A stretch of DNA of 64,000 bases from Sinohyriopsis cumingii (lineage: Eukaryota; Mollusca; Bivalvia; Unionida; Unionidae), in NCBI GenBank assembly GCA_028554795.2, contig JAPYKE020000037.1, positions 2,142,501-2,206,500 on the forward strand. Reading direction: 5' to 3'. The stretch's first letter is position 1. Each line of letters starts with the position of its first letter. Shown here piece after piece: positions 1 to 64,000 of the stretch. The position numbers and the translations under genes were made by a program. Below the pieces are notes generated by a model. It was not told the DNA's origin. It saw nothing but the letters and a program-made list of their open reading frames with translations, and made no database searches.

Positions 1-57
1 GTTGACTGAACAGAACTTAAAACAGCTTGACGACCAAACTCTATTCCAGACTAGTTC

Positions 58-500
58 CTACTTAATCATCCACTTCGAAAGTGACAGAGCGAGGAATACG
101 ATCCAAAGCACACAAGTAGCAGTGGGAACAGAACCACTGTTGCTACCACCACTGTTGCTACCGCTACCTGTGCCGCTGCCACCACTTCCACTACCTGATC
201 CAGTGGCAATGCCCCCACTTTCATTTGTGTTCGTTCCGCTGCCACTACTTCCACTACCTGGACCTATTCTAGTGCCCCCACCACCACTTGATCCCGTGGT
301 GCTCTTACTACTTCTGCTATTTGGACTTATGCCATTTCCCCCACCACCACTAGTTCCTGTCCCGCTACCATCAATTCCAGTACCAGTACCACCGATACCA
401 CTAGTGCCCATGCCCATGCCACCATCTCCGCTACCTGGTCCTGCACCAGTGCCCTCGCCACCACTTGATCGTGTCCCGCTGCCACCACTTTCACTATATG
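58..500 (-). CDS. Terminal exon of a Gly/Ser/Thr-rich secreted or anchored protein
   Basis: The minus strand reads as a low-complexity Gly/Ser/Thr protein of roughly 145 residues, with repeated GTG, SGG and GSG steps. It ends in a short hydrophobic tail (CVLWIVFLALSLSKWMIK) before a stop. The layout matches the mucin-like gene at 34.6-39.0 kb: low-complexity body, hydrophobic C-terminus ending in a basic residue, small upstream signal-peptide exon. The exon's 5' edge is uncertain. An AG near position 494 is the best acceptor seen, but its phase does not match the donor at 3129, so an unseen exon or another acceptor may exist. The plus strand is also open here as a Pro/Leu-rich frame; I prefer the minus strand because of the hydrophobic tail and family resemblance. 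Function unknown. Confidence 0.4.
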
Positions 501-1779
501 TGCCAGTGTCAGCGCCAGTGCCCCATATTACCGAAAAGAAAAATTCAGAAAAGCATTGATGAGATTTTGACAACAAAATAAATGTGTGTGTGTGTGTGTG
601 TGTGAGTGTGTGATTTTGATTTTTAACGTCGCTTTAATCATTTTTCAATCAACTCACTACGATGTCTGCAGTGTGGCAGTTTATAAACATGTTTGCAATA
701 TTTGCCAAACTTACACAAGAGAAAGTCTTGACACATGAACACAGATCATACTGGTACAGTTATAACGATACAATTAACCAATAAAGAAACCTCACGAATG
801 AACGCGATAGTTGATCAATAACACCGTCTACCAGCACCTTCAGCGGTTAGCCTCGTTTTGAGTTATCATTTCATTTCTTGGATTATGTCCCAAGTTGATT
901 ACTATGAGATTATAAACTTTCAATATGTAGACTTAAATTTAGGAAACAAACGTAAGCAAAGAAAAACAGAGTTCACGTAACTGCTACTGTCATGCGATGA
1001 TTTTTGTTTTCTTTACCCTTTGTCTGTAAATGAGAATAGGAGTTTTGGCTTTCCTAACTAATGTACCGTGGTTTTTCAATTGAAAATCATATTGCCTCTC
1101 TGAGCTTTGGCATAATGTTTACTTGAATTTAAATTTAAGTCATGGTCTTGTTTACAGTTTGGTGTAATTTTCCATAATGATTATTGAGATTTGTTAGACA
1201 GAAAGCGGTATTGTGACATGGGTCCAGTCTGTATATATATAAGAAAGAAGTAAATAGAATACTTATTCCTCTTGTAGTCTCATTATGATGGATCACTTTC
1301 AGTTGTGTTCAGCTATCATTTATTTTAATTATTCATTGGCATTGCAATGTCCTCATTGACTGTTTTGATTAAAGCATTATTCTGAATTCATTTAAATATA
1401 TTATGGATTCTATCTTTGTGGTAAATCAAGATTGTGGCACATGAAACTATTCAAGACTATTGGTACATCAGCACATTCAATATTGGAATTCATTCGGAAC
1501 ACTCTATTAGTTGGTCACGACGGAGCATTTATGTTTATTTGGGATTTAATACACAATACTGTATGTTCCTTTTAAATTTTAACTATGTAACCTAGAGAAA
1601 TACTTTGTTGCATTTTACAAAGCTAAGGTGTTTTGCTTCTTTCTGTTACTTTGTTTAAGACCATATAGTCGTTACTTTACACATTCCCACTATTATATTT
1701 ATGCTTTGCATAGTAGGTTTTTCATCAATGTACTAGTTATCTTAAAATAGATGAAAGCAAAGTAATCCAAATAACAAAA

Positions 1780-2511
1780 TACTTCAAGTGTTTCATTTAC
1801 AAGACGTTTTGGATTAGAATATAGGGGTATACACATCCTTTGATAATATGTAAATATGCAAATTTTTATGAAATCATGATGTGATCAAAATCAGGCAAAC
1901 ATTCCGTCTGTCGTTTAATATCATGTACAGAGTGGATGAGATATCGAAAGTTAGTTTCCAGTTACTACCTTAGGTTTTATTTACGATTCACTGGCTGTAA
2001 TTCGTTCGAAATTAACATTGATATACTTTCCGTTCAATAAAATGTTAGGCATACTATCCATTTTTGTTCTAGAACTCTACGCGAACAATTAGTATATGTA
2101 CAACTACCTGCCTCAATCAGTTTACATATCTTGAGCAATCTATGGTTCATTGACTTCAAAATGTATTCACAGACAATCTATTCTCTTCATTTTGTTCTTG
2201 CAGTAAAAACAAACTACCAGGAAAATAACACAACATCCTTGTGGATAGAAAAAATATCCGATTACTAAACCATGATAATTCCCAATCCCCATGCATCAAT
2301 ACCCCATCCCGATAAAGACATATAAGAGTTGCTAGACTTTAAACTAAAATCTTATAAAAACGAGAAATCTAATGCTGAATAAATGTTACATAATGTGAAA
2401 GGTGCATATCAAATGTGAAAATTTGGTAAATGTCCCATTTTAAATTTTGATGACAAACATAATTGATGTGTTAATGTTTCGAACAATTGCGTGAAAGCGG
2501 ACGAACAATGG
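1780..2511. repeat. ~740-bp duplicated segment, copy 1
   Basis: This segment matches 5598-6333 over essentially its full length, with scattered substitutions and small indels. Both copies are in the same orientation and both run into a (TA)n tract directly after the shared word GAACAATGGC. No coding potential is apparent. It may be an interspersed repeat with an AT-rich tail, or a segmental duplication. Confidence 0.8.

Positions 2512-2565
<54 letters not shown>
2512..2565. repeat. (TA)n microsatellite
   Basis: An uninterrupted TA dinucleotide run closes copy 1 of the duplicated segment. Open frames over it are artefacts. Confidence 0.95.
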
Positions 2566-2567
<2 letters not shown>

Positions 2568-3129
2568 TACCAATTCTTCTAACTGATGTCGAAAAAATTG
2601 TCTAAAATATACGGTAAAGAGATATTTCATTTCATGAATTCATTGAGATTGCTGAACAACATTTAGTTACATTTAAATATTTTGCATATGAGGTATTTAA
2701 TTATATTTTAAAAAATTGAAACCAAATGCAATTTTTTTAAAAATAGCAGTCTGGTTTCAAGACACAATAGAGTGTCGTTTTTTAATTGCTTTAATTAAAT
2801 GTAAATAAAGAATCTATCTTATTCTAAATATCACAAATGATTTAGCATTTGCATAAAGAACATAATTTGCATGAAGGACAACAATCACTGTGAACTTATC
2901 TAAGAAGGCATGACCATAATATAAAGCAAGTAACCTTTATTTCAACATACTTTTACCTCTAGGACGCAAGCGTGTATAAACCTTCTCGCGACTATTAGTT
3001 TGACCACAGCGAAAAATATGTTCTTTTTTGTTGAAACATAAATATGTACATGGCCACTTAAAGGACAGGTCCTACTGACAGACTGTGGTACAACTAATTA
3101 TAATTTAGACCATTTCGAAACAGACTCAC

Positions 3130-3176
3130 CATTAAGCAGGAGAAGGATTGCAAACAGAAAAGGTGTTATCATTGTG
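3130..3176 (-). CDS. Signal-peptide exon of the 5' gene
   Basis: A small minus-strand exon is bounded by a good acceptor (pyrimidine-rich stretch ending in TTAG at 3177) and a strong donor (G|GTGAGT at 3130/3129). It encodes an initiator Met at 3172 followed by ITPFLFAILLLLN, a typical signal-peptide core. It closely parallels the 49-nt signal-peptide exon of the gene at 38.5 kb, including the phase-1 donor. The likely downstream exon is the Gly/Ser-rich one at 58-500, but the phases do not join cleanly. A possible 5' UTR exon and a TATATATA motif lie near 3430-3610; neither is certain. Confidence 0.45.
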
Positions 3177-3259
3177 CTAATGTGAAATAATCTACATAAT
3201 TATAATTTAAAGGATCATATGCATCGTTAATTTCAGTATTATATACAGGGTTGTCCCGT

Positions 3260-3359
<100 letters not shown>

Positions 3360-3677
3360 TATTGGTCATCAATTATGTTTATAAAGAGTAAGTGGATATA
3401 GTAAGAATAACAAATATTAGTCAATACCTTTCAAAGAATAAAGGAGTTCAGCCATTACATAACGTATTAAAACACAGAGCTAGAAAAGACTTCAATGTAC
3501 TTCAATGGATCACCGGATTTGTATTTTTTTGCAATGTGGTGGAAGATGAACATGACTTTGTATTTGAATGAGAAATGTCAATTGCCTCTAAGAAAGAACT
3601 ATATATACCGTTAGTTTTGGGAAGGCCTGAATATGTTTCAGTTTATTAGATCACTAAAATCCACGAAATGTGCCTAG

Positions 3678-3683
3678 TATGTA

Positions 3684-3728
<45 letters not shown>

Positions 3729-3780
3729 GTATGTATGTATGTAGGTAGGTAGGTAGGTAGGTAGGTATGTATGTAGGCAC
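3678..3780. repeat. (GT)n and (GTAG)n compound microsatellite
   Basis: A GT dinucleotide run is followed by GTAT and GTAG tetranucleotide repeats. Confidence 0.9.
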
Positions 3781-4097
3781 GCAAGCACGTAAAAGAAATG
3801 TGCCGAGTATGTTCTGATATACCCAAAGAAAACTAAAGGCAAGAAAGCTAAGAATTCGTGTAATGCAAAGTAACATTGCTATATAACCTCAATCTTTCAA
3901 ATGGTCCACGACCCTTCCAGCTGGAATATAATCAAGGTAAAAGCCAAATGGATGTCTCAATTACACATCTATTATAACATGTTTTTGGGCATATAACACC
4001 TCCTATAGTGCGTCGAACCGGCTTTTCATCACCAAATCCGCGGAGGGGAGGTTGCTGAAAAAACATCTTAAGACTTCTAAGGTAGGGCAATAATTGG

Positions 4098-4375
4098 TGG
4101 GGGGCCGGGAGCGAGTATCAAATGACTAATATGCGATAACCCCTACTCTGCTTCCTTTTCTCTCCTGGTCATATCCAACTATATATATATAACTGGGGGG
4201 AGGAGGGGGGCGGCGAGTAACAAATTATTAAAATGCGACAACCCCTACTCCCCTACTCCGCTTCCTTTTCTCTCCTGGTCATATCTAGCTATATATAAAT
4301 ATAATGAGAGTGGGCGGGTAATACACGATTAATGTGCGAGGACCATTATTTCGTTTCCTGTATTCTCCTCGTTCT
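4098..4375. repeat. Three decaying ~105-bp tandem repeats
   Basis: Each unit starts with a G-rich block and a 'CGAGTA.CAAAT' segment. It continues through 'GCGACAACCCCTACT' and 'CTTCCTTTTCTCTCCT' and ends in a short AT run. Units 1 and 2 are close; unit 3 is diverged. The flanking bases 3780-4098 and 4375-5340 show nothing recognisable. Confidence 0.7.
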
Positions 4376-5344
4376 AACTAATGTATGAAAGTATATAGCC
4401 TACATATTTATTTCGCTTCGTCTCTATCGGTCTTCAAATTCTGTGTACAAATTCGTGATTAATCCTTGAAATATGATACATTAATCAAATACGCGACAAC
4501 GTCTCACCCGTTAATCAAAAACTAAACAATGTCAAATTAAATCATTACACTGAGTATGTTTATTTGACAGATCATTCTATTCGGAAGCCTAAGCATTACC
4601 GTATAAATCGATAATATCCGACCTTTCAGGAAAGAACGGAAGTTAATTTACTGTTGTGCCTGTATTGAGTGGTACGATATCTAATAGAACGAACTTTATC
4701 GCAAACTTTTGATCAATTTATCGGCAGAACTGACGAAGTTAAATAACTTTCTGTGTGATCGATGATTTCCGCAGTAAACATTATGTCATTTGACGCCATC
4801 ATAATTACTACTACAACCACACCTACGAGTGGGTTGCTTAATTTATATTCACCGTTGTCAAAGACTCACGGAGTTTGTTTTCTATCACCTGAGACTCTCT
4901 GGCAACGGTCTAATTTTAATTTGTCTGCTATGGAATGTGACTCAAAATTAAAGATCTGTTTCTGACTCGCGTTCAATGTCTTCAGAACAAAATACATATA
5001 GGAACGAAAAAGCAATTCGATTGTTTCTCAGTAGTTGCATATAGTACTAATTGTTTTGCTAGTTAAAACATTAATTGGTTAATAAATGATTGAATAAATA
5101 TTAAGATCAAGTTTATGGGTAAGTTACTTTTCATTAATTATTTACATTAAAACACTTGTGTTGGGCTAAACTCTTCAAAAAATCAAAGGCCAGTCCAGAT
5201 TTAGACAAAACCAAATGGGACATTTATTTCAGACTACGGCTGTTAATATGTTTAAACATCGTGACTTTAATCTATTTAGTTGATATAGGGTTGATTTGTG
5301 ATTGGTAAACATCGTATTCCCTTATTGCTCCAAACATTGTTCGG

Positions 5345-5600
5345 TGCACAGCAACGTGAGTTTTGCGAGAGGTCGCGGGTTCGAACCCTGGCCAAGTCAT
5401 ACCAAAGACTTACAAAAATGGTACTAACAGCTGTCTCGCTTGGCCCTCAGCATTAATATATTAGTGTTAGGACTGGTCGGCTTGGGGTCAGGATAATGTG
5501 ACTGGGTGGGACATCATGCTACATGTCTACGGCATGATGCCCCAGTGCTGGACATCACTATAAAATATCACACTTCAGACATCGTAGCGATATGACTGAA
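5345..5600 (+). mobile_element. tRNA-derived SINE (family 1), copy a
   Basis: A pol III B-box (GGGTTCGAACCC) sits near 5377. The family body follows ('ACCAAAGACTTA', 'GTTAGGACTGGTCGG', 'GGTCAGGATAATGTGACTGGG', 'GTAGCGATATGACTGAAA'). The same order recurs at 37.2, 52.7, 59.6 and 60.3 kb. It abuts copy 2 of the 740-bp duplication. Confidence 0.85.
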
Positions 5601-6332
5601 ATACTTCAAGTGTTTAATTTACAAGACGTTTTGGATTAGAATATAGGAGTATACACATCCTTTGATAATATTTAAATACGTAAATTTTTATGACCGCATG
5701 ATATGATCAAAATGAGGTAAACATTCCGTCTGTCGTTTAGGTTTCAGGTACAGAGTGGATGAAATATCGAAAGTTAGTTTCCAGTTTCTACCTTAGGTTT
5801 TATTTACGATTCACTGGCTGTAATTCGTTCGAAATTAACTTTGATAAAATGTTAGGCGTACTATCCATTTTTTTTTCTATAACTCTACGCGAACAATTAG
5901 TATAAGTACAACTAACTAACTACCTGTCTGATTTATTTTAAATATCTTGAGCAACCTATGGTTCATTAACTTCAAAATGTACACGTGTATTCATACACAA
6001 TCTGTTCTTAAATTTTATTCATGCAGTAAAAACAAACTAAAATGAAAATAACACAACATCCTTTTGGAAAGAAAATTATCCGATTACTAAACCATGATAA
6101 TTGCCTGTCCCCATGCATCATTATCCCATCCCGATAAAGACATATAAGGGTTGCCTGATTTTAAGCTAAAATCTTATAAAAACGAGCAATCTGATGCTCA
6201 ATAAATGTTACATAATGTGAAAGGTGCATATAAAATGTGACATTTTGAAAAATGCCGCATTCTAAATTGTGTTGACATACATAATTAATGTGTTAATTTT
6301 CGAGAAGTTGCGTGAAAGCAGACGAACAATGG

Positions 6333-6333
<1 letters not shown>
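5598..6333. repeat. ~740-bp duplicated segment, copy 2
   Basis: Same orientation as 1780-2511, from 'ACTTCAAGTGTTT' to 'GAACAATGGC'. It runs into the (TA)n tract at 6334, on the far side of which the viral element begins. Confidence 0.8.

Positions 6334-6406
<73 letters not shown>
6334..6406. repeat. (TA)n microsatellite at the left edge of the viral element
   Basis: A TA dinucleotide run separates the host duplication from viral coding sequence. It marks the left limit of the integrated element as preserved here. Confidence 0.9.
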
Positions 6407-6411
<5 letters not shown>

Positions 6412-6483
6412 CACAGAGTGCCACTAAGAAGATCATTCAGTGAGTTACAGAATAAGACGCATCTTCTTCTTCTTCTTCTTCTT

Positions 6484-7755
6484 TTATTTCCTCCACTTCT
6501 TCATCGACCCCCTTATCTTTCCTAATAATCCTTTCTTCTTCTTTATTTCTGACCCTGGTAACCAGTCAGGATGGCCCAACGCTCTGAACTTGGCTTGTAT
6601 CTTCATCCAATTATTATTTAACCTCTCAAACTCTTCCTTTTTCTTTTTGTTTTCCCTATCCTTTCGTTCCTTACTCCATTTCTCTTTGATCTTCATGACT
6701 TCTTCCTCCATCACTTTTCTCATAAGTTCTTCCGCATTCTTTAGCTGGTCCAGACCTCTTTTGACATAGGACCACTCTGTCCATTCCATTACGTCTTCCA
6801 AAAAGCACCTTACTTCTATCACATTATCTATGGCTTCCTTTAAGTGACCAATCTTCACATACTCTGGATTGATGAAGCATCTTAGCCTTTTTACTTCTTC
6901 TTCTATTATCTCTTTCACCAGATCCATAGCTAATTTCATGTTTGTCACTTGCCTTCTGACAAAATCCCGGGTAACTTCATGCTTCCATTCACGTTCACTA
7001 ATGTCGTTTCCCACTTTAGGTAACACTTCCACACGTCGTACGTAGTGTCTGGCTTCCTCGATGACAGTTTTGCAATTGGCAGCAGCAGCAGTATCCATCA
7101 AATGGAAAGCGGTACTAATACGATTCAGTCTCAAGCGGACATTTACGCCGTTCAGCAAATACTTTTCTTGCAACCACATGTCAAAATGCAAACGATCCAT
7201 CAGTTCTAAACTTTTGTTGACTCCTATGAGTTTGTTTGTTCGTTCTACAAATCCCTCATTGTGGTCTTTCTTTGTATCAATTTCCGATTCTTCAAACTGA
7301 CCCGCATCATCAGGTTCCCATACCACACAGGCATTGAGATGGGTGTTCTTGGCGTCTATTCCATACGTCAAGAAATTTTCCAGGTACGCTCGATAAGGGT
7401 AAGTATCCATGCTGCTACTGACTAGTTTGTTATTCAAGTACAAGTCCACTCCAATAAAGAAGGAATGCATGAAATTGTTGACGGAGCTATTACCTCATCA
7501 CCATCTAGACTCGAATTGTCCTCATCTACAACTTTGACTTTCAGGTACAAGTAACTATTGTTCAGATCGATATAATCTTCTGGCTGTCCTTTGATTTCAA
7601 ACTCGATGGGAGCTGAGGCTGTCAAAGAGGAGACAGGATGAAATTCCACCCATTGGGATTCTTGCATGGTAATGATAGTTGGGGGGGGGGGGGGCATGGC
7701 AAACAGATCCAGTTCCGACTTGGAACAGGTGCAAGACTCGATGTATCATTGTTCT
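6484..7755 (-). pseudogene. Major capsid protein, N-terminal half, fused to a coiled-coil tail
   Basis: The N-terminal ~230 residues match the F54H12.2-like double-jelly-roll capsid family. Markers are a Cys-containing leader ending SKSELDLF, then QWVEFHPVSSLT, PEDYIDLNNSYLYLKVKV, MDTYPYRAYLENFLTYG and KYLLNGVNVRLRLNR. Coding probably starts upstream of the ATG at 7667; a stop and a 14-G run (7681-7694) disturb that part. A single-base frameshift near 7480 splits the first jelly roll. After about 7020 the family signal stops, and the open frame continues for ~170 residues as a Lys/Glu-rich coiled-coil-like tail ending at 6484. The second jelly roll is missing. In the intact family this protein builds the hexameric capsomers of the virion. 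Confidence 0.8.
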
Positions 7756-7768
7756 GTTTCACAATGCT

Positions 7769-7993
7769 TTAATAATCAAAAACGTCTAAGTCTCGAACGG
7801 TTATTCTTTTCTTTGTCTTTCTAGCTTTAGAAGTGTGAAGTCTGGTAAAAGGGTGTTTTCTTCGTCGTCTCTTTCTACCTTGTCCTTGTTGTGGTGTCAG
7901 GTAAGTAGGAATGCCTGACTCGGCAGCGTGCAGGGCATTTATAGGCGTTTCTTGTCGGCCTAAAAGGTCTTTGCCTATTTTGCAACAAGACAT
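7769..7993 (-). CDS. Small basic virion-like protein, unknown
   Basis: This is an uninterrupted 74-residue frame starting at ATG 7993. It begins 26 bp after the stop of the GHGLG gene and ends just before the capsid gene. The middle holds a basic cluster (GRKRRRRK) and a second one (KARKTKKR) near the end. Position and composition suggest a DNA-binding core or packaging component, but I do not recognise a named family. The N-terminus has two adjacent cysteines. Confidence 0.55.
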   Translation of the reverse strand: MSCCKIGKDLLGRQETPINALHAAESGIPTYLTPQQGQGRKRRRRKHPFTRLHTSKARKTKKRITVRDLDVFDY

Positions 7994-8019
7994 TTTTGAC
8001 TGCCCTGAAGAAGGCTTCT

Positions 8020-8214
8020 TTAGAGTTTTTTTTTGTCGATGATGACATTTTGGAGAAATTCTTTACCGTGTGTCAATGCCGCATCTTTCAAGGCGTGCAA
8101 TCCGCGTGTCACCATCGGTTTCAACACCGGAGTCACCGAAAGAAAGGCTGATTTTAACATATGTCCTAAACCGTGTCCTCGCTGTCGAGCAACGCCTCGG
8201 TACACTGGATACAT
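8020..8214 (-). CDS. Small GHGLG-motif protein
   Basis: An intact 64-residue frame whose ATG at 8214 lies 3 bp after the penton stop. It starts MYPVYRG, has RQRGHGLG around residues 11-18, and then an alternating hydrophobic/basic stretch (residues 20-55) that could form an amphipathic helix. Short proteins with a GHGLG or GFGLG start followed by such a helix occur beside the penton gene in related virus-like elements, from general knowledge. A membrane-active role like adenovirus protein VI is a guess. It ends in KKK. Confidence 0.6.
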   Translation of the reverse strand: MYPVYRGVARQRGHGLGHMLKSAFLSVTPVLKPMVTRGLHALKDAALTHGKEFLQNVIIDKKKL

Positions 8215-8217
8215 GAC

Positions 8218-9145
8218 TTACGAGTCGTTAGAGAACCGTTTTCGAAAATGGAGTTTCACCGTGACTTTCCCTTTGGTGAATTGAATATTTTGTCCCAGAT
8301 CTCCTTTAATAGCAATGTTGACCGTGTCCAAATAAGACTTGCTAACAGAAAAAAAATGATGATGTACAAAATCGCGGTGTACGTGATAAGTGTTTCCACC
8401 TTCCTCGTCAGCATTCGTGGCAGAATCCACTTTGAAAGGAATTACACGTAATAACGGTACGGAGGTGTGTCCCACCACGTTATACTCCACCACATCGAAG
8501 TAAACAAAGATCAAAGTCAGTCCTTGGTTCATTTCTACCGGGGAACGAAATAACTTGGTAAAAGAATCGTTGTCAGAAATGACTGGTATTTCCTTTTTCT
8601 TCGTCATGGCCATTCTCATCTCCATGTCTCCGCCTAACATGTCAAACAATTCAGGACAAAATAAAATCGACATGATTTTACTCCCCTCAGGACATTTCAC
8701 CAGGAAGCGACGAGCTACTTTATGGCACTCCAGGGTGACACTTTTTTTTAAACTCTCCAAAGCTCTAAGAAACACGACATGGAGGCAATAGTGCTGACCA
8801 AATGTTGTCCACTAAAATAATAGCCTGGAGGTATGAACAAGTGATAGGTGGTCGACTTTTGATTTTTTGTGCTAGGTGCTTTCTTATCATATTTGACCTT
8901 GGTATCCAAGTACTGTTGCAATTGTTCGTCATGAACTTCCAATGAAAAAAATATTTGATTGGGAAGGACATTGAGGACTTGGGTCGAGTGAATCATTCTA
9001 CCAAAGCCAGTTCCCAATGAGCTTCGTGATTTGATTGGATGGCCTGAGGTAGTTTGGCCGTGTAACAGCACAACGTGTTGTTGGGAAATACCTCCATGGG
9101 ACTGTCACTGGGTAAGGTTAAGTAAAACTGGTTAGTGCGACTCAT
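8218..9145 (-). pseudogene. Penton-like minor capsid protein, two frameshifts
   Basis: The family signature is clear: FYLTLPSDSPMEVFPNNT at the N-terminus, then HWELALVE, then HLFIPPGYYFSGQHLVSTI in the middle, and a ~185-residue C-terminal domain with ILFCPELFDMLGG. The start ATG at 9145 overlaps the TGA of the membrane-protein gene in an ATGA arrangement, which suggests translation from a shared message. Two frameshifts, near 9005 and near 8770, split the frame into three parts; length without them would be about 310 residues, normal for the family. In related viruses it forms the five-fold vertices. Confidence 0.8.
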
Positions 9146-9549
9146 AATTCCAGAGTTCTGTGGCTGTCCGATGGGTTACTGGAAGTCAGAGGAGTGTCTC
9201 CGCCCAAAATATGGTTGTTGTTATTGGAATGGTGACTGCCACTGGCAATGGACACAAGGTTCCCGTTGTTCCCGTTCGAAGTGAATTTCAGAAAGGGATT
9301 GGGAAGCAGGTAACCGATGCAACTGCTCAATAAAATGGTCCACATTTGTTTGTCTCCTTGTTGCAAACTCAAATTGGCAATGGCTGCACCGATGACACAA
9401 TACACCACAAAGATTTGGCAGAATAAGACGATTTGCGTTTTAGGCACACGTTCTCCACACCACACCCACAAGGGCTGTTTTTGTAAGTCTTGCAGAGAAG
9501 AACTGGGTGAAGGAGTGGTCGCAGTAGCTGAGTCTGTGTGAAAGGGCAT
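9142..9549 (-). CDS. Two-helix membrane protein, intact
   Basis: An intact frame of 135 residues from ATG 9549. An in-frame GTG at 9558 extends the frame, but ATG is preferred because the integrase TGA lies at 9557-9555. After a Ser/Thr/Pro-rich leader come two hydrophobic segments, around residues 38-58 (IVLFCQIFVVYCVIGAAI) and 68-85 (MWTILLSSCIGYLLPNP). An Asn/Gly/Ser-rich tail follows. The 'PKTQIVLF... LLSSCIGYLLPNP' pattern recurs in a small membrane protein placed between integrase and penton in related elements, from general knowledge. It probably sits in the virion or host membrane; function unproven. Its stop overlaps the penton start. Confidence 0.65.
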   Translation of the reverse strand: MPFHTDSATATTPSPSSSLQDLQKQPLWVWCGERVPKTQIVLFCQIFVVYCVIGAAIANLSLQQGDKQMWTILLSSCIGYLLPNPFLKFTSNGNNGNLVSIASGSHHSNNNNHILGGDTPLTSSNPSDSHRTLEL

Positions 9550-9554
9550 GATGA

Positions 9555-10665
9555 TCACTTCTTTTTATAGTCGATGACTTGCGAAGCGTTGATCCAAGAA
9601 TCAAAACTGGGTGGATATCCTTTCCAACGTACTTTGACTTCTTTGACACGTCGTTTGCCTATTTTACGGGTTCTGCGTTCGAGAATGCTTTCAATGTCCT
9701 ACACGTCGTCTTCTTTTTTGGTGACACGTTGTAACTCGGGCAAATAAAACGTTCCTTTTAACACTTCTCCGTTCATGTCTTCCAATTTATAGACGGCAGG
9801 ATGATGGCCATGCACTCGTCCACTGACACGAAACAATTCGGTCGTTCAATTAGGTAAGTAACCTTTGTCGAAAGTGCGTTTGGTTTTGTCAATGCGTACC
9901 CAATCCCCTACGGCCAACACTCCACTTTTCTTGGGGACAGCCCTCGTCGGGGACGTACCAAACAGGCACTCAGACACCAGCACTTCGTTGTCGGGAGTCA
10001 CCTCTTGCGGGGCACGTCAAATGCTTCGATGGTAAGATTGGTTGTACGCTTGCAACATGTGCGGTAAGTTGTCGATGTACTTCAGAGTGTGGTGATGCGT
10101 AAAATATTTCCACATGCGTTTTTTTCAAAGTGCGTTGAAAACGTTAAACGATGAGGGCCTTGGTTTCAGGATTCTCGGTGGTAACAAAATGAATGTCACG
10201 TTTCTTTAATTCTTTTTGGAAAGCTTGGTTCAGAAATTCGGTACCTTTGTCCGTTTGCCATCGAAGACGGTGACGACCACTTTGTTTCAACACCCGTTGC
10301 AGGGCTCGCACTAACTCACTGCTCAATTTGGAAATCAATGGTACGACCCAGGCAAATTTGGAAAAGGCGTCGATGACACAAAACAAATATTTGTAGCCGC
10401 GATTGTAGCTGGCCAAATGAGAGACATCGGCTAAATCGGCTTGCCATTGATGATCGATGCCTTCCACATGGGTTCGACTTCTGGAACATTTGGGTGGAAT
10501 GGGTTTGTGTAAAGTGTAAGTATCTTGTTCTTGTAACCATCGTTGTACTTGAGGTAAACGGAGACTTTTCAGTCGAGTTTTGGCAGCAGGATACAATTTT
10601 TGAACTCCTCCGTAACCTGCAGGATGGGATGGGTCGTAGTAAATGATAGCTAATACTTTTTCCAT
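9555..10665 (-). pseudogene. INT: Retrovirus-type integrase with C-terminal chromodomain
   Basis: From ATG 10665 the frame opens with MEKVLAIIYYDPSHPAGYGG, the usual Polinton-type integrase start. A rve core follows with the first catalytic Asp in WQADLADV and the second in WQTDKGTEF. The third acidic position, about 35 residues later, is a stop codon (TAA, 10146-10144). Further lesions are a frameshift in the 7-T run at 10119-10125, TGA at 10019-10017, TGA at 9848-9846 and TAG at 9701-9699. The C-terminus carries a chromodomain signature (VRWKGYPPSFDSW). In intact relatives it inserts the linear genome into host DNA, and a chromodomain may guide it to modified histones. This copy cannot encode a working enzyme. 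Confidence 0.85.
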
Positions 10666-10672
10666 TTTTCTG

Positions 10673-11371
10673 TTAATAAGTGACCCACTCTTCGCTGATG
10701 CTACTTGGAATGATGCGAAAGGGTGGTTTGGTGCGAATTTACGTGTCCGATGGGCTACGGGAGTAGAAGTCGAAGGTAGTGGTGGAGGTGGCAATGGAAT
10801 GGCTTTGGTCTTCTTTTCTTTTTTCACTTCTGGTTTCCCTGCTTTCTTTTTCACTTCTGTCGAAGGAGGAGTGGATATCATCTTTTTAACCCAAGCTTTC
10901 ATTTCTTCTCTTTGGGATGTGGGGGAAGGGGTCAACAAGGATGCTGCAATCTTACTAGAAAGGGGAGCTGCTGACGGTGTTTGAAAAACTTCGCATCTCT
11001 TCTTCCTCAGGCCTTCGTGGGATAGCGTCTCTGGTGACCCCTGGGGATGGTAGTAGTGGTGGTGGTGGTGGTGGTAGTGTGGGGGATGGACTTTTCATCA
11101 AGGTCTTAAAATCTTTCAGAGTGGGAAGAGCTGTTTCGTCGAAAGCTTTTTGGTGAAAGAGTTGCAGTCGTTGCAAGAGTTGACCGTACCTTTGCGATTT
11201 TTCTGTTTCGGACAAATCTTGGCGATCCATCAAGGACTGCAATTCATCTTGAAACTGGAACATCTCGCTCAAATTGGGATTGGGAGGTAAATGCGGGGTC
11301 CGTTGTTCTTGCCAACGATGGTATTCCATCCATCGTTTGTAAGGCACTAAAGCTAGTTTTCGTCCGTCCAT
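10673..11371 (-). pseudogene. LVP-motif protein upstream of integrase
   Basis: The protein starts MDGRKLALVPYKRWMEYHRW at ATG 11371. It continues with a predicted helical segment (MFQFQDELQSLMDRQDLSE.. then EKSQRYGQLLQRLQLF) and then long Pro-rich and Lys-rich linkers. A frameshift near 10975 moves the reading into the frame that runs on towards the integrase. A second frame change near 10720 would give an end at 10673, just before the integrase ATG. Proteins starting with a basic residue, LVP and an aromatic/basic stretch are common next to capsid and integrase genes in adintovirus-like elements, from general knowledge; their role is unknown. A weak TATA-like GATAAAAAGG lies near 11424. Confidence 0.55.
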
Positions 11372-11419
11372 TGAATGTCAAGGGTTACGTCTGAGATCTT
11401 GGGACTTAAGAGGTCCTTT

Positions 11420-11821
11420 TTATCTTGCTCCCACGAGTCTTCGCAACATGGTTACCAAGGAGTTTTCAGCAAAGGGCCTAACAAGAGGGGTACAATTCCT
11501 CCACGTTGGACTAACATCTTCTTCTTTTGACGAATGGGAATTTTCTTTTGAACCATTTGGCGAGGAACGTGACGATGTTTGCCTAAGCATTGTTTCTGGT
11601 GCTTGGACAAAGGGATCGTGCCTTTCAAAACGTTCAAACAACATTCGCACAAGGTATCAATGACCTCTTTGGGGGCTGATTGAATAAGTTTTTTTCGTAC
11701 GGGGTTAAGCAGCTTTGGACAGGATAGATAACATATCCCCATGTTTGACTAAACGAGGAGGCAGTCCTTTCCATTTCTTTCCTTGTGGTTTAGAAGAGGG
11801 ATGTTTTCTGGAGGGTGACAT
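11420..11821 (-). pseudogene. Basic core-like protein B (NVLKG family)
   Basis: A start at ATG 11821 (MSPSRKHPSSKP, then KGLPPRLVKHGD) leads through a frameshift near 11705 into the conserved region: KEVIDTLCECCLNVLKG, LSKHQKQCL, a run of KK pairs, and QRGGIVPLLLGPLL. Another frameshift near 11470 precedes the end (NSLVTMLRRLVGAR). The family pattern 'CEC..NVLKGN.PL... QK..L' followed by a Gly-Gly hydrophobic tail is frequent in Polinton/adintovirus-type elements of marine invertebrates, from general knowledge. It is probably a virion-associated DNA-binding or membrane-interacting protein. It resembles protein A at 12.6-13.0 kb. Confidence 0.6.
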
Positions 11822-11906
11822 CTTCGCTTGTGAGTTCCGTGACATTCACCAAAAATACACCAACGGTGACGTCTAAGCACATGCGCTTTTTTCTGTTTTT
11901 TTGGAA

Positions 11907-12113
11907 CTATCGCTTTGTCATAAAGGTAACAATGTGTTTTCCAAAATTGCCAAGGAATCCTCCCCTTTGGTGACTCCTCTTTTTCTTTGAACGATTGTGT
12001 CTTTTCTTAGGGTAAAGTCGATGCTTGGCTAAACGCTTTGTCGGATGACGAGCCTGTCTTTGTCTCTTTCTTTTTTGACAATAGTGACGGTGTGCACTTC
12101 TTTGAGGTGACAT
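11907..12113 (-). CDS. Very basic core-like protein
   Basis: A 68-residue frame from ATG 12113, rich in Arg, Lys and His (KRKRQRQARHPTKRLAKHR). It ends with a glycine pair and hydrophobic stretch (QRGGFLGNFG). A clear TATA box (TATAAAA, 12162-12156) lies 43 bp upstream, which supports this start over an upstream GTG. The composition fits a genome-condensing protein like adenovirus pX or VII, but no homology can be shown by eye. The Gly-Gly motif could be a processing site; the exact adenain consensus is not met. Confidence 0.55.
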   Translation of the reverse strand: MSPQRSAHRHYCQKRKRQRQARHPTKRLAKHRLYPKKRHNRSKKKRSHQRGGFLGNFGKHIVTFMTKR

Positions 12114-12157
12114 CTTTTGGGAGTTCACTGATACCCCTACTGTTATCGCAGCCTTTT

Positions 12158-12505
12158 TTATACTGGAACGCGTCGCCACTGATTGTCTTTGCGTCGTATC
12201 AACTTGAGGACAGGCATGACACGTCGTGCAGGGGTACGTAACGGACTAAAAGGAACCAGTTTTTGCTTGGACAAATCCAGTAAACTCTGTAAAATGCCCG
12301 ATCTCTCTTGGACTTTGATTTTGGGAGAAGGTACTTTGTGAGCAGCGGCCACTGCCGCTAAAGAGGAGGGTCCTGCCACTGGAGAAGTTCTTGGTGTCAT
12401 CAACGGAGAAGTTCTTGGTGCTGTCAACGTCTCCAGGTACTTCTCAGTTCTTGGTGTCATCAACGGAGAAGTGAATGAACCTGATGCTACCGGAGACGCG
12501 GTCAC
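12158..12505 (-). CDS. Ser/Pro/Thr-rich protein with internal repeats
   Basis: A 115-residue frame with repeated SPLMTPRT and a PRTSPVAGPSS segment, coming from an ~18-bp DNA repeat (CACTGGAGAAGTTCTTGG and variants) that also recurs near 12630. The C-terminal part (GILQSLLDLSKQKLVPF, then TPARRVMPVLKLIRRK) is less repetitive and basic. The start is uncertain because the reading passes between frames upstream, and it may be the continuation of the gene at 12.6-13.0 kb. Function unknown. Confidence 0.4.
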   Translation of the reverse strand: MTASPVASGSFTSPLMTPRTEKYLETLTAPRTSPLMTPRTSPVAGPSSLAAVAAAHKVPSPKIKVQERSGILQSLLDLSKQKLVPFSPLRTPARRVMPVLKLIRRKDNQWRRVPV

Positions 12506-12570
12506 CGTTCCTTGCAGGTCGTGGTTTGCGAGTGTAAGGTTGTGTCCTGGTCAAAGTGCCTCTTTTGCGA

Positions 12571-13008
12571 CTAGTTTTCTGTGGGTTTTTCTTTTACCGG
12601 GGTGGTGACCGGAAAGGGGAGGGTCCCGCCACTGGAGAAGTTCTTGGAGACACGGGTCTTCTTGGTGACCTGGTCTTGACACCGTAGCTCTTTTTCTTCT
12701 TGGGGCTTCGTTTGCATTTTTTCTTGGGGAGAACTTAAAGAGAGAGCGAATGATGACACCTCCTAGAGTACCGCTCCCTTCGGGTTTCAAAATGATATGT
12801 TTTTTGGTTTGAGTGTCGATGCGGGGATCGGCCAGTTGCGTCAAAGCGACTTTGTTTCGATCAAAAAGCGTTTGGTTTGATGAGGACTCTGAAGGATGCC
12901 TTGCAGTAATTGACGTGCTCTCACCGTGAACCATCGTAAGACTTCTTTGAGACTGGTTTCTAAGACACGAGCCCGTATTTGTGGATTTTTTTTCGCAACT
13001 GATGCCAT
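12571..13008 (-). pseudogene. Basic core-like protein A, frameshifted
   Basis: From ATG 13008 the product starts MASVAKKNPQIRARVLETSL and continues as an amphipathic helix-like stretch. A frameshift near 12875 leads into RNKVALTQLADPRIDTQTKK and GSGTLGGVIIRSL; a further frame change near 12760 leads into a Lys/Gln-rich and Pro-rich tail ending at 12571. The spacing of KEV, Leu-Gly, Ser-x-His-Gln, KK and the final Gly-rich hydrophobic block lines up with protein B at 11.4-11.8 kb. The two are probably old paralogs of the same virion-protein family. Boundaries are approximate. Confidence 0.45.
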
Positions 13009-13114
13009 ACAAGGCACGAATCAATTTGACGCGAAGATGTGACTGAATGGACGTGATGTTGAGACTGTGTGAGACAGACGAAAAGTGTCTAAGGTTTTGA
13101 TAGATTTTTTGGGG

Positions 13115-13843
13115 TTAAGTCGAGGACGAAGACGTGTACAGGACAGGCCCTCCGCCTTGGCGCCAGTGGTGAAACAATTGGGTACGAAATCGCAAATCAT
13201 CAGGGGTATTGAGTTTCAAACCGACGAGTAAATAGGCGTGTGGAGCTTGAGTGGCATCGTCGTACGCCTGAGTGAGCCAAGGTGTTCCTAACTGTTTGGC
13301 TAAGACTTGCACTTGCGATTTATCTCGAGGTCTTTTAAACAAGACCACGTAATGAGCATTGAGACTGATGGTGCGATGGGCTTTACTTTGTTGAAACAAA
13401 TTTTGAGTGATGTAAATGACAATGGTATTACGATGATGCCCTTTGCGTGTAAACCAAAGTTTAATTTCTTCTTCGTCTTCTCCTAACATGTCGTCGAAAA
13501 TGACCAAATGGGTTTCACCTGAGTCAGACACGATTCCATCGTCTTCTTTACGAATGCCTTCCACAAACACGATGGAATCGCCATGACTTTCTCGCAAGAG
13601 GCTGTACGCCGATTGCCACTCTTTGTAACACCACACGATGAGTTGAGGTGGACGATCGATCAAATGATGTTTATGTTCGACCAAATGTTTGACAAATTTG
13701 GTTTTGCCCGAACCGCTAGGTCCAGAAATGAGCATGTTAAAGGGATGGCGAAGATACAAAGCCTCCCAGCTGAGACGATCTAAGTGTTCATCGATGACTT
13801 TGACAGTAGAGGAAGAGGGAGCAGAGGCAGCAGAGGTAGCCAT
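13115..13843 (-). CDS. FtsK/HerA-type genome-packaging ATPase, intact
   Basis: An uninterrupted 242-residue frame from ATG 13843. Walker A is GPSGSGKT (residues 41-48), Walker B is THLVIFDDM (near 110-118), and a sensor-like ITQNLF follows near 145, then VVLFKRPRDKSQ. This order and length match the A32-like packaging ATPases of Polintons, adintoviruses and related viruses, which pump DNA into preformed capsids. A TATA box (TATAAAA, 13897-13891) lies about 48 bp before the ATG. Unlike polymerase and integrase, no stop or frameshift is seen. Given its short length, that alone does not prove selection. Confidence 0.85.
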   Translation of the reverse strand: MATSAASAPSSSTVKVIDEHLDRLSWEALYLRHPFNMLISGPSGSGKTKFVKHLVEHKHHLIDRPPQLIVWCYKEWQSAYSLLRESHGDSIVFVEGIRKEDDGIVSDSGETHLVIFDDMLGEDEEEIKLWFTRKGHHRNTIVIYITQNLFQQSKAHRTISLNAHYVVLFKRPRDKSQVQVLAKQLGTPWLTQAYDDATQAPHAYLLVGLKLNTPDDLRFRTQLFHHWRQGGGPVLYTSSSST

Positions 13844-13890
13844 AGTGTTAGGATTGTCACTTGTGACACGAAATCAGACAAGACATGAGT

Positions 13891-13897
13891 TTTTATA
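13891..13897 (-). promoter_or_regulatory. TATA box of the packaging ATPase gene
   Basis: TATAAAA on the minus strand, 48 bp from the ATG at 13843, in the gap after the preceding gene. The spacing matches other starts in this element. Confidence 0.55.
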
Positions 13898-13951
13898 CTT
13901 TTTTCAGGACAAATTTATTGAATGTTTTAAACATGAACACGAAAGACGAAA

Positions 13952-14233
13952 TTACATAAAAGCCAAAGGCTTCTTAAGTACAACGATAAAAGGCTTATGA
14001 AAACGATCAACGTGGAATAGAAACAAGTAAAGTACAACATGTTTTGGGTAATGTTCTGGCCAGTTCAACAGTGGTAAGGTCACACAAGTGTCCTCCCGAA
14101 AGGGTCTTTCAGGAATGTCCACGACAGTTCTGTCCTGAGTGACGATTTCTTCTTCTGGTACTGTCACCAACACAGGTTGAAAAGTTACTTTTTTCTTTGA
14201 ACGTTGAAAGGAAGGATCACAACTTTCGAGCAT
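13952..14233 (-). CDS. Small unknown protein overlapping the upstream gene
   Basis: A 93-residue frame from ATG 14233, which lies inside the last codons of the previous gene in another frame. Features are a basic start (FQRSKKKVTF), an acidic middle (VPEEEIVTQD) and an aromatic, hydrophobic C-terminus (HVVLYLFLFHVDRF). No family is recognised. The frame also stays open upstream to 14314, but without an ATG. Confidence 0.4.
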   Translation of the reverse strand: MLESCDPSFQRSKKKVTFQPVLVTVPEEEIVTQDRTVVDIPERPFREDTCVTLPLLNWPEHYPKHVVLYLFLFHVDRFHKPFIVVLKKPLAFM

Positions 14234-14685
14234 ACTGGGCCACTTCTTGGGTCCAAGCCTCAAAACCCCCTTTTTTCCAGGCACGTATATCTGTCCAATG
14301 GGTGTGTAAGTCACAAGCTACATACACACATCGTCATACACGTCTTCGGTAGCTAAAAGTTGACGAATCTTTTTTTCCCGTAGAGGTCGAGCAGTATCCA
14401 GATGTAAACGCAAAGCTTTGAGCAAAAGGAGTCTTTCGTGACCATTTAAATGCACCACTTTCATGTTGAATTGGGTGTTAGGTACTGTTCGTAAACAGTC
14501 CACAAGGAATCGGCTGGTAAACGAAATCCTAGAAAACAAGTCACTAAGACACACACCACTTCTCGACCCAAATTGAATAGATACAGTTTGTGTAATAATT
14601 GATGGTAATAATCCACGGTTTGAATATGGTCATTGAGTTCCTTCCACGGAATCTTTTCAATCACATGTGATAAAATCCTTGGCAT
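14217..14685 (-). pseudogene. Unknown ~155-residue protein, two frameshifts
   Basis: Starting at ATG 14685 (MPRILSHVIEKIPWKELND), the frame runs through YYHQLLHKLYLFNLG. It is broken near 14515 and resumes in another frame (MKVVHLNGHERLLLLKALRL, then ATEDVYDDVC). A second shift in a short GT run near 14325 leads to a Trp-rich end (DLHTHWTDIRAWKKGGF) with a stop at 14217. The coherent codon use on both sides of each break is the evidence for one former gene. It lies between accessory paralog 3 and the ATPase. Function not recognised. Confidence 0.45.
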
Positions 14686-15148
14686 GACAGCCTGTTTTTA
14701 TATTCTCTTTTTTTCGGATGCAATAAAGGTACTTTCTAGCTAGAGATCTTCGTTCTCCAGTTGGAAATGTAAATGTTGCATACTGTAACCTACACTTCAG
14801 AGTTCGTTTAGAAGTTTCCTCTTTCTCTAAGCAGATTCCAAGTAAAATATGTTGGTAATCCTTTAACTTGTCTTCCTCAATGCGTTGCACTAGGTGAATC
14901 TCGAAGTAACCAAAATTATGAACATGTCGATCATTGGTGACCTCAAAGTGTTGAACAAGGTCTGACTAATGAAACAATTTCTGACGAATCAGTTCTCTTA
15001 TAGCATTCAGGTACCAGTGGTTAAACATCTGGTGACGTAACGGATGTAATTGTTCTTTAAGTTTGACTTGTATTTTGACCAGTTCTCGGTAAATGTATTC
15101 TCTCAACTCCACAGGCAAACCACGAATGTTCTCTTGTAAAGTATCCAT
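14657..15148 (-). pseudogene. Accessory paralog 3 (MDTLQEN family), one nonsense codon
   Basis: This is the third tandem copy of a family that starts MDTLQENIRGLPVELRE and continues IQVK.KEQLHPLRHQ and FNHWYLNAI. A TAG at 14968-14966 replaces the Trp that the first copy has in its FHWTD motif; reading continues in frame for ~100 more residues (KLKDYQHILLGICLEKEETS, then a basic C-terminus) to 14657. Its start lies inside the 3' end of paralog 2. The 'LPVELRE.IYREL' stretch is faintly like an F-box start, which is not enough to assign a role. Likely a virus-specific accessory gene. Confidence 0.6.
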
Positions 15149-15464
15149 GAATAGATCATACTAAATCCAAACTTTTCAGAGGTAATAAGTGAATTTTCTG
15201 TACAAATCAGATTGTACTCCAGTAGCTGAACCAACTGTTGTGGTGTCTCTAGTTCACACACTACACATCGCAGAGAATTTTCCTCTAGAGACAAAATTCG
15301 ATCAGGTAAAAGATTATGGTAATCCACTAACTCTTCCTCATGTACTCGTTGTAGAACAGCTAACATGTAAGCAGTAGGATGAGTAGACACCAAAGTCTTA
15401 CTGTCCTTGTTCAGTTCAACAATATCTTTCCATTGAAACATTTTCAACTCAATCAGTCCTCTTA
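15103..15464 (-). pseudogene. Accessory paralog 2, 3' part downstream of the LINE insertion
   Basis: The region aligns with the later part of paralogs 1 and 3: the block starting FQWKDI corresponds to FHWTDI, and EEELVDYHNLL corresponds to DEELKTYQHLL. It then has a Cys-containing tail and a stop at 15103, 46 bp inside paralog 3. It was separated from its own N-terminal part (17371-17518) by the LINE at 15465-17370. Confidence 0.6.
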
Positions 15465-17313
15465 AGCTTGACACCGCAATTTCAATTGACTTGTCGTCAC
15501 CATACAGCTGGGATAAAGAATTTGAGCGGCAACCATTAGCAGCATTTGAACCTGTCTCTATGGATTTCGTACGTACAATCGTGTCATGTGAACTTGATCC
15601 AATTCCCACATCACTGCTGCTTGAGTGCTTAGATCCAGTATTGCCTTCACTAACTGATGTTATTAATACCTCTCTATCATCTGGGGAATTCCCATCATTT
15701 TTCAAAGCTGCTATTGTAAAGACTCTGCTGACGAAAACAACACTAGACCATAAAGATTTAAAGAACTACCGCCCAGTTTCTAATCTCCCATTCATTTCAA
15801 AAATCTTAGAAAAGGTTGTTCTATCCCAGCTTGTATCTCATCTAAATTGAAACAGTCTTTTTAGCAATGTACAATCTGCATATCGCCCTTGCCACAGTAC
15901 TGAAACTACTCTTCTAAAAGTAGTTAATGACATTCTCTCTGCATTGGATAGCGGAAAGATTACAGTCCTCACCCTCCTTGATTTGTCTGCAGCATTTGAC
16001 ACAATAGACTATGATATATTACTTCACCGTCTCCAGCATGTATTTGGCATTCATAATACAGCCTTACTATGGTTCAAGTCTTACTTGGTCAACAGGACAC
16101 AGATTGTATCTGCAAATGGAATACACTCCAACCCAGTTGATCTATGTTGTGGTGTTCCACAGGGGTCTGTTCTTGGACCTGTTCTCTTCGTTCTGTACAC
16201 TCAGTGGCTCTCAAGTGTCATAGATAATCATCCAGTGTTTCATCAACTATACGCTGATGACACGCAAATATACAAAACTAGCCACCCAACTGAAGTTGAA
16301 GCTACCATCCAAGGTGTAGAGAGGTGCATTTCTCATGTGAAATCAAGGATGACTTGTAACAAGCTGCAGATGAATGATGATAAAACTGAGACCATTCTGA
16401 TCACAAAGAAAATACTTTCTCATTCGCATCCTTTACCTAAAATAATAAATATCAGCAACGCCAACATTAAATTGGCACAATGAGTACGAAACCTAGGTGT
16501 TACTCTGGACAGTACTCTCACATTGCACCAATATGTCATGAACATATGCAAGGCTGCATATCTTGAGCTGAGACGCATCAGCTCAATTCGCAAATATCTT
16601 TCAGTTGATGCCACTAAAACACTTGTGTGTTTATTAGTACTTTCAAGACTGGACTATTGTAACTCAATTCTGTCTGGTTCATCTCAATATCTACTGCAGA
16701 AACTTCAAAAAGTTCAAAACACAGCTGCTCGGATCATACTTAGAGTACCACGATCAGAGCACACCTCCCCGCTGCTCTGTACCCTACACTGGCTATCCAT
16801 TCGATCCAGAATCAAACACAAAATTTGTTCTCTGTGCTACATTTCACTGTCAGATTCTAGTCCAACATACCTATCTGACCTCACTCTTGTGTACACACCA
16901 GCAAGATACTTACGCTCCACTTCTGGCAATCGTATACTCATTATTCCAAGTATGAAAACAAAGTTGTATGGACAGTGTTCTTTAGCATACCAGGGCCAAG
17001 CAACGTGGAATGAATTGCCCACTTAACTTAGACACAAAGACACAGTGATCACATTCAAGAGGGCTCTCAAAACTCACTTATTTCGACAGCAAGAACAAAC
17101 TTACAGACCTAATCATGTTTCTTACCTGAAATATTCTCAGATTATTTTTTTAAATATTTTTGTTTGTTTTTATATATAATGTTTTTCTAATTTCATGTTG
17201 TTTGTTTTTGTAAAAATATTATTATGTTTCTTATCTTATAGGTGTTGTCTATAGTTATAAAGCGCTTAGAGCTTCTAAAGATTAGGCGCTATACAAAGTC
17301 CTCATTATTATTA

Positions 17314-17370
<57 letters not shown>
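15465..17370 (+). mobile_element. 5'-truncated LINE (CR1/L2-like) inserted in paralog 2
   Basis: Plus-strand reverse transcriptase motifs occur in order: NYRPVSNLPFISKILEK, AYRPCHSTETTLLK, LLDLSAAFDTIDY, GVPQGSVLGPVLF and YADDTQIY. The C-terminal 'LDYCNSIL' and 'LHWLSI' blocks follow. All are in one frame, interrupted only by TGA 15848-15850, TGA 16481-16483 and TAA 17024-17026. The 3' end has an 'AAAGCGCTTAGAG...GGCGCTATACAAAG' tail and a (TTA)n tract, typical of CR1/L2-type elements. The endonuclease domain is absent, so the copy is 5'-truncated. Junctions are sharp: viral sequence stops at 15464 and resumes at 17371. Confidence 0.85.
17302..17370. repeat. (TTA)n tail of the LINE
   Basis: About 22 TTA units form the 3' tail of the inserted LINE and directly abut viral coding sequence. 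Confidence 0.9.
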
Positions 17371-17372
<2 letters not shown>

Positions 17373-17518
17373 GCATTCAGGTACCAGTGGTTCAAAGACT
17401 GGTGACGTAATGGATGCAATTGTTCTTTACGTTTCACTTGTATTTTGACCAGTTCTCGGCAAATGCGTTCTCTCAACTCCACAGGCCAACCGCGAATGTT
17501 CTCTTGTAAAGTATCCAT
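17371..17518 (-). pseudogene. Accessory paralog 2, N-terminal part
   Basis: From ATG 17518 the frame reads MDTLQENIRGWPVELRERIC and on to HWYLNAI, then runs into the LINE tail at 17370. Identity to copies 1 and 3 is very high in this block. The continuation lies at 15464-15103. Confidence 0.65.
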
Positions 17519-17635
17519 GAATAGGTCATACTAAATCCTGTTTTGTCTGCCACAAGAAATGTACCGTTTGCACAGACATGGTTTTACTTCAGTGTCGAAT
17601 TTAAATGGTTTCGTCACTAATTTACACATTGCAAT

Positions 17636-17986
17636 TCATTCAGATGTTTCCTCTTTCACTAATTTGACATTGTGTAAAAGATGCTGGTAAGTCTTTAACT
17701 CTTCGTCTGGAATTCGATGCAGTGAGTTTACAATGTAGTACATATAATTATCAATAGCAAACCAATCCTTTTTAAAACCATGGGGTCGTTCATGAATATC
17801 TGTCCAATGAAACACTTTCAACTGAATCAGTCCTTGTATAGCATTCAGGTACCAGTGGTTAAAACACCGGTGACGTAACGGATGCAATTGTTCTTTACGT
17901 TTCACTTGTATTTTGACCAGTTCTCAGTAAATGCGTTCTTTCAACTCCACAGGCAAAGCACGAACGTTCTCTTGTAAAGTATCCAT
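17636..17986 (-). pseudogene. Accessory paralog 1, one nonsense codon
   Basis: ATG 17986 follows directly on the stop of the BIR gene (TAAATG). The product starts MDTLQENVRALPVEL, has a TGA at codon 21 (17926-17924), then IQVKRKEQLHPLRHR, FNHWYLNAI, LKVFHWTDIHE and DEELKTYQHLLHN, and ends at 17636. It is the most complete guide to the family: about 116 residues, mostly helical by composition, no signal peptide. Placement next to an IAP-like gene suggests a host-interaction role, which is inference only. Confidence 0.6.
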
Positions 17987-18697
17987 TTAAATATATTGTC
18001 CTACTAAAGGTAAATAGTGACAACTGGGAGACCATCGAGCATGTTCCAGGTAAGCTGAATCTTGCGGTTCCCAGTGGTGAAGTGACACACCGCAACTGAA
18101 GCACTTGACTTTATCCCCTTCGCCCAAGTAGAAAGATCCGGCTCTGGCTAATTCTTCGGTGGTTGGTCCTCCCAGATCCTTAGGCCATTTTCCTTTGAAC
18201 GATAGAAAACGATTTTCAAAGTTGCTGTATTCCGACAAACGCACAGGAAACGAATATTCGTCTTTCACAGGATCTCGATGAGGGTAGGGTGACATGAACA
18301 GGAGTTTGCTCAGGGCTTGTTGACATCCGTAGGGTGGTAGAGGTGAAGGTTGACATCCACATTTAAAATGAAACCAAGAGGACGAGTGGCATCGCTTTCG
18401 CATCCATCAGGTTTGACACGCACAGCGTCACTTTCAAACAAAGTTCCCATGATGCTTTACGGCATCACTAAGGTCACAACGTACAGCATCGTTCCCATCG
18501 CAAGACTCACAATCGCACTCGTCTGCTAACTCCGTTACTCAATTACAATGGTTACCGCATGGACACTTGCAGTTTCCTTCCGGACATTTTCCATCGCAAA
18601 GCATGGGTCTTATCCATCCAATATTAGTCACACTAAGGGAAGATAAAACATTTTTACAATCCCCAAACTGGAATGTTGTCTCTTTCAAATGATTCAT
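17987..18697 (-). pseudogene. BIR-domain (IAP-like) gene with Cys-rich leader
   Basis: The C-terminal part holds one BIR domain with the full zinc set: CFSC, then 16 residues, His, 6 residues, Cys (18103-18017), preceded by the AG.FYLGEGD-type core and an FENRFLSFKGKWP start. BIR proteins bind and block caspases or IAP antagonists; here one may have served to delay host cell death. Upstream, from ATG 18697, a different stretch with CDGKCPEGNCKCPCGNHC and further cysteines is broken by several TGA codons; it may be a separate domain or gene. No RING finger follows. A TATA box (18760-18754) lies inside the 3' end of the polymerase gene. Confidence 0.75.
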
Positions 18698-18729
18698 CTT
18701 GTTCGCTTGGTCTTGGTAGTCACAATGAA

Positions 18730-21700
18730 CTATCGATCTTGGACATTGTCCCTTTTTATATACAGATCAATACCAACATGTCCATACGGCAAAGTAAAGT
18801 GAATGGGAAGTCGCACTCGCTTCTGGTACACGATTTGATAGACTTTTTCCAAGGGTCGACTGACGATGTGGTGAGTGAGTAAACATATAATCTTGTTTGG
18901 CTGATAGGTGGTCACATTAAAGTGTTCACCTTTTCCTGACTGCAAGGCTTCTTTCAATACGCCAAAGTTCACCACTCGACTGGTACGATAATTCAGAGTC
19001 AATCCTTTCACTTTACACTTCGCGTGCACTTCTCCTTGTTTGTCCCGGTATTCGTAGCCGTAATTTTTAGGACCGCCACTTACGAAACTTAAAATTTTCT
19101 CGTCGGGGTGCTCGTCTGTTCAGACTCCTAAACGGTCTCCTTCGATGTCAGGGTGCTGTAGACTCGGGTGATCGATGTCAATGCAACTGTCCGTGTCAAT
19201 GTACAGGACACATTCCCCTAACAGTTCTAAAGCTTCGTACAGTTTAAAGCGAGCATGAGCTGGCACGTAAGCCGCAATGATGACATTTCCAAATTCGTCG
19301 GCTTCAACAAAGTCCAGATCTTCTTCGTAATTCACTAAGATCAAATCCTCACGAACGAAGTCCACGTGTTCCACGTATTTGGTTTTGTCGTGAATCATTT
19401 GGAAGTACCTGGAATGTTCTGTCAAATATTCCGTCTTGAGTAAACACGGTCGTTGTGCCATTTTACCCCACAAGCAATTTAACATCAACGATCGCCTGCC
19501 TTCGATTTTCTCGATGTGGTCTAGGGTAATGCCTTCTTGTGTCCAGTATTTCTCTTTGAATGTATTTTGGTCTTCGGGTGTGTGACACTAGGAAGGATAG
19601 CCACTGGCTTCTTGTTTCAGTTTCAAAAAGGCATCCACGTAGTCTGTGAAAACGCCTTTCTGACTGGGGTCACCCTTGTGGCATTGTTGTGTCTTGGGAA
19701 TTTCGTACACTTATAACAGTTGGTATCATATGTCCAGAGCTTTGAACAATTCCACGCTGACCCACGTCCCGGTTAAGGCACGTTCTTTCTGGGTGTGCAG
19801 ACAAGGCTGGTGTTGGTTGCACGTTTCGGCACAAGTACGACACAAAGGAAACATCAGTTTGTCTTGACAATGGTGAGGTAACACGGGATGGTACAAGTCT
19901 GTGGGAAGCAAAACTTTGCACTTGATCGAACCTTCATATTGTCGAATGTTTTTCAGGTCAGTGTGTTCCGTTAACAATTGCGGGTGTCCTGCAGGAAAGC
20001 GACAATATTTGTATACGTAGGGATATAGCGAACACACGCCCAAGTATTTGATTTCTTCTCCTTTCTCTTCGTCGGCTTTGTACAGCAAACAGGTGGTATT
20101 GGTCCTTCCTCCGTACAAACTATCCCTCGGATTCAGGGGGCCATGAACTGGTAACTTTCCACGATGCGTTTAAACTCGGGATCGATTTTCAAACGGTGAT
20201 CGTATTCGTGTTCCCACATTTCCACCACTTGGTATCCTTGCTGTTCTAACTTTAGGCGTCTCTGACAAGTGGCCTGGTACAAGTCTTCCATGGTTCGATG
20301 TAAAAACTGATTTTTAGAGCCACTTTCCAGGGTAAGAGACCGGACATCCGTGAAATAAGCAACCGTTAAACTCGTTACACGATGGTCTTTTCGCCCCCTC
20401 CGTTGCGGGCATGTTGAATCCATTCTTCCTTGTGCACAAGTAATGTAACCAGCGCAGGGCTTTGACCGAGTATTGACGTTTGACATAGTTGGTCGTTTGA
20501 GGACTGATGACAGCCACGGTGTTTTCAGGCATGAATTGTTGTCGGTAGACTAAGGTACATGCTTTGGCACTGGTGCAAGCTTCTTTCAAAGCATCGACCC
20601 CTCTGTGTTCCATGAACAGTTCTCGAAATTTTCCACAGCAACGCCGTAAAATGTCCACGTCGGAACGACAACACTTTAACATTTCTTCCTGAAAGTCAAA
20701 AGGGTCTGAGGCATGGGCCTGGTACCAAGCGTAGAAAGCTTCTCGTTGTTCGGTACGCATGTTGTCGGGGTCGTAATAGTAAGCCTCAGGCAAATGGGGT
20801 AGAATGGCATGTTGATTGGCTTCGGTATTGAAAAAGTGAGGAAAATACCCTTTAGATATTTCTGACATTCCAAACATTTTAGGCATTCGACGCAAAGGCA
20901 TGGCCAAGTAACTCATCGAATCTTTAAACTGTACTTGTCCCACTTGCATGAAAATGAGTTTGGCTCCGTTCAAAGTGACTTTAGGACGCTCGGTACCATG
21001 TTCCGTATAGTACCTCAAAAGAAACTGTCCATCGTATCCGGAGAAATTGTGAGCCATCACCGTGGCATGACGATGACAATCTCGGTAACGTTCGATGTCC
21101 TCTTGGCTCCATGTCTTGTCGGTGGGGTCTAAGACCCATAGGGCGAAATCGGCTAGCGTGTTAGGTCCCCGAAAGATTTTTTCACGTCCTCCATGAATCT
21201 TGCTACAGTGAGGGCAATGACTAAAGATAGGTTCTTGAATGCACTTCTCGCACGCTCGATGAGCCACGCAGAAATTAGCAATGTGAATGCCGGTCTCTTG
21301 TATGCATTCGAAATCGAAAAAGATGAAATTGCCTTTCTTCTTCTTGTGATCATTCTCTTTCTCTTGTTGGGGTTGGTATTTTTGCATGTAGCATTGATGT
21401 TTCAAGTCCACAATTCGATGACAAATGTGACATTTTTTCTTTCCTGGACATACGTGTGCCTTTGTATTATTGGTAAGTATGCCTTGTCCACACGTGGGGC
21501 TCAATCTCAAGAGTTTACAAGCATATTTCTGCCGTGAATAGTGTGTCTTGAGATGTTGTTGTTAACAGGCAGGGCTGACAAACGTACGCAGACAAGCAGG
21601 ACAATGTAATCGTTCTTGTCCTTCGTCCAGAGAGGGTTGAGAGGCCAAACATACTTGAGCATTTCGATCCGCAATGTTTGTGTTGCTCTCGATTGTTATA

Positions 21701-22513
21701 GCCATAGTCACATTTCTCACAGTAATAACTGTATCCCAGGAATGCGATGATACTGGTAATGGTATCGAAATGTTCATCGTGATGATAGAGATGAATGTAT
21801 GTTCCATCTTTAAAGTCTTGGCCTCGAAACAACAGAGGTCCGCACACTTCTTGATGGTGCACTTTCAAGGTGTAGCGTGGAGCTAGGACATCTTGCAATT
21901 TTTGCATTTTAGGAATGCCACAGGGTATGTCTATTTACAGGTCGGCTTGTTGTAACAGGAGTTTTGCTTCATTTGGTTGTTTGGCTATGTTTGATTTTCG
22001 AATGTTCTCCCAGACCATTTTCCATTCTGCCGTGTAGTTGTTGTTGGCATAGGCTCGTCCCACCACGATAGCCCTGGGTAAACACATGTGGTCTTGAGAG
22101 TTGTGAATTTGAACGAGGCTACGCTTAATGCTGCGAAGGCCGTTCACCAATAACACCTTTTTGCGTTGTCCAGTCTCTTGAGGAGGAGAGACGCGGGTCA
22201 CGTCCAGTGTGGCTCTTCCATCGGTGATGTCAAACGTGTCATTGGATTGTTGCAGGTGTTGAATCTTGTCCATGACTTTGGAAGGGGTCAATTCTGCAGG
22301 GCTACTAAACTCGATCCAAACAAGGGATTTCAAGCCGTCGTGTTGTATGGAAAGTCTCAAGCGATCGTCTTCTTTCGGTTGACATTGTCGCTTGAGTGTG
22401 GTGAGCAAAGAATCCCACATCTCGGTGATGAACTCTTCTGCTTTCTCCAGCGGTACGTCGGACTTGAAATCTTTAAACTTCACCGTGTATTTGTTCTAAA
22501 TTTTCTAGAGGTG
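18730..22513 (-). pseudogene. polB: Protein-primed DNA polymerase B, heavily disrupted
   Basis: The ~1,250-codon gene shows an N-terminal YTVKFKDF and LPRAIVVG segment and paired-Cys zinc motifs. The exonuclease motifs are FFDFEC, AHNFSGYDGQ and CRSDVDIL. Other landmarks are the EEWIQHARNGG and GCLFHGCP blocks, motif A as GVCSLYP, motif B as LMLNCLWGKMAQR, motif C as VLYIDTDS, and a C-terminal FVSGGPKNYGYE. Motif A normally has Asp where Gly is found here. In-frame stops: 21937-21935, 21561-21559, 19728-19726, 19713-19711, 19590-19588 and 19122-19120. Frame changes lie near 21670, between 20470 and 20330 (at least two), and near 20320. Intact relatives replicate the linear genome from a terminal protein. 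Confidence 0.9.
18754..18760 (-). promoter_or_regulatory. TATA box of the BIR gene
   Basis: TATAAAA on the minus strand, 57 bp before ATG 18697, overlapping the last codons of the polymerase gene. Confidence 0.5.
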
Positions 22514-22743
22514 CGCTTTTCCGTTTCTAGAATGGAATAGTACTTTTCAGGGTTGACTAAGGGTGGTGAACTTGGGTTCGGTGCAGACTCTCTGGGTTTG
22601 GATTCTGGTTCACTCATGTCCTCTTCAAAATCACTGGCATGAATTTGTGCCAAGACTTCAGCAATGGTACGAGGCGATAGATCACGTTTCTGTCTCTTAC
22701 GTTCTTCTTCTCCTTTCTTTTTGATTGGATTGGATCGTTTCAT
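22480..22743 (-). CDS. Lys/Arg/Glu-rich leader ORF before polymerase
   Basis: An 87-residue frame from ATG 22743. It has a nuclear-localisation-like start (KKKGEEERKRQKRDL), an acidic, proline-rich middle and a KYYSILETEKRTSRKF end. It overlaps the polymerase start in another frame and may be either a small separate gene or the polymerase N-terminus displaced by a frameshift. A TATA box lies 49 bp upstream. Confidence 0.45.
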   Translation of the reverse strand: MKRSNPIKKKGEEERKRQKRDLSPRTIAEVLAQIHASDFEEDMSEPESKPRESAPNPSSPPLVNPEKYYSILETEKRTSRKFRTNTR

Positions 22744-22791
22744 CTTGACTGCAAAATGTCAAATGACTAAAGTTTTAACACCATGGATTAC

Positions 22792-22822
22792 TTTATATCC
22801 ATAACAGACCAGCGTCTATAAA
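22792..22822. promoter_or_regulatory. Divergent promoter between polymerase and zinc-knuckle genes
   Basis: The 133-bp gap between the two ATGs (22743 minus, 22877 plus) has a minus-strand TATAAA at 22797-22792 and a plus-strand TATAAA at 22817-22822. They lie 49 and 55 bp from their starts. Confidence 0.6.
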
Positions 22823-22876
22823 GGGTGTGTGTCTTGCACTTCCAATATTCATTTCACTCTCAAACCGAGCAGAAAA

Positions 22877-23209
22877 ATGGACGAGACTACACAAATCGAA
22901 CTTTTCATCAAAGCTTTGCGAGGGGTCATCAGACAATTTTCTTCAGACCAGCTGATGGACTACTCACCCTCCTTTCGCGATAAAAGTCAAGATACTTGCT
23001 ATATCTGTGAGAAAAAAGGGCATTGGTTTTCAGAGTGTCCAGACCGTCAAAAAAACAAAACAGGGGTTAAAAGAGACAAAAGTCAAGATACCTATTAGCA
23101 TTGTCAAGAAAAAGGACATTGGTCTCCAGATTGCCCTAAGAAACAACAGGAGCAAGAAGAAGAGGGGAGTTATGGAGAGCAAGAAGAAAGCAGACAGGTG
23201 AAAAACTGA
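22877..23209 (+). pseudogene. CCHC zinc-knuckle protein, second knuckle broken
   Basis: From ATG 22877, a short helical N-terminus (MDETTQIELFIKALRGVIRQ) is followed by one perfect CCHC knuckle (CYICEKKGHWFSEC). After a duplicated 'DKSQDT' spacer a second copy follows, in which the first Cys codon reads TAT and the next codon is TAG (23096-23098). Reading on in frame gives HCQEKGHWSPDC and a Glu/Lys-rich end at 23209. CCHC knuckles bind single-stranded nucleic acid. This is the only clear plus-strand gene in the main viral block. A poly(A) signal lies at 23383-23388. Confidence 0.65.
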
Positions 23210-23382
23210 AACAGGAGGGAAAAAAAAGAAGGGAAGAAAGTGAAAATGAAGAGGAGGGAAAAGCTGTCAAAGTGAAGACATTTACAAAAAGAGAGAGTGA
23301 AGACAGAAAAAAGAAGAAGAAGCCTATGAACTTTTTAAAGTGGTATGTGGTGTTGTGAATTAGATTGTAAAATTTGTACCAG

Positions 23383-23388
23383 AATAAA
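23383..23388 (+). terminator. Poly(A) signal of the zinc-knuckle gene
   Basis: AATAAA, about 170 bp after the last codon. The two neighbouring units instead carry histone-type 3' signals. Confidence 0.45.
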
Positions 23389-23527
23389 CAGTCTATAAAA
23401 CGTAAGTGCCTCTTGGTTTTGATTTTTAGAATAAAATTCTACACTCATGCACTCAATTATTCACACTTACTATTGGGTAAAAAAAAAGGATTTTTTAGTT
23501 TTAATTGATGTTGACCATTGAAATACT

Positions 23528-23566
23528 ATCTCTTTTCGAAATACTTGTGTGGCCCTGAAAAGGGCC
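23528..23566 (-). terminator. Histone-type 3' stem-loop and downstream element, unit 1
   Basis: On the minus strand a perfect 6-bp stem with a 4-nt TTTC loop (GGCCCTTTTCAGGGCC, 23566-23551) is preceded by CAAA and followed by ACACA. After 12 nt comes a purine-rich 11-mer CGAAAAGAGAT (23538-23528). This is the layout of replication-dependent histone mRNA ends: SLBP stem-loop, cleavage after ACCCA-like bases, and a downstream element pairing with U7 snRNA. It lies 32 bp past the stop of the Q/E-rich gene. Confidence 0.8.
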
Positions 23567-23597
23567 TTTGGGTCTTGGTGGGTTTTAAACAACAAAC

Positions 23598-24143
23598 TTA
23601 GGAAGCAATCAACTTTAACTGTCTTAAGCCTTTGCCATGGCCAAGGCCTACTTCTGGACTGCGTACTGTCGATGATGATGATTTGGTAGACATTATTAAG
23701 GGTCGTATGGTAGGTGTTGTCACAGGGTTGGATTGTTTAGGTCGGGAAGGTCTTTTTCTCTTCGGTCGTAATAAAGAAGTCTGATACATTTGTTTCAGAC
23801 TTCTTAACTCCGCTAAAATATATAACAGTACCGTAACGGTTTGACTTTCACCCTCTTGTTTCTTGGCTGCTTCTTCTTCTTGTTTTTTTCTTACCTCTTC
23901 TTGTTGTTGTTGTAGGAGAAAAGCTTGTTCCGCTTCCTTTTGCTGTTGTATAAATTTCTCCAATTCTTCTTTCTGTCTCTGTTTAAAATTCTCCACGTGT
24001 GGTAAAGAAGGAGAAGGTGACGAAGGTACTGGTTCAGGAACAAATTCTTGCGAAAGAAAATCCACAAAATCCCAATTCACCTCTTCTGGAAGTAAGTCCG
24101 GGTTCACTTAGGTAGTCTCCACGGTCGGTGCACTCCAATTCAT
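23598..24143 (-). pseudogene. Q/E-rich coiled-coil protein, first gene of the minus strand
   Basis: The open part from 24107 encodes 169 residues: an acidic start (LPEEVNWDFVDFLSQEF), a Ser/Pro linker, a ~50-residue Gln/Glu/Lys coiled coil, and a basic tail (RPKRKRPSRPKQ). The natural ATG is probably at 24143 (MNWSAPTVETT), cut off by an in-frame TAA near 24110. A TATA box lies at 24222-24217. The gene ends in a histone-type 3' signal rather than a poly(A) signal. No family is recognised; coiled coil plus basic tail suggests oligomerisation and nucleic-acid contact. Confidence 0.55.
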
Positions 24144-24216
24144 TTTCTTCTAAGTTTCCGTCATGTTTATGATCACTGTGTCGCATGGATTGACTGCGCA
24201 CACACGCTAGTGTCTC

Positions 24217-24222
24217 TTTATA
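24217..24222 (-). promoter_or_regulatory. TATA box of the Q/E-rich gene
   Basis: TATAAA on the minus strand within CCCTATAAAGAG, 74 bp before the likely ATG at 24143 and 53 bp before another in-frame ATG at 24164. Confidence 0.5.
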
Positions 24223-24334
24223 GGGAATGTGACGTCACGGGCTGCTATTTTTAGATTGGACGAATGGTGATTGAATTTTGTAACGCGTGTTTGGATTGGT
24301 CAATCAACTCAATCGTTTCGATCCTCCCTCTCTC

Positions 24335-24342
24335 TATAAATA
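24335..24342 (+). promoter_or_regulatory. TATA box of the plus-strand end unit
   Basis: TATAAATA, 43 bp before ATG 24385 and about 110 bp from the oppositely oriented TATA box of the Q/E-rich gene, so the two units share one divergent promoter region. Confidence 0.55.
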
Positions 24343-24384
24343 CTCGCTATTTGCTGCATATCTTCACCTGTTCTCGTCACCAAG

Positions 24385-24600
24385 ATGTGGACCGACGTGG
24401 AATCCTCTACTCTTGTGTCTTTAATGATGTTTAGAACGGACATACCCATGTATGTCCGATCTACGTGTACTATTGTCAAGATAACGGATACCTGTATGTG
24501 GTAAAGAAGAATCTACGTAGAAAGACAAGGTTGTTTAAAGAGAGTGATGATCTATGGTCCCGAAGTAAGACAGAGTTTAAGGACAAGAAGGAGACCTAAG
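24385..24600 (+). pseudogene. Small plus-strand gene ending in a histone-type signal
   Basis: The ATG at 24385 gives only 38 residues. One frame over, a coding-like stretch (GILYSCVFNDV, TAG, then THVCPIYVYYCQDNGYLYVV and a basic Lys/Arg end with DDLWSRSKTEF) runs to a stop at 24600. This suggests a former ~70-residue Cys/Tyr-rich then basic protein with one frameshift near the start and one nonsense codon. It sits between a TATA box and a histone-type stem-loop, which supports a real transcription unit. No family recognised. Confidence 0.35.
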
Positions 24601-24647
24601 CGGTGCCCTCTATGTTAACAGTATGGTATGTTAACATAAAACACAAA

Positions 24648-24686
24648 GGCCCTCTTCAGGGCCACTCCAATGCCTCGAAAAGAGAT
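24648..24686 (+). terminator. Histone-type 3' stem-loop and downstream element, unit 2
   Basis: On the plus strand a perfect 6-bp stem with a CTTC loop (GGCCCTCTTCAGGGCC, 24648-24663) is preceded by ACAAA and followed by ACTCCA. After 12 nt comes CGAAAAGAGAT (24676-24686), identical in sequence and spacing to the downstream element of unit 1 on the other strand. The same stem with a different loop base argues that the signal is maintained rather than a chance hairpin. Confidence 0.8.
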
Positions 24687-24786
24687 TTCCTTTCATGCCT
24701 ACATTTCTTTTCTTTTTAAAATGTCTGTTGTCTATTATCTGTGTTCTATAAATCTCCCTTGTTCCATAACACTATACAGACCCACC

Positions 24787-24995
24787 ATGTTAAGTTTCCC
24801 TTGTCGCTATATAGTTCCAAAATCTAGATCCCATGTTAAATTCCCACTGTCCCTATATAGGCTCAAAATATATTGCCATGTTAAATTCCATTGTTCCTAT
24901 AAAGCATCCAAAATTTTCCCATGTTAAATTCCCATAGTCCCTATAAGGCAAACCCCCTATTTTAACATTAAAGTCCCTTTGTCCCTATATTGCCC
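24787..24995. repeat. Five ~45-bp tandem repeats with a CTATATAG core
   Basis: Units start near 24787, 24833, 24878, 24921 and 24965. Each contains ATGTTAAATTCCC, a GTCCCTATATAG block and an A/T-rich 'CCAAAAT' stretch. They lie just past the last viral gene and before clear host sequence, so they may belong to the element's terminal region. The palindromic CTATATAG could act as repeated promoter or replication-binding sites; this is inference. Confidence 0.7.
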
Positions 24996-24999
24996 CACT

Positions 25000-27950
25000 T
25001 CACTACTCACGCGTGCCTTTTCCGGATACCACGCGCGCTCACCCCTTTCATGGGGTCTGGAAACTTTAATGTAGAACAATAACTTTTCAACGTGAGTATA
25101 GTGTCCAGTTATCAGTGACGACATGCTTTCAGATCGATCAATATTAGTGTAATCTCTTTGTTATGTCATTGTGGCGGGGCCTTGTCTTATGTATAGGGAT
25201 GTGTTAAATTCTGTTTTCCGCTTGCCATTCAATTCTGATGCAGAAAATAAACTTAAAAATCAAATATATTATTCTGGCGTGCTGATTATTATCTCAAAAC
25301 TGAATCGTAAAAACCTTGTCTTTATGCAAGAGTCAGCCAAATTTATAATATTCAAGGCAAATACAACTCAAATAATTGTTTGGTGGAAGTGCTTGCAATT
25401 GTGAGAGACGTACAATTATTATTCAAAGACTTTGTATGCTTACCGTAACGTGGTACTACGTACGGATATGTAAATAATAAGTGATGGACTAGTAATTCAA
25501 AACGACGCAGTTTTCACATTGACTTAAAATAAGGAGGCTGCGTGCATTTGTTTTTCCCACCAGCTATAAGCATGCGTTCTTTCATTGCCTAGTTAAATTT
25601 TCTAGATGGGAAGATCAGTTACTGCTGATCAAAAATTTTTAAGTTCGATTAAATCTCGATGAAATTAATATTTTTCTTAATGACTGAGGAAACGTCAAAG
25701 CTTGAGCTGGCTGTACACGAAACTAAAAGTCATTAACATGATTGAAGGTCAAGTCGATGTCAGTTATAAGTACGACGGCACACATATTTATTTGAATTGT
25801 GTCTTGGTTTGAGACAATCTCTGTGGTTTCAAGTCTCTAGTTTAGTTCGCCAGGGGTTCATCTGGGGTCGTAAATTCAAATTGAAACTGACTAAACGAAC
25901 TGCACCGTTTTCTCCGCTCGCACTAGTAGCCTTTTTGGTGCACATCAATTGGCTGAGTCAATATCAGTGTTGGGCGAATCCGAGCGCATGTATACAGAAT
26001 GTACAAAAGTGGTTCCACACTTGAGGACCAAAAACAACTACTCAGTTGACATACACAAGCTGCAATTATATCTGTGGCTGGGAATGTGTGTCATGGATCC
26101 GTAGGGTACTTAGGTTTCGTCTGAGCCCATGAATCGTTTCCGATCTGTGCACAATGGCCACGAACGTGCTTCAAAAGGACGTTTTCAAACATATGAGCTA
26201 TGATGTATTGAGCAATACTATAGAGAAACTCGTTAAACGGATTCGTGCCGATCTTTTCGTTGATTATGTACAAAACCAACTTCTAAGCTGCATTTTGGAC
26301 CCAGCATTCGAATTCCAAAAGATCTTTGATGGCGGACTCACCTCTGCCCATAGCAAAAGTCGAACATGAAACTGACAAAACCTTAATACGTTGTCATGTC
26401 TGTATTGGACTCATATAAACCGTTCTTGAATGAGTTTAATTGTGATAAGATCAAACCGCGGTACGACAACGTCCAACAGTAATCTATCCGCTAGCATGAG
26501 TGAAGCATACCTGGTAAACGAATTTGATAAAAACGAATATACGAAAGATTATACACTGTTCAGTTACGAATAAAAAAAGAAAGTCTGTCCCCACTTGACA
26601 CCGAGCGTGCGTGCGTAGATTATAAAAAAATAAAATTTAGTGTGCCCGAAGGAATAACTTGCAAATCATCTCGTACAAATGCTCTTTAGTCCTGCTAAAT
26701 GGTAACGTGATTTTTGCTTCTGAGTAACAATCTGTCCGAGATTGAAAATATATCGACGGACCATACCTTGTTAGTAAGCCTCCAGATACCGAACACAGTT
26801 GTTTCTGAGTGGGTCTAACGGCGGTAGTTATGAAATCATTTTGTGAGTGACGTTTGTTTGATAAATAGCCTTAGCGGGTTTCAGTTCAATTGCTTTGACT
26901 TGCTTAATACTTGTATGAATGAAGGAAGTCTAATTATCCACTCTTGAGATCGTGTCTGCGGCCTCAACAATAATTGCGCGAAAAATCGTTGCAAGTGTAA
27001 CTTTAACTTATTAAACGATAGCCTGGTTATATTAACACAGTTCTGAACCTATTGTTTTAATAATAATGCAGCAAGGCTCGGAGGTATGCTTTACTCGAAT
27101 CCGTTTGCATGACCCGTGACTATGTTAGTGGAAAATATTAAAAAATATCAAACTGTAGAGAGCACTCAAAAATCGATTACAAAAATCCAAGAAGACATCG
27201 GATAAATTGCATAGGAAGTTGGCCAGATCCAACAGGATATTGGGGAAATTGTAAAGGAAGTTGGTAAGATCCAAGAAGAATCGCAGATACTTGACGCAGA
27301 CATCAAAGTGGCACTTATTAATCTTCCACGGCTACCATCACCTGTGTATGAGTCATTGATACAAATACCGAAACAAAAATTTAATGAATTTGGTCGCCAG
27401 TGGATTTTTTAATGTCCCATATATACTGGTCTTATTGTTACAGCAAATGGGAAGATGGTTTGACAAAAAGGCATCACAGAATATATATGTAGTATGAACC
27501 AAGTGGGTGTCCTGAAAAATTACTGAGTTTAAGCAGACTACTGGTAAGCTTTTTGACACTCGTAATATAATTTTTGATACTACTCAAGCCGGAAAAATGA
27601 CTAAAGCAAGAACACGCTCATGGCGTCGATACAGAGTATATTAGCTGCAAGACGAGGTCATGTGGAGCGTGCACCTCCATGTGATTGAATTATCCCAAGC
27701 AAAATGAAGCAAAAACCAGGGAGAAGTCACTGCCCAACCCGAACACTGAACCATAATCATCACTTTATGATTTTGCAGCAATTTCCAATAGTAGTATGAA
27801 CAGCGGTTTAGCAAGTTACTAATATAGGTTAATGCCTTCTCCACACTCCCATGACTTTCTTCTGGAGGGGGCGCCTATTGGTAACATTCGCGGCTGCGCG
27901 TTATGTGAAGGCAAAGTCATGGGTGTTAAAGGCTTTACCCTCGATTAGTA
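25000..27950. other. Host non-coding stretch
   Basis: Only short chance frames are seen, none with recognisable motifs. Around 27190-27280 two similar 'GT(A)AGATCCAA' phrases suggest a degraded short duplication. No RNA gene or clear repeat family is visible. Confidence 0.5.
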
Positions 27951-27954
27951 ACAA

Positions 27955-28195
27955 ACCTGCTATCATATTTCTGGAATACACAGAGTAACGTACCGAATAA
28001 CGCACAAAGTAACTTGCAAAATAACATTGGGAGTAACTTGTTGAATAACACAGAGAATAACTTAGAGAATAATATACACAGTAAGTTGTTGACTATTATA
28101 CAGAGTGACTTGTAGAATAACTCAGAGAGCAACGTGTATGATAATATAGAGAGTAACTCGTAGAGTATGACACGGGGTAACTACGGAGAAGGTAA
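27955..28195. repeat. Degenerate ~22-bp tandem repeat
   Basis: Roughly ten variants of 'GAGTAACTTGTAGAATAACAC' follow one another with frequent substitutions. Confidence 0.7.
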
Positions 28196-28199
28196 ATAA

Positions 28200-31110
28200 A
28201 TATTCATTTAAATGGAAAACTGCTTTTGAAAGAACAATTACTAACTATAACTAATTCAACTTTTTATGTAGCTGGCTTCAATGTTTTACAGATGTTTATA
28301 TTGGTCAAACATAAAACTGAACACCAAATATATAGCGTAAATTCAGAGATCTGTTTAAAAATTACCACTAAGAATTTCCATAAGAATATAAAAGTGATAG
28401 CCAAAGTTTCCGTGTTAGGCAAATTCAAAATCAGTGTATCGCCTCCTTGATATATTCGTTTTTATGTATTAGCTGTCGTGATCACAGCCAAACGTAATAC
28501 ATGAGTTTGACGTACGATTCAACATAATTACATTATCTAACCTAACAAACCTCCTTGTTTATGTTCATTAATTAGGAAACTTAAAGTGGCAGTCGTTTTG
28601 TTCTGTCAAAATGCAAAATAAATTTTTTATCAATGTGGGGAAAATGGATATTTTGGTAACTGCATTTAAAACAAAATAGCATTTCTGGAAAAATCTCCTC
28701 GAAGGTTGTTCTGAAAGGATGGATACAGGCATTCGATATATATTTCCCTAGTGGTTGGTGCCAGTACTGCATATGACGACATTCACAATTTAAGGTTTCT
28801 GCTTAATCCAGTAATCCATTTTGTTTAAACGTGAGCATGCAGGTATCCACCTCATACATAAAACATGCTTGTTCGTAATATCTTCAGAAACGTTTAAACA
28901 ACATAGGAAGGACGAGAAACAACTTGATATAAATGGAAGATATCATATTGAAATTATTATATATTTCGTCTGTCCTTCAGGAGTATTCATCTTTATTTAT
29001 TTTAACACAACCAATCTATGGGACCATACAACCAATCTATATTATCATATGCATTACGCTTAATACTAAGAAAAGGTGGCGCTATAAGAATTATTTTGTT
29101 AATTTCTATCCACGAAATGTAAAACAGTGAACAGTAGGAAGCAGAGAAATATAAAATAACTATAAAGTGAACATGCTTACAATTTTCACCGGGGTATCCT
29201 TGATAGACATACCATCATACTACCCTTTCATCCTCCTCCTCCTCATCTACATTATCTATTTTGATGTAGCCGCCGACAATCATTGTCATTAAAATCAATT
29301 TCATTTTAACTATTGCTTCACAGTGCATAATGACATTATTATATTATAATACCTACTACTTTCCAATTTGACGCACTTTATAGCCTTTGGGCACTGGTAG
29401 CCTTTCCATGGTTGTAGTAACTATTTCTCCGTGCGTACGTGGATTGCGAATCTTTCCTGAACCTTTATTTACAGCAACGGTTGGAGGAACACTTATCAAG
29501 CTGAATAAACGAGATATTGTTAGATTTACCAATATACTCCTAGCTTTCTCTATGACCTTTCATAAAACCTAAATTAATTTTGTCTTTTCTAGTATTAATA
29601 AGAAAACGTTTTCCGTCGTATTATATGTATGCATACTATATAATGAGCTTTGCTGAGATTGTCCAAACTTGCAGCGCGATTGCTTGGAAGTACACCACAC
29701 AAAGAGAAGTATGTTATCGCTATTGACCCGTTGCAGAAAATCTCATGATTATAGAAGAGACATATTGTTTATCAAATAAAGACTTATATACTGCTTTGAT
29801 CTATAGACTAACAACCAAACTATTAAATACCGCTTTCACAAAGCGCCTATTCTGAGCCTAGTACGGTTGAGAATACAAATAAATCAGCTTACATTTAAAA
29901 ATGGTATAAGCATAATTCCGTCATATCCTTTTTATGTTTCTCTAGACGAATTTAGGAGGGACGGCAGGTGACATTAGAGTAAAATTTAATCCAATTCCTC
30001 AACAATGTTATGGAACGAAAAGAGAGATTCAAGTAAGGAAATATATTAACTTTCAAAGATTATATATTGTGATGTAAATTTACTTTATATTATGAGATTA
30101 ACTTTTGTCCTTGGTTGAAAGTTGCAAACAACGTGTTTGCATAGTTAACTTTTATCCACGATTGCAAGTTGTAAATAAATTCTTTACTTGGCAAGAGTTC
30201 AATGTTAATCTTGTTTACAGTTAGACTGCATTTTACCTTTGGAAATCTTCACATGCTATTACGATATAGGTAAACAAAAATGTGTATAAGTAGGGATAAG
30301 AAAACAAATAATTTATTGCTGTTTTATATCAGGCTGATATATATAATTCATCACTAAAGTACTCATTGACTCTTTTAGATTAATACATTATTTTTAACTT
30401 TTCTAAACTTATTCAAAGACATTCTGGATTGCATCATTTTGTTAAATATTAACTTTTAAGACAATTGGAATTCATTCGGAATATTCTATAAGTTTGTACT
30501 TGTGTTAAGAAATTTAGGATCATTTGGGATGCAATTCACAACACTTTAAGTCTTTCTAAATTTCACTTTGTATAGTATTGAAATAAATAACTTGCTTATT
30601 TTAGTTAACTTTTTGGGGGAAGAGGGTAACTATTTTGAGACCTAGAGTCTTAACAGAAATTCAGGGCTAGTCCCGGTTCTGAATTTCTTTACAATGTTTC
30701 GGAGATATTAAAAATTGTATTTAAAATAAAAACTGACTTTGTGTCGAAAGTTTCATTGTCAGTGATAAAATATTTTATTTCACACATTTGAAAAGTCCTT
30801 TAGTGAAAAATGTAATCATCCACACTGTCATATAATGTCAAGAACTTTTTTCAAATCCTACCCAATATCGGATAGAGTAAATGAAAATGGACGCGTTACT
30901 TTAAATTGCCAGACATTATGATTTTTTTATAGCGAAATAATCTTTAACAAAGCAAACGACAAAGAACATTTTGACTCGGTAACAGGATTGGTTAACAGGA
31001 AATAAAAGGAATTACAGTTGTAAAAACAAAGCGATTTGGAATCAAGAAATATACCGCTGCAGAAGAAAAAGATGGAAATAAAAATTCATGGTGAAAAATA
31101 AGAGAATTCA
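28200..31110. other. Host non-coding stretch
   Basis: AT-rich sequence with only chance frames. The part at 30340-30560 is a diverged relative of 1330-1570. A frame starting at 29171 encodes about 39 mostly hydrophobic residues but has no supporting context. Confidence 0.4.
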
Positions 31111-31115
31111 AATGC

Positions 31116-31173
<58 letters not shown>

Positions 31174-31235
31174 GAAGAGAAGAGAAGAGAAGAGAAGTGA
31201 AGTGAAGTGAAGTGAAGTGAAGAAAAGACAATAAC
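31116..31235. repeat. (GA)n, (GAAGA)n and (GAAGT)n microsatellite
   Basis: A long GA run is followed by pentanucleotide repeats; all frames across it are artefacts. Confidence 0.9.
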
Positions 31236-31689
31236 AAAATGCAAATTCAGAGAGATGAAAGGGATAGGCACATTGAGAGTGAAGAAAAGAGAAGAAAATG
31301 CAAATCAGCTGCAAGGAGAGAAAGAGAGAAATACAAACACTGATTTAAATGAGTGGGTACATTGGCTGTTGTTTTCTCTTATGGAATCAGTTCAAGAATC
31401 ATTGGATTGTAATCCTTTTGAACTAGGTTTTGGACATACTGTCCGTGGACATTGAAGATATTGAAAGAGAAACTTCTTTCAAATGAAGTCCAAGATTAAC
31501 TTTCTTCGCCATGTCTCTGATTTCAAATATAAATTGTCAAAGGCTTGTGAAGTAGCAAGAAATAACCATCGCTCTACTCAGTCGAAACAGAAACTAAGGT
31601 ATATCAGAAATATTAGTTCTGCATCTCTTGCCTAAACACCAAATCCTCTTCTGGCTAAATTATATATAACGCATCCAGAGATAGTCAAA

Positions 31690-32410
31690 TGAGTATCGCT
31701 AATACAGTTTAACACATTGCTAAGGAGTATCGCTGATACAGTTTAATACATTGCTAAGGAGTATCGCTGATACAGTTTAACACAAGACCAAGGAGTATCG
31801 CTGATACAGTTAAACACAAGACCAAGAAGTATCGTTGATACAGTTTAACACAAGACCTAGGAGTATCGCTGATACAGTTTAACACAAGACCAATGAGTAT
31901 CGCTAATACAGTTTAACACAAGACCAAGGAGTATCGCTGATACAGTTTAACACAAGACCAAGGAGTATCGCTGATACAGTTTAATACATTGCTAAGGAGT
32001 ATCGCTGATACAGTTTAACACGAGACCAAGGAGTATCGCTGATACAGTTTAACACAAGACCTAGGACTATCGCTGATAGATTTGAACGCAGGGCAAGGAG
32101 TATAGCTGAATCCGTTTTTGATAGGGACAAGGTGCATCGATGATGCGGTTTAATACAGGACCGAGGAGTATCGTTGATACAGTTCAAAACAGGGCCAACG
32201 AGTAACGTTAATGCGCATTAACACAGGGTCACGGAGTAACGCCCATACAATTTAGTACAAGGCTAAATAGTATCGGTGATCAAGTTTAACACAGTGTCAG
32301 TGAGTAACAATGATGCAGTTTAATAAAAGTCCAATGAGTAACGTTCATTTAATTTAACACAGTGCCAATGAGTAACGCTCATACGATTTAGCATAGGAGC
32401 AAGGAGTAGT
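31690..32410. repeat. ~34-bp satellite with internal hairpin
   Basis: About 20 units of GGAGTATCGCTGATACAGTT plus TAACACAAGACCAA are arranged head to tail at 34-bp spacing. The first ~12 are well conserved and the later ones diverge. Each good unit carries the inverted pair GTATC-GCT-GATAC. Confidence 0.9.
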
Positions 32411-33184
32411 GTACTGTGTAAGCGATTTTATGTATTTACTGGAGATATTTTCTCCAATGGAGTTAAAATTATAGCACAATTAGAAAGAAGAGGAGAAAAT
32501 AAAGGCAAAGAAAACAACATACATATATTCCTTTTATTGAAAACTAATAATAATAATAATGATAATAATAATAATAATAATCCAAGCCAACAGCCCACAG
32601 TGGATACAAAATTTAGCATGTGGTACATCAAAATGGAGGTAATCATGCCAAACACTGACATCATCCAAGAACGATAATGAGGTGTAAATGCAAGGTGTTT
32701 GTTCAATAAAAGTGACTTTCAGAAAACATTTTCACATTTGATCGTTCATTTACACATTACTCAAACACTCATACTGGAAAATTAAGATATCATTCATGTA
32801 TATAGATTGGTGCAGTACTAATAATAACTGCAAAAATAATCAAACTAAATCATTAATACGTAAACATGTGAACAATTGTTTTGATCAGGATTTTGTATAC
32901 ACGTCAAAGTATGAACCTTTTTCTAATTTCAAGAATGCCAGGAAAAGTAATAATAAAGGTAACTTCATTTTCAATTTTCTGCTGCATAATTGGCAGATTC
33001 TATTTTCATAACAAATAAGTTGGTACATTCCTATATTTGTTCCTAGCGGTAAATTCCTTGCTCTTAACATTGTTAACAAATTTTCTCAATAAGTAAACCT
33101 AAAGCATCTAAATATCTTTGACATTTAAAATCACCTTTTGTGCACGTATGAAAACATATCAACATTTAACTCGTGCACGAAATT

Positions 33185-33572
33185 ATTTCCTCATCGTTGT
33201 CTAAACGTTTTAATTAATACTTGTTCGTTGTACAAACTTTTTAATTAATACTTGTTCGTTGTATAAACGTTTTAACTAATACTTGTTCGTTGTATAAACG
33301 TTTTAACTAATACTTGTTCGTTGTATAAACGTTTTAACTAATACTTGTTCGTTGTATAAACGTTTTAATTAATACTTGTTCGTTGTATAAACGTTTTAAT
33401 TAATACTTGTTCGTTGTATAAAAGTTTTAACTAATACTTGTTCGTTGTATAAAAGTTTTAAATAATACTTGTTCTTTGTATAAAAGTTTTAATTAATACT
33501 TGTTCGTTGTACAAAAGTTTTAATTAATACTTTTTCGTTGTATAAACGTTTTAACTAATTCTTGTTCATCCC
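33185..33572. repeat. 31-bp satellite
   Basis: About 12 head-to-tail copies of a 31-bp unit containing TAATACTTGTTCGTTGTATA and AACGTTTTAA, with few substitutions. Bases 32410-33185 before it hold only an (AAT)n run near 32547-32582. Confidence 0.9.
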
Positions 33573-33639
33573 CAAGGCCTTTTCTTACCTATATATCAAT
33601 TAATTCTCATTTAAAATGTAATATTCTGACTTGCAGTAT

Positions 33640-33770
33640 TGTAGAAGTACGATGCCATACTGATGAAGTACGGTGCAGTTCTGTAGAGGTACGATGAAGT
33701 GCTGTTGAATCTGTTGAAGGAAGATGCAGTAGTACGATGCAGTACTGTAGACGTACGAAACAATACTTTT
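33640..33770. repeat. Short degenerate repeat with TACGATGCAGTACTG
   Basis: Five to six imperfect repeats of 'GAAGTACGATGCAGTACTGTAGA'-like words. The following stretch to 34480 shows no gene. Confidence 0.6.
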
Positions 33771-34482
33771 GAAGATGTGCCCATCCTGCCGTATATGCTC
33801 TTAAGTTTAAATATATATTAATTGTTACACTGTGCAATGGTTATGTCTACTTATTTCTTTTTCTGTTTCATTAGATGCATGTCAAAGTAATATTTACAAA
33901 GAACACATTTTAAGCTTGAAATTGCAGAATTGCAGTCTCCAACAGCACGTGTGTACTTATAAGCCAACTCAAACAAGCTTTTCGTTTTTTGTTTAAGATG
34001 TTTTCTTGAACTTTTTAAAATGTTTTCATATTTATAGGCATTCCATGTGCAGCAAAGAAACTATATATGATAAATCCAAGCAATGAGACAGACATACAAT
34101 TGTAACGATGTTATATAGCATGCATCCGTCAAGAGATCTGAGAAAGTGGATTCCAGTCATTATCATAATCATCATCGCCATCTTGTTCTTCCTATTCGTC
34201 TTTTCTGATAACCGACGCTATACATTCTATCACGTTAACCTTTTATTTCCAATTATTTAATCTGTGTGTAATCGAAGGTACTAGCATTCTCGACATATCA
34301 CACTAACAATGGAAAGAATTAAATAAAGACAATACACCGGATTCCATCAGTTTATGGTGTAATGTGAATCTCGACATAAAGCAGCTGAGATCCTCAAGGA
34401 ACGTCTTGTCAAGAAACAGATTTACATTTATAGTTGTTTGCATAAAGTCCAAACAGGAAACTATAGTGTCAAGAAGGACAAC

Positions 34483-34488
34483 TTGACC
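34483..34488 (-). terminator. Poly(A) signal of the mucin-like gene
   Basis: AATAAA on the minus strand, about 175 bp past the stop codon of exon 3. Confidence 0.55.
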
Positions 34489-34661
34489 TTTATTCGTAGG
34501 CGATAATTACCTTCCTTGTCATCTGAAATACGGCTGCTTTCAAACATTTTGATGTGAAAATCGGTTACTTTCAAATCTTGTCTGTCGGACAAAATTTCTA
34601 GCAAAGCAAAACGAGAAAAGGCACACTGAAGCCAGTTAGTAGTTTCCTGACAAAGTGGTCT

Positions 34662-35104
34662 CTATTTCATTGTCATGTAAAGAAGACGTATCACCAGGAA
34701 TATAATCCAGTTACCACTTCCACTAATGACAGGGAGCACACCATTACCGGAATCTGTACTTGCATCAGGTTGGGCTGAAGGAGTAACGGGACTTACAGCT
34801 GCAGTTGCTGCAGGAGTAACGGGACTTGCAGCTGCAGTTGCTGCAGGAGTAACGGGACTTACAGCTGCAGCTATGGAAGATTTAGCTCCGTTGACAGAGG
34901 AATCATTTGTAGGGTTGGCCACAGTGGGAACGGACGGTGCATTCGTGGAAGGGGCTGCAGTTGGTACCGTTACAGGTTTGGCTGTAGTTTCAACGGGGGC
35001 TGAAGTTGCCACTGAAGGTACCGTTACAGGTTTGGCTGTAGTTTCAATGGAGACTGCAGTTGTAGAGGGTTCTGTAACAGTTGATGTCTCTTCTGCTGGT
35101 AGAG
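34662..35104 (-). CDS. Mucin-like secreted/anchored protein, exon 3
   Basis: A strong acceptor (TTTTCCCCTTGCATTTAG) precedes 35104. Its phase-1 reading joins exactly to exon 2, which ends in AAA G. The exon encodes about 146 residues rich in Thr, Ala, Pro, Val and Ser, with two TTAKPVTVP segments and a threefold AATAA.SPVTP repeat. It ends in a hydrophobic tail (NWIIFLVIRLLY) and MTMK. The body looks heavily O-glycosylated, and the tail suggests a membrane or GPI anchor. The whole protein would be about 164 residues. The antisense strand is also open but lacks splice and promoter context. No named family is recognised. Confidence 0.7.
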
Positions 35105-35456
35105 CTAAATGCAAGGGGAAAACAGTTAAATCGCTTCAAGCGGCTACTTTTCTTACATTCCACTCCTTAATTGATAATTATTCATACTTTAGGTTCCAGA
35201 CGATTCAAAGAAATACAAGTTATATACAATTTTGTAGCGCGTGTTTCAAGCGTGAATTACTCTAGTAATGCAATTTACACATTGCAAATTGAAAAATATA
35301 TATGGCAAACAATAGTTACTATCCTCTACGTGAAGGTATGCAAAATCATATTGAAAAGCACGAAACATATTAGCGAATTTTTTTTAGAGCTACTTAAATT
35401 TCTCATTTGTTCATTTTTGTAATATAGGAAATGCTTAGGATATATTTATGTCCGTG

Positions 35457-35507
<51 letters not shown>

Positions 35508-35920
35508 AAAACTGTAAACTGATCAGAAGCAAACGTAAGTGATAATACTGGATAGGCAACACTGTTCTATCTTTATTTCAACAATCGATTTCCATTGCTG
35601 ATTTTTTTTTAACGGTTCTAATTTGCATTTAGCTGTGACGCTGTCAGTCTTGTTGCAAATCATTTTAAGGAAACCATGGTGAGATATTGTAGAAGTATGA
35701 CTCTCATAATTATGGTTATTTCTTGCAAAATTTCTCCTGTTTAAAGTTACAAGAGAATGGACAGCAGTTTATTTAGGATATGTTGTAGTCGTTAATGTTG
35801 ATGTATTATTGCGTAGTCAAATGTTATTTGACAGATCCATTTTTGAGAGCTAAATCAGAATAATTGTTCCCAAATCCTATATCCCTCTAGCTGATACGCT
35901 CATAATTATTATCCTCCTAA

Positions 35921-35957
<37 letters not shown>

Positions 35958-37131
35958 GAAGAAGAAGAAGAAGAAGTAGTAGTAGTAATAATAGTAGTAG
36001 TATCAGTATTAGTTTTATTATTTGTTGCTGTTGGTGTTTGTTTTTTGTATTTTTTCATTCGGTAATGTAAGCCAAAGTTACAATTTGAAAGCGAAAAGCA
36101 TACTGCAAATCAAAATTTACGTCACCAGCAAACTCCATTACTTAACAGATATTAATGTCTTGTACGGCTTAAGGAAACCATTATAAAACATTTATTGACT
36201 GATGTATGCTTTTAGTTCCGAAATTTAACTTTTCTAAATTTGATATCAAACATAAATTGTTGTCCTTGTAGGGATGCAGAATAGAAAAGCTGGAATGTAT
36301 TTAAAACGAAACGAATAAATACTATACTTTAGTGAAATAGTATACATATCCTAGACTTTCGATATACTGACTATAAGCTAAAATACAGTATACATTAGCC
36401 ATCAGTTCCATTAACCCTCATTTAATCTAAATATGCAATTCATTAGCATCATACTGCAGTTGTTTTATGTCACTGTTATAACATGGCTTGTTTAAAATTT
36501 CAAAAATATAATTTTATTGCCATCACTTTTGCTATACAGACCTCACCTAATCCACATACTAGCAATCAAGATGTTTCATTTACTCATCAAAACTTTGGTT
36601 ATATCAGTGAATACCAAATCCATATGACAGCAACAGAGAATTTACTTTTCACCACCAACACTTTGTTTATAACACGATCAGCTAATTCAACGCAATAGCC
36701 ACATAGATGTTATAATTTCAGCAGAATGCTCATGGTACTTTCTAACCATTTCAGTTACACATTGTAACTGCTCTTTGGAAACCTAGGTTATGTCAACTTT
36801 GTAGTCTTCAACGAGAATGACCTAAGTCTTACGTTAAGTATTTTATAATCCTTGTCATTGCGACATTAGTTTTGTCTATCGTATACTTTTTAAGTTTTAT
36901 TGACGTTATACATGAGCATCTTATACTCTTTGTGGCATTTTGACATAAACTTTCTCTCACATAATAATTGAATAACTTGAGCAAATATTGTCAAAATTTG
37001 GCACTAACTTTCTCCATATCTGTCCCACTTCTCACAAGCGTAATGAAAAAGAGGTAAGATGTTGTATACAAATCTTATGAGCAGAATTGTTACCTATGAG
37101 TACTATTACAACTTTATTATTATTATTGTTG

Positions 37132-37181
<50 letters not shown>

Positions 37182-37244
37182 TTCTGCTATAAGAAAAGTA
37201 ACGAAAATGACTACGTTTCGGTCAAAAAGTAAAAATGATCCTGC

Positions 37245-37545
37245 CCGGTCCGGTGGCCTTAGTAGTTAAAGGTTCGCGTGTTCGAACTCCGGCTGAGTCT
37301 TACCAAAGATTTAGAAAAATGCTACTAACAGCTGCCGCGCTTGGCGCTCAGCATGAAGATGTTAGTGTTAGGACTATTCGGCCTCGTGTCAGGATAATGT
37401 GACTGAGTGGGACATGATGGTACATATCTGCGTCATGATGCCTCAGTGCTAGACATCACTATAAAAAAATTAAAAATAAAACTGCCACACTTCATACATC
37501 GTAGCGATATGACTAAAATTGTTAAATGTAGCTACAGCTACGTTA
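37245..37545 (+). mobile_element. tRNA-derived SINE (family 1), copy b
   Basis: It has a tRNA-like head with an A-box region (GGTCCGGTGGCCTTAGTAGT) and a B-box variant (GTGTTCGAACTCC). The family body follows ('GTGTTAGGACTATTCGGCC', 'CAGGATAATGTGACTGAG') and the 3' phrase GCTACGTTAAAAATC. Confidence 0.85.
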
Positions 37546-38149
37546 AAAATCTAATTCACACGATCACACATTCTTAAAATCGTAAACATAAATCCAACAA
37601 AAAGACCACAAAAGTTTTGCAAAAATTCCATAATGTTGTTTTCATAGAATGATATACAGTATACAGTATGTATTCATAGAAAGTCAGTTAGGAAATAAGC
37701 ACAAACATTACTTAAATCGCGGTTTCTATTTACTTTATAGTATTTGTGTTTTTATATATTGGCTCGCCATAATTTTATTCCGACTAACACACTATTTGTA
37801 ACGTCTATATGCAGTTGACTCCGGTACCCAGATGAAATAGAAAGCGTTTTGTTTTCATTTAAAGCTTGAAACAGAGACAAAAGCATGTATGTCGTCTGTG
37901 TATCCGTAATTATTAGGAAAACACCGTATAATACGGGAAAATATGTGTGTAAGTTTTCAGTGAGCCTTAACTTTGATTTAAGATTAAAATAGTATGACAA
38001 AAGAAAGACTATACATCTCTGGAGGGGATTTGGGTTGATGATCAGGTAATACGTTATCAATTACTATGTGTTTGTTATTTGGTTGATGATAAGGTAATGG
38101 GCTATACATTACAGGTGCTTAGTGTTTTATGGCACATAAAATCAATCAG

Positions 38150-38258
38150 GCTGTAAAGTGAAGAGACACGTGTAGCAAAATGCAAGCTGAACCGACGGCA
38201 GGAATCGAACCCACAACTGTCTGGGTAGCTAGTATGTCACACTAATCACACACTCACT
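38150..38258 (-). mobile_element. tRNA-like SINE head, other family
   Basis: The minus strand has a B-box (GGGTTCGATTCCTGCCG) and an upstream 'GTGACATACTAGCTACCCAG' stretch resembling a decayed tRNA. No long body is recognised. Confidence 0.5.
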
Positions 38259-38472
38259 ACGGTTTTCATGAACTATTTTAGCTTTTGACAAATTAAACGA
38301 AAAGAACAACAGGGTAAAATATTACCAAAAAAACGGGCTGATTTACACAATGTACAATATATAATATTCTTAGAATCATATAGGTTTCCAATGAGTGTTA
38401 TAACCCAACAAAAAAGAAAATGAAGAACAATAAAACATTACATCTACACCAAAGAAATGAAATAAAACTTAC

Positions 38473-38521
38473 CTTTCTGTATGATAAGAATGGCCAGCAT
38501 ACAAATTACACGTAATTGTAT
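38473..38521 (-). CDS. Mucin-like gene, exon 2 (signal peptide)
   Basis: A 49-nt exon between acceptor TTTCAG (38522) and donor AAAG|GTAAGT (38473/38472). It encodes IQLRVICMLAILIIQK plus one base. Joined to the Met from exon 1 this is a classical signal peptide. The phase matches exon 3 exactly. Confidence 0.75.
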
Positions 38522-38892
38522 CTGAAATAGATACGAAACAAAGCTGTAATGATTGATGTCAAGCTTGATTATTTAAAACATTATTATTATCATTATCATT
38601 ATTATTATCATTATTATTATTATTATTATTAGTAGTAGTAGTAGTAGTAATAGTAGTAGTAGTAGCATGATCTACCTCAGATAACTGGTCCCGTTTTATT
38701 AATTTTTGCACACAAATAAATATACTACATTTTTGTGAGGTTTAATTTTCTGCGTTCTGTTATTCTTTCTACATTTGATGGGCAAAATAGTTTTCTTTCA
38801 AATCTCATTATTTTGATGGGTATTTTAAATTGTTTTGGATGGTACGTCTAGTGTTTGTGTTGACGTTCAATCCCCCCTTTCCCTTGATGATG

Positions 38893-38893
38893 G

Positions 38894-38934
<41 letters not shown>
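38893..38934. repeat. (GT)n microsatellite
   Basis: GT dinucleotide run inside intron 1 of the mucin-like gene. Confidence 0.95.
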
Positions 38935-38937
<3 letters not shown>

Positions 38938-38979
38938 ATAAAGAGAAATAGTTAAGAGAAATATTTATTGTGTACTTAC

Positions 38980-39045
38980 CATTTCACTGTTGGGTTTTGT
39001 TCAGTAATCGATGTGATTAAATTGTTGGTTAGAACGATATCATTG
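38980..39045 (-). CDS. Mucin-like gene, exon 1 (5' UTR and ATG)
   Basis: The exon ends in AATG|GTAAGTAC at 38980/38979, so the start codon is the last codon of exon 1. The 5' edge is estimated from a TATA box (TATATAAG, 39076-39069), placing transcription start near 39045. Confidence 0.6.
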
Positions 39046-39068
39046 AGAAAATGTGTATGCATGTCCTT

Positions 39069-39076
39069 CTTATATA
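39069..39076 (-). promoter_or_regulatory. TATA box of the mucin-like gene
   Basis: TATATAAG on the minus strand, about 30 bp before the inferred transcription start. Confidence 0.55.
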
Positions 39077-39079
39077 GTA

Positions 39080-40689
39080 CTGAATATCGGTTGTCATGGT
39101 AATAACAAACGTTAAAGCGACTATGGTGCAACGTAGGTTCTTTTGCGTATTACCACTTCATGCCAAAATAAATATTATTGCCAGGAGTATTGCGCATATA
39201 TGTGTACAGGAAGAAAACACGTTGCTTAACTCTAAGGTGACATGATCTACATCTTGACACATGTGTTCTTATCTTCATTCCCTGATTACACAGGCAGAAA
39301 CATGCGGTTACGTGTGGAGAAAGGTTTAGAACATTCCCAAAATCTACCAAGAGCACTGTAACAAACAGAACCAATGGAAAGGAAATACATAAACAACGTC
39401 AGATATGACAATTTACCTTGTCGTAAAGGCTTTGAAAATTGAAATATTTTTTTAATGAAAGGAACAATAATTATCCTACATCATACCTTCCCTTTTCGAT
39501 AATTCATTGACTGTTTTCTCCGAGACATTGTAAATTATTTAATATTATGCACAAAATTACACAGTAATTGAGAAGGATGAAATCAATCAACGATAACAGA
39601 TTCTGTGAATGTAATATTTTTGTTCAAGTTTCACCTGTTTCGTTGTCATTGTATCCCCTGTCCAATCTTATGGACTGGTCATATAATGTATCCATAATCC
39701 TACCTTTCGTGAAAATATAAAAGTAAACTATATGTTCCTTATTAAATAAATAAGATACGGACGTACTAAATACTGCCGAAATAGACTACATAGATACATG
39801 TAAATGTAAATTTTCTAACTCTTCAAAGCGTTTATTTCTCCGGTATTCACTTACTTTTTTCGTTCTCTGTAGTTGGCTTTGACTGGAGAGAAAATACAAT
39901 GACGGCAACAATACCTTCCTAAAGCACATCATATCAATTTTAAATAAAAATTAAAATTATGTAGAAAAATATTGACATTCTGCGATGTATGTATACATGC
40001 ATGCATGCATGCATGCGTGTGTATGTATGTATGCTTGTATCTATGTATGTATGTATGTATGTATGTATGCATGTATGCATGTATGTATGTTTAGGGTTCC
40101 ATTGCACATCAGCACAATTGCGGCTTTAATGTAAAGATAGCGATCTGGTATCTCAAAACTAAGATAAAAGCAAAAATGGTAACTTTCTTAAAATAAAATG
40201 TTTGACTTTTTATTACGTACAACTGCACCCTTTAAAGAATCAAAGACCATCGCCTGTTAAGACATCTTACGACATTTTACCCTTCTTCGTGTGTCTATTC
40301 AACTTCCTTGAACACGTTAGAAAGTTTAGAGTGTAGGTGGTAAAAAACCTATTTAGGATTTCCTGGAGGGGGGGGGGGATGATGTGAGAAGTGGAGAGCA
40401 TTTATTAATTTCTTTCTCACCTCGTTCAATCTAAATCTAATACTACAGTCTGCATTTCCAGAAAGATAGTCAATCATCAACCATGTTTGATTATTGAATA
40501 AAAACATTCGAGTTTATTCACACAATAACAACATCAACAGGTCCGCGTGGAGAGACGTGGATCTATGTTTCAAATGTTGCTATCTTACTAGGTTCGAGTT
40601 ATAGAACCATTAGAAAGGCTGGCATAGTGTCATTAATATGGATACTGACAGAGACCCGTCTTGCTTAAATGTTTTTTTTTTTTTTTTTT

Positions 40690-40740
<51 letters not shown>

Positions 40741-42800
40741 CTTTTTCGTACGATGCCGTTAAAATCATTTGAAACATTATCCTTTTCTAAACTTCTCAAC
40801 AAAGTCAAGGTCAAAGGATACCTTCATCAATAAATTGAGCATGTTTATTGTTATCTCATCCGCAGCATAAGCCTATGGATTAGGAACACAATAAATCGAT
40901 TACCCAACCTTTCACAAAAGGATATAAGTGAACTTAATAGTGTCCCTTTAATGCGCGATAAGACAGTTAATAGTATGAATTTTATTGGATACGTTTAAAT
41001 AACTAGGCAACATACTTGATGAAGATTAAATTGTTTACTTTGTATCCAGTGATTTCCAGAAAGAAACATAGTTTAATTTTTCGTTTAATTTTAATTTTTA
41101 TCAGCTTACTGCAGTCGGTAAAACTTGAGGATTGTCTACCATCGATTAAATCCGGACCTGTTTGGACTGAAACCTACGCCGTTCAAGCATTTGAGGTGCG
41201 GAACTTTATTTACATCTTTGTCAAAGTCGCAAGGCCTGCTAACTGAAACTTATCTCAGCATGAATACCTTAATCGAGCACCTTAATCTTTGAATCCTAAT
41301 GTTTACAGTTTTTCAGAATAATTAATTGAGACATGTGAATTCCTTAACATTAAACACAAAATGCACACCCTAGATGGGAAGGGTGAAGTCAGTTAACGAT
41401 AACATTTACTGTACACGTAAATGTTCTTGTCTTCGTTTCACAATATTTTTTTTTTACGTCAGTGAGACATCGACAGGCAAATGTAGGGTAGCCGAAGGAA
41501 CGACTTGAGAGGAAAAGTCAATGCTTCTAATGAAGGTCATACATATCAATTCTATCACATATAAACACATTGAAGACGAGTAAGGGCGTACATTTAGTTT
41601 TTCTATGGTGGCTTGTAGCAGAATATTATAAATCTGGTTCCGGGTCGCGTTTCGTATCTTCAGAATGGTGGGGCTCTTGTGTCCGGTTAATGTACAGAAA
41701 AGAAGACGTAAAGCAAATTAGCCTCTTTATGAGTTAGGTGTGCGTGACTGCCGATTATGTTGCTCGTTAAAAATCAAGGAGCTGATCAATTTTTGAAAAA
41801 TTAATCGAACCAGGGAAATATAGAAATACGACTTTTCTGTTACACTAGACTTTTTGAGTCAATTATATCGTCTGAAAAATGGAAGACCATTCGTGTTATT
41901 TGTTTGGGGTGGCTGTGTGGGATTTGCAGTTTTTATTTGAGTATTTGACTTTTATTGATCGGTAGTATAGGTCATGACTTTCAAGAAAGCGTCATCATTC
42001 CAGTGATTATGCTGTACAATTTCGATCAGTTTATTTAACCGGGGAATGATTTATGATTTCTAAACGTATTACTCTCTTATTGCACCAAAAATATTTTGTG
42101 GCCTTCTTGATCGATGGAAGGATTTTCTTTTTTGTTGTAATTTTGGGTTTACAGCCATTTTTCAAGGCATGTTAGGCTGTCGATGGCAGCCAGAATAACT
42201 GCTGGAGGATGACCGTAGAAACCCCCGTTCAGAGCCAATGACATACCGGAAGCTACCGGCAAGCTTTCTCACATACCAGCGTTAACAGCCGAACCTGACA
42301 TTCAGACCCACACAGACAGAGGTGAGATTGCAGTGTTCGTTCAAGGCGAGCACTTTAGACCACTCGGCTGTAAATGGCTCCGAAGTATATTTGTTAAAGA
42401 ATTATATGATATTCTCCATCCATTGGTACACTACAACGTGTCTGTACAGGGAACTAAAGGGAGCATAAACACCGTGCTTCATAAACATGTTTTCTTAATA
42501 TAAACGTTATATGCAGCGAAAATAAAGAGAGAAAAAAAGTTTCTAAATATTTTTCCCTGAATGCATATGTACTTTATCCTGAGGTGTCCATTACGGAAGG
42601 TATCCCTGTACTTATTGGAAATTTTCTATATTGGAGAACGTAGGATGGAAGAATAAACAAGCAGTTGTAATTATTCCATTTTCGCACACATACCCAAGGA
42701 ATCGATGCATTCTTTTCAAAATGCTGAAAAATGAGAGAGAGCGAGAGAGAGAGAGTATGCGATGGGTATTTTATTGGTTGATTTTAAGGTCACTTTTGAA
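39080..42800. other. Host non-coding stretch with microsatellites
   Basis: Contains ATGC/ATGT tetranucleotide repeats at 39990-40092 and a T-run plus (TC)n at 40672-40736. A frame at 41016-41246 begins with a hydrophobic stretch (LIFRLILIFISLLQSV) followed by a Cys and Pro. It could be a small secreted-protein exon, but no promoter or splice support was found. No other gene seen. Confidence 0.45.
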
Positions 42801-42955
42801 ACGTTATTGGCCATATAATGTCCGTCAAATTGGAGCTACATGTCTTTCCCAAGGACACACAGGCAGTTGACACAGTCTTGCTTTAGATGGCATCGAAACC
42901 GGGATCATTGGATTACGAATCCGATGTTCTGCCGTCTTAGCCGCCGATGATCTAC
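42800..42955 (-). mobile_element. tRNA-like SINE head
   Basis: The minus strand reads GGCGGCTAAGACGGCAGAAC, then an anticodon-arm-like GGATTCGTAATCC, then a B-box-like GGTTTCGATGCC. This is tRNA-like in order but lacks a good acceptor stem, so it is better taken as a SINE head than a working tRNA. Confidence 0.5.
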
Positions 42956-43122
42956 GATGAATAAAGTTACATTTGAATGGTAGTAATGTATTGCACTGAT
43001 GGTTACCTGCGTTATAATTTATCAGAATGCGAATATATGTTAAGATTTGAACAAGAGTTGTAACTGAGCACAGCCCGCTTCTTCAACATACTTTAAGAGC
43101 TACGTTAAAAATCTAAATCACA

Positions 43123-43170
43123 CACACACAAACACACACAAACACACAAACACACACACACACACACACA
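43123..43170. repeat. (CA)n microsatellite
   Basis: CA-rich run following the phrase AGCTACGTTAAAAATC, the 3' end signature of family-1 SINEs, so a SINE tail fragment may be attached at 43095-43122. Confidence 0.85.
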
Positions 43171-43839
43171 TTCTTCGACGTCCTTGCTCGACCGACTAAT
43201 ATAGGAAATGACAAAATGCCTGATTGTTTGTCCCATCAGCAAACATAGGTCAAAATTTATGCCGTTTCGTTTCACACGACTTTATGTACTTTACATGTTC
43301 CATAAAAATCCTTTTGGTTTGTTTCTTTTCGGCGCAGTTAATACAATACTGAATAGTATCCGTGTTGATACTGAGTCATTTTGCTTTGTGTTATCAAAAA
43401 TTTATAGTTTGAAAGCTTGTTATGTCAGTTTTATGCAGGAACCTGTCCCATGAAACAGTGCATACATTTTGGCAATTTTTAGCTGTAAGTACCGATAAGA
43501 GAATCGATTAGAGAGCTGGATAAACTGAACAGCCATGACCTCAGACCTCGTGGTTTCGAGAACCGTATGTGTTTCTTTTTTTGTCTGAAACCTTATTCAA
43601 AAGTCAAGCTCAACAATTAACTGCAAGGAAAGCAACAACAACAAAATGCTTACAACATCAATTCCCAGAAAAAAATCCCAGCAACATCAACAACAACAGC
43701 AATAAGACATTTGTAGCTACGGGTAAAATATGGGCCATACTTAATGTTTCGAAATAGGTGCATAGACCAAAGTGTTTTAAGTCCAGTTGTAATAATATTT
43801 TGTTTAATGTGATGTATAATTCTAAAAGAATGTTAAAAA

Positions 43840-44900
43840 CAGCATTGCCACTGCTCATACACACTGTTATTGAAAACAGAATTGCCATTGCTTATACACA
43901 ATGATATCGAAAACAGCATTGCCACTGCTTATACTTAATGTTATTGAAACAACATTGCCACTGCTTATACACAATGTTATTGAAAACAGAATTGCCATTG
44001 CTTATACACAATGATATCAAAAACAACATTACAAATGCTTATCGTAATGGTGATGAAAATATCATTCCCACTGCTTATACACAATGTTATTGAAAACAGT
44101 ATTGCCATTGCTTATATACACAATTTATGAAAACAGTGTTGCCACTGCTTATAAACAATGTTATTGAAAACAGTATTGCCACTGCTTATACACAATGATA
44201 TTGAAAACAACATTGTTACTGCTAATAAATAATATTATTGAAAACAGTGCTGCCACTGCTTATTGACAATGTTATTGAAACAGCATTGCCACTGCTTATA
44301 GACAATGTTATTGAAAACAGCATTGCCACTGCTTATACACAATGTTATTGAAAACAGTATTGCCATTGCTTATATACACAATTTATGAAAACAGTGTTGC
44401 CACTGCTTATACACAATGTTATTGAAAACAGCATTGCCACTGGTTATACACAATGATATTGAAAACAGCATTGCCACTGCTTATATATACAATTTTTGAA
44501 AACAGCATTGTAACTGCTTATAAACAACGTTATTGAAAACAGCATTGTCACTGCTAATAAATACTATTATTGAAAACAGTGTTGCCACTGCTTACAAACA
44601 ATGTTATTGAACAAAATGGTAACTGTCTGAACGCAATGTTATTGAAACAGCACTGCCATTGGTTACATACAATTTTATTGAAAACATGCATTGCCACTGC
44701 TTGTATACAATGTTACTGAAACAGCATCGCTACAGTTTATATGCATTGTCATTGAAAACAGCATTAATACAGCTTATATGCAATATCAATGAAAACAGAA
44801 TTGCTACAGGTTATATGCATTGTCTTTGAAAACAGCATTACGACAGCTTATATGCAATGTCATTGAAAACATAATTGCTAAAGCTTATACATAACACTAA
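43840..44900. repeat. ~37-bp satellite (GCATTGCCACTGCTTATACA)
   Basis: Nearly 30 head-to-tail variants of a unit holding CATTGCCACTGCTTATACAC and AATGTTATTGAAAACAG. Order and decay are uneven, with the right third more diverged. Confidence 0.9.
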
Positions 44901-45096
44901 TGGCAGCATAATAGTACACCTCGCAATGACACAACAGTGTAACTTATTAGCAATAGGTAAATAGATAAGCATTATCATGAAGAAAAGGAATAAAAATATT
45001 GATTGACACATTAAAAACAGGTCATAAGGTTAATCAATGATGTACCAGTGTTTACCAACCATATTGAGAAAGGTAGTTTTTAGCTACACACTTGCT

Positions 45097-45405
45097 GTGT
45101 ATGTATGTATGTATGTATGTATGTATGTATGTACGTACCTATGTACGTGCGTATTTGTGTATGTATGTATGTATGTATGTATGTATGTATGCATGCATGC
45201 ATGTATGTATGTATGTATGTATGTATGTATGTATGTATGTACGTACGTATGTATGTTTGTATGTAAAATATTATGTTTGTATGTATGTATGTATGCATGC
45301 GTGCATATATGTGTGTACCTACGTACGTATGTATGTATGTATGTATGTATGTATGAATGTATGTATGTATGTATGTATGTATGTATGCATTTATGTATGT
45401 ATGAC
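45097..45405. repeat. (GTAT)n tetranucleotide array
   Basis: A long ATGT/GTAC-type array. Frames rich in Tyr-Val-Cys-Met across it are artefacts of the repeat. Confidence 0.95.
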
Positions 45406-45565
45406 AGCTAGAATAAAGTTCCTTTATTTATAAGCTAAACATTTTAGGGTCTTGCCTCCACTCGGCCGAAACACAAGTCTGATTGATATTCCGTCGACAT
45501 TAAATGATCCCAGAGAAGAAAGCATAAAACAATGGTTCACACTAAATTGAGTGATTCACTATGAT

Positions 45566-45662
45566 TATGTGGGTTCTTCCTCCACCATTAATACTGTCCG
45601 CCATGTATAGCCTATCGTGTGCTGAAAAATGGCGTTAAACCCTACAACAACAACAACAACAA
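45566..45662 (+). mobile_element. SINE (family 2), 3' fragment
   Basis: Shares 'TTCTTCCTCCACCA', 'GTCCGCCATGTATAGCC' and 'GCTGAAAAATGGCGTTAAA' with the fuller copy at 49.15 kb and ends in a (CAA)n tail. The following 45.7-47.2 kb holds no recognisable gene. Confidence 0.75.
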
Positions 45663-47199
45663 CTATGATTATGTGAATAGGAACGCTACCGTATGTATAA
45701 TGTACTATATAAATATAGTATTTCAAAAGTAAATTTTAATTACCCAGGTATAATTGTATTTACGTTCACATATACGCGTTGGTTTTTTTTTTTTAAGAAC
45801 AAAAGAAGACCTGGCCATTAAGAAAGAATGTTTTCTTTTTATCAGTAGTTCTCTTGATTGTTTCTATTTTCTTTTCTATACGCTCTCAAGTTTGTATATA
45901 TTAGAGTAACAATGCCATTTGTACGTTTGACAGGGGAGGCAATCAGTAACACTGCATAACAACATGAGTTATATACTTCAGATATACGTCCTCGTGATCG
46001 ATATTCCGTGGATATTGAAACACCGCGGAGGAATATATAGGCTGCTTCAAATTGTCAACAACATCGCCAGCAAGTGTGCAGCAGAAACATAGCAATTTCC
46101 CGATGTATTCTATCTATAAGTTTGAAATATACAAACTTACTGGCGAAAAAATTATCTTATATTTTCATTCCTATATTTTCACTTGTGAAAAAATATATCC
46201 TTGTTTATTTCCATGTGAAAATATATGATTTCCCATCATGCCTTGCGACGTTTGATTGTGTGTGCCTACAAAAGTTGTACCTGCATCAACAAGAAACGAG
46301 TACTTTATGAGGTAGAACAAATAAATAGAAACTGCCTTCCATTTCAGACAAGGAAATTAATCTTTGATGAAGACAACTGAGCAGACGCCCTTTGCGTCTA
46401 TCAGAAGTTATTTCCCCTTGCAATCGTAGCAACAAGGATAACCCGCTGAAATGCATTGCTGAATCGAACTTGCTTTCTATTCATATAGGATCATATAGTT
46501 AACAAGATGACCATACAAAAAATCTAATTCATTGCGACATTATTAGGCCAGCCCAATAATACTATTCTCTTAGGTCCTGAATATTTATCAGCATACGAAA
46601 CTGAGGTGAATTTAAGAAAAGGGATGGTGGTGAGGGAGTTGTGTCGACGAGTGAATTTAATCTTCTAAACTTCAACTCTTGAGTAAGTTTGGTATATAAT
46701 AAAAATAAAATGTTCTTTTCCTACTTCAATACCGCATATATTTCATCTCTTTGGAACCAAAACCGGTGTGGTTTAACTCGTGTCTTCAACACTCGTTAAA
46801 ATATCACGTTTTATGTACCACACGATGAAAAATAACCTGCATTTACGAATATCTTGAATTTTATATCATTTATTAGGATTGTCTCTGCTGCTTTTATATG
46901 CGAATGAGAAATACAAAAGAATACCAAAATGTAACGGTTACCAACCCCTTGTGCGTAAGCGAGGTTTTGTTTGATTTAATCGCAATATTTGATCTTCAGG
47001 TGATTTACGTTGACGGTAGGTATTATCGCTCTCTCATCGTTACTAAGATTATTTAATTGAATGTACAAAAATGATAGAGCTTATTTGTTACCGAAGTACA
47101 AACGAAGATTAATACATTCATTAATTCAGGTAAATGCGCAGCTCGCCTCCTTGGCATGAGAAAGGGCTTAGAAAAGGTGCCCTAAATAGTGCCTGCTCT

Positions 47200-47885
47200 T
47201 AACCTCCCTAGCCAGCTTATCACAGCTGGCTGGGACCCTGCTCCAGCGGTTGAATTGCAAAGAAGAAAATAAGGATGGTTCCTCTCACACTTGGCGTATG
47301 GTATGTGCGCACCTTACTGGACAGAGACGACGCCGAAAGATCTTTGAGGAGAACCGCCCCACTAGGAAGTGAACTCGCCAGATAAAACGTGGACATTGTT
47401 ACCTTGAGCGAGACCCGGCTTTTAGGAGAAGGCGAACTCTGTGAAAGTGGTTCCAGATACAATTTCTTTGAGCCGCTGAGGAAGTGAATAGCGCTGTGAG
47501 GCTGGTGTAGGCTTTGCAGTGAAGACAGCACTGGGAGTAAACGGCTCATGACCATGAAACTCCCCCTCTTGTCTGGAAGAAAGCACCATCAGTTGTTACG
47601 CTCCGACCATGACCAACCCGGATGAAGTGAAGGACAAGTTCTATGAGGATCTTCACTCCGTCATTGCTGACGTTCCAATGGCAGATAAGCTCGTCATTCT
47701 TCGCAACTTCAATTCAAGTGTAGCCTGTGATCACTTTGCCTGGGATGGAATGCCACGAAAGCAAGGAGTGGGTCGTTGTAACGGCAACGGTCTCCTTTTG
47801 CTCCAGACTGGCACCGAGAATGAACTGCTGGTCACAAATACAGTCTTCCCTGGAAGAACGTCTGAAATCCACCCCTCATAAGTAC
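47200..47885 (+). mobile_element. LINE endonuclease fragment, strongly degraded
   Basis: Plus-strand remnants of an AP-endonuclease domain across several frames: LGVW.VRTLLDRD, IVTLSETRLLGEGEL, GVGFAVKTAL, and an open frame at 47609-47881 with MTNPDEVKDKFYEDLHS and KLVILRNFN, where active copies have GDFN. Truncated before the reverse transcriptase. The following 47.9-49.1 kb shows no gene. Confidence 0.75.
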
Positions 47886-49146
47886 TCTTGGATGATACGT
47901 ATATTTATAACGAATTTATCGTATGGTGATCGGGAAACTACAGATCTGAGAAATCTAGGAATTATATAAGACCTAACGTTATAGACCTTACGGCTAATGA
48001 TGCAAGTCATATTCGAAGGGTTAAAAGATCAGTTTGATCCCCAAGGCGTCCTCTGCTACGCTGAAAACGTCGTAAAATGACTAGACTGAAAATCTTTTAT
48101 TCGTGCTATTCAAGGAATAGTTTGGGAAAATAAAAATTTGACATGGTGTACACAAAATGAATATAACGCATTAGGAATGTAATATAAGTGCTGAATATGA
48201 TCTTACATAGATATAATAAAACTTTTTTGTATGTGTTAGAAGGTTAAGTTGCTATAAACATACTCCTTTCTATTAGCAACAAAAGCAGCTTGAAAACCGA
48301 ACAGTGTTTTAAGCATTACCTTTAGTTAAGTTATAATATTGTACACCTCTCTATTACGCGGTTCATTTGAGTCTTTAGTGATCATACAATGCAACTCTCT
48401 TGTACACTTTTCATCTGCCACAAATGAATTTACATTATAAGCTATAGCTATGGTTACGTCATGATAGTGCGCTCCACTTTATTACGCTGTTTCATAAAAC
48501 TAACCCGCCTTATTAGCGATATCCATGGTTAAATCATTGAACAGTGCTATTCTTTTTCACCCTTTCCATGTGAGAAAAAACACTGAGCTATGTTTTAAGA
48601 GATACAATAACTATGGTTAAGTCATTACTCAATGATCTCTGTTTATGCTATTTAAGTGATTCTTAAATCTGACACGCGTTGTAAGCGAGATCACACTGTA
48701 ATGAGATTCGCATAAGGATGTGTGGTAGCACTGAAAAGTTAGCTAAAAAACATTCAATGATGTAAAAGTACACTGTGTTTGTCTCTAAAAAAACAAGGAA
48801 TAAAAAGCAGTTTAAAAATATCTGAAACGGATAGAAAGAACATAGAATAACCAGTTAACCAGTTAAAGCGCATTCTCGGCCGAGTTATTGTCATATAAAT
48901 TGCTGTATTATTCTGAATGAGACGTTAGTGTTGTCTGTAACAAGCGTGTACGAATGCATTTGTTTATCTAAATCGAATATATTTAAATTGCTTTAATCCT
49001 CCTGACTTGTCATTTGCTTAATGATGTTTCAACTATGCAGAAAGAAAGGTTTTTGAGGCCCAGTCACTTCCAAAAGAACTCATTGACTGACTGGTATTAA
49101 AGTTCACACTTGACATTCAAAATTATATCGTAATGGGATATGGGCC

Positions 49147-49408
49147 CCTGGTGGCCTAGTGGTGTAACGCATTCGACTTTATCGATCAATGCCCTCTCAT
49201 CTCTGTCCGCGTTGTCAGCGCGTGGTTTCGAGATTCAGGCTCCACCAATACGGGTAATTAAATAAGCTTCAGCAGCTTACCGTGGGTCGGTGGTTCTTAC
49301 CGGGATTTTCCGGAGTTCTTCTTCCACGAGTTATACTGGCCGCCATCTATAGCCTTTTGCATGCTGGAAAATGCTGTTAAACACAAAACAAGAACAACAA
49401 CAACAACT
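49147..49408 (+). mobile_element. tRNA-derived SINE (family 2)
   Basis: It has an A-box-like GTGGCCTAGTGGTGTAACGC, a B-box-like GTTTCGAGATTC, and the family body 'CAGCTTACCGTGGGTCGG' and 'CCGCCATCTATAGCCTTTTG', with a (CAA)n tail. Confidence 0.8.
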
Positions 49409-49592
49409 GTACCGAAGAAAATGGATTAAAGAGTGTTTCTCAGGAAAACACCACGCTCTCAACATGTCTTCTTCTGGACAGGTTTGAACCGACACCCTTC
49501 TGGTCGCTTGTCTGGCACTCCAACCACTGATATACAACTGACAAATGCTTCAATGTGTGAGTACTTAACGATTGTTCCACAGGTTTTTTTAA

Positions 49593-49672
49593 TTAGTGTT
49601 TGTATCAGTGTTTGTATCAGTGTCTGTACCAGTGTCTGTATCAGTGTTTGTATCAGTATTTGTAAATTCCAG
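49593..49672. repeat. 12-bp tandem repeat (GTATCAGTGTTT)
   Basis: Six to seven imperfect copies of a 12-bp unit. Confidence 0.8.
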
Positions 49673-50399
49673 ATAGTAGTGGGCACAAACTTTCATGAGA
49701 CACATGTATTTCTGATTAACCGCGTAAACACCGTTGAACATTAAGACATGGTTCACGTTTGTCAGCCAGAGATTAGTCAGTGAAATTAATGTTCCCATGG
49801 CGTGGATAATTTCAAGCGTATCTTGTCAAAACATTTACACCGATAACCTTGATTCTGTTTACATAAAAATAAGTTCTTTACATCGCATCATGGGTCTTAC
49901 TCTAATCAAGAGGTCGCACGCCGTTATGAACAAGGAGACACAGAGAGAGAGAAGAGAGAGAAAGAAAGAGAAGAGAGAGAGAAAGATGTGAGAGTTAAAA
50001 TGAAAGACACCAGATATTTCTTTTGCAACCCTCCATTCATGAATATATTTTTTTCAAGATGCAAAGCGGAATTCTGATGCAGTTTGCAAGCTATACTTGG
50101 TTAGAATTTCGCGAATTGAAAACCATGACAAATATATTAATTTAAATCGACAACGATGTTCTTAAACCCTAGATTTAAATTCCATAAGCGCTATGTGCAC
50201 AGTCGGTGGCCATCCTTTGAATTTTAAGACTTTCATGGGATCATTCAGTTTTCCTCACATCCAAAACCTCTTTATCCGATCATACTTACAGTCGAGATTG
50301 CTTAGAATAAATCTTGCGTCGTGTCTGACGCAAACGTCTAGCATGTGGTGGGATTTCCTTCTCTTTAACAGATGAATATGAAGGATTTTATTAATCATA

Positions 50400-52490
50400 T
50401 ATAAATCACGTTTGTATAACAGTCAAGACGTATCAGCTATATCACATATCAGTCATGTTAGTATAACGGCCAAGACGTATGAAGTATATCATACATCAGC
50501 CATGATAGCATAACAGTCAAGACGTACTAATTATGTCATACTTCAGGCATGTTAGTTAAGAGTCAAGACGTATCACGTATATCATACATCAGCCATGTTA
50601 GTATAACAGTCAAGACTTGCAAAGTATATCATACATCAGTCATGTTCGCATAACAGTCAAGAAGCACCAAGTATATCATGCATCAGTCATGTTCGTATAA
50701 CAGTCAAGAAGTACCAAGTATATCATGCATCAGCCCTGTTAGTATAACATCAAGACATACCAAGTATATCATACATCAGTCATGTTCGTATAACAGTCAA
50801 GACGTACCAATTATATAATACATCAGCCATATTAGTATAACAATAAAGAAATACCAAGTATATCATACATCAGCCATACTAGTAAAACTGTCAAGACGAA
50901 TAAAGTATATTATCCATCAGCCATGCTGGTATAACAGTCAAGACGTATCAAGATAATCATACATCAGCCATGCTAGTATAACAGTCATGACCTACCAAAG
51001 ATATCATACATCAGCCATTTTAGTAACACTGTCAAGACCTACCAAAGATATCATACATCAGCCATTTTAGTAACACAGTCACTACCTACCAAAGATACCA
51101 TACATCAGCCATTTTAGTAACACAGTCAAGACCTACCAAAGAAATCATACATCAGCCATTTTAGTAACACAGTCAAGACCTACCAAAGATATCATACATC
51201 AGCCATTTTAGTAACACAGTCAAAACCTACCAAAGATATCATACATCAGCCATTTTAGTAACACAGACAAGACCTACCAAAGATATCATACATCAGCCAT
51301 TTTAGTAACACAGTCACTACCTACCAAAGATATCATATATCAACCATTTTAGTAACACAGTCATGACCTACCAAAAAATATCATACACCATCCATTTCAG
51401 TAACACAGTCAAGACCTACCAAAGATATCATACATCAGCCATTTTAGTAACACAGTCAAGACCTACCAAAGATATCATACATCAGCCATTTTAGTAACAC
51501 AGTCACTACCTACCAAAGATATCATACATCAGCCATTTTAGTAACACAGTCAAAACCTACCAAAGATATCATACATCAGCCATTTTAGTAACACTGTCAA
51601 GACCTACCAAAGATATCATACATCAGCCATTTTAGTAACACAGTCAAAACCTACCAAAATATCATACATCAGCCATTTTAGTAACACATTCAAAATCTAC
51701 CAAAGATATCATACATCAGCCATTTTAGTAACACAGTCAAGACCTACCAAAGATATCATACATCAGCCATTTTAGTAACACAGTCACTACCTACCAAAGA
51801 TATCATACATCAGCCATTTTAGTAACACAGTCAAAACCTAATAAAGATATCATACATCAGCCATTTTAGTAACACAGTCATGACCTACCAAAAAATATCA
51901 TACACCATCCATTTCAGTAACACAGTCAAAACCTACCAAAGATATCATACATCAGCCATTTTAGTAACACTGTCAAGACCTACCAAAGATATCATACATC
52001 AGCCATTTTAGTAACGCAGTCAAAACCTACCAAAATATCATACATCAACCATTTTAGTAACAAAGTCAAAACCTACCAAAGATATCATACATCAGCCATT
52101 TTAGTAATACAGTCAAGACCTACCAAAGATATCATACATCAGCCATTTTAGTAACACAGTCACTACCTACCAAAGATATCATACATCAGCCATTTTAGTA
52201 ACACAGTCAAAACCTAATAAAGATATCATACATCAGCCATTTTAGTAACACAGTCATGACCTACCAAAAAATATCATACATCATCCATTTTAGTAACACA
52301 GTCATGACCTACCACCTATATCATACATCATCCATTTCAGTAACACAGTCAAGACCTACCAAAGATATCATAAATCAGCCATTTTAGCAACACAGTCATG
52401 ACCTACCAAAGATATCATACATCAACCATTTTAGTAATACAGTCAAGACCTACCAAAGATATCATGCATCAGTCCTGCTAGTGTAAAAGT
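50400..52490. repeat. ~46-bp satellite, about 45 units
   Basis: Head-to-tail units contain CAAGACCTACCAAAGATATC and ATACATCAGCCATTTTAGTA followed by ACACAGT. Units before about 51000 form a related older variant (AAGACGTACCAAGTATATC and GTTAGTATAACAG). From 51000 on they are more uniform and show higher-order blocks, for example the repeated set with 'CAGTCATGACCTACCAAAAAATATC'. Confidence 0.95.
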
Positions 52491-52737
52491 CATGGCTTAC
52501 CAAATTAAAAACAGATTACCACTCGTAATTTTGCTTTTGTGATAAAAGTGGACAAGTTTCAATTTGGCTTAAAAACAGCGAATGTATCAGGTTTGGAACA
52601 TGTTGCTGGAATTAAATATCCTATCTTTTTTTACCTTAACGTAGAAACTCTTTGCGAATGACGCCCTCATTAGATTACCGTTAAACGTCATTTTTATTAG
52701 ACTGATCTTATGAATACGTGTATTTTAGAAAAATTTA

Positions 52738-52998
52738 TTTCCTGCAGAAGGTCGCGGGTTCGAACCCCGGCCGCGTCATACCAAAGACTTCTAAAAATGG
52801 TACAAACACCTGTCTTACAAGGGGCGCTCAACAGTAAGAGGTTAGTGTTAGGACTGGTCGGCCAGGTGTCAAGATGTGACTGGGTGGAACAGGATGCTAC
52901 ATGTCTGCGGCATGATGCCCCAGTGCTAGACATAACTATAAGCTGCCACACTGCAGAGATGTAGCGATATGACTGAAAATTGTTAAAGCTACGTTAAA
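52738..52998 (+). mobile_element. tRNA-derived SINE (family 1), copy c
   Basis: B-box GGGTTCGAACCCCGG at about 52757, then the standard body and 3' phrase AGCTACGTTAAAAATTC. The preceding and following stretches (52500-52730, 53000-55390) show no gene. Confidence 0.85.
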
Positions 52999-55396
52999 AA
53001 TTCAACACGTATGCCTATACACATGGTTGCATTGTCAACAGTGCACAGTGATTAACCAGGCATTGATGTTGTACCAGAAATGAAATCTGTGACCCATGGC
53101 CGACTTTTTGTGTACTGGTAGCCACTCAAAAAATCTGCCGGTTAAGCTATGACAATAACTAAACTGCGAGTTCATCTTTGAAGATATTTTACATTTTTAG
53201 ATTAACATGTGATTTATTATGATTTAAGTACACTGGACAGTACTGAGAAGAAAAAAAAACTAATTTTGACACTGGTCCTAGCCCACCCCCCAACGTCTAT
53301 TTCTACATAAACTGCTGACACAAACGTACATGGAAGTAGACACCATTTTTTTTTTGCACGTCATTCATTACTAATTTCTGTTTTATTCTACAATAGAATT
53401 TCAACACTCGATTTAAATGTACTTTTTCGAGTTGTGAACAAGTTTCTAGGTTTTGATGCAGTAACAAAGGTATGAGTTACACCAGGATTGAGTGAACCAT
53501 TCTCGTGATGCCGAATATTCGTTATATGAATGTTTGTGATATCGAAAGTGTACTGTTCTTCAAGTCCAAATGCTATTTAACAAGTTGAACAAATTTTGTT
53601 TTCATCGATTAACTTAAAATTAAAGCTTGGTCGATAAGCGAGATAGTTCTTGAGAAAGATATATGTTGCTTTATTGTAAACAAGAGAAAAAAGTTCGAAT
53701 CATAACTTTGATTTTATCTGAAGTTCTGAGCCTCGAGATATTTATATACTCCGATATGTCTTACTATTTTTTTTTCTTTTTAATTATCAATTAATTCAGT
53801 TCATTTTTCAAGTCTTTTAAGTAACTAAGAAAACCAGACGCTGAACTAAATGACACAGATTATCCTTGTAACTCAAAGGCAACAGGCTTGTGTGCGATAT
53901 GCGCCTGTAAAATTACATTGTACCTCAGCTGTGTCACGTGGTGGGGGGAGTCAATTTAGGCGAAAGGTTCAAGTCTTACCATTGAATACCAAAGCAATGA
54001 ATAGCACGAGAAATAAGAACTTTTCCAGAAATATGAAACTAATTATAAAAATGGTCAGTTACTGAAGATATTTGTGTGGGAGAGGAAGCGATGAAATGCG
54101 GCAAGAAATGGATCTGATTGGTCATTGGATTTTGTAGGGCATTAATGAAATAATTGAACAACTAACAAACAAGAATAAAAAAGACCCAGATATCCATGAT
54201 TCGTCTTTGAAAACGATATGAATATAAAGTTTACTAAAAATCGAAGCGATATTATCAGTATCAATCGACAATTACTGTGAGGATACGGGGTCGGATCTGA
54301 ATAAAAGTGTGTTGAAAGCAAAATTCGTTGAAGAGTGTGTTGTCTTTGTGTGTCTTTTGTACCAGTAATGATTGTTTGATTCATTAGGATACATCAACAC
54401 ATGCAAGTTCAGTTCTTGCTGAAACGATTTAGGTAAAGTCGTTTGCTCAGAGTGGTATAACAATTACAGGTGTCGATGTTAGTTAAGTTCAGCGATTCGT
54501 CATACAGCTGGAATCTTATGTTAACAAGGACCTGTGAATGATAGGGTCAAACGTGACATTAACATTCGGCATCCATATTCTTTGCTGTAGTGCGTGATGA
54601 ACAATTGTAAATTAACGTTTGGCCACCATTCTTGTGGGATCCAGGGGACAATGGGAAATCCTATGTTAGAAAAGTAAATTGTTTCATTCTGTATAAATCC
54701 TCTTTGAAACCCAAGTGAGGAAGTTTGCCTATCCTAAAGTTAAGATTACCACTAAACATTGTTACGCAATTTATTGGCAGGAAGCAGTAATTTGGATACA
54801 TTGAAAAACAAGCCAGCTAAATTTTCATTCACCAGCTTCTTAGAATGTTCCAAATGTGCTTCCATAAGCACTGACTTGGCCTATTAATGCACTCATACTA
54901 TTCGTGTTGAGACCAGAGTTATTTACCCTACATTGACGAATGAAGGTGGAGTTTGTTGTGAGCCAGATTTGGTTTCGTAAAGTCTCTATTGCAAATATTA
55001 CAACCATGACAGACTATACTTACCTAACTTTGGCTTGGCTAATGTTACGTCTGTCCTCCAAGATTTAAGACGAGGAGTAAAAATTGAGATCAGACTTATT
55101 TCGCTACATTTGTGAAACTAACGAATTTGGCTCATTGAATTTAAGATTCATCTAGCAAGTGTTTCAGTACTTACTGAAACCTGTTTGTCAACACAGATTT
55201 TGGACATTGAGAAGCTATAAGCTTCCTGTGAAGTCAAGATTTTTTGGGGGAAAGGTTACAACATTTTGTCTTTGGCAAACGTTGTGTAATAAGGCAAGTC
55301 ATTTTCAGATACACAAACATATAATGCACATCAGTAAAATATGTCTAGGAATTCTACACTGCGGTTCTAATATTTGGTTACCAAAAATAGCACTTT

Positions 55397-58300
55397 ATTA
55401 ATAATAATAATAAACTATCTTTAACGAGGATAACACATCTGGTCATGGCTGACCCATCTGCCATGTGGTCCTAAGTTTTTGTAATAAAATAATAAAAATA
55501 GAAGTTCATGCATATAACCATGTATCGTCGCACACTCATTCGTACATATTTTACATGAATGACTATGTGTGACTATACTGGGAAACATACAAATATATAT
55601 CAATTATGGATATAATTTTAAAGTTTTCTATTCAGAGCTTTTAATATATCATTCCAGCTGGTCTAGAAAGAATTTCTTTAATGATAATTTAAAAGAAGCA
55701 AGGGATGTTGAATTACGTATCCTCACTGGTAAGGAATTCCATAAAGTAGGTGCTGATACGGAAAATGAGCTTTTGTAATGATTGGTTTTCGACCAAGGAA
55801 TCTGGAGATCGTTGTTTATCGTCGATCGGAGATTACGCTCAGTATTCGATGATCTTAGTTCAATTATGTTAGAGATATAATCTGGAGAAAGACCGTTTAA
55901 AGACTTGTATGTCATGATTCCTTTAAAATAAAGAATACGTTTTTGTATAGGTAGCCATTTCAGACGTGAAAACAAAACATTTGACGGAGTCATAACAGGA
56001 AGTTTCAGTATTATTCGGGCTGCCCTTTTCTGGAGTTTATCAATTCTGGACAGATCATAATTTGATGTATTTCCCCATATGGTACAGCCGTAATCTATCA
56101 GTGGTAGTATATAACCGAAAAATAAATTTCAAGTGATTGTGGAGGTAGAAATTTTGAAAGCAATTTTAACAGAGTTATTCTTTTGACTACCATTGCACAT
56201 AAGTGATCGATATGCGCATTCCAGCTGAGGTGTTGATCAATGTAGATACCAAGAAGTTTTTGATTTTTGACAATAGATACGTCTAAGCCATTTTGAGTTA
56301 GAAGTAAATCCATGTTAGTAGATAGACGCTGGCTTGTTCCAATTGTCATACATTTCGTTTTAGAGATGTTAATATGCATTTTGTTTTGATGACACCAAAC
56401 TGATATATTGTTGAGGTCGGTTTGAAGTTTATTTTTAATGGAGTCTAGAGATTTATCAGATAAATGCAATGTCGAATCGTCAGCGAAAAGATCTGTGTTA
56501 GCGTGCGCTGGATACAAGGCTAAGTCATTGATAAATAATAGAAAAGAAGAGGCCCTAATATAGATCCTTGAGGAACACCACTTAAGATATGACTTGGTTC
56601 GGATATATGTTTACCCGTGCAAACAACCTGGTGTCTGTTTGTGAGATACGACGTGAACCAGGCAACTGAGTTGGGAGAAAACTTGTAGGCTGAAAGTTTT
56701 TTAATGAGCACCGAATGGTCAACCAAATCGAATGCATTTTTAAAATCAATGAAGTTTACACCAGTAAGTTCACCTGATTCTACTGCTAGTAGCCATTGGT
56801 CTGTAAGTTTTGTCATTGCAGTCTGACATGAATGATTCTTTCGAAAACCTGATTGTGATCTATGGAGGAGTTGGTACTTGTCAAGATATATGAAAATATG
56901 CTTGCTGACATGTTTTTCCATAATTTTTGAAAGTACGGATAGAACAGATATGGGTCGATAGTTGGATGAGTCATTCTTTTCATTTCCCTTATAAATTGCG
57001 AATACCTTTGCTAACTTCATTGACTCCGGGAATTTATTGGAAGTGATACTACAGTTAATTATTTTTTTCAACGACTCTGAGATTGATAAAGCCGACATTT
57101 TCAGAGTTTTGGGGTGAATTCCATCTAGACCAGCTGATTTGTTTGTGCCAAGTTTATTTATAATATCAAAAGTGTCATTTATTGTTATTAAGGGAATGTT
57201 GAAACTAACATGATCGGGTACCCTTTCATTCACGAATTTAGTAAGTTTGTCTAAATTAGGCTCTGTATTATTAGACCTGTCAAGCGTTTGGGAGATATTA
57301 GTAAAAAAAATGGTTCAGCTGGTTTGTAATATCGAGCTCTTCAGTATATTTAGTGCTAACGACTATAATTTCACATGGAGCTAGAGACGCAGGTTTCGTT
57401 GAAGTTAGATTTCGTAAATGATTCCAGATGGATCTGTTATCGGACTTTGATGTGATGGCTTCTTTGAAAAGGAGCGTTTGTGTTTTACAATGATTGATTT
57501 GACTTTGTTTCGCCATAAACGATAGTTTGTGAAGTCTTTATGTTTATGGTAGTAGTTTCGTTTGCGTTGTGCCTCTGCGATTTCATTAGTATACCATTCT
57601 GGTTGTTTTGATCGTTTAATTCTCTTGATGAGTATGGGGACGTGTTTATTTAGGATAGTAAGAAAACAGTGATTCCAGTTCGACAAGTCATAATCTGGGT
57701 CTCTGTTAGGGAAATATATTGCGTTAATGTTTTGTGATAGTTCAGAGAGAAATTCATTTTCAGAAAAGTTTTTGAAACATCTGTACTGCATGTAGGAGTG
57801 TAAGTTGTTTTTCTTTGCGCTCTGTTGCTTACGAGTTGCACATTCATGATAGTGATCACTAATAGGGAAACATGGTACGTTTATCTCGTAGAGACTGGTT
57901 GGATGGGTAGTATAGATGTGGTCGATCAGAGTAGAAGTACAGGCTGTTACTCTTGTTGGAGCATATTGTTACACGCACACGGGTATTTACTTGACCGATC
58001 GGTTGTCAAACCCTGGCGCGATTCTCGCTAGAAGTCCTAAGTTTCCCCGACTTTCCAAAGACTTCCATACAACCTCAGTTGTAAATCAGAAAGCCCGACG
58101 TGTCCATTCTATACCTAAATTTTCCTCTAATTAATGCAAGACCACAGATAAACCAAACTGTCAACTATCTATCAACCGTACATCTGCGTGTTTTGGCTTC
58201 ATTTTGTTTCCGTACCACCAACCGTTCACGCCTTAGAACATATATGAGTACTCCCTAACAATGGGAACTATTTTAACTCCGCCACCTTAGGACAGTCAAT

Positions 58301-59100
58301 GTATGCTTTCCAGGCACATTTCGCCGATATAACTGCACCATATTCGCCCACATGGCGACATAAACGGTCTCTGCCAAGTCCCTTTTTATTTATGCCCTTG
58401 TGTAATTTACCGGTTTAATACCGTAAGTGCTGTCCTTGCAGTCACGCTACCAATGTATACCACTAGATTTTAATATGTACTATTTTACGACAGGGACATT
58501 CATTCGGTTTTGGTCGGAATTCACTACTAGTGAACCAGGACATCATGGAAACACACTAACACTTCACTCCGTGACGTTTGCTCCTATTAATTAGCTCATT
58601 AGTTCAGGCCAGGAATATTTTCATGGCGCCGAATTCCAATAATCAAACAAGTAATCACACAAATCTAAGAATTGCTTAAAACGGGGCACTACAACCACGT
58701 GCACATACTCTAAATTTACTACAATATATTACCTGTGTAAGGTCATGCATTTGTATCATATGTAGCCATTTAGAGTTAGTATTAGAGATGAGGTCAACAT
58801 TAAAGTCTCCCATTATAATTACTTCATTGTTGGAAGATAAAGCAGCCTCTAACTCGTGTTCAAATTGGTCAGTCCATGAGGAGAGGGAGTTTGGGGGTCG
58901 GTATGCTGAGTAGATATAGAGTGATTTGCTATTGAGGAAACTTAACTCGATCCATATTGATTCGATAGTAGAATTTTCAAAATCTGTTCTTCTCTTGTAT
59001 GTTAAGTTATTTGAAACGTACATGACTATCCCTCCTCCTATGCCTTGTGGTCGATCTCGTCTTTCCACTTTGAACCCTGTAATGACACCCTGAACCCATT
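55397..59100 (-). mobile_element. LINE (CR1/jockey-like) with endonuclease and reverse transcriptase
   Basis: Minus-strand order: endonuclease part (GFKVERRDRPQGIGGG, EVIIMGDFNVD) at 59100-58730. It resumes at ~57970 (TLIDHIYTTHP), then reverse transcriptase with NKSAGLDGIHPKTLK, NYRPISVLSVLSKIMEK, FIDFKNAFDLVDH, GVPQGSILGPLLF and FADDST. The C-terminal LKWLPIQKRI and LWNSLPVRIRNS blocks follow. A frameshift near 56520 separates GVPQG from FADD, and smaller breaks occur near 57240 and 57300. The 3' end is a short (TTA)n-type tail at 55397-55414. It appears younger than the other LINE relics here. The 5' start is unclear. Confidence 0.85.
57970..58730. mobile_element. ~760-bp insertion inside the LINE endonuclease
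   Basis: The endonuclease reading stops after LTQVI at 58730 and resumes in register with APTRVTACTSTLID below 57970. A possible ATATT repeat flanks both ends. No ORF, inverted ends or tail are recognised, so the inserted family is unknown. Confidence 0.6.
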
Positions 59101-59441
59101 TTCGGATTATATTTCTGGCTATCTACTATCCCGCACCCGAACATATAATGTATGTTTAGAATTTGGAACGTACAGTGGTTCTTCCTATTTAATTTTGTAT
59201 AGACATATAGATAGTTCGTCATTAATGGGTCATCATGTTAAGGATTTAGGCCCTTGGAGAAATGGGGAAATGTAATGTTTCAAACGTTCATCTATGTAAC
59301 ATGCGGGGACAGTCTCGGGGCAATAGGCATTTATATGGAAAATGGCAATATAGTCCCTCTGGGAAATTTGACACAGTTGGGCTCTCTGGCCCCTAACGGG
59401 AGAGGTAATATTCAAAATGTATGTGATATTCTTTCAGCTGA

Positions 59442-59520
59442 TATGTATGTATGTATGTATGTATGCATGTATGTGGGTATGTAGGTATGTATGTATATAT
59501 GTATGTATGGATGTATGGTG
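59442..59520. repeat. (ATGT)n array
   Basis: ATGT tetranucleotide repeat with interruptions. Confidence 0.9.
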
Positions 59521-59616
59521 GGAAAGGACGTACGTATGTAAGAAATAGGTATGGGGGTTAATTGATAGATATGTCATCCAACAAATCGGAGATATTTTAT
59601 ACATTAATCGTAACGA

Positions 59617-59822
59617 TACAAGAAGGTGTCTCGCTAGGCATTTATCATTAAGAGGCTAGTGTTAGGACTGGTCACCCTGGTGTCAGGATAATGTGATTGG
59701 GTGTGACATCATTCAACATGTTTGCAGCATGAAGCCCCTGTGCTTGACATAACTATAAACTGCCAAGCTCCATACATCGTAGCAATATGAATGCATTTTT
59801 TAAAGCTACGTTAAAAATCTAG
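59617..59822 (+). mobile_element. SINE (family 1), 5'-truncated copy
   Basis: Starts within the body ('TCTCGCTAGGCATTTATCATT') and keeps 'GTGTTAGGACTGGTCACCC', 'CAGGATAATGTGATTGG' and the GCTACGTTAAAAATC end, followed by a CA-rich tail. Confidence 0.8.
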
Positions 59823-60050
59823 CACACACAAACAAACACACACACACACATACCATCAGTCGTAGAAATCGGACACCTGATTTGTTTGTATATTAGAGAC
59901 ATACATACAGACAGACAGAGAGACAGAGACAGAGAGAAAGATAGATTAGCTCTTTCGGACACTGAACAGCGGTGGCACTACCACAACGTCAACTTGGACG
60001 TGGAAGAAAAGGTTTAAGGAAGCTGTAGTCAACCAGTTTAAAAACACAAA

Positions 60051-60089
60051 GGCCTAATTCAGAGCCCATCAAGGTCTCTTCGAAAAGAT
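60051..60089 (+). other. Degenerate histone-type 3' signal
   Basis: ACAAA, then GGCCTAATTCAGAGCC, then a 14-nt gap and CGAAAAGAT. This has the order of the two viral 3' signals but a broken stem (two mismatches). Upstream bases encode no recognised histone. Confidence 0.3.
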
Positions 60090-60337
60090 ATACAACTCAA
60101 ATGATTGATATACAGATATCATCATAATAATATATTTAGCATATAGTAACCATACATAAAAAAAACAAATGAAGACATGGAGACAATTACGTCTCTTTTG
60201 GTGTATTCTTGTGAAAGGGAAACACGATATAATTTCGAAAACGAACAGCACGTTCCATTTTTCTTCATTAAAATAGTGTCTTTCCTAAAAGCACTTATTA
60301 CATTTTGCACACAAGACCTTGATATATATCAAAGAGC

Positions 60338-60650
60338 AGACCGCTCCGGTGGCTTTGTAGTTAGAGCGTCCGCCTCGGATGCGGGAGGTCGCGGGTTCAA
60401 ACCCCGGCCGAGTCATAGCAAAGACTTATAAAGATGGTACTAACAGCTGCTTTGCTAGATGCTCAGCATTAAGAGGTTATTGTTAGGACCGGTCGGCCTC
60501 ATGTCAAGATAATGTGACGGGGTGGGACATCATGCTACATGTCTGCGGTATGATGCCTCAGTGCTAGACATCACTATAAATTGTCACACTGCAGCGATCG
60601 TAGCGATAAGACTGAAAAAGCGTTAAAGCTACGTTAGGAATCCAAATCAC
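60338..60650 (+). mobile_element. tRNA-derived SINE (family 1), copy d, best-preserved head
   Basis: The head keeps an A-box-like GGTGGCTTTGTAGTTAGAGC, an anticodon-arm-like region (CGCCTCGGATGCG) and the B-box GGGTTCAAACCCCGG, then the complete body. It is the clearest guide to the tRNA origin of the family. Confidence 0.85.
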
Positions 60651-60654
60651 ACAC

Positions 60655-63600
60655 AAATCTATCAAAGAGCAACCTAATGTTTGAAATCGTATTGCAGTGA
60701 TACATATTCAAAGCCGGTACATCCTTTGGATTGTATGCAGTTGCTATTTACACAATTTATCTGCACACACCGTGCATTACTATATTTATGTTTATGCCTT
60801 TATTTTGTCATGTCAGCACGTTGTATATGATATATATAGCCTTGGCTCGTAAAAGCTGGACATTATTTAACGAGTTTCATAAATTTAATATTAAATCATG
60901 ACCCATTTGAGATTATGTTTATCACATAGTTTTATTTCAGTAGAAATTATTTAGATAGAAAGAAGAATGAACAATTTCGTACATTCTGACAGACGCTGTA
61001 CCTTTCATATGTTGTGCGTAAAAATAGTCCCAAACAAAGCTGAAATAGTAAACGTTTATTATACATTCTTTCTAACTATCGATCAACGAATAAGCGTCCG
61101 ACCAAAAAACAGAACATTTTACAAAAGAAAGAAACATTTGTCAAAACAAAATGTCTAATGCGTGTGATGTCACATTGTTTGATTCGGTGCACATTACTGG
61201 TTTGAGTTGGCCTACACAAAACAGTGCCAGTGTTTATGTTGAAATTTCACATCACAACTAAACATTACATTGTTGCGTTATTATTGTGAAAAGAAGATTA
61301 CTGGGTGTAGAAATACACATATTTACTGTAATGTAATTTTGCCCGGACATTTGTAGTATTTGATTTGGAACATTACATTGTTGAGAATACGTACAGAAAA
61401 CTCTTTCTGAGTCGTACTTGCATCACAAATTTACCGCGTAAATATGCTGTGGCTGGATAAAGTTCTGTTAGTTGGGGAGACCAGTGAGTTTATTTACTTC
61501 AGTTAAGTTCACATTTATACCAAGCTTGTATATATGGTGGATTCCATGCTACCGATATACCATCCCTTCATCCCCACCCCTTTCCATATAGCTATCATCT
61601 GAGCAATAACCGTAGTTTTACATGTTGTTATTTGTTTTGTCTAGGATGGTTTTTCTTTTTTCATCTTGTGATATGTTATACATGACATAACAAACCCTGT
61701 TAGGTCAAACACGCAATATTGAAACAGACGAGACCATTTTCTCCAATTCCCTTTCGCGAGTCGAATCAAAACTAGGCGGCAAAAAAAAATTATTGGAAAC
61801 AAAAGGTTCCAGAAGGAGGGGTTAAAAAGTTTTCCCATGATCGCAACAATTTCATGGGCTTTTTTGGACCAATCAGAATCACATAAAGTGATATGTTCAC
61901 ATGCTATAATATCAAAAATATGAAACTGCACACTATATTGTCAAAGTGTACCGACTATCTGATAAAATATATTAAATATTACATCCCAGTGTAAAGATAC
62001 AACAGAACTTGATACGGTATAAACAGGGTATTTTGTGATGAAGATTTAAATTGACCATTTTACAAACACGTTTAACCATTTATATGTAATTATGACCTCT
62101 GTGTAGAAGGGGTCGTAGGAAGTGTTTACAAGCAAACTAATACTAGCTTTATATATATAGTTTTTATTGAGTTGTCGCCCTTTGTTCAAGTTATCTTACT
62201 CAGGTTTAATCCCACCCATCCCTTCTTGATTTGCTACCGCCAAAAGCAGAAAAGATTATTAACCAGTCTAGCTGTGTGACGTATGCTTCAGTATGTGAGT
62301 TATGACCGTATTCGACTGTCCCAAAACATTGCAAGGAATACTTCTTGATTGTATTTCGTCTTTTTCTGCTTCAGTAGATATATGAAATTTCACGCATCTT
62401 TTCCAAAACGTTTTTTCTTTGTACCTTGGAGTTAGATGAACATACACACAACAGTTTTGGTTTCGAGTCAACAGGGACGGATGCAAGGAGGTGTTTATGA
62501 TATAGACAAAGTATTTAGAATGCGTGTCACCCGACAGGGACGGTTACAAAGATGGGCCTATGTTGGCAGGGCCGGATCAGGGGAGGGGGATAAGGGTGTC
62601 AGAAGTTTCCGATTCACGTCCACCTACTAAAAAGAAACAAGAAAACCAAAATAAAAACAAAACAACGTATACATACACAAATTTACAAAACTTGTCACTT
62701 GAGAATTTGACCATCACGTTTATTGGGTATTATGCACACTTTGAGTAAATATAAACATAGTCGTTTGCTTTGGTGCTCTTTCGAGGAAACGCATGGTCTT
62801 TTTGAAATTTTGGAACCAACACCTCCAAAAACACTCGACCTGATCCGGCTCTGGTCTATATAGTATGTAGAATGGGTTTCACCCGACAGGGACGGGTAAA
62901 AGGATGTAGCAAATGTATAGTATGTATAATTGTTGAATCAGTAGGAAACGCCCCCCCCCCCGATAATGCTAGAGATTTTCAAAAAAATCTTGTTTATCTG
63001 GGTATAACGTCCTTCCAACATTGAACAATATATATATTTAGGTATACGACATTCATTTGACCTCCTGCCCTCGCATGTCCTCGTTTGAACTCGTCCTATG
63101 TGTGCCATGGTAATGCAATAAACGAACAAATAGTTATATGTTGATTGTGCGTGCAGCGGCATTTATAACATCACGTGATTATATAAACAATTTTCATCCA
63201 AATCATCGAATTCGGTCATAGATATGCAGACCCATCGATAAATAACTGGGTCAGGACAGCAGATAATCTATTAGGCTATGAAGAGTGCCAAATATACCCA
63301 TCGATGTGACCGACATTTTTAATGGCAATAGTGAAATCGACAGGTATAAGTTTGCGATGGATTTCGTGTTCAAACCGTGATCACATTTCGTAAATGAACG
63401 ACGTGACAGAATGAAAACCAATATCACCGACAAATCTAAGAATCAATGTCATGAAGATCAAAATGAAGTTTTCGAAAGTATTAGTTATCGTGAACTCTGA
63501 CATCATTGATAGTTTTTTTCTCTGTCGGTGTAACGATATTCTGGGTGCTACAGACACTATTAGAATTTGTATTTTCATTAATCGAAGTATTTGAAGTGTA

Positions 63601-64000
63601 GATACTGTTTGAGTTCACACCAAATTTCGAATATGGCAGTCGGACCATATGGAACTTGTCTAAGCGAGACAGAATGCCCCAAAGGTTATGGGGACTTATC
63701 TAAACGAGATATAAAGACCAAAAGTGTATTAATGTTATGGCACAAGAACTTTAAACGATGATCACCCGTCATAAAAGACGAAAACTTCGACCAGTAGATC
63801 AGTAATGAATCTAAAATTAGGTTAGCAATTGTGTCTTATTGTGTGCTAAATAAAAAAAAATGTTTATAACCTACATTCATTGTTGTTTTGCGACGTTATT
63901 TCAAACTTTTTTTCAAAGACGGCGATTTAACAGACGTATGACCATGATAAGAAAAGATTTAGCTCTCGGAAACAGACACAAGATTCATTGCAAGGCCGTT
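60655..64000. other. Host non-coding stretch
   Basis: Only short chance frames are seen. A phrase 'TAGAATG' followed by 'TCACCCGACAGGGACGG' occurs twice (62515-62543 and 62868-62897), and together with a G-rich 'GGGCCGGATCAGGGGAGGGG' at 62568 this suggests fragments of an unidentified interspersed repeat. Confidence 0.45.

Follow-up and report, generated by a model that had tools for sequence, protein, structure and literature searches.

Histone-mRNA-type 3′-end signals on non-histone genes of a Polinton lineage

The window analysed here, that is, the whole 64-kb stretch of DNA, holds a decayed Polinton. Near one of its termini, two divergently transcribed non-histone genes finish in the signals described below. 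Taken together with its other copies in the host genome, it is very probable that this Polinton lineage uses histone-mRNA-type 3′-ends on at least three of its own non-histone genes, namely the divergent pair and the last gene of the other element end. To judge by the sequence, the cis parts of the histone 3′ system are present in these viral genes in a host-like form. As a rule, the histone 3′-end is regarded as confined to the replication-dependent histone genes; what is new here is not the RNA signal itself but the class of genes that carries it.

Results

The minus-strand gene is followed by the histone-type stem-loop GGCCCTTTTCAGGGCC (23566–23551, −), which has a 6-bp stem and a TTTC loop, and 12 nt past it a scan of the sequence located the downstream element CGAAAAGAGAT (23538–23528, −). 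The plus-strand gene has the histone-type stem-loop GGCCCTCTTCAGGGCC with a CTTC loop (24648–24663, +) and, again 12 nt past it, a second CGAAAAGAGAT (24676–24686, +) found by the same scan. With the Rfam model Histone3 (RF00032), whose gathering score of 34 bits served as the cut-off, the minus stem-loop scored 38.7 bits (E = 8.5e-8 over 64 kb) and thus exceeded the cut-off, while the plus stem-loop remained below it with 32.1 bits (E = 8e-7 over 2.2 kb and 1.1e-5 over 30 kb). The histone-type 16-mer pattern matched the window four times, these matches being the two signal sites on both strands, and the same pattern had a mean of 0.27 and a maximum of 2 matches in 60 first-order Markov sequences. 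The 11-mer CGAAAAGAGAT had no further occurrence in the 64 kb. Sequence inspection and the scan confirmed the two stem-loops, the 12-nt spacing and the identical 11-mer on opposite strands that a preliminary description of this DNA had pointed out.

Between the two signals lie the two divergent genes that they terminate and not, as had been stated there, a zinc-knuckle gene; the zinc-knuckle ORF (22805–23098, +; zf-CCHC, E = 0.00035, 21 bits against a cut-off of 20.8) sits left of both signals and converges on the minus unit. The non-histone minus gene occupies 23598–24143 (−), its open frame is 24107–23598 and its stop codon is 31 nt from the stem-loop. Its ATG at 24143 is in frame, and one in-frame stop separates the ATG from the open frame in the window copy. 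The median dN/dS of 0.30 (19 open copies gave 171 pairs, of which the 67 with dS > 0.25 were used) indicates that this gene is under purifying selection. An AlphaFold model of P0121, a relative of the minus protein, consists of one long and one short helix and has low overall confidence (pLDDT 67.7, pTM 0.26). The short plus-strand gene (24385–24599, +) has a broken frame with pieces at 24385–24504 and 24435–24599, both matching other genomic copies, and its stop lies 48 nt from the stem-loop; a homologue search with the C piece found none. The divergent promoter region (24200–24384) contains the CRE TGACGTCA at 24230–24237, CCAAT boxes (ATTGG), the TATAAATA motif at 24335–24342, assigned to the plus gene, and a possible TATA for the minus gene at 24222–24216, the window's form of which occurs in only 2 of 48 copies. 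Over the same 48 copies the CRE was found in 40, ATTGG in 48 and TATAAATA in 47, and a search of the 48 divergent promoters for an E2F site gave 0. The minus protein, both pieces of the plus gene and two proteins of the left-end gene all lacked a histone match in Pfam, and the signal-bearing genes are therefore not captured histone genes.

The element is recognised as a Polinton by its retrovirus-type integrase (10144–10902, −; rve, E = 4.9e-12) together with a DNA polymerase B fragment (20314–21561, −; DNA_pol_B_2, E = 1.3e-14 on 20314–21387), the pair of genes used as one criterion for such elements. An A32-like packaging ATPase (13115–13843, −; Pox_A32, E = 8.2e-7, above its cut-off) had 324 homologues at E ≤ 0.001. 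The capsid-type ORFs of the window were identified by their likeness to ORFs of a distant Polinton stretch (L015, 20.5 kb), and a Pfam search gave no capsid match for them. A terminal repeat array (24700–25007) starts just past the plus signal and ends with …TTCACTACT at 25007, the right terminus, whereas the left element end is lost from the window. Related repeat arrays follow both terminal genes in other copies, ending with …ACTACT where they were read, and terminal repeats are present in 29 of the 30 loci fetched by their stem-loop. The arrays (24700–25007 in the window; past the stem-loop in L019, L032 and L034) are built of degenerate short repeats, approximately CATGTTAAATTCCC…TTGTCCCTA, ending ACTACT. 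Some further sequences were noted in the window. A BIR (inhibitor of apoptosis) domain at 17987–18406 (−; E = 5.3e-21) lies among the Polinton genes, and this ORF is possibly a captured IAP-like gene. Two ORFs, at 15437–17026 (+) and 56520–57098 (−), resemble LINE-type reverse transcriptases by their translations, and the first of these is nested inside the Polinton. A tRNA-like SINE family of about 240 nt has copies at 5364, 37265, 52749, 59559 and 60380, and Rfam labels the SINE copy at 60343–60415 a tRNA.

A third gene, located at the opposite element end, likewise has the stem-loop, the 12-nt spacer and the element in L019, L023, L030, L032 and L034, where the signal lies 24–37 nt past the last matched residue. 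All five of these loci were selected by the signal itself; one further left-type end, in L031, lay outside this selection. The signal is thus carried by three different genes (minus, plus and left-end), and at both element ends it adjoins the inner edge of the terminal repeat array. In the window, a remnant of the left-end gene is found at 6484–6996 (−), corresponding to residues 159 on of the ORF 6484–7470, and its signal has been lost: comparison of the window with four left-end loci showed that the similarity stops at 6467–6495.

The host assembly (2.9 Gb, 1138 contigs) contains many copies of the element, and the minus protein was matched by all 150 candidates scored among 27,114 first-look candidates. 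A protein-selected set of 30 copies, including the window, was chosen by the minus protein and anchored on the coding sequence. Their minus ends carried a recognisable stem-loop in 30/30 cases (13 perfect, 10 at 15/16, 6 at 14/16 and 1 at 12/16), the spacing to the element was 12 nt in all 30, and the element was exactly CGAAAAGAGAT in 21, the window among them. At the plus ends the stem-loop reached 13/16 or better in 27 of the 30, of which 26 had the 12-nt spacing; at that threshold it was missing in L049, L062 and L069. The paired motif, which the preliminary description had proposed to seek in related elements, therefore recurs in copies that were chosen by their protein. The CTTC loop of the window plus end is a change of this copy, as the loop begins with T in every one of the 26 copies, out of the 29 other protein-selected ones, that could be aligned there (the three copies named above were dropped).

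Since the protein-selected copies are close relatives, diverged loci fetched by a Histone3 match (L016–L045) were also used. The Histone3 scan of the host genome scored the best 75 of 589,472 first-look candidates, all 75 lay above the cut-off, and 30 loci were examined. Every one of the 30 proved to be a Polinton end; a viral protein identified 23 of them and the terminal repeat the remaining 7. The second signals of these loci, which lay outside the selection, were present in all cases where the gene end was in the locus (13/13 minus and 4/4 plus ends).

Sequence comparison between the subfamilies (13 diverged × 29 protein-selected minus ends, with the window and three selected ends dropped) gave mean differences of 0.078 for the stem-loop, 0.056 for the element and 0.190 for the spacer, against 0.548 for the 5′ flank (20 nt) and 0.485 for the 3′ flank (40 nt), the flank values being inflated by indels because the comparison was ungapped. 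Among close copies the contrast was weak at the minus end (stem-loop 0.056, element 0.031, 3′ flank 0.062) and clear at the plus end (0.043, 0.091 and 0.224, respectively, with three copies dropped). The signal thus appears to evolve far more slowly than its flanks between subfamilies.

The histone genes of the host form a tandem array with a unit of about 8.3 kb, spread over many small contigs (L076–L105, L109), and H3, H4 and H2B were named from their translations. The ends of all three consist of the stem GGCCCT/AGGGCC, 12 nt and AGAAAAGA, so that stem and spacing match those of the viral ends in the comparison with the host's own histone genes that had been suggested earlier. H3 (30 copies) and H4 (29 copies) have GGCCCTTTTTAGGGCC, 12 nt and AGAAAAGAGCT or AGAAAAGATAA, with a TTTT loop, while H2B (one copy) has the TTTC loop and the viral form GGCCCTTTTCAGGGCC, followed by 12 nt and AGAAAAGATGT (Histone3, 38.2 bits). 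Among 69 viral ends whose stem-loop is perfect, the best agreement over the following 34 nt was 27 positions with H2B, 24 with H3 and 19 with H4, and simple letter shuffles were as good in 0/300, 0/300 and 10/300 cases, respectively. Outside the element core, the best viral match was 20 of 26 for H2B (0/300 shuffles), 17 for H3 (0/300) and 12 for H4 (105/300). The window minus end agreed with H2B, H3 and H4 at 24, 24 and 19 of the 34 positions and the plus end at 19, 22 and 17; H2B and H3 have 25 of 34 in common, and each has 19 in common with H4. The viral ends hence resemble the host histone ends about as these resemble each other, which fits either the capture of a 3′ cassette or adaptation to the same U7. 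Because the 3′ cassette is so close to the host histone ends, its capture from a host histone gene seems likely. Many viral ends (L016–L075) and host H2B also have a second block in common past the element, approximately TTTCAAT, which perhaps represents extended U7 pairing.

For the host U7 snRNA itself, the Rfam search of the host assembly gave three matches below the cut-off (best 29.3 bits vs. 34) that were not U7-like, and a pattern search, with the pairing to the element built into the pattern, gave 2 matches, neither convincing, vs. 3 in the reversed control. Pairing with the Rfam U7 consensus was −7.1 to −8.0 for the viral elements (equalled by 55–118 of 500 shuffles), −11.6 for host H3 (3/500) and −4.7 for host H4 (193/500); it was significant for host H3 but neither for the viral elements nor for host H4, and thus speaks neither for nor against U7 pairing at the viral ends. 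Poly(A) hexamers (AATAAA or ATTAAA) were found within 150 nt past the stem-loop in 11/23 minus and 3/24 plus ends, whereas the 40 nt preceding the stem-loop contained one in 4/23 and 0/24, respectively; the downstream hexamers make a poly(A) back-up possible. The convergent zinc-knuckle gene indeed has the ordinary AATAAA previously ascribed to it (23383–23388), which makes a mixed 3′-end strategy within the element plausible, as had been proposed.

The minus protein has 20 homologous proteins in public sequence data, which may come from this or related hosts. One of these relatives, P0129, lacks the usual stop and reads on through the 3′-end. Its residues fit the 39 bases of stem-loop, 12-nt spacer and element: of the 27 fixed bases, only the sixth base of the stem is a mismatch, and the next-best fit among 82,949 placements in 140 proteins had 6 mismatches. 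In IMG/VR, the stem-loop pattern found 14 stretches, none of them a Histone3 match at the Rfam cut-off, and a longer pattern found 0; the protein queries there had 4 (ATPase), 41 (minus-protein alignment), 39 (ATPase alignment) and 2 (polymerase) pattern matches, none of which was a relative. In genome_contigs, the minus-protein alignment retrieved no relative and the ATPase alignment one, L015, in a Bathymodiolus symbiont MAG. Neither L015 nor the assembly containing it had a Histone3 match, and the only genes recognised in L015 are of late type. This stretch encodes a Polinton ATPase, integrase and capsid-type genes within a bacterial MAG and probably represents DNA of a host or a virus that was assembled along with the bacterium.

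Discussion

The viral genes most likely use SLBP/U7 3′ processing. The histone-type processing of viral genes put forward in the preliminary description is strongly supported at the sequence level by the recurrence of the signal, its conservation, its orientation in the sense of the genes, P0129 and the match to the host ends. We infer from these data that cleavage occurs at the viral ends, that the messages lack poly(A) and are linked to S phase, and that the cassette originated in a host histone gene. The broader scenario, in which an animal Polinton lineage took up a host histone 3′ cassette and thereby expresses the terminal pair and the last gene as non-polyadenylated, SLBP-dependent and S-phase-timed messages, has in our estimate an even chance of being correct.

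According to the review PMC7614891, the stem-loop is recognised by SLBP, a protein whose level increases ahead of S phase and which promotes the processing, export, translation and stability of the message, while U7 snRNA base-pairs with the downstream element and the endonuclease is CPSF73. In the viral case, transcription would begin at the promoters with CCAAT, TATA and CRE motifs, SLBP would bind the stem-loop in the viral pre-mRNA, and the GAAAAGAG element, which follows the stem-loop after 12 nt, would be recognised by the U7 snRNP through pairing. The histone cleavage complex would then cut between the stem-loop and the GAAAAGAG element, and the product would be a message with a short 3′ UTR and a stem-loop end in place of poly(A). 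Since SLBP is raised before S phase, the viral genes should be expressed best in replicating cells. The data suggest that the element borrowed the host's machinery for messages linked to DNA replication.

Several other explanations of the signals have to be weighed against this processing. It is conceivable that they only assist mainly polyadenylated messages, the stem-loop contributing to stability, export or translation or acting as a back-up. This has a small but appreciable probability: some histone genes are known to form both types of 3′-end, and hexamers occur within 150 nt downstream in 11 of the 23 minus ends; they occur, however, in only 3 of the 24 plus ends, and the U7-type element, which is needed for cleavage, is conserved between subfamilies as much as the stem-loop. 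That the signal adjoins the terminal repeat array on its inner side, at both element ends, could also mean that the hairpin belongs to the terminal repeats as a DNA element involved in replication, packaging or transposition, and is not an RNA signal. That is quite improbable, as the minus-gene signal is internal, approximately 1.4 kb from the terminus, and all signals stand in the sense of the upstream gene, 7–49 nt past its stop or last matched residue; moreover, they are strand-asymmetric, with T's in the loop and the downstream element on the 3′ side only, which is the layout of the host histone mRNAs.

The capture of whole histone genes that later decayed to their 3′-ends, leaving signals without a viral role, must be considered because the divergent pair with CCAAT and TATA motifs and 31–48 nt from stop to stem-loop has the layout of histone gene pairs, and the 3′ cassette is similar to the host H2B and H3 ends. 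The genes nevertheless lack histone matches, the signal sits on three different genes, and the minus protein has a dN/dS of 0.30 and 20 public homologues, so we regard such a capture as very unlikely. Captured host histone genes, named in the preliminary description as a possible source of the signals, can accordingly be set aside as regards the genes, while capture of the 3′ cassette nonetheless remains likely. As for chance hairpins or an oddity of the assembly, their probability is negligible, since many contigs carry protein-selected copies with the signal and a protein found in other public data encodes it as well.

If these genes are indeed processed in the histone manner, this would be a novel means by which a DNA virus can couple its genes to S phase and dispense with poly(A), and the RNA 3′-end would be the point at which a virus-like element links its expression to the replication of host DNA. 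In that case, the viral ends would also provide SLBP and U7 with a natural set of substrates other than histone messages.

The element of the window has the integrase, DNA polymerase B, A32-like ATPase, capsid-type genes (judged by their likeness to L015) and terminal repeats in common with Polinton/Maverick and adintovirus-type elements. It differs from them in its 3′-ends: searches of the open PubMed Central literature, covering titles and the opening parts of abstracts, brought up no description of such ends for viruses or Polintons, and the distant L015 has no such signal in its 20.5 kb. The viral ends are like the 3′-ends of metazoan replication-dependent histone mRNAs in their stem, pyrimidine 4-nt loop, purine-rich element at 12 nt and short 3′ UTR; unlike in the replication-dependent histone genes, these signals end non-histone genes and reside in dispersed Polinton copies outside the histone array.
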